From: a bacterium
GTDB taxonomy: Bacteria; Desulfobacterota; Binatia; DP-6
Direction of reading: 5' to 3'
DNA: 64,000 bases
Assembly (NCBI GenBank): GCA_026129405.1
Contig: JAHCID010000002.1
Coordinates: forward strand, 778,333 to 842,332
Under the pieces are notes generated by a model, which did no database searches, was not told the DNA's origin, and saw only the letters and a list, made by a program, of their open reading frames with translations. Made by a program: the position numbers and the translations under genes. This document shows, piece after piece, positions 1-64,000 of this stretch (the first letter of the stretch is position 1; every line of letters begins with the position of its first letter).

Positions 1-195
1 GTCGTGCCGGCCCTGGAGCGGCGTGTTCAGCATCCGCTCGCAGAGCACGCCGAGCGCCGCGGGGTGATCCACGTTGCAGAAGAAGCCGTGCGATTCGAAG
101 CCGCAGCGCCGCCCGCTCGTGCCCAGCGTGTACGGGGGCAGCGGGAAGCGGTCCTGCGGCAGCTCGATGTAGGGGGCGCCGTCAGCGGGGGGCAT
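1..195 (-). CDS. N-terminal part of an unrecognised protein, cut by window edge
   Basis: The minus strand from an ATG at 195 is open to the window edge, giving 65 residues that begin MPPADGAPYIELPQ. The start lies inside the last codons of the kinase-fusion gene, whose TGA is at 182-184. This 14-bp overlap suggests translational coupling and an operon with the kinase. I do not recognise the family from this fragment. The sequence is unbroken and has two Cys residues, but only the first residues are visible, so the call is structural only. Confidence 0.5.
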   Translation of the reverse strand, partial: MPPADGAPYIELPQDRFPLPPYTLGTSGRRCGFESHGFFCNVDHPAALGVLCERMLNTPLQGRHD

Positions 196-3100
196 GCGTC
201 GTCTCCGGGGCGGCGTCGCCGAGGACGCGCGCGCGGCTCGCGGCGGTGCGCCGCGCGGTGAAGCGGCCGCCGCCGGCCTCGGCGAGCGCGCCCGCGGTCG
301 CGAACGCCACCACCGCCGCGGCGCGGTCGCCGAGCTCCGCGAGCAGCTCGCCGCGCAGGCGGTGCAGCTCGGCATCGTAGAAACGGTCGAGGTTGTCGGC
401 GAAGGCGTCGAGCGTCTGCTCGATCACGCGCAGACCCTTGGCGGAGTCCCCGACGACGAGGAGCGCCTCGGCCTCGTAGGCGACGCGGTAGGCGTAGGGC
501 GTGTTGGCGCCGGTCGCGCGATAGGCGGCGAGGCCCGCCGCGAGCCGCGCCAGGCCGTCGTCGGCGTCACCGCGGTGGACGAGCGCCCAGCCGCGCACGG
601 AGTCGGCGACGATGCCCCAGTAGTGCAGACCCTTCTCGGCGCAGAAGGCGACGCACTCCTCGGCCAGCGGCAGGGCCGTCGCCGGCTCGCCGACGTCGTG
701 CCAGTAGGCGAGCACGTGGTTCAGCGCCTCGCCGACGTGGTAGGCGCTGCCTGCCCGGCGCGCCGCCGCGAGCGTCTCCTCGAGCACCCGCAGCGCGCCC
801 GGGGCGTCGCCGGCGTGCAGCAATGCCCAGCCGTGGTAGCAGGGCGACTGGAAGAACGCGCGCACGCGCGGGTCGACCAGCTCGCCGGCGGCGATGCGGG
901 CGGCCTGCTCGGCGCAGAGCGCGCTGGAGCGCGCGAGGAGCCGCGCCGCGCGCTCGAACTCGCCGGCGAAGAACGCCGTGGAGCCGACCGCGTGCAGCGC
1001 GCCGAGCGCGTGCACGGGGTCGCGCGTGCGCTCCGCCAGCGCCGCCTGCCGGTTCGCGTACTCCCACGTGAGCGCCCGGTCGCCGCGCACGAGATGGAAC
1101 GACCACAGCCCGTTCGCGACCCAGAACTGCCGCGCCGCATCGCTGACCGACTCGCCGAGCACGCGGGCGCGCTTGAAGCTGTCCGCCACCCGCGTCGAGG
1201 CGAAGCCCTCGAAGGCGGCGATCGCGTGCCCGCGGTCGAGCTGGAGCTCCAGCTCCTGCGTGCGCGACTGCCCGGTGTCGGGCAGCTCGGCGACCAGGTC
1301 GATGGCGTGCGAGTAGTGCATCGCCGCCTCCGCGTTCGCGGACTTCGCGGCCGCGACGCGGGCGGCGCGCGTCCAGTAGCGGATCGCCGACTCGGCGAGC
1401 CCCGCGCGCTCGCAGTGCAGCGCGACGGTCTCGGGCTGGCGCGCCTCGACCTCCGGGAAGCGGTCGCGGAACGCGCTCGCGATGGTCTCGTGGACCCGCC
1501 GGCGGGTGGCGGGCGCCAGGCACTCGTAGGCGGCGTCGCGCAGGAGCGCGTGCTTGAATATCCAGCGCTCGGTGTCGCGCCAGCGGCGGCGGTGGACGAG
1601 TCCCTCGGCCGCCAGCTCCTCGAGATCCCGGTCGAGGTCGGCCGGCGCCTTGCCGGCGACCGCGGCAAGCACCGCATGGGTGAACTCGCGGCCCAGTGCC
1701 GCCGCCAGCTGCGCGGTCTGGCGCGCGCTCGGCGAGAGTCCCGCGAGCCGGGCGATCAGCAGGTTGCGCAGCGTGCCCGGCAGCTCCAGCGGCTCGGCCG
1801 GGTGGCTCGCGCGCGCGCTCGTCCCGGCGTCGGCGGCGATGCGCACGAGCTCCTCGACGAACAGCGGCACGCCCTCCGCGCGCTGCGCGACGAGATCGAC
1901 CACGGTGGGCGACAGCGGACGCTCGGCCGGCAGCATCGAGGCGATCATCTCGCCGACGAGGCTGCGCGAGAGGGGCTTCAGATGCAGGCTCGGCAGGTCG
2001 GCGACGGCGCGCGGCAGGCCGAACGCAGTGCGCGTCGAGAGCAGCACGAGGAGCGACGGCGCCGACGGATCCTCGTCACGGCTCGTGCCGGCGAGCTCGG
2101 ACAGCAGCGTCGCGAGCAGGTCGAGCGTCGTGGGATCGGCCCAGTGGAGGTCCTCGACGGCCAGCACCGTCGGGCCCGACTGACCGAGGCCGAGCAGCAG
2201 CGCGACGATCGCGTCGAAGGTGCGCTTGCGCCGCTCCTGCGGCGACGGCTCGCCGCCGCCGCCGGCGCGCTCCGCGTCGAGCGAGAGCAGGGAGGCCAGC
2301 GGCGACGCGAGGAGCGCGGCGTCGAGGCCGTGGGCGTCGAGGAAGGCCGCCAGCGGGCGGCCGCCCAGCGCGTCGGCGAGGCCCTCGATGAACGGCCGCA
2401 GGGGGCTCGCCTGGGTGTCGGGGGTGCAGCGGCACTCGATCCAGGCCGCGCCGGCGAGCTCGTTGCGCAGCTCGTGCACGAGGCGCGATTTGCCGAGGCC
2501 GCCTTCGCCGACGATGAGCACGCCCTGCGACTCGCCCAGGACGGCGTGCTCCCAGGCGCGCCGCAGTGTGGCGAGCTCGTCGGGCCGGCCGACGAAGGGC
2601 GTGGTGGTGGCACGGAACCGGCCGCGGCGGAACTCGTCCTGCGGCCCGATCAGGCGGTGGACCGCCGCCGGGGTCGAGGCGCCGGGGAGGAGCACGGGCG
2701 GGGCGGGCTCGGCGTCGAGCTGGCGGAACAGGGCGTAGGTGGGCGCGGAGACGAGGATCTCGTTCGGGCCCGCCGCCGCGTCGAGATGCGAGGCGCCGTC
2801 GAGCGTGGTGCCGTCGATGCGATCGGCGGTCGTTCCGGCGCCCACGCGTCGGGCGACGACGGGGCCGGTATGGATGCCGACGCGGACGCTCAGGCGGATG
2901 TGGCGACGCTCGGTCTCGGCGCTGCACTGGCGCACCGTCTCGACGATCTCCAGCGCCGCCAGCAGGGCGCGCCGGGGCGCGTCCTCCTCGGAGCGCGGAT
3001 GCCCGAAGGCCGCCTGGAGCGTGCCGCCGAGCGTCCCGATCGTGCGGCCGCCGAGCCGATCGACGATCTCGAGGCAGCGGCCGCGCACGTTCCACAGCGC

Positions 3101-4138
3101 CTGGTCGAGCACATCGATGCGCGCCGTACCGTTGCCGACGACGTTGGCGGAGAGGCGGCAGCTCAGCGCCGTCACCTGCCGCTGCTGATCGTGCCCGGCC
3201 CCGCCTTCGGCAGCGGGAGGAGGGCGCAGCGCGGGATCGCGCCCCTGCACCGCCGGCCGTGCGTCGAGCTCGGCGACCAGCTCGACGACCGAGCGCGAGC
3301 GGGCGTCCGCCTCCTTGGCGGTGACGCAGGCGAGCAGGGCGCCGAGCGGCTGCTCGGCGAGCCAGCCCGGGATCGCGATCGGCTCGGGGCCGAGCTGCTG
3401 GTGGAGCGCGTGCTGGACCGTCGCCCCGCGCACGACGGGCTCGCCGGTGAGGCACTCGAGGAAGACGAGACCCCACGAGTAGAGGTCCGAGCGCGTGGTG
3501 GTGGGCTCGCCGCGCAGCTGCTCCGGGGCGGCGTAGGCGGGCGTCCCCAGCATCTCGCGCGTGCGCGTGATCTGCGGGCTCGCCCAGTCGCGATGCCCCT
3601 CGGCGAAGCCGCCGAGGCCGAAGTCGAGGACCAGCGCGTTCCGCCGGGCGCCGGTGTGCGTGACCATGATGTTCGCGGGCTTGAGGTCGCGATGGACGAC
3701 GCCGCGCCGGTGGGCGCAGGCGAGGGCGTCGAGCACCTGGGTCATGAGGTGCGCGGCCTCGGCCGGCGCGAGGCTGCCCTCCTCCTCGAGCACGCGCTGC
3801 AGGGTCGAGCCGGCGACGTGCTCGAAGGCCGCGTAGAGCGTGCCATCCGGGCACTCGCCGGAGTCGAGCAGGCGCACGATGTTGGGGTGCGACAGCGCGG
3901 CGCCGAGCCGCATCTCGCGATGGAAGCGCTGCCGCAGCGTGCTCGTGCGCTCCGCGGGGCCGTCGTCGTGGCGGAGGATCTTGAGCGCGACCTCCTGCCC
4001 GGTCGACGACTGCAGCGCACGGTAGACCTTGCCGCAGCTGCCCTCGCCGACGAGCTCGACGATCTCGAACCGCGCCTCGAACACCGTGCCCGCCGAAAGC
4101 GACGAGCGTGCATCCGGGGGCGTGTCGAGAGGGGACAT
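182..4138 (-). CDS. Ser/Thr protein kinase - class III cyclase-like - AAA ATPase - TPR fusion
   Basis: This 1318-residue cytoplasmic signalling protein starts with a Hanks-type kinase domain: glycine-rich loop GEGSCG (31-36), Lys53, HRDLKP (149-154), DFG (172-174) and GTPAYAAPE (198-206). A class III cyclase-like domain follows (about 320-500). Then comes an ATPase domain with Walker A GEGGLGKS and Walker B VLAVEDLHWAD, and a helical TPR-like tail. The order matches the TOMM-system kinase/cyclase fusion family. The kinase looks intact. In the cyclase domain the usual metal-binding Asp of the CDLxGST strand is Arg (SCRLS), and the GDG Asp is replaced (TLGGT), so this domain is probably a non-catalytic module. 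No TOMM cyclodehydratase or precursor peptide is visible nearby. It overlaps the next minus-strand gene. Confidence 0.9.
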   Translation of the reverse strand: MSPLDTPPDARSSLSAGTVFEARFEIVELVGEGSCGKVYRALQSSTGQEVALKILRHDDGPAERTSTLRQRFHREMRLGAALSHPNIVRLLDSGECPDGTLYAAFEHVAGSTLQRVLEEEGSLAPAEAAHLMTQVLDALACAHRRGVVHRDLKPANIMVTHTGARRNALVLDFGLGGFAEGHRDWASPQITRTREMLGTPAYAAPEQLRGEPTTTRSDLYSWGLVFLECLTGEPVVRGATVQHALHQQLGPEPIAIPGWLAEQPLGALLACVTAKEADARSRSVVELVAELDARPAVQGRDPALRPPPAAEGGAGHDQQRQVTALSCRLSANVVGNGTARIDVLDQALWNVRGRCLEIVDRLGGRTIGTLGGTLQAAFGHPRSEEDAPRRALLAALEIVETVRQCSAETERRHIRLSVRVGIHTGPVVARRVGAGTTADRIDGTTLDGASHLDAAAGPNEILVSAPTYALFRQLDAEPAPPVLLPGASTPAAVHRLIGPQDEFRRGRFRATTTPFVGRPDELATLRRAWEHAVLGESQGVLIVGEGGLGKSRLVHELRNELAGAAWIECRCTPDTQASPLRPFIEGLADALGGRPLAAFLDAHGLDAALLASPLASLLSLDAERAGGGGEPSPQERRKRTFDAIVALLLGLGQSGPTVLAVEDLHWADPTTLDLLATLLSELAGTSRDEDPSAPSLLVLLSTRTAFGLPRAVADLPSLHLKPLSRSLVGEMIASMLPAERPLSPTVVDLVAQRAEGVPLFVEELVRIAADAGTSARASHPAEPLELPGTLRNLLIARLAGLSPSARQTAQLAAALGREFTHAVLAAVAGKAPADLDRDLEELAAEGLVHRRRWRDTERWIFKHALLRDAAYECLAPATRRRVHETIASAFRDRFPEVEARQPETVALHCERAGLAESAIRYWTRAARVAAAKSANAEAAMHYSHAIDLVAELPDTGQSRTQELELQLDRGHAIAAFEGFASTRVADSFKRARVLGESVSDAARQFWVANGLWSFHLVRGDRALTWEYANRQAALAERTRDPVHALGALHAVGSTAFFAGEFERAARLLARSSALCAEQAARIAAGELVDPRVRAFFQSPCYHGWALLHAGDAPGALRVLEETLAAARRAGSAYHVGEALNHVLAYWHDVGEPATALPLAEECVAFCAEKGLHYWGIVADSVRGWALVHRGDADDGLARLAAGLAAYRATGANTPYAYRVAYEAEALLVVGDSAKGLRVIEQTLDAFADNLDRFYDAELHRLRGELLAELGDRAAAVVAFATAGALAEAGGGRFTARRTAASRARVLGDAAPETTHAPR

Positions 4139-4282
4139 GGTGACGAGCGGCGGGAGCTTAGTCGCCCGGCGGGGACGCTGACAAGCGCAGAATCAGTGCG
4201 CTCGGGCAGGTGCCGGGTGGAGCCGGTCAGCCGCTGTCCACGTCGCCGGCACTCGTGGGGCGGGCCCCCTCGGCCCGCCGTG

Positions 4283-4317
4283 GGCCTGCCTCGCGCCGCG
4301 GCGGCGCGAGGCAGGCC
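4283..4317 (-). terminator. Long perfect hairpin downstream of the Thr-rich secreted protein gene
   Basis: A 17-bp perfect inverted repeat (arms 4283-4299 and 4301-4317) sits immediately after the stop codon of the gene ending at 4324. No U-tract follows, which is common for strong GC hairpins in such genomes. Its placement suggests termination or 3'-end protection. Confidence 0.65.
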
Positions 4318-4323
4318 GGGCGC

Positions 4324-5778
4324 TCAGGAGCCGCCGCCGAAGATGCAGAGGCAGTCTTCGTTGCAGTAGCCGTCCGGCCCGCACGCGGCGCCCGGCGGAT
4401 CGCACTCCTCGGGGAACTCGACCTTCTCGTTGCCGCAGATCGCGACCGGCATCGTCGTCGTGGTCGTCGTCGGCGGCAGCGGCACGGTCGTCGTCGACGT
4501 GGCCAGGGTCGGGACGGTCGTCGACGAGGTCGTGGTGGTCGTCTCGGTGGTCGACGTCGTGCTGGTCGTCGTGGTCGTCGTCACCGGCGGCGCGGTGGTC
4601 GTGGTCGTCGGCTCGGTCGACGTGGTCGAGGACGACGTCGTGGTGGTCGTCGGCTCGGTGGTCGTGGTCGAGGACGACGTCGTGGTGGTCGTCGGCTCGG
4701 TCGACGTGGTCGAGGACGACGTCGTGGTGGTCGTCGGCTCGGTGGTCGTGGTCGAGGACGACGTCGTGGTGGTCGTCGGCTCCGTCGTCGTGGTCGTGGA
4801 CGTCGTGGACGTCGTCGTCGACGAGGTCGTCGGTACCGACGTCGTGCTGCTCGACGAGGTGGTCGTGGTGGCGCCGATGGCGCGGCAGCTCGCGTCGCAG
4901 GTGACGCCGTCCGGCGGGTCGCACTGCTCGCCCGTCTCGACGATGCCGTTGCCGCAGTCGCCGCGCGAGAAGCTCGTGGAGTGGTCGGTGTTGACCGTCT
5001 TGGCGACGAACTGGCCGATGCCCTGGAAGTTGCGGCCGAAGGAGGCGCGCGCGTTCGGGGCATAGAGCTTGAGCGACGCGCGGGCGGCCGAGCCGAAGCG
5101 GGCGACGCGCCCGCCCACGTTGACGACGATCCCCTCCGCGGTGATCGTGCCGCTCGCCGGCCCGAAGACCGAGCCGTTCCCCATGCGCAGCGTCTGCTGG
5201 ACGTTGAGCGTCGCGGGGCCGCTCACGAGGATGGACGCGCCCTTCGCGGCGGTGATGGTGTGGAACTCGTAGGTGCCGGCCGAGAGCTCGAGGCGGCCGC
5301 CGGATCGGACGGTGACGTTGCCGTAGGTGCCGGGCGGCAGCGCCTGCTGGCCCATGACCACCACCGACACGCCCGACGGCGCGAACGCCGGCAGCGGCGG
5401 GAGCGGATCGACCAGCGGCAGCGGCCCGGTCGGCAGCGGCCCGACGCCGTTCACGACGAGGCCCGCCGGCGGCGACAGGTGGCGGTTGGTGTAGAAGTCG
5501 TAGACGGTGACGCGGTCCGCGCGCGCCCAGTCGCCGACCAGCGTGGTGCCGTTCGCGAAGGTGCTGCCGCGGCCGATGACGAGCGCCAGCCGCACGGCGC
5601 CGTTGACGCCGACGTCGCCCGAGCGCACGGTCGCGAGGTCCTTCAGGTGCACGCGCTCCAGGCCCATGACGACGTAGTCGTCGAGCGTGTGCGACGGAGC
5701 CGCGCAGGCCACGCGCGCCGTCGTGCCGATCACGAGCCCGATCAGGGCCACGAGTGTGCACCGCATCCCCATCCGCAT
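4324..5778 (-). CDS. Secreted protein with Myxococcus-type Cys repeats and Thr-rich linker
   Basis: A 484-residue exported protein. I chose the ATG at 5778 because GGAGG lies about 8 nt upstream; longer starts also exist. The signal peptide is MRMGMRCTLVALIGLVIG followed by TTARVACA. The body (about 30-270) is rich in short beta-strand-like segments. Next is a CGNGIVETGEQCD motif of the Myxococcus Cys-rich repeat type, then about 110 residues of almost pure Thr/Ser with EP spacers, and a second CGNEKVEFPEECD motif near the C-terminus with DGYCNEDCLC. It is likely surface-exposed or extracellular, with the Thr-rich part acting as a stalk or O-glycosylated linker (inference). Enzymatic function is unknown. 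A strong hairpin follows the stop. Confidence 0.8.
   Translation of the reverse strand: MRMGMRCTLVALIGLVIGTTARVACAAPSHTLDDYVVMGLERVHLKDLATVRSGDVGVNGAVRLALVIGRGSTFANGTTLVGDWARADRVTVYDFYTNRHLSPPAGLVVNGVGPLPTGPLPLVDPLPPLPAFAPSGVSVVVMGQQALPPGTYGNVTVRSGGRLELSAGTYEFHTITAAKGASILVSGPATLNVQQTLRMGNGSVFGPASGTITAEGIVVNVGGRVARFGSAARASLKLYAPNARASFGRNFQGIGQFVAKTVNTDHSTSFSRGDCGNGIVETGEQCDPPDGVTCDASCRAIGATTTTSSSSTTSVPTTSSTTTSTTSTTTTTEPTTTTTSSSTTTTEPTTTTTSSSTTSTEPTTTTTSSSTTTTEPTTTTTSSSTTSTEPTTTTTAPPVTTTTTTSTTSTTETTTTTSSTTVPTLATSTTTVPLPPTTTTTTMPVAICGNEKVEFPEECDPPGAACGPDGYCNEDCLCIFGGGS
4610..4777. repeat. Four tandem 42-bp units encoding a Thr/Ser-Glu-Pro linker
   Basis: Units begin at 4610, 4652, 4694 and 4736, each 42 bp (14 codons). 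They alternate between two forms (TTTTEP and TTSTEP), so there is an 84-bp higher-order period. The units lie inside the Thr-rich linker of the secreted protein, and a change in copy number would keep the reading frame. A degenerate continuation extends to about 4830. Confidence 0.9.
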
Positions 5779-5952
5779 CCTCGACCTCCGCCTCACGCTG
5801 CGATTTCGCCGGCCGCCGCGGCGGCGCCTGCGTCGCGACGATGGTGCCGCATTCGGGCGCGGGTCGAAAGCGAAATCTGCGCTGCGCGGCGGTCAATTTC
5901 GTGTCCCGCCGTGCGTGGCCCCCCGTCCGGCGAACGGGCAGAATGCGCCGCG

Positions 5953-6807
5953 ATGCGGATCGCCTACTTCACCGGCGGCGACGTCGGGGCGGGCCACCTC
6001 ATGCGTGGGGTCGCCGTGGGGCGGGCCCTGCGGCGCGCCGGTGTCGACGCGGACTACCGGATGTTCGGGCCGCAGCTGCGCTTCCCGATCCTGGCGTCGC
6101 TGCCGTACGAGGTCGTCGCGCTCGTCCCCGCGGACCTGCGCAGCCCGGTGCGTGCGCCCGAGAGCGCGCTCGCCCGGGCCCTGGCCGCGTTTGCCCCCGA
6201 CCTGCTGATCGCCGACCTCTACTGGGGCCCGCTGCGCCACCTGCTACCCCTCGCCGGCTGCCCGGCGTGGCTGCTGGTGCGCTCGTGCCCGCGCGCCTGG
6301 TTCGGCGGACCGCCGGATGCCCGCTTCGACCCGCGCCGCTTCCGCCGCATCGTCGGCATCGAGCCCGTGCTGCACGGCGTGATCACCGAGCACGTCGACC
6401 CGGTGGTGGTGTGCAACCCCGACGAGTGCCGGCCGCGCGGCGCCCTGCGCGCGCACCTCGGCGTCGCCCCGGACGCAGCGCTCGTCGTGGTCACGCATGC
6501 CGGCGTGCCGGGCGAGATCGACGCGCTCGCGCAGGGCGCGGGTGACGGCACCGTCCGCTGCGACCTCCTCGGCGACGCCGCTCTCTTCCCGCTCGCCGAA
6601 TGGCTCGGCGACGCCGACGTCGTAATCGCCGGCGCCGGCTACAACAGCTTCTGGGAGGCGCACTGGCTCGGCTGGGCCGAGCGCACCACGTTCACCCCGT
6701 TCCAGCGCATGATCGACGACCAGGCCTGGCGGGTGTCGGCGTGCCGCGGTCATCGCATGCGCGGCAACGGCGCCGACACGCTGGCGGCCTGGGTGCGGGC
6801 CGGGTGA
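5953..6807 (+). CDS. Glycosyltransferase-like protein (GT-B/MurG-like fold)
   Basis: This 284-residue protein begins MRIAYFTGGDVGAGHLMRG, a typical N-terminal Rossmann start of GT-B glycosyltransferases (G-GH loop). It ends with GAGYNSFWEAHWLG, resembling the nucleotide-sugar binding segment of MurG/GT28-type enzymes, followed by PFQRMIDDQ. It is shorter than MurG (about 350), lacks a signal peptide and is probably cytoplasmic. The donor and acceptor cannot be told. It stands alone, transcribed away from the secreted protein gene across a 174-bp gap. Confidence 0.65.
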   Translation: MRIAYFTGGDVGAGHLMRGVAVGRALRRAGVDADYRMFGPQLRFPILASLPYEVVALVPADLRSPVRAPESALARALAAFAPDLLIADLYWGPLRHLLPLAGCPAWLLVRSCPRAWFGGPPDARFDPRRFRRIVGIEPVLHGVITEHVDPVVVCNPDECRPRGALRAHLGVAPDAALVVVTHAGVPGEIDALAQGAGDGTVRCDLLGDAALFPLAEWLGDADVVIAGAGYNSFWEAHWLGWAERTTFTPFQRMIDDQAWRVSACRGHRMRGNGADTLAAWVRAG

Positions 6808-6825
6808 GCCGGGAGCGCGAGGCGG

Positions 6826-7320
6826 TCAGCGTCCCATGACGTGCGCCTGCGCGAGCAGGCGCGTCGCCTCGAGCTGGACGTGCGGGTCGGCGGAGAGGCG
6901 CAGCGCCGCCGCTGCCAGCTCGCGCACGTGGGCGGCTTCTGCCGCCGGCGGAACGCCCGCGGCCACGGCGGTGGCCGCCTGTCGCATGGCGTCGATCTCG
7001 CTGCCCTCGAGGGCGAGCGCGGCCGAGAGCTGCGCGTCGAGGCCGGCGTCGGCACCGAGCGCTTCCGCCGCGGCGAGCCGTCCCTCGATCTCGGCGAGCG
7101 CCTCGGCCCAGCCGTCGACGCGGGTGCGCCGCGCCGCCGAGAAGGACAGCTGCGCGCGGGCGCTGCGTACGGCCTCGGCGTGGCCCGTCTCTTCCGCCGC
7201 CAGCTGCGCCCAGAAGCCGGCCAGCGCGGCGTCGGACGCGCCCGCGGCGAAGCGCGCGTAGAGCCGCTGCGCACGCTCCTCGAGCGCCACGGATCGATCG
7301 AGCAGGTCGCCGAGCAGCAT
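6826..7320 (-). CDS. Ferritin-like/rubrerythrin-type four-helix protein
   Basis: A 164-residue, all-helical protein, MLLGDLLDRSVALEERAQRLYARFA at the start, followed by AQLAAEETGHAEAV. The ExxxxxxY...EExxH spacing is that of ferritin-like di-iron proteins. The second half (IEGRLAAAE..., LALEGSEIDAM) gives the second helical hairpin, but a clean second ExxH is not obvious, so di-iron binding may be incomplete. It probably protects against peroxide or iron stress (inference). I chose the ATG at 7320 because the upstream extension is low-complexity. A weak -24/-12-like element lies 13 bp upstream. Confidence 0.65.
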   Translation of the reverse strand: MLLGDLLDRSVALEERAQRLYARFAAGASDAALAGFWAQLAAEETGHAEAVRSARAQLSFSAARRTRVDGWAEALAEIEGRLAAAEALGADAGLDAQLSAALALEGSEIDAMRQAATAVAAGVPPAAEAAHVRELAAAALRLSADPHVQLEATRLLAQAHVMGR

Positions 7321-7333
7321 GCCCTCGCCGGGT

Positions 7334-7348
7334 GCAAGGGGCCGTCCA
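7334..7348 (-). promoter_or_regulatory. Weak sigma-54-like -24/-12 element before the ferritin-like gene
   Basis: The minus strand reads TGGACGGCCCCTTGC, with GG and GC separated by 10 bp and a perfect TTGC half. The -24 half is imperfect. Only 13 bp separate it from the ATG at 7320. Confidence 0.3.
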
Positions 7349-7453
7349 CCGCGGGCGCAAGACCCGGCGGGTGCGGGTTCTCGCCTACGGGAGTCCGTGC
7401 GGCGGTCCGTCCGAGGGGTGGGAACGCGCGGCACGCCGTCGTGGCGGGGCGCG

Positions 7454-7468
7454 CGGCACGGGTCCTGC
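7454..7468 (+). promoter_or_regulatory. Candidate sigma-54-like element before the first cytochrome c gene
   Basis: The element reads CGGCACGGGTCCTGC, GG-N10-GC spacing with a good GGCACG half and a CTGC half. It ends 31 bp before the ATG at 7500, which has AAGGAGGA as ribosome binding site. Confidence 0.35.
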
Positions 7469-7499
7469 TCGTGCGACGCCGCAAGGAGGAACTCCATCG

Positions 7500-7937
7500 A
7501 TGGTTTCGACGCGCACGCTCCGTCACGCCGCTCCCGCCGCCGCGCTGCTCGCGCTGCTCGCGGCCACATCGTCCACCCGCGCCGCCGAGCCCGACGAAAC
7601 GCCGGCCCGCGCCATGTACCTGCGCTACTGCGCCGCCTGCCACGGTCCCGCCGGCAAAGGCGACGGCATCGCCGGCAGCCTGATGCAGCCGAAGCCGCCG
7701 GATATCACCGGGATCGCCAAGGCGAACGGCGGCGAGTTCCCGTTCCAGCGGATCGCGGCGTACATCGACGGCACCTCGAGCGTCCGCGCCCACGGCGACT
7801 CGGCGATGCCGGTCTGGGGCGAGACCTTCCGCCAGCAGCCGGGCTGGGAGATGAGCCGCCGCGTCGAGGTGCAGGGAAAGGTCCTGCTCATCACCGACTA
7901 CGTGCGCTCGCTGCAGACACCCGCCGCCGCGCCGTGA
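7500..7937 (+). CDS. Periplasmic c-type cytochrome
   Basis: A 145-residue exported cytochrome. The N-terminus MVSTRTLRHAAPAAALLALL ending in TRAAEP is a Sec signal peptide. One haem site, CAACH, is near residue 40 (MYLRYCAACHGPAGKGDG), and PKPPDI and the later Met-containing SAMPVWG segment could supply the axial Met. The fold is a small monohaem class I cytochrome. The ribosome binding site AAGGAGGA at 7483-7490 fixes the start. It probably shuttles electrons in the periplasm; its partner is not identified in the window. Confidence 0.85.
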   Translation: MVSTRTLRHAAPAAALLALLAATSSTRAAEPDETPARAMYLRYCAACHGPAGKGDGIAGSLMQPKPPDITGIAKANGGEFPFQRIAAYIDGTSSVRAHGDSAMPVWGETFRQQPGWEMSRRVEVQGKVLLITDYVRSLQTPAAAP

Positions 7938-8113
7938 TCCTCTCGCTCACCTCCAACCCGGCGTCGACGAGACGCTCTGCCTCGGCGGTCCCACCGCCGC
8001 GGCGAGACGCTGCGCCGCGGCCTCGGCGCCGCGCGTGGGAATCGGCGATTCTCGCCCTTGGCAGCGCTGGGAATGGACGCCGGCCGCATGCCGATGGGCC
8101 GGCGTCGGGGTTT

Positions 8114-8128
8114 CGGCATGCCGTTTGC
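8114..8128 (+). promoter_or_regulatory. Candidate sigma-54-like element before a CBS-pair gene
   Basis: The element reads CGGCATGCCGTTTGC, with a perfect TTGC half and GG-N10-GC spacing. It ends 12 bp before the ATG at 8141, so a transcript from it would be almost leaderless. Confidence 0.4.
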
Positions 8129-8140
8129 GGCGACCGGCGC

Positions 8141-8566
8141 ATGCGAATCGAACCCTGGATGAAGCACCCGGTCGTCAGCGTGAAGCCGCACGATTCCGCC
8201 GCGCATGCCCGCACCGTCATGGCTCGGCACCGCATCAACCAGCTGCCGGTGGTGACCGACGGCCGCCTGGTCGGCATCGTGACCGATCGCGACCTGCGCG
8301 ACGCCTTTCCGTCCGTCTTCGAGCTCGCGGCGGGCGGCGGGCCGAGCGCCGACCCGGAGACGATCCCGGTGGAAGACCTGATGGCGACCACGGTCGTCAC
8401 GCTCCCGCCCGACGCTCAGGTTGCCGACGCCGCCCGGATCATGCGCCGCGAGCGCATCGGCGCGATGCCCATCGTCGCCGGGGGGCGCCTGGTCGGCATG
8501 CTGACCCGCAGCGACGTGCTCGACGCCTTCGTGGAGCTGAGCCGGCCCGGGACGCCGACCGGATGA
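8141..8566 (+). CDS. CBS-domain pair protein
   Basis: A 141-residue protein made of two CBS motifs: MRIEPWMKHPVVSVKPHD...HRINQLPVVTDGRLVGIVTDRDL, then EDLMATTVVTLPPDA...ERIGAMPIVAGGRLVGMLTRSDVL. Stand-alone CBS pairs (Bateman modules) bind adenine nucleotides and act as energy or stress sensors; no effector domain is attached. It is one of two such proteins in this cluster. The start MRIEPWM fits the family. Confidence 0.9.
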   Translation: MRIEPWMKHPVVSVKPHDSAAHARTVMARHRINQLPVVTDGRLVGIVTDRDLRDAFPSVFELAAGGGPSADPETIPVEDLMATTVVTLPPDAQVADAARIMRRERIGAMPIVAGGRLVGMLTRSDVLDAFVELSRPGTPTG

Positions 8567-8710
8567 CGCCCGCGTCCGCTACGTGAATCACCGTGTGCAC
8601 GGACGGGCCCGTGTGCACGTCGGCCGGGCTCGCGCGGCTGCCCGACGCGTTCGGCGCGGACGGATCGGCCGCGCCGCTCGCGTATCGACGCCGATCCGGG
8701 GAGGTCGTCG

Positions 8711-8992
8711 ATGATCCGCGTGCTGATCGAACGGCGTGTCCGGCGGGGCCGGGGACCGGCCTACGAGCATCTCCAGCGCGAGCTGCGCTTCGAGGCCCTG
8801 CGGGAGCACGGCTATCTCACCGGCGAGACCTGGCGGGACCTCGACGATCCCGACCACTACGTCGTGATCTCGACCTGGCGCCACCGCGCGGACTGGGAGG
8901 GGTGGGTGGCGGCGCCGGCGCGGCAGGCGGTGCTCGAGCGGCTGTCGTCGCTGGTCGAGTCGGAGCGCATCACGCTCTACGAGCACGTCTGA
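8711..8992 (+). CDS. Small ABM-family (antibiotic biosynthesis monooxygenase-like) protein
   Basis: A 93-residue dimeric alpha-beta barrel protein of the ABM type: MIRVLIERRVRRG, then TGETWRDLDDPDHYVVISTW and a C-terminal SERITLYEHV. GGGGAGG precedes the start. ABM proteins are small oxygenases or haem-degrading or unknown enzymes; the substrate cannot be read from the sequence. It lies in the same direction as the neighbouring stress genes. Confidence 0.75.
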   Translation: MIRVLIERRVRRGRGPAYEHLQRELRFEALREHGYLTGETWRDLDDPDHYVVISTWRHRADWEGWVAAPARQAVLERLSSLVESERITLYEHV

Positions 8993-9215
8993 GCGGCGCG
9001 CTCGGATGCGGATGATGGCGCCGCACCGAGATCGCATTGGCGCTCCTCGGAGCGTCGCACGGCGCGCGCTACCGCACGCGGGAAAGGGACGGGCTCGCCG
9101 AACCGGCCGCAGATCTCGCCCGGTGCGGCCGATCGCCGCGGTCGCACGTCGTGCGCGACGAGGGGGGCGGATCGCGGCTTTCGGAAGCTCCGCCGCCGTT
9201 TCCACGCCGGAATCT

Positions 9216-9230
9216 TGGCAGGAGATTTGC
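9216..9230 (+). promoter_or_regulatory. Sigma-54-type -24/-12 promoter of hsp20
   Basis: The element reads TGGCAGGAGATTTGC, matching the consensus TGGCACG-N4-TTGC at all but one of the 11 defined positions. It lies 31 bp before the hsp20 ATG, leaving room for a start site and a GAAAGGAGG ribosome binding site. Confidence 0.6.
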
Positions 9231-9261
9231 GACCGGTATGGGTCGAGAAAGGAGGCCTGCC

Positions 9262-9699
9262 ATGAGAGCCCTCACGACCTGGCGCCCGTTCCCCATGCTG
9301 GGGCGGCGCGACGACCTGTTCGAGGATTTCTTGCGCGACACGTTCCGCTTCGGCGAGGCCGGGGCGGGGCTGCTCGAGCCGGCGGCGGAGATCGCCGAGT
9401 CGCACGGTGAGATCACGGTCAAGCTGGAGGTTCCCGGCGTCGACAAGAAGGACCTCCACGTCTCGGTCACCGACGACGCGATCACCGTGCGCGGCGAGAC
9501 CCGCAAGGAGCGCGAGGAGACGAAGCGGAGCTTCTATCGCCAGGAGATCCGCTACGGCGCCTTCCAGCGCTCGATGCCCCTGCCGGCCGAGGTCGACGCC
9601 GACAAGGCGGCGGCGACGCTCGAGAACGGCATGCTCACCATCACCATCCCGAAGATGGCGGCGGGCAAGGCGAAGCATCTGGACATCCCGGTCGCCTGA
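9262..9699 (+). CDS. Small heat-shock protein, Hsp20/alpha-crystallin family
   Basis: This 145-residue chaperone has a WRPFPML...RRDDLFEDF N-terminal arm, an alpha-crystallin domain from about 43 (AAEIAESHGEITVKLEVPGV) to about 130 (LENGMLTITIPK), and the typical A-x-x-x-n-G-v-L motif. It should form oligomers that hold unfolding proteins. It starts at 9262 because GAAAGGAGG lies just upstream. It is followed 23 bp later by a CBS-pair gene, probably in one transcript. Confidence 0.92.
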   Translation: MRALTTWRPFPMLGRRDDLFEDFLRDTFRFGEAGAGLLEPAAEIAESHGEITVKLEVPGVDKKDLHVSVTDDAITVRGETRKEREETKRSFYRQEIRYGAFQRSMPLPAEVDADKAAATLENGMLTITIPKMAAGKAKHLDIPVA

Positions 9700-9722
9700 C
9701 CGGGCCTCGGCGAAGGAGAGCC

Positions 9723-10205
9723 ATGATGAAAGTCGAGCAGCTGATGCAGCGCCCGGTGCACACGTGCCGAGCGGACGACACCATCAACCATGCGGTGCAG
9801 ATCATGTGGGAGCAGGACTGCGGCTGCATTCCCGTGGTCGACGAGGAGCGGCATCCGATCGGCATGATCACCGACCGGGATGCCTGCATGGCCGCCTACA
9901 CGCAGGGCCGGACGCTGTCGTCTCTGCCGGTCGGCGCGGCCATGGCGCGCCACGTACACGCCTGTCGGACGGGCGACACGTTGGCCGAGGCGGAGCGGAT
10001 CATGCGCCTGGCGCAGGTGCGACGTCTCCCGGTCGTGGACGCGGCGAACGTGCTCGTCGGCATCCTGTCGCTGAACGATCTCGCGCAGGAGGTGCGGCGC
10101 GAAGCGGGCGCCGCACGGCACGAGCTCGGCTGCGAAGAGGTGGCCGACACGCTCGGAGCGGTGTGCGCGCCGCGGCGTGCGCACCAGCTGGCGACGGCGG
10201 CCTGA
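9723..10205 (+). CDS. CBS-domain pair protein downstream of hsp20
   Basis: A 160-residue Bateman module: MKVEQLMQRPVHTCRADDT...DCGCIPVVDEERHPIGMITDRDACM, then HVHACRTGDTLAEAERIM...VRRLPVVDAANVLVGILSLNDLA. An A-rich tail of about 30 residues follows. Such proteins bind adenosine ligands. GAAGGAGAG precedes the ATG. Position and spacing indicate co-transcription with hsp20. Confidence 0.9.
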   Translation: MMKVEQLMQRPVHTCRADDTINHAVQIMWEQDCGCIPVVDEERHPIGMITDRDACMAAYTQGRTLSSLPVGAAMARHVHACRTGDTLAEAERIMRLAQVRRLPVVDAANVLVGILSLNDLAQEVRREAGAARHELGCEEVADTLGAVCAPRRAHQLATAA

Positions 10206-10237
10206 CCTCCGCCGGCGTAGATGGCGAGGCGCTCCCC

Positions 10238-10281
10238 GACCGGACAGACGCGGCTTGCCCGCGGGCCGCGTCTGTCCGGTC
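10238..10281. terminator. 16-bp perfect hairpin after the hsp20-CBS pair
   Basis: The arms are 10238-10253 and 10266-10281 with a 12-nt loop. It lies 33 bp after the CBS gene stop in the 245-bp gap before the next cytochrome gene. There is no U-tract. It is a terminator or an RNA-stabilising hairpin; nothing else is seen in the gap. Confidence 0.6.
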
Positions 10282-10450
10282 GAGCTCGAGCGGGACGCCC
10301 GGTGCGAGGGTGCCGAGCTCCAGCCGGCCGCCGGCATCGCCGAGGGGGCGGGTTTCGCCTACAAAGATCTGGCGGCCTTCGACGTGCCCGGCCGGGCCTC
10401 TCGCGCAAGGCCGTGTCGTCGACGCCGATCGGTGACATCGAGAGCCAGCC

Positions 10451-10783
10451 GTGAGTCGAATCCCCGGAACCGCCGCAGTCGCCCTGATCGCGCTCTTCGT
10501 CACCGCCACCGTTGCCGCCGAGCCGGACGGGTCCGCGGTCTTCCAGCGCCACTGCGCGACCTGTCACGGAGCGTCCGGCCGCACCGACACGCCCCATGCC
10601 CGCGCGCTCAAGGTCCGACCGCTGGCCGACGATCCGACGCTCGCCGGCATGGATGTCGTCGCGATCGTGGAGGCCATCCGCTCGAACCCGAAGCACCAGG
10701 GCATCGGCGCGCTCACCGACCTCGACGCCGCACGGCTCACGGCAGCGGCGGAATACGTGCGCACGCTCGCCCGCGGCCGCTGA
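10451..10783 (+). CDS. Small periplasmic c-type cytochrome
   Basis: A 110-residue exported protein starting at GTG 10451. The signal peptide is MSRIPGTAAVALIALFVTATVAA. A single haem site CATCH (FQRHCATCHGASGRTDT) follows. The remainder is helical (VVAIVEAIRSNPKHQG...AAEYVRTLARGR); an axial Met may come from LAGMDVV. It is one of two monohaem cytochromes in the cluster; its partner is unknown. Confidence 0.8.
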   Translation: MSRIPGTAAVALIALFVTATVAAEPDGSAVFQRHCATCHGASGRTDTPHARALKVRPLADDPTLAGMDVVAIVEAIRSNPKHQGIGALTDLDAARLTAAAEYVRTLARGR

Positions 10784-10988
10784 GCCCGACCTCGGGGCGG
10801 CGAGGCGGCGGCACGCTCGCGCGCACACCGCCGCGGCGCGCGGCATCCCGCGCGTGCCGTGCCGGCGCTGCTCGGCGTCCCGGTCGCCTGCGCGCGACTT
10901 ACGCCGGCACGCGCCGCCGCGTGCGGCGTCCGCCGGCGGCGGGCGTGACCTCGCGGCGCCAGCGGGCGAACGGCGTGCCGTCGTCGGA

Positions 10989-11381
10989 TCAGGCGTAGGT
11001 GGCGCGGCCGCGGAACGCCTTCTCCAGCTCGCGCACGATGCGGTGGGCCAGCTTCTGCGAGGTCGTGATCACCTCGAGCGCGTCGCCGCAGCGGGTGATC
11101 GTGACGACGCGGCGCTCGGGCTGCCCGAGTGCGGCGCGCGCGGCGACGTTGCGGATGCGGGCACGCAGCGGCGTCATGTTGGCGCCGACGAAGGTGCCTT
11201 CGAGCACGATCCGCCCCTGGCCCATCTCGCGCTCGGCCTGGCGGCAGGCGGGGCAGACGTCCCAGGTGATGCGGTCGAGCAGCGTGCGTGTCATCGGCAC
11301 GCCGGTGCGCCAGACGCGGCGCTGGAGTAGAGCGCCGCACTGCTCGCAGGCGCGCGGCTCGGAGCGCCGGCCCGTCGTCAC
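10989..11381 (-). CDS. Zinc-ribbon protein of BCAM0308-like type
   Basis: A 130-residue protein with two Cys pairs, CEQCG near the N-terminus and CPACR around residue 43, forming a probable zinc ribbon. A GRIVLEGTF...IRNVAARAALGQPERR segment and a C-terminal alpha-beta part (VVTITRCGDALEVITTS..., LAHRIVRELEKAFRG) follow. The layout resembles the BCAM0308 family; function is unknown. It starts at GTG 11381, which overlaps the TGA of the upstream 30-residue ORF (GTGA), so translation is probably coupled. A shorter ATG start would lose the first Cys pair. Confidence 0.6.
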   Translation of the reverse strand: MTTGRRSEPRACEQCGALLQRRVWRTGVPMTRTLLDRITWDVCPACRQAEREMGQGRIVLEGTFVGANMTPLRARIRNVAARAALGQPERRVVTITRCGDALEVITTSQKLAHRIVRELEKAFRGRATYA

Positions 11382-11470
11382 CTCGCCGGCGTGAGCTTGC
11401 CGGCGTTCGTGCCGCGGCGGCTCAGCGCGCGGATGCGTCCCTTTCCCGGCTGCGTGGTGCTCACAGGCAT
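11378..11470 (-). CDS. Basic 30-residue ORF coupled to its neighbours
   Basis: The ORF encodes a basic 30-residue peptide that begins MPVSTTQPGKGRIRALSRRG and ends TPAR. It has its own ribosome binding site (AGGAG about 8 nt upstream), overlaps the end of the DUF2267 gene by 10 bp, and its TGA overlaps the GTG of the zinc-ribbon gene. The arrangement argues it is translated, either as a peptide or as a coupling leader. No homologue is recognised. Confidence 0.4.
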   Translation of the reverse strand: MPVSTTQPGKGRIRALSRRGTNAGKLTPAR

Positions 11471-11889
11471 GGCGGCTCTCCTGCGCCGCGGGCGTCGACC
11501 CACAGCGTCTTCAGATCCTTCGGCAAGACGCTGAACACGTCCCACGCCTCCCCCTCGAGCCCGCGCGAGCTACGCAGGAGGTGCTGGAGCGCCCCGAACA
11601 CCGCCCGGATCGCGCGCTCGGTCTCGGCGTCGTTGTGCAGCGGCACGCGCGCACGCACCCGCGCGACGAGCTCCGGGCGGTGCGTCTTCTCGATCGGCTT
11701 GCCTTCCCGTCCGGGCTCGAACCACAGGTTCTTGAGCGGCTGCGGCAGCTGCGCGGCGACGTCCGCCGCCTCCTTCTCGGGCAGGCAGTCGCGCAGCTCC
11801 TGGAACACCACGAGCGTGATCGCCTCCGCGCGGTGTTCGTCGCACCCGAGCCGGCGCCGTATCTCGGCAAAGAAGCTCCGGTCGTCCAT
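11461..11889 (-). CDS. DUF2267 protein
   Basis: A 142-residue, all-helical protein with two DUF2267-type repeats: RRRLGCDEHRAEAITLVVFQEL...AAQLPQPLKNLW and VPLHNDAETERAIRAVFGALQHLL...FSVLPKDLKTLW. GCAGGAGGAAG upstream of ATG 11889 is a strong ribosome binding site. DUF2267 proteins are uncharacterised but frequently sit among stress genes, as here. It heads a three-gene minus-strand operon and has a good -24/-12-like promoter 57 bp upstream. Confidence 0.85.
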   Translation of the reverse strand: MDDRSFFAEIRRRLGCDEHRAEAITLVVFQELRDCLPEKEAADVAAQLPQPLKNLWFEPGREGKPIEKTHRPELVARVRARVPLHNDAETERAIRAVFGALQHLLRSSRGLEGEAWDVFSVLPKDLKTLWVDARGAGEPPCL

Positions 11890-11945
11890 CGTCGTCTTCC
11901 TCCTGCGCTGGGCGGGCGACGTTCGCCCGCCTCTCTCTCGAGTGA

Positions 11946-11960
11946 GCGAACCGCGTGCCA
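11946..11960 (-). promoter_or_regulatory. Sigma-54-type -24/-12 promoter of the DUF2267 operon
   Basis: The minus strand reads TGGCACGCGGTTCGC. The -24 half is perfect (TGGCACG) and the -12 half TCGC differs at one base from TTGC. It lies 56 bp before the ATG at 11889. Confidence 0.5.
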
Positions 11961-12055
11961 GGGGGGCGGGGATGGCGGATGCGGCGCGCCTTCGCGCGGC
12001 TGGGAAGGGCGCGGGAACCGCGGCGCGGTGTCGCCGCAGGGATGCGAACGCGCCG

Positions 12056-12332
12056 TCATGTCCGCGCAGCACTCGAGCCAGCGAGCAGAGGCTCGTCGCC
12101 ACGCCGCGGCGGCCGCCGCCCCGGCAGCGCCTCGAGCCCGAGCTCCCGCTCGATCCGCTCGACGACCTTGGCGATGTAGCCGAGGTCGCAGGCGTCGGCG
12201 TCGAGCTCGACGATCGCGCGTCCGAAGGACGGCGCGCAGCTCGACATGCGCGCGACCGTCGACGACGTTGGTGCGTCGCCCGTGCCGGCTGGTGAAGTCG
12301 AAGAGCGGCCGCATCCAGTCGAGAGGGCCCAT
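12056..12332 (-). pseudogene. Frame-broken remnant resembling the N-terminal metal-binding region of a CtpI-like P-type ATPase
   Basis: One frame from ATG 12332 gives MGPLDWMRPLF...VDGRAHVELRAV. A second frame then continues FGRAIVELDADACDLGYIAKVVERIERELGLEALPG to a stop at 12056. The two pieces look like the ends of one ferredoxin-like HMA-type domain with the middle missing and the frame changed. Family assignment rests on pattern only. It could instead be two unrelated short ORFs. It lies in the 11.9-12.57 kb gap, which otherwise holds only the two promoter elements. Confidence 0.3.
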
Positions 12333-12501
12333 CGCAGTCCGTCGGGTCACGACTTCCGTGCCAGCGGTGTCGCACGGCGCGGCGTGGGTACGGGGCCTGC
12401 GCCCGTCCGCCGGCGTCGCAGATCCGAAGATCCGCCGGCGACGGCGTTGGCGGCGACGGGAACGCGGCGGCCGCTCGCCGCCCGGGTCGGAACCGATCGC
12501 C

Positions 12502-12516
12502 TGGCATGCCGCATGC
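12502..12516 (+). promoter_or_regulatory. Candidate sigma-54-like element before the coiled-coil gene
   Basis: The element reads TGGCATGCCGCATGC with GG-N10-GC spacing; it has one mismatch in each half. It lies 59 bp before ATG 12576. Confidence 0.4.
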
Positions 12517-12575
12517 TCCGCACAGGCCGGAGCGCGCGATACGCGCGAGCTCGCTGCCACGAGGAGGAGAGCATC

Positions 12576-12959
12576 ATGGGCGCCACCACCATCAGATCCG
12601 ACGCCGCAGCCGCCGTGGGGCGGCTGCGGCGCGAGGGCGAGCGGCTCGTCGGCCGTCTCCAGCGCGACGTCGGCACCTTCGCCCGGCGCGCCAGGTCGGA
12701 GATCGTGTCCGACCTGAAGACGCTCCAGAAGGATCTCCGCGGCAGCGCCACGAGTGCGATCCGCGACATCGAGGGCCGCGGCAAGCAGGCGCTTGCCTCG
12801 GTCGACGGCCGCCTCGCGGAGCTCGAGGCGCGCGTGTCGAAGCGCCTGCGCACCGCCTCGCTGCCGCAGCTGCGCGCGCTCGAGGAGCGCGTCGAGGCGC
12901 TCGAGCGCCGCAACGCCGAGCTGGAGCTGCGCCTCAACGACACCGTCGCCACCGACTGA
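12576..12959 (+). CDS. Phasin-like coiled-coil protein
   Basis: A 127-residue, almost wholly helical protein with heptad-like patterning: VGRLRREGERLVGRLQRDVGTFARRARSEI, then IEGRGKQALASVDGRLAELEARV, ending LEERVEALERRNAELELRLND. This resembles phasin or granule-associated proteins, but no PHA genes are in the window, so a general coiled-coil scaffold is equally possible. The ribosome binding site GAGGAGGAG at 12561-12569 fixes the start. A hairpin follows. Confidence 0.6.
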   Translation: MGATTIRSDAAAAVGRLRREGERLVGRLQRDVGTFARRARSEIVSDLKTLQKDLRGSATSAIRDIEGRGKQALASVDGRLAELEARVSKRLRTASLPQLRALEERVEALERRNAELELRLNDTVATD

Positions 12960-12975
12960 GCGCCGGGCGCCGCCC

Positions 12976-13015
12976 ACGCTGCCCCCACCTTCGTCGTAGG
13001 ACGTTCGGGCAGCGT
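12976..13015 (+). terminator. Hairpin after the coiled-coil gene
   Basis: Nine-bp inverted repeat ACGCTGCCC (12976-12984) / GGGCAGCGT (13007-13015) with a 22-nt loop, 17 bp after the stop. Confidence 0.4.
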
Positions 13016-13081
13016 CGGGGTGTCGGGTGCGACATCGTGCGGCGCGGCGTGATGCGAGTCGCCGTTTCGTCGGGCCATCCA

Positions 13082-13096
13082 TGGCACGCCGACTGC
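13082..13096 (+). promoter_or_regulatory. Candidate sigma-54-like element before the MqsA-like gene
   Basis: The element reads TGGCACGCCGACTGC, a perfect -24 half with CTGC instead of TTGC and GG-N10-GC spacing. It ends 13 bp before the ATG at 13110. Confidence 0.4.
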
Positions 13097-13109
13097 TCGG
13101 AGCGCCGGC

Positions 13110-13712
13110 ATGTCGGAGAATCGCCAGCGGTCGGCCGCGACGTGCGGTCGTTGTCGAGGACCGCTCGAGTCGCGCCGCGTCCCGCGCTGGGCCGAGCCCG
13201 TGCTCGACCTGCCCGGCGTCGTACTGCTCGACGCCGTCGAGGCCGACGGCTGCGTGCCGTGCGACGTCTGGACGGCGCGGGTGGTGCCGAACATGACGGA
13301 CCTCGCCACCGCTGCGGCCCTCGCCCGGGTGACGTGTCGCGAGCGGCTCGACGCGGCCGCGATCCGCTTCCTGCGCGCCCAGCTCGGCCTCGGCATCGCC
13401 GAGCTCGCCGAGGCCATCGGTACGCGGCCCGAGTATCTCGCGCGGTGGGAGGCCGCGATGATCCCGATGTCCGAGTCCGCCGAGCGATTGCTGCGGGTGT
13501 TGGTGGCGCGACGGGTCCAGGCGATGCATCCCCACATCCCCGTCCGCGCGATCACGCCGTTCGCCGCCGCCACGGTTCCCCTCGATCCACCGCCGCCACG
13601 GACGGCGTCGATCGCGCTCCGGCTCGACGCGACGGCACGCCGCTGGATCCATGACGCGGCCGACCGTCTCGCGCCGGCCCGCCGCACGCTCGGAAGCCTC
13701 CGCTCGACCTGA
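13110..13712 (+). CDS. MqsA/YgiT-like zinc-finger plus helix-turn-helix protein
   Basis: A 200-residue protein with two Cys pairs (TCGRCRGPL and DGCVPCDVW) that suggest a zinc site. An Xre-type helix-turn-helix follows: LRAQLGLGIAELAEAIGTRPEYLARWEA at about 88-115. The layout is that of MqsA/YgiT antitoxins and related orphan regulators. It is longer than MqsA (131) with an unusual Pro-rich linker and basic tail. No MqsR-like toxin is adjacent, so it is either an orphan or a general regulator. It is the last gene before the tRNA-bounded island. Confidence 0.65.
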   Translation: MSENRQRSAATCGRCRGPLESRRVPRWAEPVLDLPGVVLLDAVEADGCVPCDVWTARVVPNMTDLATAAALARVTCRERLDAAAIRFLRAQLGLGIAELAEAIGTRPEYLARWEAAMIPMSESAERLLRVLVARRVQAMHPHIPVRAITPFAAATVPLDPPPPRTASIALRLDATARRWIHDAADRLAPARRTLGSLRST

Positions 13713-13824
13713 GCCTCGCCCGAGATCACGAGCCCGGCCCGCTCGTGCCGTCGCCGCCTGGAGCGGGCCGCACCGCGGTCAGGTGATCGCGGTCACGCCG
13801 GGATCGTGTCCGTGCGAGAAGAAG

Positions 13825-13871
13825 AGTGGAGCCGAGGGGAGTCGAACCCCCGACCTCTAGAGTGCGATTCT
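13825..13871. repeat. Left direct repeat (att-like): 3' part of tRNA-Ala
   Basis: These 47 bp are identical to 23472-23518, the 3' half of tRNA-Ala(CGC) plus the bases just past it. Similarity continues about 12 bp further left with one base missing. It is not a functional tRNA, since it ends in the anticodon loop. It marks the far end of the island. Confidence 0.85.
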
Positions 13872-13880
13872 GATCCTAGC

Positions 13881-15336
13881 CCCAATGCCAGTCACTTTGC
13901 ACGAGACCTCCGACGCTGCGGGCGGTTACGTGGATAGTTGCTCATCTTGATCTTGACGGCCCGCGGGTAGTGGCGCGGCCGCCGCTCGGGAATGACGAAG
14001 GCGGTGAGTTCGTCGAGCAGGGCGTCGAGGCGGCGCGGTAGCGTCCCCGGCGAGATGTCCCAGGCGGCCTGCCAGAAAGCCCGCACGGCCAGGAGCGCGT
14101 AGCGGTAGCTCAGGCGGCCCGGTGGGACGTCGGCGCGGGGGGCGGCGCGGCTCATGACGAGGCGGACGAGGTTGTAGGCGAGCAAGAGCCCCCAGAGTTC
14201 CTGTGCGACGCGGCCGGGGGCTTTGCTGCGCAGCGCTTCGACGCGCTCGCAGGTGTGGGTTTTGAGCTCATCGAAGGCGAGCTCGAGTTCCCAGCGCTCG
14301 TGATACAGCGCGGCGACCGCCGCGGCGGGGTGCGTCGCCGGATTGAGCAACGAGGTGAGGACCCAGTAGGGGCGGACGCCCCGGCGCCGCACCCGGACGG
14401 CCCGCACGCGCAATGTGGGCGGCAAGTCGGGATGCTTGTCGCGGGTGGCGCGACTCGGTTGCAGCTCCACGAGGTGATCGCCGGCACCGAAGCGCTCGAC
14501 CACGGTCTGCGTGAGCGCGCCCTGGCCCTCGCGGGCGCGGATGACCCAGTGCTGGTCGCGGTCCGGCAGGGCGAGGGCGTGAAAGAGCGCGTAGCCGTAG
14601 AAGCCGCGGTCGAGCACGACGACGGCATGCTCGGGCAGCGTCGCCCAGATGGGCGTCGCGAGGGCGAGCTCACTCGTCGTGTAGGGGCCGAAGGCGGCGG
14701 CCGCGAGCAGGCGAGCGCGCAGGGCGAGCAGAGTCACCAGGCGCAGCTGCGGGTATCCCGCCCCCTCGCCGTGCCGACTCGCCGGCCGTCCGAAGTGCGC
14801 GACGTTCTCCGGCGTGTCGGCGACGCGCAGGGTGGTGCCGTCGAGCCCGTAGACGGCGAGCCCGTGCCACCGATCCGCGGCGGCCGCGCCGTGCGCCCAC
14901 GCGGTCGCCGTCTGCGTGAACAAGGCGGCGAGCGGCGCCGCGCCGAGCTGGTCGCGCGCTTGGACGATGGCGCCATTGCTGATCGGTTGCCGTGCGCCGC
15001 CGGGCGTGGGCAGCACGAGATCCAGATGGTGCACGACCTGCGCGATGTTGCGATCGCGGAACAGGCCCAGGCCGATCACGAGCCAGACCACGTGCTCGGC
15101 CGGCAACTTCCGGCGGCGTACAGAGGCTGTCCCGGTCGCGGCCAGCGCGTCGGCGATCCACTGCGGATCGAGCGCCGCGCTGAACTGCTCGAAGCTCGCG
15201 GGCCGCTCACCCGCCCCCAGCAGCGTGATCTCCGCGCCTGCCGCCATCGCCCCACCTCCGGTAGGGCACTCCATCTACTCCCGGCGGACGCTGAGATCCA
15301 GAATCCGGTCACTTACGTTAAGTGACCGGCATTGCG
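13881..15336. mobile_element. Complete IS4-like insertion sequence
   Basis: The ends carry matching inverted repeats, CCCAATGCCAGTCACTT at 13881 and CGCAATGCCGGTCACTT read inward from 15336. The 6-bp direct repeat CCTAGC flanks both sides (13875-13880 and 15337-15342), the likely target duplication. Removing it joins the tRNA repeat directly to the IS1182 end. Just inside the right end, arms 15305-15314/15320-15329 form a perfect 10-bp palindrome. Confidence 0.8.
13892..15274 (-). CDS. IS4-family transposase
   Basis: A 460-residue DDE transposase. An N-terminal IS4 domain (ERPASFEQFSAALDPQWIADAL) is followed by the catalytic core: the first Asp in YGLDGTTLRVAD, the second in VVVLDRGFYGYALFH, and the Glu in the Y-R-E-K signature YHERWELELAFDELK. 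Length and motifs are intact, so the element may be active. The stop lies 11 bp inside the left end of the IS. Confidence 0.9.
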   Translation of the reverse strand: MECPTGGGAMAAGAEITLLGAGERPASFEQFSAALDPQWIADALAATGTASVRRRKLPAEHVVWLVIGLGLFRDRNIAQVVHHLDLVLPTPGGARQPISNGAIVQARDQLGAAPLAALFTQTATAWAHGAAAADRWHGLAVYGLDGTTLRVADTPENVAHFGRPASRHGEGAGYPQLRLVTLLALRARLLAAAAFGPYTTSELALATPIWATLPEHAVVVLDRGFYGYALFHALALPDRDQHWVIRAREGQGALTQTVVERFGAGDHLVELQPSRATRDKHPDLPPTLRVRAVRVRRRGVRPYWVLTSLLNPATHPAAAVAALYHERWELELAFDELKTHTCERVEALRSKAPGRVAQELWGLLLAYNLVRLVMSRAAPRADVPPGRLSYRYALLAVRAFWQAAWDISPGTLPRRLDALLDELTAFVIPERRPRHYPRAVKIKMSNYPRNRPQRRRSRAK

Positions 15337-15421
15337 CCTAGCAGGGTGCTGAAAAGCCCGCCACGCGCGCTCGACAGGCGCTGCGGTCGGATCTAAGACG
15401 GGCCGCCAAGGAGGGCGGCCG

Positions 15422-16483
15422 ATGCGGGGCGAGCGGCGCCAGCAGGTCTCGATGCTCACGTGGCTGAGCCCGGAGCGGATGGTGCCGCGTGACCATCCGG
15501 TCCGGCGGGTGAAGGCGCTGGCCGATGCCGAGCTCGTGCGGCTCTCGCCGGTGTGCGACGCACTGTCCGCGCCGCGCGGCCGGCCCTCGATTCCGCCCGA
15601 GGCGCTCCTCAAGGCGCAGCTGTTGATCGCACTCTACCGTGTGCGCAGCGAGCGGCAGTTCTGCGAGCAGCTCCAGGACAATCTGCAGTTCCGCTACTTC
15701 CTTGATCTGGGGCTGGACGAGCGGCCCTTCGACGCGACGGTCTTCGCCAAGAAGAAGGCCCGGCTGTTGGCCGCCGACGTGGCGCGGCGCTTCTTCGAGG
15801 GCGTCGTGGCGCAGGCGCGGGCGGCCCAGCTGCTCTCGAGCGAGCACTTCACCGTGGACGGCACGCACATCGAGGCCTGGGCGTCGCTCAAGAGTTTCCG
15901 GCCGAAGGCCGAGCGGCCCGAGGATCGGCCGCCGCCGGACGATCCGGGCAATCCGACGGTCAACTGGCACGGCGAGCGGTGGAGCAACGCGACGCATGCG
16001 TCGCCGACCGACCCCGCGGCGAAGCTGGCGCGCAAAGGCGCGGCCCACGCGGCGAAGCTCAGCTACTCCGCGCACGTGCTGATGGAGAATCGCCACGGGC
16101 TGTGCGTCGATCTCAGCGTGGCCGCGGCCACGGGCGAGGTGGAGTGGGAGGAAGCGCTGCGGCTGGTGCGGCGGCAACAGGCGGCGGGCCAGCGGGTGCG
16201 AACGCTCGGCGCGGACCAGGCCTACGACGGGCGCCGCTTCGTGGAGCCGCGGCGCGCGGCGGGGGTGACGCCACACGGGGCGCAGCAGATCACGCGGCAT
16301 CGCGGCTCCCACGGGGACGGCCGCGCCACGCGGCATCCGGGGTACGCCATCAGCCAACGGAAGCGGAAGCTCGTCGAAGAGATCTTCGGCTGGTGGAAGG
16401 CGGGGGGGGGGATGTGGTGTCCCCCTCGGTTTCGTACAGGTCAGGCCACTAACTGCTCGCGATACGCCTTCGGCGTGCGGTAG
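15422..16483 (+). pseudogene. IS1182-family transposase, 3' end lost
   Basis: The reading frame begins MRGERRQQVSMLTWLSPERMVP and contains LLKAQLLIALYRVRSERQFCEQL, VDGTHIEAWASLKSF and KLVEEIFGWWKA, all IS1182-like. Homology stops near 16403, where a G-run meets the end of an IS3 remnant, and the ORF then runs out through foreign sequence. The last 100 or so residues of a normal transposase are missing. The left end of the element, GGGTGCTGAAAAG, is at about 15344, right beside the IS4 copy. Confidence 0.85.
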
Positions 16484-17241
16484 CCGAGCGCCGAGTGCGG
16501 CCGCTCGCGGGCGTACTTGTCGAGCCAGTCCGCGACGGCCGTGAAGGCGTGATCGCGGCTCGTGAAGCGGTGCAGCCAGACGCACTCCTGCTTCAAGGTT
16601 AGGAAGAAGCGCTCGATGAGCCCGTTCGGCTGGGGCGTATAGGGCGTGCTGTACTCCTGGGTGAGGCCGTAGCGCCGCGCGACCGCGACGAAGGCCTTCG
16701 CGCCGAAGACCACGCCGTTGTCCGACCGCAGGACAAGCGGCGGCGAGGCCGCGTCGATCCGGCGCGCCCGCAGCGCTTCCTCGAGCGCCGCCGCCGCGCC
16801 GCCAGCGATCCCGGACGTCGCGAGGCGCCAGCCCACGATCGTGCGGTCGTAGCAGTCGATGATCGCCGTCAGGTGGCACCAGCCGTCGCGGCCGCAAACG
16901 AGACCTGCCAGCCGTTCAGCTTCAGGATGCGGTGCATCTTCTTGCGGTTCACCGGCTGGGCGGTCGCCCGACGGATCCGCGCCGTGATCATGCGCAAGCC
17001 GGCGGCCGGCTCGGCGGCGATGATGGCCCGGATCTGCCCCTCCAGCTCGACGTCCACGACCAGCGGACGCGACGCGCGCGGCGCCGGCGGCCGATAGGAG
17101 AAGGTCGACCGCGGCACGCCGAACCACCGGCACAGCGGCGCGATCGACACGCGGTGGCCTTCTGCCCGCATGAGGCCCTGCACCGTCAGAAGGCTTTCTC
17201 GGGTGTCCCGGGTACCCTGTCCAGTCTCGGAGGGGAACCAC
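16415..17241 (-). pseudogene. IS3-family remnant with broken orfB and no orfA
   Basis: Imperfect terminal repeats (TGGTGTCCCC at 16415; GGGGAACCA at 17232-17240) bound the remnant. The minus strand encodes an HTH_21-like part (GLMRAEGHRVSIAPLCRWFGV to KKMHRILKLNGWQV) and, in another frame, the rve integrase core (CGRDGWCHLTAIIDCYDRTIVGWRL, SDNGVVFGAKAF, ERFFLTLKQE, ERPHSALGYRTP). A deletion of roughly 20 codons with a frame change separates them near 16885, and orfA is absent, so it is dead. Confidence 0.8.
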
Positions 17242-17263
17242 CTCAATCGACACGACGCACCTT

Positions 17264-17515
17264 CTCTGCGGCCGTGACGGCTGGTGCCATCTCATGGCGA
17301 TCATCGACCGCACGATCGTCGGCTGGCGCCTGACGAAGTCCGGGATGAGGGCGTCGCGGCGGCCGCGCTCGAGAACGCGCTGCGAGGCCTCACACATTCC
17401 TTTGCGACTCTTATTGAGGCCTAGGTCGTGCTCGGGGCCTACCGGGACGACTTCAACAACCACCGCCCGTACAGCAGCTTGGGGCGCAAACCCCCGGCAC
17501 AGTACGCCGCCGGAC
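17264..17515 (+). pseudogene. Two IS3-family transposase scraps
   Basis: The plus strand reads CGRDGWCHLMAIID...RTIVGWRL then, after a frame change, DEGVAAAALENALRG, an inverted diverged relative of the adjacent IS3 remnant. A second scrap near 17431 reads AYRDDFNNHRPYSSLGRKPPAQYA, the C-terminal end of another IS3 transposase. Neither is functional. With the following entry they account for the 17.25-17.85 kb stretch. Confidence 0.6.
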
Positions 17516-17547
17516 AGAGGACTCACGCGGACCGCAAAGACGTACCT

Positions 17548-17847
17548 TTACGAGTGGCGTGATGGCCCGGCGTCGGGGGGCAGACCACGATCGGCGGCGC
17601 TTTCATGGCACGCGGCCATGTTCACGGGAACGTCAAATCCACCGGCGTTCACCCGTCGGCCGGAATTCCTCGATGGCAACTGCGGCGCGATCCGATTCCA
17701 CAGGTTGTCCGGCACCCGCCACACCATCGCCAACGGCTGCCCACCGTCGCCGTCGCTTTGCCGCCATCCCCACTTCCACTTCATGCCCTTGCGACACGCG
17801 AGATGTGGGTACTTACGTAGCAAGCCGCGGATCCAGCGTTGACTCAC
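17548..17847 (-). pseudogene. Possible IS5-type transposase N-terminal fragment
   Basis: The minus strand encodes 99 residues. The middle VPDNLWNRIAPQLPSR...GRRV resembles the start of IS5-family (DUF4096-like) transposases, preceded by a basic Trp-rich stretch. The usual continuation with the Asp motif is absent. The assignment is tentative; it could be an unrelated small ORF. Confidence 0.3.
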
Positions 17848-17862
17848 TTGTGGGGTAGGCTC

Positions 17863-18597
17863 TTACTCGCGAGTTCCGTTGGAACTGGCTCGGGGCGTGG
17901 GGATACCGCCTTCCGGAATGTCGGCCGGAACGCAGAGAAAGCAGGCTCCTCGGCGCCACAAGAACTGCTCCAGCACGCGAAATCCAGCCAGCCTCAGCAT
18001 CGCGATGGCGCAGCTGGGCGTGAAGCCCCAATAGTAATTCGCATATCCCCATTCGGGAACAAACTCGCGATCTAATCCGACCTTCGCGCGACCGGGCGTA
18101 GAGTAATTGTAGAACCGTCGGCCCCGGTCATCCAAAAAGGGGAAGAACACCGCACCTTGTGGAGCGCGTCGCTCCGAGATGGTCGCTGTTGTGAGTATCA
18201 GATATGCCTTGCAAATTGATCGCAGTCGCTCAAGCGTCAGCAGCGGGTGCGGCACATGATAGAGGACTCCCGAACAGAACACCACGTCGTGTGGGCCTAC
18301 CACAGCGGCCACTCGGGAATCATTGATATCGCCTTGAACGAACCGCACGCGGTTTCCAAGCGAATCGTTGCGCTGAAGGAATTCTGGCGTGGCGGTGACA
18401 ACATCGAGCCCGGTGACCGTTGCGGCACCGTGAGCAACGGCCCCAAACGCATAGTCCCCATCGACGTTCCACATGCAGCCGACATCGACGACACTACGCC
18501 CTCGGGCTACCCGCTTGATCAGCGCTCGGTTAACATCCTGCACTGGCGGTTGGCGCCGAAGTCGGCGCCCAAGAGCTTGGGCCGCGTCGCGAAACAT
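17863..18597 (-). CDS. SAM-dependent methyltransferase, island cargo
   Basis: A 244-residue class I methyltransferase: motif I VVDVGCMWNVDGDYAFG (36-52), acidic VTGLDVV end of strand 2, QGDIND, and CSGVLYHVPHPLLTLERL as motif post-II. The C-terminal half (GRRFYNYSTPGRAKVGL...EWGYANYYWGF) resembles methyltransferases linked to polysaccharide or small-molecule modification. Codon use is less GC-biased than in flanking chromosomal genes, consistent with transfer. It is followed on the same strand by IS debris and preceded by the secreted protein below; the substrate is unknown. Confidence 0.75.
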   Translation of the reverse strand: MFRDAAQALGRRLRRQPPVQDVNRALIKRVARGRSVVDVGCMWNVDGDYAFGAVAHGAATVTGLDVVTATPEFLQRNDSLGNRVRFVQGDINDSRVAAVVGPHDVVFCSGVLYHVPHPLLTLERLRSICKAYLILTTATISERRAPQGAVFFPFLDDRGRRFYNYSTPGRAKVGLDREFVPEWGYANYYWGFTPSCAIAMLRLAGFRVLEQFLWRRGACFLCVPADIPEGGIPTPRASSNGTRE

Positions 18598-18664
18598 CGC
18601 TTGCGCTTATATCAGCGATAGCAGGCCCTGGCTAACGTCACATGCCAGCGATTCGCATCTCCTG

Positions 18665-20284
18665 TTACCGAGGTCTTCCGGAGAGGAACGCGCCGCTGGG
18701 GGAGGCTTCGAGTTCTTCTCCCCCATCACTCATCGAGTCCCCACCGCCTCCCATGAGCGATTCGCCGCTCGGGACCACGGGCTTCGGATTGAAGCACAGC
18801 CAGTTATCCGTCCAGGTGTGGCCCGCCGGCTCTATGGGCTCGGTGATTTGGATGCAGCTCTTGCCCGCAATCGGGCCAGCATGACTCCACTGGACACCCA
18901 CATCCCATTTGGCGCACAAATAGTTATCGTTCCAGCTATCCGGATCGGACGGCTCCTCAATCTTGACGCAATACAGCCCCGCGGCCCCTGCGGCTGTCTT
19001 TTCGGCCTCGCTCTTTGCGAATACTAGACCAAGGTTTTTATGGGTACAAAGTTCGTTATCTGACCACGCATGCGGATCTGCCGTCTCCGCGAACGCTGCG
19101 CAGTGCATGTCGGACACCGCATGCCCCGGGGTGACGCAGATCCCTGCATCGTAATCCCAGCAGAAGTCGTCAGCGTCCACCCAGGCGTAGTCCTGGAAGT
19201 CGAAGTACTTAGCGCGAGGATCATTATTCGGCTTAAAGAGGCTGAGCTGGCATGCAGTCGGCGTGCACCCAGAGATGCCCTGGGAGAAATAAAACATTCT
19301 CTGGCAGTTTGAGAGCGAGTTGCAGTGGTCGAGAATAGCTCTGATGGCCTGCCCCGGCTGGCTGTCGTGGGCGTTCTGGCATACCGTGCAGGGGGCATCA
19401 GGATTGTTGGCCATGCCCCACTCGGTAACCCAGAACTTCGTCGTGCATGCCGGGGCTCCGAGGAAGTTCGGCGGACCCGTGTAGCATTCGTTGAAGCCAT
19501 TTAGTTGGGTCATCAGCGACTTCGTGTTGGCCCGGGTGGCATAGTAGTGCACCGAAACGAAGTCCAGCGGACGAACCATGCTGCCGTTCCACGTAACCCA
19601 ATTGCGGACGACGTTGATGTTCGGTTGCCCCGCAACCGCTACACCCCCAATGACGGCCGGAACCGTACGCTCCGCTTGTACGGCGAAGATAGCATCGTAC
19701 ATCGTAGGCAATATCTGGGTGACGAACTCCTGGCGAGTACCGCCCCATCGCGTGCATGAGGTTGGTTCGTTCCAGATTTCAAAACCATCAGCCAGGTCTT
19801 TGAACTTCCGGGCGAGAGCCTCCGTCAACTGCGCAATGACTTGGATATCCTTTGGTGGCCACCCTTCGTTCTGGGGGTTGGTCGGGCAACTGCGGAGGCC
19901 GGTCGTCCGTTTGTTGAAGGGGGGATTGCCTTTGAGAACGATCAGGATCGACATCGCGCCGTGCGCCTGCTGACGGGCGAGCATCGTGTCCGCAATGATT
20001 CCGTCCAGCCACTGAGTAGAGCCCCCTGCGACAATCGTGTTGAAGTTTGCCTCCTGGGCCGCGAAGTTTCCCCCGTCGGCACCCACGACCTTATCATAAG
20101 GAACAAAGATTCGTACCCATTTTACTCCCGCATCCCTTGCAAGATCGAGTCTGACGGTATCGCTGTTGGCCGCGTCGAAGGTGACATTTATCCCGTATGG
20201 GTTCCGGCTGCAGGTCGAGAAGCCCACGCCGAAAATCACAGGCAACGCGAGGGCAAGAATCCTAAGGCTCCGGTGGAGCAGCAT
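18665..20284 (-). CDS. Secreted clan GH-A-like glycoside hydrolase with C-terminal repeats, island cargo
   Basis: A 539-residue exported protein with signal peptide MLLHRSLRILALALPVIFGVG. The body is a TIM-barrel-like glycosidase: FEIWNEPTS supplies a probable acid/base Glu (E172-E173), SVHYYA follows, and KFWVTEWGMAN supplies a probable nucleophile Glu near 288, the spacing seen in GH-A families such as GH39/GH5. After about 380 there are three copies of a motif with W-x-D-N-x-L-C (SDNELCTHKN, NDNYLCAKWD, TDNWLCFNPK), probably Cys-paired binding repeats. Codon use is distinctly lower in GC than the chromosome. It is most likely imported polysaccharide-active cargo; the exact substrate is unknown. 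Confidence 0.65.
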   Translation of the reverse strand: MLLHRSLRILALALPVIFGVGFSTCSRNPYGINVTFDAANSDTVRLDLARDAGVKWVRIFVPYDKVVGADGGNFAAQEANFNTIVAGGSTQWLDGIIADTMLARQQAHGAMSILIVLKGNPPFNKRTTGLRSCPTNPQNEGWPPKDIQVIAQLTEALARKFKDLADGFEIWNEPTSCTRWGGTRQEFVTQILPTMYDAIFAVQAERTVPAVIGGVAVAGQPNINVVRNWVTWNGSMVRPLDFVSVHYYATRANTKSLMTQLNGFNECYTGPPNFLGAPACTTKFWVTEWGMANNPDAPCTVCQNAHDSQPGQAIRAILDHCNSLSNCQRMFYFSQGISGCTPTACQLSLFKPNNDPRAKYFDFQDYAWVDADDFCWDYDAGICVTPGHAVSDMHCAAFAETADPHAWSDNELCTHKNLGLVFAKSEAEKTAAGAAGLYCVKIEEPSDPDSWNDNYLCAKWDVGVQWSHAGPIAGKSCIQITEPIEPAGHTWTDNWLCFNPKPVVPSGESLMGGGGDSMSDGGEELEASPSGAFLSGRPR

Positions 20285-20742
20285 GTAATACTCTCTAGGT
20301 CATCTGTGGGAGCAGGTCAAGCTGGCTTTGTGTCATGACGCCGTGAAGGCCCCGAAGGCGTTGTCCCGTGAGGCGTTGCCCAGGTCGCCCTTCGGTTGGG
20401 CGGTCGGGTCTGATTTCTACGCCGCATGGCTGACCTGGAAGTGCTCAGACCTGATCTGACAACGTGCTAGCAGCCCGTGGTGAAAGCCGCGATGCCGGCG
20501 GGTATATGGATGCCATTCGTTTCGGACGACCGTGCGTCGAGTGACTGCGCGACAGATCGGATGATCGCCCACCGGCACGCCGCACGGCCCGCCTTCGTCG
20601 CCGCCCACCACTGCGCCCACGCGTCGAAGACCGTCCGCAGGGCGGCCGCGCGCCCCTGGAGACTGCGCGGCGTGCCGACGCCGTAGCGCGTCCGCAGCAA
20701 CAGCCCGAGATTCATTGTCCCACTCTGGGAGGGTAGAACCCC

Positions 20743-20890
20743 TCACCTTTAGGTGACGCCTTTAGGAGGCTTGCGGTACGTAGGGCGGGATGCGCAGCGA
20801 CCGTCGCGCCGCTCACGCCGTCTATGAGTGCCACTATCACTTCGTGTTCATCACGAAGTACCGTAGGCCGGTGCTGCGGGGCGAGATTGA
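20743..20890 (+). pseudogene. 5' remnant of an IS200/IS605 element with tnpA start
   Basis: A short stem-loop (TCACCT-TT-AGGTGA, 20743-20756) precedes ATG 20790. The ORF reads MRSDRRAAHAVYECHYHFVF then ITKYRRPVLRGEI, the N-terminal signature of the HUH transposase TnpA. It stops at 20890, where an IS3 element begins. The catalytic HxH and Tyr are lost. No clear TnpB is seen on either side; the 20285-20740 stretch otherwise holds only an unrecognised short minus-strand ORF (20467-20715). Confidence 0.75.
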
Positions 20891-20951
20891 CCTGACCCCC
20901 GCGATCGCGGCCACTTGAAATGGCAGAGGCCCCCGCGCGAAGGAGGGCGAC

Positions 20952-21218
20952 ATGCGGAAGAGCCGGTTCACGGAAGAGCAGAGCGTGGGCGTGCTCAAGG
21001 AGGCGGAGGCAGGCCAGAAGGTGGAGACGGTCTGCCGCAAGCACGCCATCAGCGAGCACACCTTCTATCGCTGGAAGGCGAAGTACGGCGGCCTCGAGGT
21101 GAGCGACGCGCGACGGCTGAAGAGCCTCGACGACGAGCATCGGCGCCTGAAGACGCTCGTCGCGGACCTCACGCTCGACGTGCAGATGCTCAAGGCCGTG
21201 GCGCAGCGAAAGTGGTGA
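20952..21218 (+). CDS. IS3-family orfA (HTH protein)
   Basis: An 88-residue protein: [21 protein letters not shown], a helix-turn-helix [24 protein letters not shown] and a leucine-rich C-terminal helix ([22 protein letters not shown]). This is the DNA-binding half of IS407-type transposases. It overlaps the orfB frame by 7 bp at its end. Confidence 0.9.
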
Positions 21219-22039
21219 CGCCCGCTGCACGCCGTCTGGCGGTGGGGTGGTTGCAGGACGGGTTCGGCGTCAGCCAGCGCCGATCGTGCGAGGTGCTCGG
21301 AGCGGTGCGCTCGACGATCCCGTACCGCTCACGTCGGGCCGATGACGCCGCGCTGCGCGCGCAGCTCATCGCGCTCGCCGCGCAGCGCCGTCGGTTTGGC
21401 TACCGGCGGCTCACCGTGCTGCTCCGTCGCGGCGGCACGCTCGTCAATCACAAGAAGGTCTATCGCCTTTACCGCGAGGAGCAGCTCACCGTGCGCCGCC
21501 GGAGGCGGAAGAAGCTCGCCGCCGGCGCGCGCATCGTCCTGGCGTCGCCGACGGGACCAAACCAGCGGTGGTCGATGGACTTCATGGCCGACAGCTTGGC
21601 CACCGGCCGCACGTTCCGGATCCTGAACATCGTCGACGACTACAGCCGCGAAGCGATCGCGACGGAGGTCGATACTTCGCTGCCCGGCCTCCGCGTCGTG
21701 CGGGTCCTCGAGCGCATTGCCCAGAGCCGCCGGCTGCCCGCCATGATCGTCTGCGACAACGGTCCGGAGTTCACCGGCCGGGCGCTCGACTCGTGGGCCT
21801 ATGCCCGCGGTGTTCAGCTGCACTTCATCCGGCCCGGCAAGCCGATCGAGAACGCGTTCGCCGAGAGCTTCAACGGCCGGATGCGGGACGAGTGTCTGAA
21901 CGAGAGCTGGTTCGTCGATCTCGGCGAGGCGCGCACCAAGATCGGCTCCTGGCGCATCGACTACAACGAGGCCCGGCCCCACAGCGCGCTGGGGAACCGG
22001 ACTCCAATCGAGTACGCGCAGGGCGCTCTGCCATCATAA
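21212..22039 (+). CDS. IS3-family orfB (rve transposase)
   Basis: Read from the GTG at 21212, 275 residues with an HTH_21 region ([16 protein letters not shown]) and a complete DDE core: the first Asp in [13 protein letters not shown], the second in [14 protein letters not shown], and the Glu in [19 protein letters not shown], ending [16 protein letters not shown]. It may be made as an orfA-orfB frameshift product. All catalytic residues are present, so the IS could be active. Confidence 0.9.
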
Positions 22040-22061
22040 GCGGCCGACTTCGGGGGTCAGG

Positions 22062-22185
22062 TCAGGCGTAGGAGAGCTCCCGCGTCGTCGCCTCCTGCAG
22101 CAGCGCTTCGAGGCGCTCGCGGCTCTTGAAGAGGCGGAGGCGTTGGGAGATGCTCCTGCAGTCGCTCGAGCTGGGCGGCCTTCAT
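22062..22185 (-). pseudogene. istB fragment of an IS21-family element
   Basis: ATG at 22185 overlaps the istA stop (ATGA). It reads MKAAQLERLQEHLP and, after a one-base shift, RLRLFKSRERLEALLQEATTRELSYA, the IstB N-terminus. It is cut at the edge of the IS3 copy at 22061, so the ATPase domain is missing. Confidence 0.75.
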
Positions 22186-23225
22186 GACGACACCGCTTCG
22201 CCGGCGCCGAGCGCGTCGTAGACGCCGAGGTCGCGGATCTCGACGTCGGTGCCGAGCTGGCGCGGATCGCCCGTCGCCGGCCCGCGGGTCGACGGCCGCT
22301 GCCGGGTGATGCGGGCAATGGGCCACGGCCCGTGCTCAGGCAGGATGCGGACCTCGTGCTTGCCGCAGAGCTCAGGGTGCGTCGCCACGAGCGTCCCGCG
22401 ATGGAAGACGTGCAGCGTGCCCGCCTGCCGGAGGACCTCGACCGGCTGCCCGATCAGCCGGAAAGGGACGGAGTAGCGATTCGTCTCGAAGCTGACGAGA
22501 TAGTCGTCGGCAACGATCCGGGCCTGCCGGGTGTCGAGGCGAAAGCCGGCCTGGCCGGCCGTGGGGATGAGCAGCGCCTGCTCGCGGGCGAAGCGATCGA
22601 TCGGCCGCTCGTGGGTCGTGCCGTGGACACGGACATCGGCAATCTCGGTGGTCCACTGCACCAGCTGCTCGTCGAAGTCGACCTCGTCGATGAAGGTTCG
22701 GCCGGGCAGGAAATTGCGGCGGCAGTACTTCACCCGCTCTCGACCTTGCCCTTGGTCTGCGCCCGGTACGGCTGACAGACTCGGGGCTCGAAACTCCAGT
22801 AGTCGGCGAACGCTTTGAACGTCGGATTCCACACGACGTCCCGGCCGACGCCGCCGTGACAGACGGTGCGAGGCCGATCGTACAGGTGCTCCTGGGTGTG
22901 GCCGCCGAAGTGCTCGAAGGCCCGCTCGTGGGCGTCCAGAAACAGCGGCAGCGTCTCGGCCGCGCAGCCGCGGTAGAAGCTCCGGCGGCTGAAGCCGAGC
23001 GTCAGCACGAAGACATGGCGCACGACGGGCTGGTGGCGAAAGTGCACGCGCGCCTGGCCCCAGTCGATCTGGCTCTGGTGGCCGGGCGGCGTTTCAAAGC
23101 GGATCAGCGCGCGCTCGGCCTGCAGCCGCACGGCGCGCAGTGGCTGCACGAACCGCTTCACCGTGTCGTAGCTCCCGCCGTAGCCCCGCTGCTGGCGCAG
23201 CTCTTGGTAGGGCGGCCTCAGGCCG
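22182..23225 (-). pseudogene. istA of an IS21-family element, truncated and frameshifted
   Basis: The upstream part reads YGGSYDTVKRFVQPLRA...ERALIRFETPPGHQSQIDWGQ...FGGHTQEHLYDRPRTV...YRAQTKGKVE. A one-base shift near 22735 moves to the frame with VKYCRRNFLPGRTFIDEVDF...IADVRVHGTTHERPIDRF. The N-terminal helix-turn-helix region is missing beyond 23225. The first catalytic Asp (QIDWGQ) remains, but the gene cannot make a full transposase. Confidence 0.85.
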
Positions 23226-23231
23226 CCTCGA

Positions 23232-23349
23232 GCTATGACGGCGTGCTCCGCGGGAGCTGGAAGATGCTAACGTCGTCTCAGCTATGACGGCGGACGCGAT
23301 CGTAACCCGGCGCCGCGTCACTCCGAGCCCCGCAGCGGCTATGACGGCG
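23232..23349. repeat. Three 12-bp direct repeats GCTATGACGGCG
   Basis: Copies are at 23232-23243, 23281-23292 and 23338-23349. They lie between the broken istA end and the island boundary. IS21 ends carry multiple short transposase-binding repeats, so this may be the old IS21 terminus. The rest of 23226-23471 holds nothing else I recognise. Confidence 0.6.
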
Positions 23350-23471
23350 GGCAGGACACCCTCTGTCAGCGCACGACTCGAAGCGCGCTGTGCGGAGTGG
23401 AACTGCCACCAGAACTGCCACTTGCGGTCGAAGGCCGCTCTCTTCGGTGTCCTAAGCCTGCGAGAAGAAGA

Positions 23472-23518
23472 AGTGGAGCCGAGGGGAGTCGAACCCCCGA
23501 CCTCTAGAGTGCGATTCT
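23472..23518. repeat. Right direct repeat (att-like), inside tRNA-Ala
   Basis: Identical over 47 bp to 13825-13871. It includes the 3' half of the intact tRNA-Ala gene. The intact gene at this end and the partial copy at the other is the usual outcome of site-specific integration at a tRNA 3' end. Confidence 0.85.
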
Positions 23519-23546
23519 AGCGCTCTCCCAGCTGAGCTACGGCCCC
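23474..23546 (-). tRNA. tRNA-Ala (anticodon CGC)
   Basis: A 73-nt cloverleaf on the minus strand. The acceptor stem is GGGGCCG/CGGCTCC, with the G3-U70 pair that identifies alanine tRNAs. The D arm is GCTC...GAGC, the anticodon stem CTAGA/TCTAG with loop ATCGCAC (CGC at 34-36), and the T arm GGGGGTTCGACTCCCC. The discriminator is A, and CCA is not encoded. It reads GCG codons. The 3' end points into the island. Confidence 0.95.
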
Positions 23547-23639
23547 ACACGAAACGCGCCAGGACGGCGCACGGACGACACGGCGAGGTGGTGAAACGAG
23601 GAGGCTCGGCTATACCCAGGCCCTCCGCGGTGGTCAACC

Positions 23640-24451
23640 GGGAAGGTCACGGATGGACGACGACGTCGGCCTGGCGTCTTGCCGGTGCCGGCATGGCCGG
23701 CGGCCAGGACGCCGGCAACGATTGTCGAACGGGGGCGCGTTCTCGAGGCGGAGGCCGGCGCTGTGGTCGTCGGCGGTCTGGTTGTCGGTGAGGGGGGACG
23801 AGGTCGTCGGCATCGTCGATGCGGAGGCCGTGGTCGTAGGCGTCCCGGACGGCGTTGTCGCGCAGCACGGCGCGGGGGACGTCGCCAAGCGCCTATGCCG
23901 CTGCGGGGCGACGTCAGCATATTGCGCTCGACGCGGACGTCGGGCCGATCCGTTCACGCGGATGCCCTCGCGGTAGCTGCCGGTGACCGGGTGTCGACGA
24001 TCGCGCTGCCGGGAGCGTCGACCAGTCTCGATGCCCTCTCGCCGCGGGTGCCGGCGGTCGTGACGCGCGCGATCGTGTTCGCGGCGCCGCCGTTCCCGCG
24101 GATCGCGAGGGCGCCGTTCTCGAGGTGGAGGTCGGCGAGCGACGTGCCGCGGACGCGATTCAAGCGTACGGCGTCGTACGTGCCGACGATGGTGGGCGGC
24201 GCGCCTGGATCGGTGCCGGCGATGCTGAGGCCGTCGCGCGCACCGACTCCACGTGGTCGCCGGGGCGAAGAGGATCATCGTGCCGGCGCGCGCGGCGGCG
24301 ACGGCGGTCTGGAGGTCGGGTAGTCGGCCGGGACGCGCGGCGTGCCGGTGGCCGGCCGTGTCGTCGTGGTGGTTGACGGCGGCGGGCCGACGCTGCTGCT
24401 GAGAAGCAGGAGCGCGACGGCCGGCACGCGACGGCGCCGGAGAGATCGCAT
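23640..24451 (-). pseudogene. Decayed secreted right-handed beta-helix (NosD-like) gene
   Basis: From ATG 24451 the frame gives MRSLRRRRVPAVALLLLSSS, a signal peptide, then a Thr-rich stretch. Homology then hops between frames: DLQTAVAAARAGTMILFAPG, TIVGTYDAVRLNRVRGTSLA, LHLENGALAIRGNGGAANTI, TDNQTADDHSAGLRLENAPP. These are parallel beta-helix/NosD-type repeats. At least three frame changes are needed, so it is inactive. It fills the gap between the tRNA and the copper ATPase region. Confidence 0.6.
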
Positions 24452-24608
24452 CGACAGAAAGCACGCTAGCCGGCGCGCAGCGGGCGTCGATTCCCGTCGT
24501 TGCGCCGGGCGCGAGCTTTTCTCGCGCGCCTGCGGGGCCGGCGGCACGTCGGGGGTGGCGACGCACCGCCGGCCCTTCGTGCGGGACGGCGTTCGCCGCC
24601 CCGCGGTC

Positions 24609-24899
24609 TCACTTTCCGCCGCGCCCCCGACGGGACGGCGGCGTCTCCTCGATCGCCTCGCCGCCCCGCGGGGACGCGGACCCCTCGCGGCTTCCCCATC
24701 CGCCCTCGCCACCCCGCCGCCACCGCGAGCCCCGTTGCGCCGCCGGCATCCGGCGGCGGTCCTCGACGTCCTCGGCCATGCGTTGCGCGCGCAACAGATC
24801 CGTTGCGCGCGGCGGTTCCAGCGCCGGACTGCTGCGGGCGCCGGATGCGCCGCCGATGCCCAGCCCACCGACCATCATCACCACGAGCAGCCACCGCAT
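24609..24899 (-). CDS. Small putative secreted protein, divergent from the copper ATPase
   Basis: A 96-residue ORF beginning [21 protein letters not shown], a plausible signal peptide, followed by a basic, Gly/Arg-rich tail with no recognisable domain. The tail composition is what random GC-rich sequence also gives, so the gene is uncertain. The 71-bp gap to copA would hold both promoters. Confidence 0.4.
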
Positions 24900-24970
24900 G
24901 CGGAGAGGCAGAAGCACGGCGCGTGCCGCGCGCGTTGACTCGCACGTCCGGCGTCTCCAGATCCGAGCGC

Positions 24971-27325
24971 ATGGCCGAGGGCACCCGCGATCTCGTCTGC
25001 GGCATGACCGTGGACCCGGAGAAGACGCCGCACCGCCACGAGCTGGACGGGGTCGCGTACCACTTCTGCGGCGCCCGCTGCCGCGAGCGCTTCGCGGCCG
25101 ATCCACAGGGCTTTCTCGCCAAGGCGGCCGGTGCGTCCGCCGGCGCTCACGCGTGCGACGGGCATGCCGTGGGGTCCGGCGCCGCGGGGGCGCCCGCCGC
25201 GGGCCACGCGCCTGCGGCGGACCCCGACGCCGAATACACCTGCCCCATGCATCCCGAGGTCGTGCAGCGCGGCCCCGGCAGCTGCCCGATCTGCGGCATG
25301 GCGCTCGAGCCGCGCGAGATCACGCTCGAGACCGCCGAGCGTCCGGATCCCGAGCTGCTCGACATGAGCCGCCGGCTCCGGGTCTCCGCCGTCCTCACCG
25401 TGCCGCTGTTCCTGCTCGCGATGTCGGATCTCCTGCCGGGCCAGCCCGTGCAGCACGCGCTGCCGTGGACGGCGCTGGCGTGGCTCCAGCTCGCGCTCGC
25501 GACCCCGGTGGTGTTCTTCGGCGGGGCGCCGTTCTTCGCGCGCGGGATGGCCTCGGTGCGCAGCGGCAACTGGAACATGTTCACGCTGATCGCGATCGGC
25601 ACGGGCGTGGCGTGGGGCTACAGCGTCGTCGCGGTGCTCTTCCCGCATGCGATCCCGGCCGCGGGGGCGCACGGCGTGCCGCTCTACTTCGAGGCGGCGG
25701 CGGTCATCACGACGCTCGTCCTCGTCGGCCAGGTGCTCGAGCTGCGGGCGCGCAGCCAGACGGGGAGCGCGATCCGCGCGCTGCTCGGCCTGGCGCCGAA
25801 GACCGCACGGCGGCTCCGCGACGACGGCAGCGAGGAGGACGTCGCGCTCGACGCCGTCCAGGTCGGCGATCGCCTGCGCGTGCGTCCGGGCGAGAAGGTG
25901 CCGGTCGACGGCGTCGTGCTCGAGGGCCGCAGCGCCGTCGACGAGGCGATGATCAGCGGCGAGCCGGTTCCCGTCGAGAAGAGCGCGGGCGCGGCCGTCA
26001 CCGGCGGCACGGTCAACGGGACGGGCGGGCTCGTCGTGCGTGCGACGCGGGTGGGGCGCGACACGCTGCTCGCACAGATCGTGCGCATGGTGAGCGAGGC
26101 GCAGCGCAGCCGCGCGCCGATCCAGCGGCTCGCCGACGTGGTGGCGGCGTGGTTCGTGCCCGCCGTGGTCGCGGTGGCCGTGGCGGCGTTCGTCGTCTGG
26201 ATGCTCGTCGGCCCCGAGCCGCGGCTCGCCGGCGCGCTCGTCGCCGCGGTGTCGGTCCTCATCATCGCGTGCCCGTGCGCCCTCGGGCTGGCGACGCCGA
26301 TGTCGATCATGGTCGGGACGGGGCGGGGTGCGCAGGCGGGCGTCCTCGTGAAGAACGCCGAGGCGCTCGAGGTGATGGAGCGGGTCGACACCATCGTCGT
26401 CGACAAGACCGGTACGCTCACGGAGGGCAAGCCGCGGCTCGTCACCGTCGAGGGAGGGGACGAGCTGCTCCGCCTCGCGGCCAGCCTCGAGCGCGGCAGC
26501 GAGCATCCGCTGGCGGCCGCGATCGTGCGCGGTGCCGAGGAGCGCGGCATGTCGCTCGCCGAGACGCGCGACTTCGCGTCCGAGACCGGAAAGGGCGTCA
26601 CCGGCATCGTCGACGGACGCCGTGTCGGGCTCGGCAACCGGGCCCTCCTCGACGCGCTCGGCATCGATCCCGGGGCGCTCGCGGGCCGTGCGGAGGCTCT
26701 GCGGGCCGAGGGGCAGACGGTCATGTTCGTCGTCGTCGACGGCGCGGCGGCGGGGCTCGTCGGCGTCGCCGATCCGATCAAGGCGACGACGTCCGACGCC
26801 CTGGCGGCGTTGCGTGCGGCGGGGCTGCGCATCGTCATGCTGACGGGCGACGCGCGCGCCACGGCCGAGGCGGTGGCGCGGCAGCTCGGCATCACGGACG
26901 TGGCGGCGGAGGTCCTGCCCGCGCACAAGCGCGACGTCGTCGAGCGGCTGATCGGCGAGGGCCGCGTCGTCGCCATGGCCGGCGACGGCGTCAACGACGC
27001 GCCGGCGCTGGCGCGCGCCCACGTCGGCATCGCGATGGGGACCGGTACCGACGTCGCGATGGAGAGCGCGGGCGTCACGCTCTTGCGGGGCGACCTCGGC
27101 GGCATCGTGCGCGCGCGGCGTCTCTCGCACGCGGTGATGGCGAACATCCGCCAGAACCTCTTCTTCGCGTTCGTCTACAACGCGCTCGGCGTGCCCGTGG
27201 CCGCGGGCGTGCTGTATCCGTGGTTCGGCGTCCTGCTGAGCCCCATGCTCGCGGCGGCGGCCATGAGCCTCAGCTCGGTGTCGGTCATCGGCAACGCGCT
27301 GCGCCTGCGGCGCGCGCCGCTGTGA
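24971..27325 (+). CDS. copA: Copper-translocating P1B-type ATPase
   Basis: A 784-residue membrane pump. In place of the usual ferredoxin-like domains it has a YHS domain (about 8-50, [20 protein letters not shown]...HFCGARC) and a heavy-metal-binding domain with [20 protein letters not shown] (91-110). Eight membrane segments follow, with the CPC ion site in [13 protein letters not shown] (about 434-436), the phosphorylation motif [10 protein letters not shown] (about 478) and the hinge [10 protein letters not shown]. It exports Cu(I) (or possibly Ag) from the cytoplasm. The start ATG 24971 directly precedes the YHS domain. It stands alone, followed by a VOC gene. Confidence 0.9.
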
Positions 27326-27360
27326 GCTTTTTCTCCAAGACGCCGGGCCGCACCTCCGGC

Positions 27361-27819
27361 ATGATCCGGGACATGCCGGAGTATCCGACCGTCGTCCCCT
27401 ATCTCAGCGTGCGCGACGCCTCGCGTGCGCTCGCCTTCTATCGTGACGCCTTCGGTGCCGAGGAGACGCGACGCCTGGTCGATCCCGCCGGCGGCGTCAT
27501 CCACGCCGAGGTGCGGCTCGGCGGCGCGCCGGTGATGCTCGCCGAGGAGAACGCCGCCTGGGGCAACCACAGCCCGGCGAGCCTCGGCGGAACCGCGGTG
27601 CGCCTCGTGCTCAACGTGCCGGACGTCGACGCCGTGGTCGCGCGTGCGGTCGCCGCCGGTGCGACGGTCGTCATCCCGGTCGCGGACCAGTTCTACGGCG
27701 AGCGGGCGGGACGGGTCGCGGATCCGTTCGGGCACCAGTGGATCGTGTCGACGCGCATCGAGGACGTGTCCACCGACGAGATGCAGCGGCGCGCGACCGC
27801 GCTCTACGGGGACGGCTGA
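27361..27819 (+). CDS. VOC/glyoxalase-fold protein (PhnB-like)
   Basis: A 152-residue vicinal oxygen chelate protein: VVPYLSVRDASRALAFYRDAFGAEETRRL, then the second half LVLNVPDVDAVVARAVAAGATVV and DQFYGERAGRVADPFGHQWIV. The pattern is that of PhnB-like and YdeD-type members. Metal ligands are not all clear, and the substrate is unknown. MIRDMPEYP has a second possible start at 27373. Confidence 0.8.
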   Translation: MIRDMPEYPTVVPYLSVRDASRALAFYRDAFGAEETRRLVDPAGGVIHAEVRLGGAPVMLAEENAAWGNHSPASLGGTAVRLVLNVPDVDAVVARAVAAGATVVIPVADQFYGERAGRVADPFGHQWIVSTRIEDVSTDEMQRRATALYGDG

Positions 27820-27826
27820 CGCGTGC

Positions 27827-28564
27827 TCAGTGCCCGAGCACGGCGCTCAGCGCCGCGATGACGGCGACGCCGCCGAGGAAGGGCGCGTAGACCAGCGCGT
27901 TCGGTCCCTTGCGATGGTGGTGCAGCTGCGGGATCAGGTCGGACGCGGCGATGTAGATGAACATGCCGGCGGTCGTGCTCATGAACCACGCGATGCGGCT
28001 CTCCAGCGTGTGCTCGAGCGCGATGAAGGCCAGGGCGCCGAACACGGCCGTGATGCCGGAGGCCAGGTTCAGGAAGAGCGCCTGCCGCAGAGTGAAGCCG
28101 CCGGCCACCAGGATCGTGAAGTCGGCCAGCTCCTGCGGGATCTCGTGGATCGCCACCGCGAGCGTGGTGAGGAAGCCCAGCTCGGGGCTCACGGCGAAGC
28201 TCGCCGCGATGACGACGCCGTCGATGAAGTTGTGGAGTCCGTCGCCGATCAGGATGAGCCAGCGCGACGGCGCGGTGTGGATCTCCTCGTGCTCGTGGAA
28301 GCCGTGCAGGAGGCGCTCGAGGAGGAAGAAGCCGATCATCGCCGCCAGCGTCGCCACGAAGATCCGCCCGTCCCCGCCGGCCTTCTCGACCGCCTCCGGC
28401 ACGAGCTCGAGGAAGGTCGTCGCGAGCAGCACGCCGGCCGCGAAGCTGAGCAGGACCGTCTCGCTGCGCTCCTTCGGCCGTGCCGTGACGAAGAACACGA
28501 TGCCGACGAGCGCGATGGCGCTGACGGCGAGCGTGGCGAGGATGGCGAGGGCGGCCGGCGACAT
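27827..28564 (-). CDS. ZIP-family metal transporter
   Basis: A 245-residue inner-membrane transporter with about eight helices. The M4 and M5 metal sites are present: GDGLHNFIDGVVIAASF and AVAIHEIPQELADF. A His-rich loop (LHGFHEHEEIH) sits between helices. It likely imports Zn(II) or Fe(II), lowering cytoplasmic metal demand by uptake. The start is ATG 28564; the upstream codon in frame is TTG. It converges with the VOC gene. Confidence 0.9.
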   Translation of the reverse strand: MSPAALAILATLAVSAIALVGIVFFVTARPKERSETVLLSFAAGVLLATTFLELVPEAVEKAGGDGRIFVATLAAMIGFFLLERLLHGFHEHEEIHTAPSRWLILIGDGLHNFIDGVVIAASFAVSPELGFLTTLAVAIHEIPQELADFTILVAGGFTLRQALFLNLASGITAVFGALAFIALEHTLESRIAWFMSTTAGMFIYIAASDLIPQLHHHRKGPNALVYAPFLGGVAVIAALSAVLGH

Positions 28565-28624
28565 GAACGGGGCCGGGTTCAACTACACGACGGGAACGCT
28601 CGCGCAACCCGATCGCGTCTGGGC

Positions 28625-28960
28625 TCAGGCGGCCAGCTCGCGGAACACCGCGCGCGCGAAGCCGCCGCCCGCGCCGGTGCCCGTCACCTCGAGCCGGCAG
28701 CGGGGTGCGTCCTCGAGCAGGCGGAACGACAGGAACGGCCAGCGGTCGGCGAGGGCACGCGTGGCGTCGGCCAGCGCCGCGAGCGCTTGCACGTCGAGCC
28801 TCAGCACCAGCGCGATGCCGTCGCGGATCTCCTCGACCTGGGCCGGCGCGGCGCGCAGGAGGGAGCGCAGTGTCCGGGCCTCGTCACCGAGCGGCTCGCC
28901 GGCATGCGCGGCCGCGAAGCGACCGGGACGCACGGCGGGCAGATCGACGACGACGTTCAC
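28625..28960 (-). CDS. Uncharacterised 111-residue protein
   Basis: Begins MNVVVDLPAVRPGRFAAAHAG and ends with ARAVFRELAA. It shows alternating helix and strand (LVLRLDVQALAALADATRAL, SFRLLEDAPRCRLEVTG) but no motif that I recognise. No membrane segment or signal is present. It lies between the ZIP gene and a divergent redoxin gene. Confidence 0.5.
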   Translation of the reverse strand: MNVVVDLPAVRPGRFAAAHAGEPLGDEARTLRSLLRAAPAQVEEIRDGIALVLRLDVQALAALADATRALADRWPFLSFRLLEDAPRCRLEVTGTGAGGGFARAVFRELAA

Positions 28961-29007
28961 GCGCCGGCCGGCTTGCGGGCGCCGGGCGCCGGCGCTAGCG
29001 AGAGGGC

Positions 29008-29565
29008 ATGGCGCTCACGGAGAACCAGGACGTCCCGCTCGGCAGTCCGTGCCCCGATTTCCGTTTGCCCACCGTCGACGGCGGAGTCGCGGCGCGCGAC
29101 GACTTCCGCGACCGCCCCGTCCTCTGCGTCCTCTTCATCTGCAACCACTGTCCCTACGTGCAGGCGATCGAGGACCGCGTGATCGCGCTCGCGGCGGAGT
29201 ACGGGCCGCGCGGCGTCCAGCTCGTCGGCATCTGCTCGAACGATCCCGTCGCCTATCCCGACGACGCGCCGTCGCGCTTGCTCGCGCGCTGGACGGAGAA
29301 GGCCTACGGCTTCCCGTATCTGGTCGACGCGGAGCAAACCGTCGCGCGCGCGTTCGCCGCGGTGTGCACACCCGACATCTACGTGTACGGGCCCGAGCGC
29401 CGTCTCGCCTACCACGGTCGCCTCGACGACAACTGGAAGGAGCCGGACAAGGTCGCGCGCCGCGAGCTCGCGGCGGCGTTCGAGGCGTTGCTGGCGGGCG
29501 GTGCGCCGCCGACGCCGCAGATCCCGTCGATGGGGTGCTCGATCAAGTGGCGCAAGGCGTCGTAG
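29008..29565 (+). CDS. Thioredoxin-fold peroxiredoxin-like protein
   Basis: A 185-residue AhpC/TSA-like protein: GSPCPDFRLPTVDGG, then VLFICNHCPYVQAIEDRVIAL, where NHCPYV holds the single N-terminal-region Cys, and CTPDIYVYGPERRLAYHGRLDDNW. This is the common resolving-partner-free family of thioredoxin-like proteins with a CPY/V motif. No signal peptide; cytoplasmic. The role may be peroxide reduction (inference). Confidence 0.8.
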   Translation: MALTENQDVPLGSPCPDFRLPTVDGGVAARDDFRDRPVLCVLFICNHCPYVQAIEDRVIALAAEYGPRGVQLVGICSNDPVAYPDDAPSRLLARWTEKAYGFPYLVDAEQTVARAFAAVCTPDIYVYGPERRLAYHGRLDDNWKEPDKVARRELAAAFEALLAGGAPPTPQIPSMGCSIKWRKAS

Positions 29566-29583
29566 TCGCCGGGCGCCACGCGA

Positions 29584-29946
29584 TCACGAGTAGCGGCGTC
29601 GCCGCTCGTCGGCTTCCTGCTCGCTCTTGCAGGCGATGCAGAGCGTGGTGACCGGCCGCGCCTTCAGGCGGGCGAAGCCGATCTCGGCGCCGCACTCCTC
29701 GCACTTGCCGTAGGTGCCGTCGTCGATGCGGCCCAGCGCTTCGTCGATCTTCGAGATCAGCTTGCGCTCGCGGTCGCGGATGCGGAGCACCAGGTTGCGG
29801 TTGCCCTCGAGAAGGGCGCGATCCGTGGGGTCGGGGAAATGCTCGCGCTCCGACATCCCCGAGGCCGTGCGTCCTGCTTCTCCGAGCAGCTCCTGCTTCC
29901 GTTCGTGTAGGAGCCGTTGCAACGTGCTAAGTTCCCGCTGTCTCAT
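29584..29946 (-). CDS. DksA/TraR-type zinc-finger regulator
   Basis: A 120-residue protein with an N-terminal coiled coil (LSTLQRLLHERKQELLGEAG...LVLRIRDRERKLISKIDEAL) and a C4 zinc finger CEECGAEIGFARLKARP...CIACK. It probably binds the RNA polymerase secondary channel as DksA does. The DxxDxA tip motif is not obvious (FPDPTDRA), so activity may differ. ATG 29946 was preferred over 29985 because the family starts with the coiled coil. Confidence 0.85.
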   Translation of the reverse strand: MRQRELSTLQRLLHERKQELLGEAGRTASGMSEREHFPDPTDRALLEGNRNLVLRIRDRERKLISKIDEALGRIDDGTYGKCEECGAEIGFARLKARPVTTLCIACKSEQEADERRRRYS

Positions 29947-30022
29947 GCAACCCTGTCCCGGATGAGAATCGGGCGACCCTACCACCCGTCAATCAGACCT
30001 GCAACGACGAACGACCCCTCGG

Positions 30023-31216
30023 ATGCGCGTCGCCTACCTCGATGCCTTCTCCGGAATCGCCGGAGACATGACGGTCGGAGCGCTGCTCGACCTCGGCATG
30101 CCGATCGACGCCGTGCGGGATGCCATCCGCGCCCTCGGGCTCCGCGACGTGGAGGTGTGGAGCGAGCGCACCGAGCGCGCCGGCGTCGCGGCGACGAAGT
30201 TCCAGGTGCGCGTGCACGGCGAGCATCCCGACGACCCGCACGCACACCGCCATGCGCACGGCCATCGTGCCTGGGCGGAGATCCGCACGTTGCTCGGCGC
30301 GGGCGGTCTCGCTCCCGCCGTGCGCGATCGTGCCCTCGCGATCTTCGCCCGGCTCGCCGAAGCCGAGGGGCGCGTGCACGGCGTGCCCACCGACGCCGTC
30401 CACTTCCACGAGGTCGGGGCGCTCGACGCGATCGTCGACGTGGTGGGCGCTGCGCTCGGCTTCGTGCACCTCGGCGTCGACGTCGTGCACGCCGCGCCGC
30501 TGCCGCTCGGGCGCGGCTTCGTCCGCACGTCGCACGGCCGCCTGCCGCTGCCGGGGCCGGCGGTCACCGAGCTGGTGCGCGGGCGTGCCGTGGTGCTCGA
30601 CGAGGCCACGACCGAGCTGGTGACGCCGACCGGTGCCGCCATCGTCGCGGCGCTCGCGACCCCGGCGCCGCTTCCGCGCCTGCGGCTCGACGGCGTCGGC
30701 TACGGTGCGGGCGACCGCGTCCTCGCCGACCGGCCGAACCTGCTGCGCATCCTCGTCGGCACGCCGCTCGAGGCCGCGGCCGGCGACGAGGTGGTCGTGC
30801 TCGAAGCGACGATCGACGACATGAGCCCGCAGCTCTACGAGCACGTGCTCGAGCGCCTGCTCGCGGCGGGCGCCCGCGACGCGTTCCTCGTCCCCACCCT
30901 GATGAAGAAGAGCCGGCCGGGAACCACGCTGCGCGTGCTCGCCGAGCCGGCGGATCGCGATCGGCTGGCGACGATCGTCTTCGCGGAGACGTCGACGATC
31001 GGGCTGCGCTTCGCGACCTGGCAGCGGCTCGTGCTGCCGCGCGAGGAGCGCACCGTCGCGACGCCGTGGGGCGGCGTGCGGGTGAAGATCGCCGTCGCAC
31101 CCGACGGCACGCGCAACGTCGCCCCGGAGTTCGACGACTGCCGCCGCCTGGCGCTGGCCGCGGGCGTACCGCTCAAGACGGTGCACCAGGCCGCGCTCGC
31201 GGCCGCGCTGGCATGA
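30023..31216 (+). CDS. larC: Nickel-pincer cofactor biosynthesis protein LarC
   Basis: A 397-residue protein starting MRVAYLDAFSGIAGDMTVGALLDLG, with HFHEVGALDAIVDVVGA, VTPTGAAI, EATIDDMSPQLYEHVLERL and LMKKSRPGTTLRVL, the hallmark blocks of LarC. A His-rich loop (HPDDPHAHRHAHGH) fits nickel handling. LarC inserts nickel into the pincer cofactor used by lactate racemase and related enzymes. LarB, LarE and LarA are not in the window. Its 3' end overlaps a convergent gene by 44 bp. Confidence 0.9.
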   Translation: MRVAYLDAFSGIAGDMTVGALLDLGMPIDAVRDAIRALGLRDVEVWSERTERAGVAATKFQVRVHGEHPDDPHAHRHAHGHRAWAEIRTLLGAGGLAPAVRDRALAIFARLAEAEGRVHGVPTDAVHFHEVGALDAIVDVVGAALGFVHLGVDVVHAAPLPLGRGFVRTSHGRLPLPGPAVTELVRGRAVVLDEATTELVTPTGAAIVAALATPAPLPRLRLDGVGYGAGDRVLADRPNLLRILVGTPLEAAAGDEVVVLEATIDDMSPQLYEHVLERLLAAGARDAFLVPTLMKKSRPGTTLRVLAEPADRDRLATIVFAETSTIGLRFATWQRLVLPREERTVATPWGGVRVKIAVAPDGTRNVAPEFDDCRRLALAAGVPLKTVHQAALAAALA

Positions 31217-32957
31217 TCGGCGGGAAGCCCAGAACCTCGATCAGATCCGCGCCGTCGGGCGCGCGCCGCGGATCGACGAACCAGTCGAGCAACGCCCGCC
31301 CGCCGTGCCAGGAGCGCACGACCCGCCGGCCGCCGAGCGGGGGGCGGCGTCCGCCGGACGGCCACAGCACGAACACGCGCCGGCCCTGCGCGAGATAGGC
31401 CTCCGCCGTCCGGCGCCCGGTGCTGCCGAGCGCCTGCAGCTCGCCGAAGTAGTGGGCCTCGGCGTGCGTGTAGTGGGTGATGTTCTCGGCCGGACGCCCG
31501 AGCGCGGGCGTGGTCAGCACGAGCGCGCCCGCGGGGACGAGCGTCTCGATCGCCGTCCGCGCCCGCGTCACCTGCGCGCGCTGGAAGGCGTCGCGTTCCC
31601 CGCTGCCGCTCGCCGCCCGCGCCACGCCGACGCCCGCGAGCACGAGCGCCGGCGCGAAGGCGGCGAGTGGCGCCGCGCCCGGCGCGACCAGGCCGACCAC
31701 GCCGGCGAGTCCGAGGCCCGCGGCGACCGCGTACTCGACGGGGCGCGTCCGGTCCGGGTCGTTGCGCGGCAGCACGCGCGGGGCAGCGGCGACGACGGCG
31801 ACCGACAGCACCGCCGCCAGCGCACGCCGTGGCCGCGTCCACCCCGGCGTCGCGAGCCAGTGCGCCCACCGCGTCACGCCGACCGCCGCGAAGAGCAGCA
31901 GGCAGAGCACGACGCCGACGAGATAGCGCGCGTCGCCGTGCCCCCAGCAGCTGTAGAAGAGGAAGGCGAACGCCGCGTAGGGCACCAGCGCCAGGACGGC
32001 CGGGCGCCGCGCGCGCAGCGCCCACACGAGGGCCCCCGCCGCCGGCAGCAGCAGCGCGCCGAACGCGCGCAGCAGATAGTCGGCGTGCAGCGGCAGCGTG
32101 TCCGCGAGGTGGGACAGGCGGAAGCCGCCGCCCGACACCATGCCGCTCGCGAGCGCGAACGCCTGGGGCGCCGCGGAGAGCACGTGCCGGAACTCGCTGC
32201 CCTGCGTGAACGCGAACGGATGGCCCTGCGTCACCGTGTTGTACGCGAACAGCGGCAGCGCGCCCGCGAGGAAGGCCGTGCTCGCGGCGGCGACCCGACC
32301 CGGCCGGGGCCGCGCGCGCCAGGACGCCGCCCCGGTCGCGAGACCCCACAGCGCGGCGTCGGGTCGGATGGTCGCCGCGAGCCCGAGCGCGAGGCCGCTC
32401 GCCGCGAGGCCGCCGCCCAGGCCCGCGAGGACGCCGCCGAGCGCCAGCAGGTGCGCCGGCAGGTCGCGGGCCACGGTCAGCCCCCAGTAGTGCACCTCGG
32501 CGGGGACGAGCAGCAGCAGCCAGACGACGGCGGCGCCGGCGGCGAGCCCGGCGTCCATGCGTCGCGCCAGCGCGAACAGCACGAGCGGCAGCACGCAGTA
32601 GAGGACGGGGTTCAGCGCATGCCGCCCGATCTCGCCGCCGAGGAGGCCGGCGGCCGCGAGCAGCGCCGGGTAGCCGGGCGGATAACGCGTGTAGAGGCGG
32701 CCGTCGTTCCAGATGTACGTCTGGTAGTAGGCGTCGGCCGGCGTCGCCGGCAGCGTGCCGCCCGCGAGCAGGGCGAGCGCGCTCGGGTCGTGGAAGACGC
32801 GCCCGTGTGCGAGGTCGCCGGCGAAGGTGAGGAACGCGAACTGATCGCTCGCGAGGTACCAGGTGGTGCGCCGCTCGAGCCCGCGCGCCGCCACGGCGAG
32901 GGCGACCGCCACGAGAGCCGCGGCGAGAGCGACGGCGAGGCGAGACGAGCGCACCAT
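31173..32957 (-). CDS. Membrane glycosyltransferase-like protein (GT39/ArnT-like)
   Basis: A 594-residue integral membrane protein with about ten hydrophobic segments. LASDQFAFLTFAGDLAHGR and YTRYPPGYPALL near residues 35-100 resemble the first periplasmic loop of polyprenyl-phosphate sugar transferases, with an Asp as likely catalytic base. The C-terminal half is soluble (VLTTPALGRPAENITHYTHAE). Likely envelope glycosylation; donor and acceptor unknown. It overlaps the end of convergent larC. Confidence 0.65.
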   Translation of the reverse strand: MVRSSRLAVALAAALVAVALAVAARGLERRTTWYLASDQFAFLTFAGDLAHGRVFHDPSALALLAGGTLPATPADAYYQTYIWNDGRLYTRYPPGYPALLAAAGLLGGEIGRHALNPVLYCVLPLVLFALARRMDAGLAAGAAVVWLLLLVPAEVHYWGLTVARDLPAHLLALGGVLAGLGGGLAASGLALGLAATIRPDAALWGLATGAASWRARPRPGRVAAASTAFLAGALPLFAYNTVTQGHPFAFTQGSEFRHVLSAAPQAFALASGMVSGGGFRLSHLADTLPLHADYLLRAFGALLLPAAGALVWALRARRPAVLALVPYAAFAFLFYSCWGHGDARYLVGVVLCLLLFAAVGVTRWAHWLATPGWTRPRRALAAVLSVAVVAAAPRVLPRNDPDRTRPVEYAVAAGLGLAGVVGLVAPGAAPLAAFAPALVLAGVGVARAASGSGERDAFQRAQVTRARTAIETLVPAGALVLTTPALGRPAENITHYTHAEAHYFGELQALGSTGRRTAEAYLAQGRRVFVLWPSGGRRPPLGGRRVVRSWHGGRALLDWFVDPRRAPDGADLIEVLGFPPIMPARPRARPGAPS

Positions 32958-32970
32958 GGGCCTCTATGCA

Positions 32971-33007
32971 CGACGCCCCCGGGAGGCGGAACCTCCCGGG
33001 GGCGTCG
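32971..33007 (-). terminator. Strong hairpin after the Thr-rich secreted protein
   Basis: Perfect 16-bp arms (32971-32986 and 32992-33007) with loop CGGAA. It lies between two minus-strand genes, so it ends the upstream one (33050). Confidence 0.75.
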
Positions 33008-33049
33008 GGGATTGGGCGGGCCGGGCGAACCCGGCCCAGGCGAGCGGGC

Positions 33050-33823
33050 CTATTCGAGCAGGTCCGCGGGTGTGACGAGGAAGGCCCGGCTCGGCGATCC
33101 GTACATCGTGGTCGTCGTGGTCGAGCTGGTGGTGGTCGTGGTCGGCACGATCGTCGTCGTGGTGGTCGTGGTCGTAGTGGTCGTCGTCGGCGTCGGGCCG
33201 TTCGGGCAGAAGCCCTCGGTGAGCGGCTTGTTCACCTTGAACAGCTTGGTGCCGACGTTCTTCACCGTGCCGTCGGGGCCGAACTTCATGTGGTAGCGAT
33301 CGCCCGTCGAGGTGTTGCCGACGCCGAGCTTCAGGGCGACGCAGCCCTCGGTGCCGGGGTTCGGGGGCACGATCGACACCGGGCCGTTCTTGCCGATGAC
33401 GAGGGCCTTGATCGAGAACATGCCGTTGGGGCTGCGCTTGACGACGACGAGCTTCACGGCGCCCTGGTCGCCGCGCGGGTCACGATACTTGAAGCCCGTC
33501 GTGCCGCTCGGAGTCCAGAAGGACTTGCCCGTGGTGCTGATGCCCTGGTTCAGGACGAAGGACTGGTTCGCCGAGGATGCCCCGTCGACGAAGATGGTCA
33601 GGATGGCGCCGCCGGCACTGCCCGACAGGGTCGGGTTGCCGACGATCGTGTTGATGCTGCCCTTCTCCTTGGCGACGCTGCTGACCTTGCGTTTGGTGGC
33701 CGCACCTGGGTCCTTCACGACCAGGGATCGACCCAGAATGGTCTGATCCGCCGTGAAGGCGACGCCGCCCAGCACGAACAACAGTGCTGTGGAAAAGGAA
33801 AGGTACCTCCCGAGCTTCTTCAT
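33050..33823 (-). CDS. Secreted protein with Thr-rich C-terminal tract
   Basis: A 257-residue exported protein with signal peptide MKKLGRYLSFSTALLFVLGGVAF. The body has beta-rich segments (GGAILTIFVDGASSANQSF, VKLVVVKRSPNGMFSIKALV) and a few Cys. Near the C-terminus a tract of T/S/P (PTPTTTTTTTTTTTTIVP) is encoded by GTCGTGGTG-like repeats at about 33105-33190. A short hydrophilic end follows. It resembles the first Thr-rich protein in composition, not in sequence. Function unknown; likely surface-exposed. Confidence 0.75.
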   Translation of the reverse strand: MKKLGRYLSFSTALLFVLGGVAFTADQTILGRSLVVKDPGAATKRKVSSVAKEKGSINTIVGNPTLSGSAGGAILTIFVDGASSANQSFVLNQGISTTGKSFWTPSGTTGFKYRDPRGDQGAVKLVVVKRSPNGMFSIKALVIGKNGPVSIVPPNPGTEGCVALKLGVGNTSTGDRYHMKFGPDGTVKNVGTKLFKVNKPLTEGFCPNGPTPTTTTTTTTTTTTIVPTTTTTSSTTTTTMYGSPSRAFLVTPADLLE

Positions 33824-33955
33824 TCCCGACCTCCTTGCGAGCGATGCGCGTGGCGACTACCGGTGGGCCGAAACAGGCGCTGTCGTGGGTATCGCCGCAT
33901 CCGCCGTGCTGTCAAGGAAATTGGCAGGGAATTCGCGGTCCTGGAAGTGAAAATC

Positions 33956-37171
<3,216 letters not shown>

Positions 37172-37199
37172 GCGCGGGTGATGCCGGCCCTGTCCGCGC

Positions 37200-37231
37200 T
37201 TGTCAACTCGATGATTCGCCGTGGTTGACAA
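37200..37231. promoter_or_regulatory. BirA-type operator between bioF and radA
   Basis: TTGTCAACT (37200-37208), 14-bp spacer, GGTTGACAA (37223-37231). This matches the bacterial biotin-repressor consensus TTGTnAACC-N14/15-GGTTnACAA with one mismatch. It lies 29 bp upstream of the bioF start; the left arm read on the minus strand provides a perfect -35 TTGACA. The right arm overlaps the proposed GTG start of radA. Confidence 0.75.
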
Positions 37232-38612
37232 GGGGCGCAAGTCCGCGGTCCGCACCGCGTTCGTCTGCCAGCAGTGCGGTCACGCCTCGCCGCGCTGGCT
37301 CGGGCAGTGCCCCGGTTGCCAAGCCTGGAACACGCTCGTCGAGGAGGCGCTGCCGGACGCGCGCCCGCGCAGCTCCCACGCCGCGACGCGCCCGGCGGCC
37401 GCCGACGGACCACGCCCGCTCGCCAGCGTCACCGCGGGCGACGCGATCCGCCGCTCGACGGGTCTCGCCGAGCTCGACCGCGTCCTCGGCGGCGGGCTGG
37501 TCGCCGGCTCGCTCGTGCTGCTCGGCGGCGATCCCGGCATCGGCAAGTCGACGCTGACGCTGCAGGCGCTGTCGAATCTCGCCGCGCAGGGGCAGCCGGT
37601 GCTGTACGTCGCGGGCGAGGAGTCGCCCGAGCAGGTGCGGCTGCGCGCGGATCGACTCGGGCTCGCCGACGCCGGCGTCCTCATCCTGCCCGAGACGGGC
37701 GCCGAGGCCGTCGTCGAGCAGATGGAGCGCCTGCGCCCGGTCGCCGTCGTCATCGACTCCATCCAGACGCTGCACACGGCGGCGCTCGGCTCGGCGCCGG
37801 GCAGCGTCGGGCAGGTGCGCGAGTCGGCGGCGCTGGTGGCGACGCAGGCGAAGGCGAGCGGCACCGCGTGCATCCTGATCGGCCACGTCACCAAGGAGGG
37901 CTCGCTCGCCGGCCCGCGCGTGCTCGAGCACCTCGTCGACACCGTCTGCTACTTCGAGGGCGACGGCGCCCACGCGCTGCGCGTGCTGCGCGCGGTGAAG
38001 AACCGCTTCGGCTCGACCAACGAGGTCGGCGTCTTCGAGATGGGCGAGGGTGGGCTGTCCGAGGTGCAGAACCCGTCGGCGGCGTTCCTGGCCGAGCGAC
38101 CGGTCGACGCGCCGGGCTCGGCGGTGCTGGCGACGCTCGAGGGGACGCGGCCGATGCTGGTCGAGATCCAGGCGCTGGTCTCGCGCTCGGGGCTCGCCAT
38201 GCCGCGGCGGACGGCGATCGGGCTCGACCCCGGCCGCGTCGCCCTCCTCATCGCCGTGCTGGAGAAGCGCATGCGCGTGCAGCTGCACGACCAGGACGTG
38301 TTCCTGAACGTCGCGGGTGGGCTGCGTGTCGACGAGCCGGCGGCCGATCTCGCCGTCGTCGCCGCGGTGGCGTCGAGCGCGCGCGGCCGGCCCTTGCCGA
38401 GCGACGTCGTCGTCTGGGGCGAGGTCGGGCTGACGGGCGAGGTGCGCTCGGCGGCGCGCGCCGAGATCCGCGTGCGCGAGGCGGCGCGTCAGGGCTTCCG
38501 CACGTGCATCCTGCCGGCGGGCAACGCGCGCGGCCTGGCCGCGCCGGCGGGGACGCGCCTCCGCGGCGTCGCCGCGCTCGACCAGCTGTTCGACGCCCTG
38601 GAGCTCGCGTGA
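37221..38612 (+). CDS. radA: DNA repair protein RadA/Sms
   Basis: A 463-residue protein with the C4 zinc finger CQQCGHASPRWLGQCPGC, RecA-like core with Walker A GGDPGIGKSTLTL, the RadA-specific KNRFGSTNE motif and a C-terminal Lon-protease-like domain (ALVSRSGLAMPRRTAIGLD, VWGEVGLTGEVR). It helps branch migration in recombination. Start GTG 37221 is in the divergent promoter region of the biotin operon. Its TGA overlaps the GTG of the permease gene. Confidence 0.95.
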   Translation: MVDKGRKSAVRTAFVCQQCGHASPRWLGQCPGCQAWNTLVEEALPDARPRSSHAATRPAAADGPRPLASVTAGDAIRRSTGLAELDRVLGGGLVAGSLVLLGGDPGIGKSTLTLQALSNLAAQGQPVLYVAGEESPEQVRLRADRLGLADAGVLILPETGAEAVVEQMERLRPVAVVIDSIQTLHTAALGSAPGSVGQVRESAALVATQAKASGTACILIGHVTKEGSLAGPRVLEHLVDTVCYFEGDGAHALRVLRAVKNRFGSTNEVGVFEMGEGGLSEVQNPSAAFLAERPVDAPGSAVLATLEGTRPMLVEIQALVSRSGLAMPRRTAIGLDPGRVALLIAVLEKRMRVQLHDQDVFLNVAGGLRVDEPAADLAVVAAVASSARGRPLPSDVVVWGEVGLTGEVRSAARAEIRVREAARQGFRTCILPAGNARGLAAPAGTRLRGVAALDQLFDALELA

Positions 38613-40458
38613 CGCCGATCGTCCTGGTGCTCCTGAACCTCGGGCTCGTCGGCCTCTTCGCCTGGATGGCGCGGCAGCAGGGCCTGCTCGGCTACGCGCG
38701 CGGCGGCCGCTGGTACCTCACCTGGTTCGCGATCGGGCTGATCACGCTGATGGACGAGCTGACGTCCATCTTCTACGCGCCGGCCGAGGCGCACCGCTTC
38801 ATCGGCCACCAGGCGATCTTCTTCATCGCGGCGACGTCGCTCCTCATGCGCGTGCTGTCGAGCCGGATGGTCGAGATCGCCGAGATACTCGAGCACAACA
38901 AGATCTTCGGCGGCGGCGTCTACTCGTTCTCGTATCTGGTCCTGGGGCCGGTCGCGTCGTTCGTGGCCGTGGCCTCGATCATGGTGACGTACATCCTCAC
39001 CGCCTGCATCTCGAGCGTCAGCGCGGTGAACCAGAGCGACGCGTTCTGGGACATGCCCGATCGGGTCGAGCAGGTGCTGGTGCTCGCCGTCATCTGGAGC
39101 ATCGCCGGCCTGAACATCCTCGGCATCCGCGAGAGCGCGCGCGTGACCTTCGCGATCTTCAGCGTGGCGGCCGTCGCGCTGCTGAACCTCATCGCGCTCG
39201 GCTTCCTGAACCTCGATCCGTCGGCGCCCGGGGTGATGCTCGGCAGCGCCACCGACGTGGTCTCGACCATCACCGAGGGCGGCGTGGCGCACGCGATCTC
39301 GGTGCTCACGATCGGCGTCGCGAGCTGCGTGCTGGCGTACTCGGGCATCGAGTCCGTGATCCAGACGGCGGGGTTCGTCTCGGGCTGGCGCGAGATCCGC
39401 AAGGCGTACTGGTTCCTCGCCCTGACCGTGGGCATCGTGACACCGATCATCTCGGCGCTCGCGCTGTCGGCACCCATCGACTTCGACGCGCACGAGGCGG
39501 ATCTCATCCCGCACTTCGCGACGGTCGTCGGCAACGTCCCCTTCGGCGTCGCCATCGGCCTCATCGGCAGCGTCATCCTGATCATGGCGGTGAACACCGC
39601 CTTCGTCGCCTCGGCCGAGCTGCTCGAGCGGGTGGCCCATCGATATCGCGCCGACTGGCTGGCGGCGACGAACCGGCGCGCGTCGCTCTACCGCATCCAC
39701 GTCCTGAACGCGTCGCTCTACACCGCCGTCATCCTGCTCACGGCGGGGTCGCAGAAGCTGCTCGCCGAGATGTACGCGGTGGGCCTGCTGGCGAGCTTCT
39801 GCATCAGCATCGGCTGCCTCATCATCTACCGTTTCTTCCGCGGGACGAAGGACATCCTCGAGTACTACACGTCGCGCACGGTGACGGTGCTGCTCGAGGC
39901 GCTGCTGGTCGCCTGCTTCGTCTATCTCGCCTCGCACCGCCCGTACGGTACCGGGCTGTGGGCGAGCGTGGTCGGCGTCTTCATCCTGGCCGGCATCCCG
40001 CTCTCGCGTCGCTTCGGGCCCGAGGTGAAGGAGAAGCGGCGCAGCGACTATCCGATGGAGATGATCCTGGCGCTCGGCGAGCACGACGGGCCGCTCGACG
40101 TCTGCTTCCGCCGGCCCGGCGAAGCCGACTGCGCCGTCGTCCCCGGACGCGTGTACGTGACCTTCTTCGACACCCGCCAGTCGATTCCCGACAAGCTGTC
40201 GCCCAACCACTACCGCTTCCCGATCCAGAGCGGCGGCGTCTCGGCGAGCATCGACTCGGTGCTCGAGCTCCTCGACGAGGAGCTCGGCGGGCGCGAGCTC
40301 ACGATCCGCTTCGGGTGGCCGACGTCGTCGTGGATCGACCGCATGGCCACCGGCGTCTTCGTCGCCAACCTCATGCGCATGCCGCTGCGCTATCCGCGGC
40401 TGCACTTCGCCATGGAATCGCGAGGCCAACCCGCGACCACGGACGGCGAAGACGCGGC

Positions 40459-40471
<13 letters not shown>
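38609..40471 (+). CDS. APC-family amino-acid permease with a C-terminal soluble domain
   Basis: A 620-residue membrane protein coupled to radA by a GTGA overlap. About 12 helices (from VLVLLNLGLVGLFAWMA to WASVVGVFILAGIPLS) carry APC features such as KIFGGGVYSFSYLVLGPVASF and GIESVIQTAG. A cytoplasmic domain of about 140 residues follows (SDYPMEMILALGEHDGPLDV to FVANLMRMPLRYPRLHFAME) that I cannot assign. The substrate is unknown. The last 13 bp overlap the convergent hydrolase gene. Confidence 0.8.
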
Positions 40472-44290
<3,819 letters not shown>

Positions 44291-44308
44291 CCGCCCCCGT
44301 GGGGCGTG

Positions 44309-45253
44309 ATGATCGAGTTTCTCCGGCGTAACCGCGTCCTGGCGACCGCGGCGCTCTTCCTGGCGCTGGCCGCCGGATTGGTGCTGGGCGCCGGCGCGGA
44401 ACGGCTGCGCAACGACCGGCTCGGCCGGCTCTTCCTCGAGGCGCTGGCGCCGTTCCAGCGCGCGGGGAGCGCTGCGAGCCGTGCGGTCGGCGGCGCCTGG
44501 GAGGAGCTCGTGGGCCTCATCCAGGCGCGCGACGAGGTGGTGTCGTTGCGCGAGGAGCTCCAGGTCGCGGGACGCAACACCGTGCGCCTGGAGGAGGTCG
44601 AGCTCGAGAACCAGCGTCTGCGCACGCTCCTCGATTTCCGCGAGGGCCTCGCCGGCGATCTCCTCGCCGCCCGCGTCATCGGGCACGACGCCACCGGGCT
44701 CGCCCGTACCCTGACGCTCGACCGCGGCGACGCCGACGGCGTACAGAAGGGCGCCGCCGTGCTGGCGCCCGACGGGATCGTCGGCCACGTCTTTCTCGTG
44801 AGCCCGCACGCCGCGCGCGTGCTCCTGATCGTCGATCACAACAGCGGCGTCGACGCGATCGTGCAGCGTACGCGCGCCCGCGGCATCGTCGAGGGCACCG
44901 TCGACGGGCGCTGCGGCCTCAAGTTCGTGAAGCGCACGGAGGATCTCCAGGTGGGCGACCTGGTCGTCACCTCCGGCCTCGACGGCGTCTTCCCGCGCAG
45001 CCTGCCGGTCGGGACGATCGTCGCCGTCGACAAGAAGGGGCAGGGACTGTTCCAGTACGCGACCGTGCAGCCGACCGTCGACTTCGACCATCTCGAGGAG
45101 GTGCTGGTGACGCTCGGGCCGGTCGCCCCGCTCATGGCCCCCGACGTGACCGGCGGGCCGGGGATCGATCACACGCCGATGCCGGGGACGGCGCCCGAGC
45201 TGGTTCCCGCGACGCCCGTGCCGCCGGCGGCCGGCATGCCCGCAGTGCAGTGA
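44309..45253 (+). CDS. mreC: Rod-shape determining protein MreC
   Basis: A 314-residue bitopic protein: basic start MIEFLRRNRVLAT, single membrane segment AALFLALAAGLVLGAG, coiled coil VSLREELQVAGRNTVRLEEVELENQRL, then the periplasmic beta domain (TLDRGDADGVQKGAAVLAPDG, GLVVTSGLDG-like GDLVVTSGLDGVFPRSLPVG). The tail is Pro-rich. It links MreB to PBP2. GTG at 44306 is an alternative start. Confidence 0.95.
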   Translation: MIEFLRRNRVLATAALFLALAAGLVLGAGAERLRNDRLGRLFLEALAPFQRAGSAASRAVGGAWEELVGLIQARDEVVSLREELQVAGRNTVRLEEVELENQRLRTLLDFREGLAGDLLAARVIGHDATGLARTLTLDRGDADGVQKGAAVLAPDGIVGHVFLVSPHAARVLLIVDHNSGVDAIVQRTRARGIVEGTVDGRCGLKFVKRTEDLQVGDLVVTSGLDGVFPRSLPVGTIVAVDKKGQGLFQYATVQPTVDFDHLEEVLVTLGPVAPLMAPDVTGGPGIDHTPMPGTAPELVPATPVPPAAGMPAVQ

Positions 45254-45259
45254 GGGCCG

Positions 45260-45757
45260 GTGCGCAGCGCCCTTGCCATCGTCGTTGCGGCCGTCCTCGC
45301 CATGGTGCTGCAGACGGCCGTGTTTCCGACGCTGTTCCCGCGCATCCCGACCCCGAACCTGATCCTCGTCCTCGTCGTCTACCTCGGGCTGCACCGGCAT
45401 GGCGTCGGCGGAGCCGTCGGCGCGTTCCTCCTGGGCTATTTCGTCGACACGTTCTCCGGTACGTTGCTCGGGTTGAATGCGTTCGCGATGACGGTGGTCT
45501 ACCTGACCGTGTACCTGGTCGCCCGGACGCTCTGGACGGAAGGGGGGCTGCCGGCGATGGTGATGGCGTTCGCCGCGGCCTGCGTGCACACGGCCGCCGC
45601 CGTCCTCATCACGTGGCTGATCGAGGCGTCGGCGCCGCTCTGGCAGCACGCGCTGCGCTACGGCCTCTTCGAGGCGGGGGTCGCCGCCGCCGCGGCGCCG
45701 GCGGTGTTCGGCTTCGTCAACTGGGAGCACCGCCTCCTCGGCATCGACGACAGGTAG
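45260..45757 (+). CDS. mreD: Rod-shape determining protein MreD
   Basis: A 165-residue inner-membrane protein with about five helices, from ALAIVVAAVLAMVLQTAVF to ASAPLWQHALRYGLFEAG. TPNLILVLVVYLGLHRH and GAFLLGYFVDTFSGTLLG are MreD-like. It starts with GTG 45260, 6 bp after mreC. It completes the MreBCD core. Confidence 0.9.
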   Translation: MRSALAIVVAAVLAMVLQTAVFPTLFPRIPTPNLILVLVVYLGLHRHGVGGAVGAFLLGYFVDTFSGTLLGLNAFAMTVVYLTVYLVARTLWTEGGLPAMVMAFAAACVHTAAAVLITWLIEASAPLWQHALRYGLFEAGVAAAAAPAVFGFVNWEHRLLGIDDR

Positions 45758-45760
45758 GCC

Positions 45761-47653
45761 GTGCCCTTCTCGTCACGCGACATCCCGAACGAGTTCGTGA
45801 CTCGCATCGCGGTGGCGGGCGGGGTCGTGCTGCTCGTGTTCGCGTGCATCTTCGCCCGCCTCTGGTTCCTCCAGGTCGCGAAGGGCGCCGAGATGCGCAT
45901 CGTGTCGGAGCAGAACCGCATCCGGCTCGTGCGCGTGCCCGCGGCCCGCGGCGTGGTCTACGACCGCAACGGCGAGATCCTGGTCGACAACCGGCCGTCG
46001 TTCGACGTGGTCTTCGTGCCCGAGGACGCGCCCGACCGGCGCGCCGTGCTGCGTACGCTCGCCACGCAGCTCGCCGAGCCGGAGCAGGCCGTCCTGGAGC
46101 GCTTCAAGGCGCCGTCGAAGCGCCCGCCCTACGAAGGGATCGTGCTGCGCCGCGACCTCGACTGGCAGGGCGTCGTCGCGCTCGAGACGCACCAGCTCGA
46201 GCTGCCGGGGGTGACCCTCCAGGTCGGCCCGCGCCGTTTCTACCCGTTCGGGTCGCTCGCGGCGCACGTGCTCGGCTACGTCGGCGAGGCGAGCGAGCGC
46301 GACCTCGCCGAGAGCACCAGCGCCCTGCGGCCGGGCGACATCGTCGGCAAGGCCAACCTCGAGCGCGCCTGGGACGCGCAGCTGCGCGGCGTGCCGGGCG
46401 GGCAGCAGGTCGAGGTCGACGCGCTCGGCCGCCGCGTGCAGGTGCTGCACGAGGAGCCGGACGTGCCCGGCAACACGCTCACCCTGACGCTCGACCGCGA
46501 GCTCCAGGAGGTCGCCGAGAACGCCCTCGGCGACCGCGCCGGCGCCGTCGTCGCGATCGACCCGCGGGACGGCGAGATACTCGTGCTCGCGTCGAAGCCG
46601 GCCTACGACCCGAACGTCTTCGCGCGCGGCATCCTGCACAGCGAGTGGCGGGCGCTGACGCAGGATCCGCTGCGCCCGCTCAACGATCGCGCCGTGCAGG
46701 GGCAGTACCCGCCGGGCTCGACGTTCAAGGTGGCGGTGGCCGCCGGCATCCTCGAGCGCAACCTCGTCTCGGGGCGCGGCGGCGTGCATTGCAGCGGCGG
46801 TGTGCCGTTCGGCAATCACTACTTCCGCTGCTGGCGGCGCGGCGGCCACGGGGGTGTCGGCATCCACGAGGCCATCGTCCAGTCGTGCGACGTCTTCTTC
46901 TACCAGTTCGGCCAGCGGCTCGGCGTCGACGGCATCGCGGAGTACGCGCGCAAGTTCGGGCTCGGGCTTCCGACCGGCGTCGAGCTCGAGAACGAGAAGC
47001 CCGGCATCATTCCCGACACGGAGTGGAAGCAGCGACGGTTCAAGCAGCCGTGGTTCGCGGGCGAGACGCTGTCGGTCGCCATCGGGCAGGGCTACGTCAC
47101 CGTGACGCCGCTCCAGCTCGCCCACATGACCGCGACCATCGCCAACGGCGGCACGCGCTATCGCCCGCACTACGTGAAGCGCATCGAGGCACCCGACGGC
47201 TCGCTCGTGCGCGAGGTCGCGCCCGAGGTCCTGAGCGAGGCAGGGGTCGCGCCGGAGACCATCGCCGAGGTGAAGTCGGCCATGCGCGACGTCGTGATGG
47301 CGCCGAACGGCACGGGCAAGAAGGCGCGCGTCCCGGGCATCGAGGTGGCCGGCAAGACCGGCACGGCGCAGGTCGTGAAGCTCGCCGACTCGAACCGCAA
47401 GACGCGGGCCTCGCGCGACCACGCCTGGTTCATCGCCTTCGCGCCCGTCGAGCGGCCCGAGATCGCGATGGCGGTGCTCGTCGAGCACGCCGGCGGCGGC
47501 GGCGGCGCGAACGCGGCGCCGATCGCCCAGCAAGTGCTCCAGTACTACTTCGAGCGGCAGGGACGCGTCCCGGCGGCGCCGGACGCGGTGCCGTCGCGGC
47601 GGGTCACCCAGGAGGCGCATGCGGTTCGATCGCCGGCTCCTGACGCACTTTGA
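45761..47653 (+). CDS. mrdA: Penicillin-binding protein 2 (elongasome transpeptidase)
   Basis: A 630-residue class B PBP: membrane anchor VVLLVFACIFARLWFLQ, pedestal region with ARGVVYDRNGEILVDNRPSFDV, and transpeptidase domain with active-site Ser in PPGSTFKVA, second motif SCD (QSCDVFFYQFG) and KTGTAQ (GKTGTAQVVK). It cross-links side-wall peptidoglycan. It starts at GTG 45761 three bp after mreD, and its end overlaps rodA by 35 bp. Confidence 0.97.
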   Translation: MPFSSRDIPNEFVTRIAVAGGVVLLVFACIFARLWFLQVAKGAEMRIVSEQNRIRLVRVPAARGVVYDRNGEILVDNRPSFDVVFVPEDAPDRRAVLRTLATQLAEPEQAVLERFKAPSKRPPYEGIVLRRDLDWQGVVALETHQLELPGVTLQVGPRRFYPFGSLAAHVLGYVGEASERDLAESTSALRPGDIVGKANLERAWDAQLRGVPGGQQVEVDALGRRVQVLHEEPDVPGNTLTLTLDRELQEVAENALGDRAGAVVAIDPRDGEILVLASKPAYDPNVFARGILHSEWRALTQDPLRPLNDRAVQGQYPPGSTFKVAVAAGILERNLVSGRGGVHCSGGVPFGNHYFRCWRRGGHGGVGIHEAIVQSCDVFFYQFGQRLGVDGIAEYARKFGLGLPTGVELENEKPGIIPDTEWKQRRFKQPWFAGETLSVAIGQGYVTVTPLQLAHMTATIANGGTRYRPHYVKRIEAPDGSLVREVAPEVLSEAGVAPETIAEVKSAMRDVVMAPNGTGKKARVPGIEVAGKTGTAQVVKLADSNRKTRASRDHAWFIAFAPVERPEIAMAVLVEHAGGGGGANAAPIAQQVLQYYFERQGRVPAAPDAVPSRRVTQEAHAVRSPAPDAL

Positions 47654-48719
47654 GTGGCTGCTGCCGCTGCTCGTCATTGCGGTCAGCGGCCTCGGCATCC
47701 TGTGCGTCTACAGCGCTTCGCACACGCCCGACGTCGTCGGGCTGCCGACGTCTGCGGCGCGCCAGCTGACGTGGTTCGGCGCCGGCGTCGTCGTGATGCT
47801 GCTGATGGTCAGCTTCGACTACCGGCGGCTCGATCGCCGCGCGTACCTGATCTACGTCGCCGTGGTCGTGCTGCTGATCGCGGTCGAGCTGATCGGCGAG
47901 GTCGGCGGCGGGTCGCGCCGCTGGCTGCGTGTCGGGCCGGTGTCGATCCAGCCGTCGGAGTTCGCGAAGTTTTCGATGGTCATCGTGCTCGCGCACTACT
48001 TCTCGCGCACCGCGCCGGCACGGCTCGGGCCGCGTGAGATGGTGTTTCCGCTCGTCCTGACGCTCGTGCCGGCGGCGCTCATCCTCGTACAGCCCGATCT
48101 CGGCTCGGCGGTGCTGCTCATCGCCGTCTCGATGACGATGATGATCCTCGGCGGCGTGCGCCTGCGCTGGCTCGCGTTGCTCGCCTCGCCGCTCGTCGCG
48201 GCGGCGCCGATCCTGTGGACGCACCTCAAGGAGTACCAGCAGAAGCGCATCCTCATGTTCCTCGACCCGGCGCAGGATCCGCTCGGCGCCGGCTATCACA
48301 TCATCCAGTCGAAGATCGCCGTCGGCTCGGGCCAGCTCTGGGGCAAGGGCTTCCTGAAGGGCACCCAGAACCATCTGAACTTCCTCCCCGAGCAGCACAC
48401 CGACTTCATCTTCTCGGTGTTCTCCGAGGAGTGGGGCTTCGTCGGCGCCGCGACGCTGATGGGCCTGTACCTCTCCGTGCTGATCCGCGGCATGCTCATC
48501 GCGTCGCGCTCGCGCGACCGCTTCGGTCTGATGTGCGCGCTCGGGGTGTCGGCGACGATCTTCTGGCAGGTCGCGGTGAACGTGGGGATGACGACGGGTC
48601 TGCTGCCGGTCGTCGGCATCACGCTGCCCTTCTTCAGCTACGGAGGATCGTCGATGCTGTGCCTGCTGGCGGGGGTGGGGCTGGTGATGTCGGTGTCGAC
48701 GCGGCGCTTCACCTTCTGA
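47619..48719 (+). CDS. rodA: SEDS peptidoglycan glycosyltransferase RodA
   Basis: A 366-residue membrane protein with ten helices: GLGILCVYSASH, RAYLIYVAVVVLLIAVELIG, RWLRVGPVSIQPSEFAKFSMVI, VQPDLGSAVLLIAV and PFFSYGGSSMLCLLAGVG. The WL-RVGP...PSEF and PFFSYGGSS motifs are diagnostic of RodA/FtsW; the operon with mreBCD-PBP2 makes it RodA. It polymerises glycan strands with PBP2. Confidence 0.96.
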   Translation: MRFDRRLLTHFEWLLPLLVIAVSGLGILCVYSASHTPDVVGLPTSAARQLTWFGAGVVVMLLMVSFDYRRLDRRAYLIYVAVVVLLIAVELIGEVGGGSRRWLRVGPVSIQPSEFAKFSMVIVLAHYFSRTAPARLGPREMVFPLVLTLVPAALILVQPDLGSAVLLIAVSMTMMILGGVRLRWLALLASPLVAAAPILWTHLKEYQQKRILMFLDPAQDPLGAGYHIIQSKIAVGSGQLWGKGFLKGTQNHLNFLPEQHTDFIFSVFSEEWGFVGAATLMGLYLSVLIRGMLIASRSRDRFGLMCALGVSATIFWQVAVNVGMTTGLLPVVGITLPFFSYGGSSMLCLLAGVGLVMSVSTRRFTF

Positions 48720-48871
48720 GGGGACGGCGCGCGCGTCGCAGCACGCCTGCCGTAGCGGGACGGCGGGTCCGGCGGACGCCGGGGGCTCAAATGCGAACGC
48801 CCGCCGAGGTCCTGGGGCACGTCGGAGCGCCGGGGACCGCGACGGGCGTCGTCGAATCGGCTGCGCGTCGT

Positions 48872-49198
48872 TTATGCGACGACGGTCGAGATCGCGTCGA
48901 CCAGCTTCGCTTTCGGTACCGCGCCGATGATCTGCTCCTTCACCTGGCCGCCGTTGAAGACGATCAGGTTGGGGATGCCGCGCACGCCGTACTGGGTCGG
49001 GGTGCGGGGGTTGTCGTCGACGTTCATCTTGACGACCTTCAGCTTGCCCGCGTACTCGCGCGAGAGCTCCTCGACGGTGGGGGCGATGGCGCGGCACGGT
49101 GCGCACCAGGGAGCCCAGAAGTCGACGAGCACCGGGGTGGGGCTCTGGAGCACCTCGCGCTCGAAGGTGTCGTCGGAGACGGCAGTCACGTCGGCCAT
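48872..49198 (-). CDS. trxA: Thioredoxin
   Basis: A 108-residue thioredoxin: VLVDFWAPWCAPCRAIAPTVEEL with a WCAPC active site (the usual Gly is Ala), VVKMNVDDNPRTPTQYGVRGIPNLIVF with the cis-Pro, and a C-terminal helix. It is a cytoplasmic disulfide reductase. It converges with rodA over a 152-bp gap in which I see no other feature. Confidence 0.93.
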   Translation of the reverse strand: MADVTAVSDDTFEREVLQSPTPVLVDFWAPWCAPCRAIAPTVEELSREYAGKLKVVKMNVDDNPRTPTQYGVRGIPNLIVFNGGQVKEQIIGAVPKAKLVDAISTVVA

Positions 49199-49277
49199 GC
49201 GGGCGACCGTAGCAGAGGGATTTCAGCGAGGAAAGGTGGGGCGCGCGGGTTCGGAGGAACGATGCTAGGAAGCGCGC

Positions 49278-49667
49278 ATGCCCACCGCGGAGGAAGCCGG
49301 TCTGTACTTCCAGCGACGCGTCGACGCCTGGCTGCGCGAGGACGTCGACGCCTACCTCGCCTGCTGGTCCGACGACATGACCTTCACCTCACCGCTGCAC
49401 GTGCAGCCGCTGCGCGGCAGGGCGGCGTATGCGGCGCTCGTGCGGGCGTCCGCGGAGCACACGCGGCCGCTGCGCTTCGACGTCTTCCACCTCGCGGTGG
49501 TGGGCGACGTCGTGCTCGCGGAGTGGCGCATCGACGTCGTGCACCGTGCGACGGGCCACGAGATCGGCTGGGACGGGATGAGCCGCACGCGCTATCGCGA
49601 CGGGCTCATCGTCGACTGGCGCGAGTACTGGAACCCGCAGCAGCTCGCGGCGCTGACGGGCGGGTGA
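49278..49667 (+). CDS. SnoaL/NTF2-like protein
   Basis: A 129-residue cone-fold protein: YFQRRVDAWLREDVDAYLACWSDDMTFTSP, GRAAYAALVRASAEHTRPLRF, DGLIVDWREYWNPQQLAAL. The pattern is typical of SnoaL-like/DUF4440-type proteins that act as isomerases, cyclases or ligand-binding proteins. Substrate unknown. It converges with the SDR gene 3 bp away. Confidence 0.8.
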   Translation: MPTAEEAGLYFQRRVDAWLREDVDAYLACWSDDMTFTSPLHVQPLRGRAAYAALVRASAEHTRPLRFDVFHLAVVGDVVLAEWRIDVVHRATGHEIGWDGMSRTRYRDGLIVDWREYWNPQQLAALTGG

Positions 49668-49670
49668 GCG

Positions 49671-50513
49671 TCACACCATCGTCTGGCCGCCGCTCACGTT
49701 GAGCGCCTCGCCGGTCACGTAGGCGGCGTCGTCGCTGCACAGATAGGCGATCGCCGAGGCGACCTCGTCGGCGGTCTGGAGTCGGCCGAGCGGGATCTCG
49801 CGCCGGATCCACTTCTCGGCGTCGCCCTCGAGCATGCCGAGCATATGCTCGAACTGGCGGTCCTTGTTGAGGAGATCGGTGTCGACCGTGCCGGGACACA
49901 CGGCGTTGACGGTGATGCCGGCGGGGCCGAGCTCCTGCGCGAGGACCTGCGTGAGCAGGATGACGCCCGCCTTGGCCGCGCAGTAGGCGCCGAGCATCGG
50001 AAAGCCCCGCTTGCCCGCCTGCGACGACACGTTGACGATGCGGCCGCCGCGTCCCGCCGCGAGCATCCGTTCGGCGCCCGCCCGCGCGACGATCCAGGTG
50101 CCCTTCAGGTTGACGTCGAGGACGCGGTCCCACTCCACTTCGCGGAGCTGGAGCAGCGGCCCCGCTCCCATGCCCGCGCCCGCGCCGCCGGCGACGTTGC
50201 AGACGATGTCGATCCCGCCGAGGTGCTCGGCTGCCGCGGCGACCGCGGCGTGCACCTCGTCCCAGGACGCGACGTCGGCGCGCAGGGCGACGGCGCGGCG
50301 GCCGAGGGCCTGGATCTCGGCCACCACCTCGTCGAGCTCGTCGGCGCTCGCGACGCCATAGCCCGGGAAGCGATCGTAGGGCCGGGCGATGTCGAGGCAG
50401 GCGACGTCGGCGCCCTCGCGTGCGAGCCGCACGGCCGTCGCCCGTCCGATGCCACGCCGCCGCGCCGCCCCGGTGACCAGCGCGACCTTCCCCGCGATGC
50501 CGGTGAGTGCCAT
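49671..50513 (-). CDS. Short-chain dehydrogenase/reductase
   Basis: A 280-residue classical SDR: VALVTGAARRRGIGRATAV cofactor loop, CNVAGG in place of NNAG, NVSSQAGK and the catalytic YCAAK (Tyr-x-x-x-Lys), ending YVTGEALNVSGGQTM. The insert GYGVASADELDEVVAEIQ resembles the 3-ketoacyl reductase or glucose/diol dehydrogenase branches. Substrate unknown. It probably prefers NAD(P) by fold. Confidence 0.88.
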   Translation of the reverse strand: MALTGIAGKVALVTGAARRRGIGRATAVRLAREGADVACLDIARPYDRFPGYGVASADELDEVVAEIQALGRRAVALRADVASWDEVHAAVAAAAEHLGGIDIVCNVAGGAGAGMGAGPLLQLREVEWDRVLDVNLKGTWIVARAGAERMLAAGRGGRIVNVSSQAGKRGFPMLGAYCAAKAGVILLTQVLAQELGPAGITVNAVCPGTVDTDLLNKDRQFEHMLGMLEGDAEKWIRREIPLGRLQTADEVASAIAYLCSDDAAYVTGEALNVSGGQTMV

Positions 50514-50601
50514 GGGCGGGCGCTACCACCGCGCGCCGCTGCCCCGCAACGCGGCGACTGCGTTGCGTGTCGGCCGGGGGGCTGTGCTACCACCGCCGCC
50601 C

Positions 50602-51807
50602 ATGCGCCTCCCCGTCCTTGCCGCTCTCGTCCTCGCACTGCTCCTCGCGCCCGGCTCCGCGCTCGCACGCCGGACCATGACGATCGTCACCAAGAAGTTC
50701 GAGATCCCGGCCAAGACGAACCGTGAGGTCTGCATCTACGTACCGCTGCCGGCGAAGACGGATCTCGACGTCAGCGAGATCGTCATGCAGCACCAGGGCG
50801 GCAAGGGCTCGTTCGCCAGCCACCATCTGATCCTCTACGCCTACACGGGCGACCTCGCGGGCGTGGAGGGCGTGAAGGGTCAGGCGATCGACGACACCGC
50901 CTGTCTCGAGTTCGGCGACCGCGATCCCGCCAACCTGCGTATCGTCGCCACCGCGCAGGGACCGAGCTCGCGCCAGCCGATGCCTCGCGGCACGGCGCTG
51001 AAGCTGCGGACCGTGCCGGGCGCGGGCAAGGTGAAGAACGCGGTCGGCCTCGTCGTCAACTCGCACTGGATCAACGGCGACACGCGGCCGCGCAAGGGCC
51101 GGGCGAAGCTCAAGCTGATCCTGGCGAAGCCGGCGAACGTGAAGCGGACGCTCCAGCCGATCTTCGAGGTTGTCGCCAACGGCGCGATCCGGGTTCCGCC
51201 CGGCAAGGTGCAGGAGGTCGGCTTCCGCTGGGCACCGGGCACCGCTCCCATCGGCAACCTCGGCACCTTCCTCAGCGGCACGCTGCCGCCCGAAGGTCCG
51301 GCGTGCGTGACCTGGCTCATCGGCCACATGCACGAGCGCGGCACGCTCTTCACCGCGGACCTCGTGCGTCAGGACGGCAGCCGCCGGCGTCTCTACACCA
51401 ACACCCGGTACGCCGACCCGCCGTCGATCCGCTTCGATCCGCCGCTCTACGTCGGCGTCGGCGACCGCATCGAGTACAACTGCACGCACGACAACGCGAC
51501 GCATACCCGGCTCGGCTGCGAGGAAGTCGCCGGCGAGGCGCCCGGGGTCTCGGTCACCCAGCTGCTGATCGCCAACGGCGGCTTCGAGAACGTCGACGGC
51601 AGCGCGAAGATATGCACGGCGGCAGGGGCGAATCCGGCGGAGTGCCCGAGGTTCGATCCGGCGTTCCCGGAGAGGACCTTCACCGGCGCCTGCGTGCCGG
51701 CCAACCTCGTCTTCGGGTTCCGCTCGTGGGACGAGATGTGCATCCTGCCCGGCTACTACTTCGACGCCGACCCGTCGGCGCCGCCCGAGCAGGCCTGCGT
51801 GCTCTAG
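50602..51807 (+). CDS. Secreted type II copper, ascorbate-dependent monooxygenase-like protein
   Basis: A 401-residue exported protein with signal peptide MRLPVLAALVLALLLAPGSALA. Candidate copper ligands follow the PHM/dopamine beta-monooxygenase layout: His74-His75 (FASHHLILYAY) and His155 (VVNSHWINGD) for CuH; His242 and His244 (LIGHMHERGTLF) with Met379 (SWDEMCILPGYY) for CuM. Cys pairs could form disulfides. The reaction would be hydroxylation of an unknown substrate outside the cytoplasm. It stands alone; ATG 50602 starts the signal. Confidence 0.75.
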   Translation: MRLPVLAALVLALLLAPGSALARRTMTIVTKKFEIPAKTNREVCIYVPLPAKTDLDVSEIVMQHQGGKGSFASHHLILYAYTGDLAGVEGVKGQAIDDTACLEFGDRDPANLRIVATAQGPSSRQPMPRGTALKLRTVPGAGKVKNAVGLVVNSHWINGDTRPRKGRAKLKLILAKPANVKRTLQPIFEVVANGAIRVPPGKVQEVGFRWAPGTAPIGNLGTFLSGTLPPEGPACVTWLIGHMHERGTLFTADLVRQDGSRRRLYTNTRYADPPSIRFDPPLYVGVGDRIEYNCTHDNATHTRLGCEEVAGEAPGVSVTQLLIANGGFENVDGSAKICTAAGANPAECPRFDPAFPERTFTGACVPANLVFGFRSWDEMCILPGYYFDADPSAPPEQACVL

Positions 51808-51815
51808 CCCCGCGG

Positions 51816-52028
51816 CTACCGTGCGGCGCGGGCGAAGAGGCCGCGCCGCCGCTCGACCACCGGCTCGCACGCGCCGATCCCGCGGTGCTGCTCGCGGAAG
51901 TGGTCGGTGCAGCAGCCGGAGTGGTGCAGGGGACCCATCCGGCAGATCGAACAGATGCAGGTCGAGCCCTCGACCGGGCCGTCGTGCTTCAGATCGCAGA
52001 ACTCGTAGGCGCAGGCCACGTGCGGCAT
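51816..52028 (-). CDS. Small Cys/His-rich protein
   Basis: A 70-residue ORF: MPHVACAYEFCDLKHDGPVE, then CICSICRMGPLHHSGCCTDHF. Six or seven Cys and several His suggest metal binding, or a small zinc or copper protein. GGAGAGG upstream of ATG 52028 supports this start over 52049. It converges with the copper-monooxygenase-like gene, 9 bp away. Family not recognised. Confidence 0.6.
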   Translation of the reverse strand: MPHVACAYEFCDLKHDGPVEGSTCICSICRMGPLHHSGCCTDHFREQHRGIGACEPVVERRRGLFARAAR

Positions 52029-52147
52029 CCCATCCTCTCCCCGACGCACTATCGGCCGAACCGTCGCCGGGCTTGAGCCTGGTCCTGCGAGGCCGGACCC
52101 CGGTCGGCGCCGCGCATCTGCGGGTTGGGCGCCACCGGAGCCCGGTC

Positions 52148-52567
52148 TCAGCGAACGGCCCCGCCGCGACGGCCGCGACGGCGACCGGAAGCGCGCGACA
52201 ACGCGTCGGCCACGGGGGCTGGGGGCGGTAGGAGCAGGGCCAGGCCGACGCCCGCGACGACGACGCCGAGCCCCCGCAGCGCCAGCAGCGGTGCGGCGTC
52301 ACCCCAGGCGAGGGCGAGCAACGCGACCCCGGCCACCGCCGGCACCAGCGTGCCGAGGATCGCCGGGTAGAGATCGTGTCCCTCGAGGCGCAGCGCCCAG
52401 CGCACGTTGACGAGGCCGACGAGGACGCCGGCGACGCCGCCCGCGACGAGCACGCCGCTGCCGACCAGGCGAGCGGCGCCGGGCGGAAGGCTACAGGCCA
52501 TAAGTCCGAGCAGCAGCGTCGTCGCTGCCGCCCAGGTACCGATCGCATCGCCGCTCCGCTGGTTCAC
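52148..52567 (-). CDS. Small four-helix membrane protein
   Basis: A 139-residue ORF from GTG 52567, mostly four hydrophobic helices (IGTWAAATTLLLGLMACSL, LVGSGVLVAGGVAGVLVGLV, AILGTLVPAVAGVALLALAW, LRGLGVVVAGVGLALLLPPP) with a short basic tail. No family is recognised. It could be a small transporter subunit or envelope protein. Confidence 0.5.
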   Translation of the reverse strand: MNQRSGDAIGTWAAATTLLLGLMACSLPPGAARLVGSGVLVAGGVAGVLVGLVNVRWALRLEGHDLYPAILGTLVPAVAGVALLALAWGDAAPLLALRGLGVVVAGVGLALLLPPPAPVADALSRASGRRRGRRGGAVR

Positions 52568-52712
52568 GGGCGCTCCTCTCGGAACGAGAGCGAAGCAAGC
52601 CGTGTGCCGCACAGCCGACGTGCCTGCCGCCGCCATCTTCCGAGCTTGCGATGCCGGTGGGCCTGCGGGCGTTCCCGAATCTGCACTGCCGCTGGCAAGG
52701 ACGGGAAATACG

Positions 52713-53027
52713 CTATGCCGGCGGGAGATCGCCCTGCAGCCGGTCCGGCTGGGCGTCGCCGGGCACCATGGCCCGGCCGCGCCGCTCGCCGAGCTTCACG
52801 CCGGCGATGGCCACGAGGAGCGCCGCGGTGACGACGTTCGCGCCGACGATGACCACGTCCTCGCGCAGGACGCCGTACACGGCCCAGGTCGCGACGCCGC
52901 TGCCGAAGGCCACCATCCACGCCCAGGAGAAGTCGTGCGCGCTGCGCGTGTGGAGCGTCTTGCGCACCTGCGGGATCCAGGCGCCGGTGGTGAGGAGGGC
53001 GGCGACGAGGCCGAGCGTCGTGATCAC
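52713..53027 (-). CDS. SemiSWEET-type sugar transporter
   Basis: A 104-residue three-helix protein: VITTLGLVAALLTTGAWIPQ with the PQ motif of the MtN3/SWEET family, then RSAHDFSWAWMVAFGSGVATWAVYG and a third helix VVIVGANVVTAALLVAI. SemiSWEETs dimerise to move sugars. I used GTG 53027; a longer start is possible. The C-terminal 25 residues are polar and unusual. Confidence 0.8.
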   Translation of the reverse strand: MITTLGLVAALLTTGAWIPQVRKTLHTRSAHDFSWAWMVAFGSGVATWAVYGVLREDVVIVGANVVTAALLVAIAGVKLGERRGRAMVPGDAQPDRLQGDLPPA

Positions 53028-53108
53028 GCGCGCGTGCTTCCGGCATTCGCCGTCCCGGCGCAACCGACCCGGCTTCGCGCCGGCGTCGTCCCTTGCTAGA
53101 CCGGCGAC

Positions 53109-53615
53109 ATGCTGTTGCGCGGCTCGTGTCACTGCGGCGCGGTGCGGTTCCGCGTCGACTCGGAGACGCCGTATCCCTACCAGCGCTGCTACTGCTCGAT
53201 CTGCCGCAAGACCAGCGGCGGACCGTTCGGCATCAACGTCATGGGCGTGCGCAAGACGCTGCGCATGCGCGGGCGCCGCCACCTGAAGATGCTGCACGCA
53301 CTCGTCCGCGAGCCCGGCAGGCGCGCGGTGCGCAGCGGCGCGGAGCGCTGGTTCTGCGGCACCTGCGGGACGCACCTGTGGCTCCAGGACGACGAGTGGC
53401 CCGACGGCGTGTGGCCGAACGCCTGTGCCATCGACACGCCGCTGCCGCCGCCGCCGTCCTACGTGCACCTGATGCTCGGCTCGAAGCCGACCTGGGTGGC
53501 CGTCGACGGGCGCGGCCCGCGCTACCGCCGCTATCCCGAGCTGTCGATCGCCGAGTGGCACGCGCGCCACGGGCGGACGAAGTCGGCGACGACGCGGAAG
53601 AAGCCGAGGCGCTAG
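53109..53615 (+). CDS. GFA-family (CENP-V/GFA) zinc protein
   Basis: A 168-residue protein with the GFA zinc sites: GSCHCGAVRFRV, RCYCSICRKTSGG and WFCGTCGTHLWL. Family members bind two zinc ions; some activate glutathione-formaldehyde, but most are uncharacterised. No signal peptide. It converges with the molybdenum oxidoreductase gene, overlapping 4 bp. Confidence 0.88.
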   Translation: MLLRGSCHCGAVRFRVDSETPYPYQRCYCSICRKTSGGPFGINVMGVRKTLRMRGRRHLKMLHALVREPGRRAVRSGAERWFCGTCGTHLWLQDDEWPDGVWPNACAIDTPLPPPPSYVHLMLGSKPTWVAVDGRGPRYRRYPELSIAEWHARHGRTKSATTRKKPRR

Positions 53616-55897
53616 AGCGCCTCGACCCGGGCCGGTGTGCTCTTGTGCCACGGCGTACCGGCCACCCAGTCGCGGTCCTCGCAGCGGGTCAGGTCGTTCG
53701 GCGCCACGCCCGCGGTGACCTGGCCGCCCTGCGCGTCGGGGAAGGCGAGGCCGAGGCCGTTCGGCAGCGCGACGTGCCCCGTCTGCATGCGGTCCGAGAG
53801 CTCGACGTCGACCTCGGCGCTGCCGCGCCTGGTCGACAGGCGCAGGCGCCCGCCGTCGGCGACGCCGAAGCGCCTGGCGTCGTCGGGATGCATGCGCAAG
53901 GCGCCGCCGCGGTCCTTCTTCCTCCACTCGGGGTTGCGCATGATCGTGTTCGCCGTGAACGACCGTCGCTCGCCGGCGGAGAGCAGCAGCGGGAACTCCG
54001 CGGTCGGTCCGGGCGGGGTCTCGCCGGCGAGGCCGTCCAACTCCGCGAACAGCTCGGGGATCGCCAGCTGGACGCGGCCGTTCGGCGTGCGCAGCCGCGA
54101 CAGCGTCTGGTCCCATTCGTCGACGGCGAAGACGACGGCGCTCGGTCCCGCCAGCAGCGCGTCGAAGAGCGCGTCGCCCGCGTCCATCGGGTTGCCGCCG
54201 AAGCCGGCGCGCGCCAGCGACGCCGCCTGCCGCTGTGCCGCGATGTGTGCGAGCGCCCACACGGCCGCCGCTTCGCCGAGCCCCTCGGGAAGGAGGTCGC
54301 CGATGGCGCGGTAGAGCACGGCGGGCGCGATCGCGATCAGCTGCGGGCTCGTGCCGGCCAGCTCGAAGAACTTCTCGCGGAAGGGCACCCGGCCGTGGGC
54401 CCATGCGCCCCGCAGCGCGGCGACGGCGTCGGTGGGCATGGCGCCGAGCGCTTCGACGAGTCGTGCATGCAGCTCGGCCTCCGAGAAGAGGCCGGGCAGG
54501 GGCGGCAGCAGCGCCTTGCGCACGTGGAAGTAGTTGTGCGGGAACTCGAAGTTGAAGAAGGTCGCCTCGGCCTTCTCGTACTGGCTCGCGACCGGCAGCA
54601 CATAGTCCGCGAGGCGTGCGGTCTCGGTGAAGGCGACGTCGATCACGACGACGAGGTCGAGCGCCGCGAGCGCCTCGCGCATGCGCGCGCTGTCGGCGAG
54701 CGAGTGGGCGGGGTTGCCGCTCTCGACGAGGAGCGCGCGGAAGCGCTTCGGGTGGTCGGTGAGGATCTCCTCGGGGATGACGTTGCACGGCGTGAGGCCG
54801 CCGATGATGCGCGCGCCCGTCACCGGCGTGCGCCGCGGCGCGCCGCCGCCGCCCTCCTTGCCGCCGGCGAGCGGCATGAACGGCGTCGGGACGTAGGCGG
54901 CGCCCTGCTTGCCGAAGTTGCCGGTGAGGAAGACGAGCAGCTTGTGCAGGTACGAGACCAGCGTCGAGTGCCGATTCATCTGCACGCCGAGATCCTCGAA
55001 CGTCGCGACGCTGGACGCCTGGGCGAGGCGGCGCGTGGTGGTGCGCACGAGCTCCTCGGGCACGCCGCACGCGGCGCAGTAGTCGGCAACGGACAGCGAC
55101 GCGAAGTGCGGCAGGACGTCGGCGAGGCCGTCGGCGTGGGCGCCGAGCCACTCGTGCGCGACGAGATCCTCCTCGACCAGGACGGCGACCATCGCCGCCA
55201 GCAGCCACGCGTCGGTGCCGGGCTTCACCTGGAGGTGGACGTCGGCCAGCTCGGCGGTCTCGGTGCGGCGCGGGTCGACGACCACGAGGCAGCGCGCCGG
55301 ATCCTTGGCGATCGCGCGCAGCGTGACGCGGGCGCGCGGGATGCTGTGCGAGAACCACGGGTTCTTACCGAGGAAGAGCGCGACCTCGCAGTGCTCGAAG
55401 TCGGCGCGGGTGTAGCCGCCCATCATCTTGTCGGCGACCCAGAACTCGCCCGTCTTCTCCTGCGCCAGCGCGCTCGAGCGATGGATCGAGCCGAGGACGG
55501 CGCGCGTGCTGCGCCCGTACGCGCCCGGGAGATGGTTCCCCTGTCCGCCGCCGCCGTAATAGAAGATCGACTCGCCGCCGTGGGTGTCGCGGATCTCGGC
55601 GAAGCGCGCGGCGACCTCGCGGATCGCGGTGTCCCAGTCGATCTCCTCGAAGCCGCCGTCGGCACGGCGCCGCAGGGGCCTGGTCAGCCGGTGGGCGCCG
55701 TTCTGGTAGTAGTCGAGGCGCAGCGGCTTCTCACAGGCGTAGCCCTGCGAGGCGGGGTGGGCGTCGTCGCCGCGGATCTTCGTGAAGCGCCGGCCATCGG
55801 GGCCGCCCAGCTGAACCTCGATGCCGCAGTTGCACTCGCAGAGGATGCAGGCGGTGGACTTCCACTCGGGTGCGGCGGGGGTGGCCTTGTCTGCCAT
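53612..55897 (-). CDS. Molybdopterin-dependent oxidoreductase (DMSO-reductase superfamily)
   Basis: A 761-residue enzyme with an N-terminal [4Fe-4S] motif at Cys17, Cys20, Cys24 and Cys55 (TACILCECNCGIEVQ ... YACEKPLR). The bis-MGD core follows: GGESIFYYGGGGQGNHL, HCEVALFLGKNPWFSHS, CLVVVDPRRTETAELAD, VIPEEILTD, VESGNPAHSLADS. The C-terminal dinucleotide-binding domain is RMHPDDARRFGVADGGRLRL...NGLGLAFP. There is no Tat signal, so it is probably cytoplasmic (assimilatory nitrate- or formate-dehydrogenase-like subfamily). Substrate unknown. ATG 55897 is preceded by GGAGGACC and faces a divergent HxlR regulator. Confidence 0.88.
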   Translation of the reverse strand: MADKATPAAPEWKSTACILCECNCGIEVQLGGPDGRRFTKIRGDDAHPASQGYACEKPLRLDYYQNGAHRLTRPLRRRADGGFEEIDWDTAIREVAARFAEIRDTHGGESIFYYGGGGQGNHLPGAYGRSTRAVLGSIHRSSALAQEKTGEFWVADKMMGGYTRADFEHCEVALFLGKNPWFSHSIPRARVTLRAIAKDPARCLVVVDPRRTETAELADVHLQVKPGTDAWLLAAMVAVLVEEDLVAHEWLGAHADGLADVLPHFASLSVADYCAACGVPEELVRTTTRRLAQASSVATFEDLGVQMNRHSTLVSYLHKLLVFLTGNFGKQGAAYVPTPFMPLAGGKEGGGGAPRRTPVTGARIIGGLTPCNVIPEEILTDHPKRFRALLVESGNPAHSLADSARMREALAALDLVVVIDVAFTETARLADYVLPVASQYEKAEATFFNFEFPHNYFHVRKALLPPLPGLFSEAELHARLVEALGAMPTDAVAALRGAWAHGRVPFREKFFELAGTSPQLIAIAPAVLYRAIGDLLPEGLGEAAAVWALAHIAAQRQAASLARAGFGGNPMDAGDALFDALLAGPSAVVFAVDEWDQTLSRLRTPNGRVQLAIPELFAELDGLAGETPPGPTAEFPLLLSAGERRSFTANTIMRNPEWRKKDRGGALRMHPDDARRFGVADGGRLRLSTRRGSAEVDVELSDRMQTGHVALPNGLGLAFPDAQGGQVTAGVAPNDLTRCEDRDWVAGTPWHKSTPARVEAL

Positions 55898-55946
55898 GAC
55901 GGTCCTCCTCGGGGCGCTCGGGTCCGGGCCCCGGGGTAGTCGCTTT

Positions 55947-55963
55947 GGTTGCTTGAAGCAACC
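55947..55963. promoter_or_regulatory. Palindromic operator in the oxidoreductase/HxlR gap
   Basis: A perfect 8-bp inverted repeat GGTTGCTTGAAGCAACC (GGTTGCTT, 1 bp, AAGCAACC) in the 90-bp divergent gap. It overlaps the -35 box of the regulator. Its length and position are typical of HxlR dimers (inference). Confidence 0.65.
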
Positions 55964-55980
55964 ACCTGTCGGGATAGTAT
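55953..55980 (+). promoter_or_regulatory. Sigma-70-type promoter of the HxlR gene
   Basis: -35 TTGAAG at 55953-55958, 16-bp spacer, -10 TAGTAT at 55975-55980, 7 bp before ATG 55988. The start is so close that the transcript would have little or no leader. Confidence 0.5.
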
Positions 55981-55987
55981 CCGGGCC

Positions 55988-56530
55988 ATGGGGCGGACCA
56001 GCTTCGCGGACATGAACTGCGGCATCGGCCGCGCGCTCGAGGTCATCGGCGACTGGTGGAGTCTCCTCGTCGTGCGTGACGCGTTCTTCGGCGCCCGCCG
56101 CTTCGGCGACTTCCAGAAGAGCCTCGGCATCGCCCGCAACGTCCTCGCGGCGCGCCTCCAGCACCTCGTCGACCACGGGGTGTTCGAGCGCGTCGACGTC
56201 GGCACTACGGGGCTGCGCTGGGAGTATCGCCTGACGGCGAAGGGCGAGGATCTGCTCACCGTTCTCACCGCGCTGCGCGAGTGGTCCGACGCCTGGGTCT
56301 TCGGCCGCGGCAACGAGCCGCTCGTCCTCCACGACCGCCGCACGGGGAAGCGCGTCCCGCGCCTGCGGATGACCGACGCCGACGGCCGGGCGTTGTGCCG
56401 CCGCGACATCCGCGCGGTCGCGGGGCCCGGCGCGTCGGCGCAGACGCGCCGCCGGCTCACGCCGCGCGCCCGGGGCGACGAGGCGGCTACTGCACCTTCA
56501 CCGGGAACGCGAACGGCAGCTCGCCGCTGA
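55988..56530 (+). CDS. HxlR-family transcriptional regulator
   Basis: A 180-residue winged-helix regulator: NCGIGRALEVIGDWWSLLVVRDAFFGARRFGDFQKSLGIARNVLAARLQHLVDHGVFERV, ending the DNA-binding part at about 90. The Cys (DMNCGIGRALE) is where redox-sensing HxlR proteins have theirs. The C-terminal part is Arg-rich and likely disordered. It is divergent from the molybdenum oxidoreductase and the palindrome between them suggests it controls both. Confidence 0.85.
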   Translation: MGRTSFADMNCGIGRALEVIGDWWSLLVVRDAFFGARRFGDFQKSLGIARNVLAARLQHLVDHGVFERVDVGTTGLRWEYRLTAKGEDLLTVLTALREWSDAWVFGRGNEPLVLHDRRTGKRVPRLRMTDADGRALCRRDIRAVAGPGASAQTRRRLTPRARGDEAATAPSPGTRTAARR

Positions 56531-56627
56531 TCGACACGGGGCCAACGGCCGCCGGACCCGACAGCGGATATGAGAAGGAGCCGTAGATCGCACCGCGGAC
56601 GGTGGCGCACGGTTTCATGCGCGCCAT
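56487..56627 (-). CDS. Doubtful 46-residue ORF
   Basis: From ATG 56627 the minus strand reads MARMKPCATVRGAIYGSFSY then PLSGPAAVGPVSISGELPFA and FPVKVQ. The ending looks like the C-terminus of a larger protein and an in-frame stop directly precedes the ATG. It overlaps the end of the HxlR gene. It may be a gene remnant; low support. Confidence 0.2.
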   Translation of the reverse strand: MARMKPCATVRGAIYGSFSYPLSGPAAVGPVSISGELPFAFPVKVQ

Positions 56628-56703
56628 TCACCACCGTCTTCGGCGATCCGGAGGCGCGCGGCGGGCGCGGCGCCCCGCTGCGGGCGGGACGGGAGCCGTC
56701 GTT

Positions 56704-57606
56704 CTACGTCGCCCGTCCTGGCGTCCCACGCGCGACGGTACGAACCACGTCGACGAAGGCCGGCACCACCGCGGAGCGCTCGTCGCGACGCCAGGCGACG
56801 GCCAGTGCGACGCGGGGGACGGGCGGAGCGAGGGGGCGGTGCACGACGCCCGCGCGTCGCAGGTTGCGGATGGAGGCCGGCAGCAGCGAGACGCCGAGCC
56901 CGGCCGACACCAGCGCGAGGTTCGTCTGGAGCGAGCCGGGGTGGAACGTGCGCGGCGTGAAGCCCGCGCCGAGGCAGGCGCTGATGAGGAGGTCGTAGTA
57001 GCCCGGCGCCACGTGACGCTGGAACAGCATGATGGTCTCGTCGGCCAGCTCGGCGAGCCGGACGCGGCTGCGGCGCGCCAGCCGATGGCGCTGGGGCAGC
57101 ACGGCGACGATGGGCTCGGAGAGGAGCGGCTCTACGACGAGGTCACGCCCGACCGAGACCGGGAGCCGCACGAGCCCCACGTGGATGTGCCCGCCGGCGA
57201 GACCCTCGAGCTGCGCGGCGGGGAGGAGGGTCCGCAGCTCCAGCTCGACGTCGGGGAAGCGTGCGTGCCACACGCGCAGCACGCGCGGCAGCAGGTCGAG
57301 GTCGGCCGAGGGAACGAACGCGATCGACAGCTGGCCCACCTCGCCGCCGCCGGCCCGCCGCGCGATGCGCTGGGCGCGCTCGGCCTGCGCGAGCAGCCGG
57401 CGCGCCTCCTCGAGAAAGGCGCGGCCCGCGTCCGTCAGCTCGACGCGGCGCCGCGTGCGGAAGAGCAGGGTGACGCCCAGCTCGTGCTCGAGATGCCGGA
57501 TCTGCTGGCTCAGCGGCGGCTGGGCGATGTGCAGGCGCGCCGCCGCGCGGCTGAAGTGAAGCTCCTCGGCGACGGCGACGAAGTAGCGCAGGTGGCGAAG
57601 CTCCAT
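56704..57606 (-). CDS. LysR-family transcriptional regulator
   Basis: A 300-residue regulator: MELRHLRYFVAVAEELHFSR with helix-turn-helix AAARLHIAQPPLSQQIRHLEHELGVTLLF, then a CatM/BenM-like effector domain (GQLSIAFVPSADLDLLPRVL...RFPDVELELRTL). It resembles the aromatic-degradation (CbbR/BenM-like) subgroup. Its target is unclear; the divergent neighbour is the lipase, 141 bp away. Confidence 0.9.
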   Translation of the reverse strand: MELRHLRYFVAVAEELHFSRAAARLHIAQPPLSQQIRHLEHELGVTLLFRTRRRVELTDAGRAFLEEARRLLAQAERAQRIARRAGGGEVGQLSIAFVPSADLDLLPRVLRVWHARFPDVELELRTLLPAAQLEGLAGGHIHVGLVRLPVSVGRDLVVEPLLSEPIVAVLPQRHRLARRSRVRLAELADETIMLFQRHVAPGYYDLLISACLGAGFTPRTFHPGSLQTNLALVSAGLGVSLLPASIRNLRRAGVVHRPLAPPVPRVALAVAWRRDERSAVVPAFVDVVRTVARGTPGRAT

Positions 57607-57747
57607 CGCGCCGAGTCATATCGCAGACGTCTCAATCGGTGCACGACGAAGTATTGGACCCGACGGGGGTCGCCGGTGTTGTTGGCGGCACCCGCGTGCC
57701 GTCCCGGTGACGCGGTGCGCCCTCGCACTCGACGGAGGAGACACGAC

Positions 57748-59070
57748 ATGAAGCGACTCGTCTGGGCGGTCGTCCCGCTCGCCGTCCTCGCCGCAACCGC
57801 CGGCGTCGACGCCAAGAAGAAGCCCGCCTACCGCGACGCCACGCCGATCATCTTCGTGCACGGCGGCTCCGGCTCCGGCGCGCAATTCGCCACCCAGGCG
57901 ATGCGCTTCGCGAGCAACGGCTACGACCCCGACATCCTCACCGTGGTCGAGTACAACTCGGCCGCGCTGAGCCCGGCCAACTCGGCCGACGCGGCGTTCG
58001 TCTACGGACGGATCGACGCCCGCATCGCCGAGCTCCAGGCGAAGACCGGGAAGCCCAAGATCGACCTGATGGGCCACTCGCTCGGCACGACGTTCAGCCA
58101 CGGCTACCTCGCCGATCCCGCGCGCGCGGCGAAGATCGCGCACTACGTGAACATCGACGGCCGCACCGGCAGCGCACCGCCCGGCGGCGTACCGACGCTG
58201 GCGCTGTGGGCTGGGGCGGTGAACCGCCCGACGCCGCCGCAGATCGTCGGCGCGACCAACGTGACGATCCCGAACCAGGAGCACGTCGAGGTCGCGACGT
58301 CGAAGGAGGCGTTCCGCGAGATGTTCCGCTTCCTCACCGGCGAGGAGCCGGCGTCGCCGACGATCGTGCCGACCCGCGGCGCGATCGAGCTCTCGGGCCG
58401 CGCCGTGATCTTCCCGGACAACGCGGGCGCGAACGGGGCGCTGCTCCAGATCTGGCGCGTGCAGCCGCGCACGGCGCGGCGCACGAGCCGCAAGCCGCGG
58501 GCGAGCTACGTCCTCGGTCCGGACGGCGCGTTCACGTTCGTGGGCCGGCAGAAGGCCAACTACGAGTTCGTGCTGATGCTGCCGGGCCAGCTGCCGCTGC
58601 ACTATTTCTACGAGCGCTTCCCGCGCAGCGACAAGCTGGTGCGCGTCAACGCGGCGCCGGCGCTCGAGCCGTTCTTCTCGCGCAGCCCGCAGCACACCGG
58701 CCTGTCGATCATCCGCTACAAGGAGTACTGGGGCGATCGCGGGGCACGGAACGACGTCCTCTCGGTGGACGGTACGAACGTCATCAATCCGGTGACGGCG
58801 CCGTCGGGCCAGGTCGGCGCCGCCGCGGTGGCGATGTTCCTGCTCGACGTCGGTCTCGACTTCGTCTCCCACCTCGACGTCGTGCCGGTGCCCTTCGGCG
58901 CGCTGTCGTTCCTGACCGGCGCGGATCTCTACATCCCGGTCGGAACGACGCCCCTGCCCATCGTGACGGTCCCGCGCGGCGACGCGTCGAAGACGCGGAC
59001 GCTGAACGTCCGGCGCATCGTGTCCACCGAGGGCCGGATGGCGGTGCAGCTGCACGACTACGAGGAGTGA
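57748..59070 (+). CDS. Secreted lipase/esterase (alpha/beta hydrolase)
   Basis: A 440-residue exported protein. [22 protein letters not shown] is the signal peptide; GGAGGAG lies upstream. The N-terminal half is a lipase: [15 protein letters not shown] oxyanion loop, [16 protein letters not shown] nucleophile elbow and a late His in [10 protein letters not shown]. The C-terminal half is beta-rich ([43 protein letters not shown]), as in archaeal AF1763-type lipases with a lipid-binding barrel. Substrate is probably an ester lipid. A strong hairpin follows the stop. Confidence 0.8.
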
Positions 59071-59076
59071 TCCCGA

Positions 59077-59104
59077 GGGTCGGGCCGCCGCGGCGGCCCG
59101 ACCC
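59077..59104 (+). terminator. Strong hairpin after the lipase gene
   Basis: 13-bp perfect arms (59077-59089, 59092-59104) with a 2-nt nominal loop, starting 7 bp after the stop codon. Confidence 0.75.
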
Positions 59105-59178
59105 CTCCGTTGCGCCCCGGCGCGCAGGACGAGGCTTGTCGCTCCGCCGGAGGGGCGATAGGTGTCGGCGGACCCGGG

Positions 59179-61446
59179 ATGTACCGTTGGCTCGCCCGAC
59201 TCGCGCTGCGCCGGCATCGGGCGATCCTCGCGGCCTCCGCCCTCGTGCTGCTCCTCGCCGGCCTCACCTTGTGGCACGGCGGCACGCTCAGCTCGGGGAC
59301 CACGAAGGGCATCGAATCCGAGATCGCGCAGCAGCTGATCTCGCAGGAGCTCGCCTATCCCGGCGAGTCCTCGTTCATCGTGCTCTTCCGCGGGCGCGAC
59401 GGGCTCACCTGGCGCGATGCGGCCTATCGCGAGGCGATGACCGCGGCGCTCGCGGGGCTGCGCGACGACCCGCGGGTGCGCTCCGTGCTGTCGCCGGACG
59501 ACGCGCCCGAGGTGGTCGGCGGGCGCATGGTGTCGGCCGACCGTCGCATGGCGTTCGCGATCGTCACCCTGCGCGACGAGTACCGTGCCGCCATGGAGGC
59601 CTATCCGTCGCTGCGCGCGACGGTGACCTCGGACCGCCTCGAGACGGGCTTCACCGGCCATCTCGCCTATCGCAGCGATCTCGACCGCACGCTCGAGCAC
59701 GACGTGCTCTTCGCCGAGCTGGTGAGCCTGCCGCTCGCGCTCCTCGTCCTGGTGGCGGTGTTCCGGACCTTCGCGGCGGCCGCGGTGTCGGTCGGCGTCG
59801 GCGCGCTGGCGGTGGTCACGGGCGTCGCCGCGATCACGGCGCTGTCGCACGTGACGGACATGGCGGTGTACGCGATCAACGTCGCGTCGCTCATCGGGCT
59901 CGGCGTCGCGATCGACTACTCGCTGTTCATCGTCACGCGCTACCGCGACGAGGTGGCGCGCGGGGCGAGCCGCGAGGACGCGCTGGTGACGGCGCTCGAC
60001 ACCGCGGGACACGCGGTCGTGTTCTCGGGCTTCGCGGTGGCGATCGGCCTCGGCGCGATGCTGTTCTTCCAGGGGTCGTTCCTCGCCAGCATGGGGCTCG
60101 GCGGGATGATGGTGGTCCTGCTCGCCGTGGTGGCGGCGCTGACGTTCCTGCCGGCGGTGCTGGTGGCGCTCGGGCCGCGCATCGACGCGGGACGGCTGCC
60201 GATGGGCCGCTTCGCCTCGTTCGACGGCATGTGGCACCGCATCGCCACGTGGGTCATGCGGCGGCCGGTGCTCGTGCTGGTGCCGTCGCTGGCGCTGCTC
60301 CTGCTGCTCGGCTCGCCCTTCATCCGCCTCACCATCGCCGCCGCCGACATCGGCACCCTGCCGCGCGGCATCGAGGCACGCGACGTCTACGAGGAGCTGC
60401 GCGTCGCGTTCCCGGAGCAGACGCGCACGCGAATCCTCGTCGCCGTGCAGTACCCGGACGGGCTCGCCTACGAGCCCGAGCGCGTGCCGGCGCTCTACGC
60501 GCTGGCGCAGCGCATCCGCACGCTGCCGGGCGTCGTCGACGTCGAGGGCGCCGTCAACACCGACCCGCGGCTCAGCGTCGAGTACTTCGTCGCCGACGCC
60601 GAGACGCCGCTCGAGGATCTGCCGCTGGCGGCGCAGAAGGTGCGCCGGCTCGGAACCACCGGCAACCTCGCGCTGCTGATCGTGCTGACCGACGCCGGGC
60701 CGACCAGCGAAGAGGCGCGCGCGCTGGTGCGCGCGATCCGCGCCGACCGCCGCGTCGGCGACGGCACGTTCATCGTCACCGGGGCGCCCGCGAACGACGT
60801 CGATCTGAACGCCTTCATCCTCTCGCGCGTGCCGTATGCGATCGGGTTCATCTTCGTGGTGACGTACGTCGCGCTCTTCGTGATGCTCCGCTCGGTGATC
60901 CTGCCGATCAAGGCGGTGATCATGAACCTCCTCTCGATCAGCGCTTCGGGCGGCGCGCTGGTGTGGGTGTTCGAGGAGGGCCACCTGGCGTGGCTGCTGC
61001 AGTTCGAGCCGCAGCCGCTCGACGTCGCCGGGCCGGTGGTGATGTTCTGCGCGCTCTTCGGCCTGTCGATGGACTACGAGGTGCTGATGCTCTCGCGCAT
61101 CCGCGAGGAGTACCTGCGCACCGGCGACAACGAGTGGGCCGTGGCGGAGGGCCTCGAGCGCACGGGGCGGCTCATCACCAGCGCGGCGGCGATCATGGTG
61201 GCGGTGTTCGGCGCGTTCGGTCTGGCGCGCGTGATCCTGGTGAAGTCGCTCGGTCTGACGCTCGCGCTCGCGGTCGCGGTCGACGCGACGCTCGTCCGCG
61301 TGCTGATCGTGCCGGCGACGATGCGCCTCTTCGGCGACCTCAACTGGTGGGCGCCCCGGTGGCTCGGTGGTCGACCGCCCGTGCGGCGCACGGGACCGGC
61401 GGCGGACGGCGTCGCGTCGCCGCCGGGCGTGCCGCGCGCCTCGTAG
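59179..61446 (+). CDS. MMPL/RND-family exporter
   Basis: A 755-residue, 12-helix exporter built as two repeats. Each has a periplasmic loop (about 35-175 and 390-540) and a helix block: [20 protein letters not shown] (first) and [19 protein letters not shown] (second), the Asp-Tyr pairs being the proton-relay positions of MmpL/HpnN. It probably exports a lipid or hopanoid; next to a lipase this could be a lipid-handling pair (inference). ATG 59179 ([16 protein letters not shown]) starts the first helix. Confidence 0.88.
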
Positions 61447-61483
61447 CTGCGAGTCCCCTGCCGGGCACCTCCCGGCGTTCGCT

Positions 61484-61513
61484 CGAGCGCTCGGCACGTC
61501 TGCCGAGCGCTCG
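61484..61513 (+). terminator. Hairpin after the MMPL gene
   Basis: 13-bp perfect arms CGAGCGCTCGGCA (61484-61496) / TGCCGAGCGCTCG (61501-61513) with a 4-nt loop, 37 bp after the stop. The rest of 61447-61619 holds only the ribosome binding site before the frc remnant. Confidence 0.65.
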
Positions 61514-61619
61514 GCACGACCGATGCCGGCTGCCTGCGCTTGCGGCCTGCGCCGCGGTGGCGCGATCGTTGCACCGAACCGCACGCGAACGACGGCAGGA
61601 GCGAAGGAGGGCAAGGATC

Positions 61620-62161
61620 ATGGAGCTGCCGCTCACGGGCATCAAGATCATCGACTTCACCGGCGTGCAGGCCGGACCCGCGTGCACGCAGCTGCTGGCA
61701 TGGTTCGGCGCCGACGTCCTCAAGGTCGAGCGGCCTCACACCGGCGACGTCACGCGCAATCAGCTGCGCGACGTCGCAGCGCCGCGGCTCTCGGCAACAG
61801 CAACACCGGCATGCACCTCGCCTCGGCATCCTCACCGCGCTGATCGGGCGTGCGAAGACCGGGAAGGGCCTGAAGGTCGCCGTGTCGATGCAGGACGCGG
61901 TGCTGAACCTGTGCCGGGTGAAGCTCCGCGACCATGAGCGGCTCGAGCACGTCGGCTACCTGGAGGAGTATCCGCAGTACCCGAAGACGCCGTTCGGCGA
62001 CGCCGTCCCGCGCGGCAGCAACGCCGGCGGCGGCCAGCCAGGCTGGATCCTCAAGTGCAAGGGCTGGCAGACCAACCCGAACGCCTACATCTACTTCTGC
62101 TTCACGATCCAGGAGCAGAGCTGGGCGCGGACCTGCGAGGCGATCGGCAAGCCGGGGTGGG
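61620..62161 (+). pseudogene. frc: Formyl-CoA:oxalate CoA-transferase (frc) remnant
   Basis: It starts [20 protein letters not shown] then [19 protein letters not shown] and VTRNQLRD, the Frc N-terminus. About 100 codons are then missing, and the frame resumes NSNTGMHLA, shifts one base, and continues [66 protein letters not shown]. It ends at EAIGKPGW, before the last third of the protein. It has a ribosome binding site (GAAGGAGGG), but cannot make active enzyme. Confidence 0.85.
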
Positions 62162-62396
62162 GTGGCGCGTGCCATCCGGGCCGCCGTATCGGGCCGTCCC
62201 GGCGGCGTGTACCCCGACCTCCCCGCCGCCGTCCTCGCGGCAACGCTCGCGGCGGCGGAGGGCGAGCGCTCGCTCGTCACCGTGGTCGACCCGGCCGCGG
62301 CAGCTTCCGCGCCGGAGGCGATCGCGCGCGCCCTCGCGCTGCTGGCCGGCGCGCAGCGACCGCTCGTCATCCTCGGCAAGGGAGCGGCCTACGCCG
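62162..62396 (+). pseudogene. oxc: Oxalyl-CoA decarboxylase (oxc) internal fragment fused to frc
   Basis: Directly after the frc remnant, in another frame: [20 protein letters not shown], then [16 protein letters not shown] and [22 protein letters not shown]. This is the segment of Oxc just after the N-terminal TPP domain. The start of oxc and all of its later domains are absent. It ends where an IS3 fragment begins. Frc and Oxc together degrade oxalate, so this is a collapsed oxalate operon. Confidence 0.8.
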
Positions 62397-62404
62397 TTCC
62401 CATC

Positions 62405-62649
62405 GGCTCGAGCCGAGCATGAGCCGGAAGGGCAACTGCTGGGACGCCGTCGCCGAGTCCTTCTTCGGCAGCCTCAAAAAGGAGCGAGTGAAGAAGCATA
62501 TCTACCGGACTCGTGCCCTCGCGCTCGCCGACGTGGCCGACTACATCGACGCCTTCTACAACGGTATTCGGCGCCACAGTCATCTCGGGGGCTTGAGCCC
62601 GGACGTGTTTGAAGCGACACAGGAGGCGCAGCGCCGGGGTGTCCACTAG
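62405..62649 (+). pseudogene. IS3-family transposase C-terminal fragment
   Basis: Reads [20 protein letters not shown], then [20 protein letters not shown] and [22 protein letters not shown], with the catalytic Glu in AESFF. Upstream two-thirds of the transposase are absent. It marks the junction that cut the oxc remnant. Confidence 0.85.
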
Positions 62650-62766
62650 ATCCTGGGAACTCCAACCGACAGAAGGGCGCCGCTCGTCCCGCTTCGGTTC
62701 CCGTGTCAGCAGCTACTCGGCCGGCGCCAAGATATGGCTTACGCCAACAGAGTTGAAGGCTCCGGA

Positions 62767-63640
62767 TCAGGAGAACCTTGCTCCGTTCCCCATTCCGCAG
62801 GCCGAAACCTGGATGGAACTCGGCTGCCATAGCGTCGGAGTCCAAGGGTTGGGCCTGGGCATGACATCACGATCGTGGTCTCCAAGGGGAGTACGCCCGA
62901 TCAGCTCCGAGAGACCGCGATGCGCTGCACGATTGTGGGCTCCGATAAGAGACATCGGCTCTGCGTTGTGAGAGGCCCGCTCGCCTTCAAGCGTTTGGAA
63001 CTCGCGAAAGTCGAAGTCCGAGTTGGTGCCCAGGTCGCGAAAGCCGAGGGTCTCTCGTGCTGGGCGCTTGTCGCCAGCTGAGTGGGCTGGGCTCCCATCA
63101 ACCGTGTCCGATCTCCTGCGGGTCGGGTCGACCCGGGCGCGGATCGTCTGCTGAAGCGCGGCTAAAGGAAAGACCACCAGGTTCGTGCAGTCACGGAGCC
63201 ACTGGTGGGCCTCATCGTCTTTGAGCAACTCCTGCTTTTTCTTCCCCGCGTCGTACCACGCCAGCTGGAGTCGGTCCTGATACCGATGCCGCAAGAACTC
63301 CTCGGTCGTGTCGAGGAGGAGATGCGCCAGCTTGTTCCGCCGCTTTCGCATCAGGTGAGGCCGCGCAGCAAGTCCGGGTTGCTGAGATCGGGAACCGACG
63401 CCCGAGCAGGTTGCTGAAGATGTCGATCTTGACGCCGAAGGTGATCTCCTGGCGCTGGATCACTTCGCCTTGAAGCATTTGTCGGAGGCCCGGGTCAGGC
63501 GCGAGCATGAGGGCGATCAGCTCCTCGATCATCACATCCGCGGTCACTGCCTGATCGATGAAGGCGCCGCGAAACATCGCCATCTTCTGATGGAGCCGGT
63601 TGAGATAGGCGATCAGCTCAGCGTCGGTCTCTGTGTCCAT
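62767..63640 (-). pseudogene. HEPN-like gene broken by frameshifts
   Basis: From ATG 63640: MDTETDAELIAYLNRLHQKM, FIDQAVTADVMIEELIALML and FGVKIDIFSNLLGRRFP. Homology-like sense then needs two frame changes, LSNPDLLRGLT near 63380 and then MRKRRNKLAHLLLDTTEEFL. RNKLAH is an R-x4-H motif typical of HEPN ribonuclease-like domains, preceded by the usual helical half. The final frame stays open to 62767, but the sequence after about 63110 looks non-coding. Composition is less GC-rich than the chromosome. It is either a decayed toxin/defence HEPN gene or has sequence errors. Confidence 0.45.
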
Positions 63641-63789
63641 CGGGGGTTCCTTCTGCCCCGAGCAGTAGATCGCCGAAGCCCGCACCGCCACAACGCCCCA
63701 GGACGCACGGAGATCCCCCGGAGAGCCACGCTGCGGGGCTGGTGGCTAGGTCGGGATCCGTCGCAGCCAGCGCCAGGCTCTGCGGGGAT

Positions 63790-64000
63790 CTAGTGCGTTG
63801 CGAGCCACTGATGCAGCCGCTCCCGGATCTCATCACGGGTGCGGCGGAAGGCGGCAAGCTGTAGCTCCTCCGCACCTTGCACCCTCGACGGGTCATCGAA
63901 CGGCCACTGCAAGACTTCGCGAGCGAACGGGAACAGCCGGGGACACGACTCCGCCGCTTGCGCGCAGACCACGATCGCCGTCCGCACCTTCGCGTGCCCG
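63790..64000 (-). CDS. arsC: Arsenate reductase-like protein C-terminus, cut by window edge
   Basis: The last 69 residues on the minus strand: GHAKVRTAIVVCAQAAESCP, LFPFAREVLQWPFDDPSRVQ, AAFRRTRDEIRERLHQWL. This matches the end of low-molecular-weight-phosphatase-type arsenate reductases: the CxxxxESCP segment holds the redox Cys pair, then H/QWPFDDP and the RDxI helix. The N-terminal P-loop lies outside the window. A downstream HEPN-like pseudogene follows 149 bp later. Confidence 0.8.
   Translation of the reverse strand, partial: GHAKVRTAIVVCAQAAESCPRLFPFAREVLQWPFDDPSRVQGAEELQLAAFRRTRDEIRERLHQWLATH

Follow-up and report, generated by a model that had tools for sequence, protein, structure and literature searches.

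Small genes of stress type crowd the stretch from 6.8 to 13.8 kb of the 64-kb window (the whole stretch of DNA analysed here), and annotation alone would list them as unrelated. Are they switched together and, if so, by which protein and in response to which signal? A sequence-only reading had proposed that seven -24/-12-like elements of the sigma-54 kind join them into a local regulon built on one promoter type.

The -24/-12 sites of the island

All seven proposed 15-mers were found, each with the GG-N10-GC spacing. The window was scored with a literature-based RpoN matrix of 17 positions, with 13 bits as the cut-off. Nine sites of the 64 kb reach this value, and six of the nine belong to the proposed set (Table 1). 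These six are all intergenic, and their 17-mers end 13–59 bp ahead of the starts called with a simple gene finder of our own. The seventh, on the minus strand ahead of the rubrerythrin-like gene, is unremarkable by score and doubtful as a -24/-12 site; the promoter set holds for six members and not for this one, for which the caution originally voiced about weak sites in GC-rich DNA was right. Pfam did not confirm the family names "MqsA-like", for which it gives HTH domains only, and "ferritin-like", for which the rubrerythrin match lies just below its cut-off. The hsp20 gene and the second CBS gene probably form one transcript. In the first CBS gene an in-frame ATG lies at 8141, and an mRNA read from there would be almost leaderless.

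Table 1. Features of the island in window coordinates. Distances run from the end of the 17-mer to the called start; background counts are upstream regions scoring as high as the element.
Feature	Position	Strand	Score and remarks
Rubrerythrin/ferritin-like gene	6826..7320	-	Pfam Rubrerythrin 22.5 bits (cut-off 22.8)
Weak -24/-12-like site, rubrerythrin-like gene	7334..7348	-	8.8 bits; 13 bp before start 7320
Dyad-like element between two divergent promoters (rubrerythrin-like, cytochrome c)	7410..7429	+	9.6 bits; background 3/346
-24/-12 site, cytochrome c gene	7454..7468	+	13.3 bits; 31 bp before start 7500
Cytochrome c gene	7500..7937	+	Pfam Cytochrom_C 24.3 bits
Best island dyad, CBS gene	8059..8078	+	20.2 bits; background 0/346
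-24/-12 site, CBS gene	8114..8128	+	13.9 bits; 30 bp before start 8159
Two-CBS-domain protein gene	8159..8566	+	Pfam CBS 113.7 bits
Dyad-like element, hsp20	9172..9191	+	12.6 bits; background 1/346
-24/-12 site, hsp20-CBS	9216..9230	+	15.1 bits; 31 bp before start 9262
hsp20 gene	9262..9699	+	Pfam HSP20 82.9 bits
Second CBS gene	9723..10205	+	Pfam CBS 90.5 bits; begins 23 bp past hsp20 end
DUF2267 gene	11461..11889	-	Pfam DUF2267 80.7 bits
-24/-12 site, DUF2267 gene	11946..11960	-	16.1 bits; 56 bp before start 11889
Dyad-like element, DUF2267 gene	11992..12011	+	9.4 bits; background 3/346
Second dyad-like element, DUF2267 gene (CGCA-N4-TGCG)	12034..12053	+	9.0 bits
Weak dyad-like element, coiled-coil gene	12416..12435	+	8.4 bits; background 7/346
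-24/-12 site, coiled-coil gene	12502..12516	+	15.3 bits; 59 bp before start 12576
Coiled-coil, phasin-like gene	12576..12959	+	Pfam Phasin 21 bits (under its 28.8 cut-off)
-24/-12 site, HTH gene	13082..13096	+	16.4 bits; 13 bp before start 13110
HTH (MqsA-like) regulator gene	13110..13712	+	Pfam HTH_3 26.1 bits

A GC-rich background could in principle yield such sites by chance, with no promoter set present, and the plain promoter pattern points that way, with 35 matches genome-wide against 48 when it is read backward. The position of all six sites, directly ahead of starts, speaks against this explanation, as do matrix controls that are far lower. In a 400-kb sample of the same genome, made up of 20 segments of 20 kb placed at round-number positions, the RpoN matrix finds 12 upstream sites at 13 bits among 362 called genes; 60 column-permuted matrices give a mean of 0.93 and a maximum of 9 in this sample. 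Between 6.8 and 13.8 kb of the window the real matrix finds 6 sites and the 60 permuted ones a mean of 0.10 and a maximum of 1. For six sites within 5.7 kb the Poisson probability is 3e-8, or about 3e-5 genome-wide. The clustering of promoters in the island is beyond chance, and the sampled upstream regions do not equal it in score. In addition, relatives again have sites before hsp20 and CBS, which leaves chance as a highly improbable explanation.

The genome carries one match to rpoN, whose absence would have spoken against the regulon, and 32 matches to sigma-54 activator domains, 27 of them strong (E <1e-30). Together with the clustering against background, these matches support the proposal of a local regulon on one promoter type, and the six strong matches are likely to be true sigma-54 promoters. 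Among relatives, sites stand at a similar distance before hsp20 homologues at L007 (17.4 bits), L016 (19.0 bits) and L020 (16.6 bits), and 25 of the 30 hsp20 homologue loci have no site. The G003 island (L036) holds hsp20, DUF2267 and CBS genes within 5 kb, with sites preceding hsp20 and CBS. In named genomes, 23 loci with mostly distant hsp20 genes include three (L147, L154, L156) with a site 191–202 bp before the matched stretch.

A dyad upstream of the promoters

When the search for shared words was confined to the six promoters of the island, no convincing common word came out; a dyad emerged after hsp20/CBS promoters of relatives had joined the search. The window promoters at 8113 and 9215 were among those used in the first such search. 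Its consensus, TCnCA-N4-TGnGAAT, lies upstream of five of the six island promoters. We scored it with a matrix built from 25 sites, all from other genomes, against 346 background upstream regions, and the same five promoters fall in about the top 2%. The promoter of the HTH gene has no upstream dyad (score -1.7, with 228 of the 346 background regions as high), and this gene may answer to another activator. The pattern GCAGNNNTGRGAATCG has 66 matches against 8 backward in 148 genomes, with a site of at least 11 bits within 220 bp in just 5 of 30 loci (6% for random places), and was dropped because most of its excess has no link to promoters. A strict composite pattern, which fails to recover known sites, had matches in just 1 of 395 genomes and was uninformative.

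The sigma-54 promoters could also be real and answer to several activators, with the likeness of the window dyads partly a coincidence and the genes mere neighbours. The HTH promoter fits this view, as do the degenerate scores of three of the five window dyads (8.4–9.6 bits) and a plain count of matching letters within the window, which is indecisive at 3 of 6 promoters for spacer 4 and 3 of 6 for spacer 7. Against it, none of 300 column-permuted dyad matrices matches five of the six island promoters, and of 41 further sigma-54 sites inspected in the genome, 40 have lower dyad scores (Fisher 2e-5). The single exception, L261:16161, adjoins the kinase/regulator pair described below. We consider independent activators unlikely. 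A sigma-54 pattern common to six genes or operons is combined with a dyad at five of six, and the island is therefore likely to be one switchable unit.

Protoglobin kinase loci and the candidate regulator

Protoglobin was found in 37 genomes, for which 30 loci were listed, and 20 of these were used with their flanks as neighbourhoods. Left out were five loci without a kinase/regulator match (L236, L242, L244, L245, L248), one with the kinase only (L230), two with weak regulator matches (L232, L241) and two in which the pair is present (L238, L243). Many genomes of this group are fragmented. To qualify, a promoter had to reach 13 bits, be intergenic, have a called start no more than 130 bp away and be preceded by 130 bp of sequence; such promoters came from ten of the 20 neighbourhoods, and the other ten had none.

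In these neighbourhoods, which were picked by eye after L220, L239 and L247 (= L250, L264, L266) had shown the dyad, 20 sigma-54 promoters qualified, and 10 of them have a dyad of at least 13 bits (about 7 of 15 regions, divergent pairs having one common dyad); among 110 upstream regions used as controls, 1 has it. Without the three loci already known for the dyad, the counts are 5 of 14 promoters against 1 of 95 controls. L243 and L245, outside the 20 neighbourhoods, had also shown the dyad beforehand. The spacing is equally distinctive: with L261 left out, TCnCA-N4-TGnGA occurs with at most one mismatch in its eight letters at 17 of 19 promoters, against 0–3 at the other spacers from 0 to 10, and without the three pre-seen loci at 12 of 13 against 0–2. 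Judged from these counts, the dyad in relatives marks predicted sigma-54 promoters around genes for an NtrC-type regulator and a protoglobin histidine kinase. A dyad and a sigma-54 site also precede the regulator gene or the operon that contains it in G008 (L266), G095 (L267; sigma-54 site 12.99) and G036 (L271).

The genome under study encodes such a pair, on a contig other than that of the island. The regulator gene (L261:9066-10421) overlaps the globin kinase gene, and its product combines a receiver, an AAA+ domain with GAFTGA and a Fis-type HTH. Its orthologue is found in 19 of the 20 protoglobin neighbourhoods, and the recognition helix SLSSLYRK is identical in all 19 and occurs in none of the 26 other activators of this genome. 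The globin domain matches that of AfGcHK (PDB 5OHE) with E 7.6e-12, the aligned His and Tyr being conserved. The 20 kb at L261 yielded no second kinase, the called genes there giving one kinase match in all. The pair's own operon in this genome has no clear promoter of the sigma-54/dyad type; a candidate for autoregulation, dyad-like at L169:1121 and site-like at 1165, was rejected because the site falls inside ORF 1135-1668.

A nearer candidate is the GAF-AAA-Fis activator at L004:9300-10838, which lies about 17 kb upstream on the contig of the island and could run the sigma-54 promoters in place of the globin-kinase pair. Three sigma-54 sites surround it, ahead of hemerythrin, patatin and cNMP-binding genes, but these promoters are without the dyad (4.4, -1.0 and 2.3 bits, respectively). 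Its 65% homologues occur in G001, G005 and G006, where the only hsp20 matches are remote in sequence (best E 1e-6 to 7e-14). Since its recognition helix differs, with 12 of 50 aligned HTH positions as in the globin-linked regulator, this activator would need another, unfound, site. Control by it is quite improbable, and the globin-linked regulator remains our preferred candidate.

The relatives also include a link and several exceptions. The link is in G031, where a single contig carries the regulator and hsp20 about 10 kb apart. G010 combines a very strong dyad with an hsp20 site, yet has neither a protoglobin nor a regulator above 45% identity; G019 likewise has an hsp20 site and no protoglobin, and near the site no dyad reaches 11 bits. 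The sensor may vary, because G034 carries a 62% regulator with a dyad ahead, yet stands outside the 37 protoglobin genomes, and the sole protoglobin of G036 is short and on another contig.

Proposed regulon and known systems

We estimate at roughly 70% the probability of the predicted chain as a whole, in which the island would be part of a sigma-54 regulon run through the dyads by the globin-kinase/NtrC-type pair. The globin domain of the kinase, with its conserved His and Tyr that we take to be heme-contact residues, would bind heme and sense oxygen or redox state. The kinase would phosphorylate the regulator encoded by the overlapping gene. The regulator, judging from co-occurrence, would bind the dyads about 45–130 bp upstream of the promoters, and its GAFTGA loop would drive the sigma-54 polymerase to open them. 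The putative targets are the Hsp20, CBS, cytochrome c, DUF2267 and coiled-coil genes, and oxygen or redox state is the predicted signal for the island. The stress island would gain a likely activator, a DNA site and an input signal, and a 20-bp site with a protein pair can be tested directly.

The mycobacterial DosR dormancy regulon and the low-oxygen lxa locus known from Burkholderia include Hsp20, universal stress and CBS proteins, as does the island. To our knowledge, neither depends on sigma-54, and their regulators differ from that of the island. The odds seem to us evenly balanced that a class-wide new sigma-54 regulon does DosR-type dormancy work here, in which a globin-coupled oxygen kinase and its direct partner, an NtrC-type activator, would use a conserved TCnCA-N4-TGnGA enhancer to switch on the genes for Hsp20, CBS, universal-stress, cytochrome c and DUF2267 proteins, several of the sigma-54 messages being leaderless. 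Passages on predicted sigma-54 regulons across phyla count small heat-shock protein, CBS and UspA groups among the targets (PMC12316311), and those on Desulfovibrio vulgaris list stress-response EBP regulons (PMC4641369); neither set of passages describes a common dyad or a globin kinase. The terms "Binat", "Desulfobacterota" and "hsp20" do not occur in PMC12316311, nor "hsp20" and "CBS domain" in PMC4641369.

The closest parallel is NmpRSTU of Myxococcus xanthus, which, as described in PMC11841059 and PMC6211767 (see also PMC12753109), has an NtrC-like regulator, a protoglobin kinase and sigma-54 promoters, all in common with the present system; one target promoter is induced under hypoxia (PMC11841059, PMC6211767). 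Also common to both are an upstream dyad of the CGCA/TGCG type, CBS and universal-stress genes among the targets (here by site prediction) and autoregulation (here predicted from the sites in relatives). The NmpR consensus is given as GCGCA-N5-TGCGC, against a spacer of 4 here: NmpR spacer 5 is not enriched at our promoters (4 of 19; other spacers 1–6 of 19), and TCnCA/TGnGA at spacer 5 occurs at 0 of 19. The relay in Myxococcus is described as passing through the hybrid kinase NmpS, whereas the regulator and globin kinase genes overlap here, and no NmpS/NmpT relay components were found beside the kinase among 8 further L261 proteins (21 genes called). Hsp20 and DUF2267 are not among the NmpR targets in the passages of PMC11841059 that describe them, and "heat shock" is absent from its main text. 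The globin domain of the AfGcHK kinase from Anaeromyxobacter (PMC8697598) is related, its aligned His and Tyr being conserved here; the target genes of AfGcHK are stated to be unknown in PMC11841059. These likenesses suggest that the globin-kinase/NtrC switches of Myxococcus may be a more widespread means of running a CBS/Usp/Hsp20 stress response; our best reading is that the present system would work like NmpRSTU, with a different motif spacing and different neighbouring parts.

Predicted sigma-54 promoters of the stress-gene island

All seven 15-bp sites that the sequence-only reading had proposed as a local regulon were found in the window (contig C2, 778333-842332; genome size 5.63 Mb), each with the GG-N10-GC spacing. 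Using a 17-position RpoN matrix based on the literature and a threshold of 13 bits, we detected nine sites in the 64 kb. Six of these are proposed sites, all intergenic and 13-59 bp ahead of a start called with a simple purpose-made gene finder; the seventh proposed site scores 8.8 bits and is doubtful. Pfam matches of the downstream proteins comprise cytochrome c, two CBS proteins, Hsp20, DUF2267 and an HTH protein, with a phasin-like match under the cut-off for the coiled-coil protein and a borderline one for rubrerythrin. Two further window sites lie >600 bp from any called start; a frame beside them has a weak CoA_transf_3 match, so that gene calling may have overlooked a closer gene. The island is followed by two transposase genes, and a stretch resembling by eye a tRNA 3′ end was not recognised as a tRNA gene.

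Twenty 20-kb stretches at round-number positions (400 kb, 362 called genes) served as genome sample. Here the RpoN matrix found 12 upstream sites and 9 within genes, while 60 column-permuted matrices gave a mean of 0.93 upstream sites (maximum 9); at 6.8-13.8 kb of the window the real matrix yields 6 sites versus at most 1. The predicted clustering beyond sampled upstream regions is thus borne out: at the sampled rate, 6 sites in 5.7 kb have P = 3e-8, or about 3e-5 genome-wide. Over the whole genome the plain pattern shows no excess (35 versus 48 for the backward pattern), so the signal lies in placement, not raw counts. Homologues of hsp20 have sites at similar distance in three relatives (G003, 17.4 bits; G010, 19.0; G019, 16.6), and a same-direction site of at least 12 bits within 200 bp upstream is present at 5 of 30 hsp20 loci, window included, and absent from 25. 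The G003 island (L036) holds hsp20, DUF2267 and CBS genes within 5 kb, with sites ahead of hsp20 and CBS; relatives' islands also contain universal stress proteins, a pyruvate phosphate dikinase-like enzyme, cytochrome c and DksA-like genes. The promoters are supported by sequence and statistics, and some are conserved.

The genome has the expected machinery, namely one rpoN match and 32 Sigma54_activat matches (27 below E 1e-30). Transcription from sigma-54 promoters is expected to start 10-16 bp past the 17-mer, the region in which 11 of 47 distinct predicted promoters from sampled parts of this genome, including the HTH promoter of the window, have their called start codon. Most of these 11 lack a ribosome-binding sequence, judged by eye, and their messages are likely leaderless. 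Other sigma-54 groups were also observed (see the table). The GAF-type activator left of the window has ~57-66% homologues in many genomes of the class; the superoxide dismutase group lies near an NtrC-type regulator, and matrix scoring found no dyad at its promoters; the first two of the long proteins, the two scanned, contain Dicty_CTDC repeats.

Positions and scores of the features discussed (plain numbers refer to the window, L-numbers to fetched loci)
Feature	Position	Sigma-54 score (bits)	Dyad score (bits)	Background regions as high
Cytochrome c promoter	7454		9.6	3/346
CBS promoter	8114		20.2	0/346
hsp20 promoter	9216		12.6	1/346
DUF2267 promoter	11946(-)		9.4	3/346
Coiled-coil promoter	12502		8.4	7/346
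HTH promoter	13082		-1.7, no dyad	228/346
Seventh proposed site	7334(-)	8.8
tRNA-like stretch	near 13830
IS4-type and DUF772-type transposase genes	13892-16483
Sites far from called starts	61512; 61558	13.4; 14.9
CoA_transf_3 frame	61600-62206
GAF-type activator	L004:9300-10838
Nearby sites ahead of hemerythrin, patatin, cNMP-binding genes	L004:4449; 5961; 10926
Group with superoxide dismutase, DUF1328, BON-domain genes	L002:5117-14636
Sites ahead of long proteins (595; 1330; 1465 aa)	L003:9195; 9526; 13907
Sites past globin kinase gene ends	L268:11856; L238:2870; L243:2849

An inverted repeat upstream of the promoters

A gapped-word search over eight hsp20/CBS promoters, two from the window and six from relatives, returned GCAG-N6-GAAT in 5 of 8 promoters versus 0 of 345 background regions. 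Refined, the element is an inverted repeat (dyad) with the consensus TCnCA-N4-TGnGAAT. With a first matrix, built on nine sites of three relatives, 4 of 6 island promoters score at about the level of the best 2% of 346 background regions. With a second matrix (25 sites, none of this genome; see the table), 1 of 41 other intergenic sigma-54 sites examined in this genome reaches 8.4 bits, and none of 300 column-permuted matrices put 5 of 6 island promoters in the top 2% (maximum 2). A simple letter count in the window gave a weaker result, 3 of 6 at spacer 4 and likewise at spacer 7. Each weakly scoring promoter is a putative member of the regulon.

The dyad and the globin kinase-regulator pair

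All 27 strong activator loci of this genome, L002 and L004 among them, were retrieved. On contig C6, the genes of an NtrC-type response regulator and a protoglobin-HisKA kinase overlap; the kinase is the sole protoglobin of this genome. Aligned with globin sensors of solved structure, its globin domain keeps the His and Tyr that would contact heme. Universal stress, AAA_33 and cytochrome c genes lie within 10 kb of the pair, as does the one other dyad-bearing sigma-54 site among those examined in this genome.

Protoglobin occurs in 37 of the 145 genomes of the class. Neighbourhoods with flanks were analysed at 20 of the 30 loci listed, and ten of these 20 contain the 20 qualifying sigma-54 promoters. 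The dyad (at least 13 bits, nine-site matrix) precedes 10 of these 20, or independently ~7/15 since five divergent pairs have a common upstream region. Among control upstream regions at the same loci, 1 of 110 has it (Fisher 7e-9), and none of 200 permuted matrices reached 10. Outside this genome, TCnCA-N4-TGnGA, with a single mismatch allowed in its eight letters, lies upstream of 17 of 19 promoters; each of the other spacers between 0 and 10 gives 0-3. Within this genome the pattern precedes none of 11 promoters sampled. Three loci had shown the dyad before selection; without them, the counts are 5/14 versus 1/95 controls for the matrix and 12/13 versus 0-2 at other spacers for the letters. 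Thus, the dyad is associated with the pair.

An orthologous regulator is present in 19 of the 20 neighbourhoods, and its recognition helix SLSSLYRK is found in 19/19 orthologues and in none of 26 other activators of this genome. Dyad and sigma-54 site lie upstream of the regulator gene or operon in G008 (L266), G095 (L267; site of 12.99 bits) and G036 (L271); in G034 (L273) a 20.8-bit dyad stands directly ahead of the regulator, with no sigma-54 site of 12.5 bits. Among 12 genomes tested, G003, G011, G031, G034 and G036 have regulators of at least 62% identity, in G031 ~10 kb from hsp20. In G001 and G004 nothing matched at the cut-off, whereas G002, G005 and G006 reach only 43-48%; these five, of the same family, also lack protoglobin and a close hsp20. 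In three genomes a strong sigma-54 site just past the globin kinase gene points back at the kinase, possibly for a small RNA or antisense transcript; at L268 no gene was called there.

Proposed regulation and comparison with NmpR

Judging from these sequence patterns, the island would be controlled by the globin kinase-NtrC pair through dyad and sigma-54, a reading to which we give a probability of roughly 70%. The kinase would sense oxygen and pass phosphate to the regulator, which would bind the dyad; either low or high oxygen may turn the island on. Several cases count against it: in G010 both the dyad and the hsp20 site are very strong, with no protoglobin and no regulator >45%, the hsp20 site of G019 and the HTH promoter lack the dyad, G034 has regulator and dyad and no protoglobin, and the only protoglobin of G036 is short and on another contig. 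The last two suggest that the sensor may differ between genomes.

Among the matches listed, as titles and abstract starts (sigma-54 with Hsp20/CBS/Usp; Binatota/Binatia; sigma-54 with DosR/dormancy/hypoxia; globin-coupled kinases with NtrC), no such regulon is described in this group. NmpR of M. xanthus is an NtrC-like regulator downstream of the protoglobin kinase NmpU, with the binding consensus GCGCA-N5-TGCGC; it targets CBS, universal stress, cbb3 oxidase, hemN-hemerythrin and its own operons, and mxan_4236 is induced by hypoxia (PMC11841059). The spacer is 5 there and 4 here, and no kinase for an NmpRSTU-like relay turned up next to the pair; therefore, we do not class it as an NmpRSTU member. 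However, the half-sites are alike and, by analogy, the system described here may work like NmpR.
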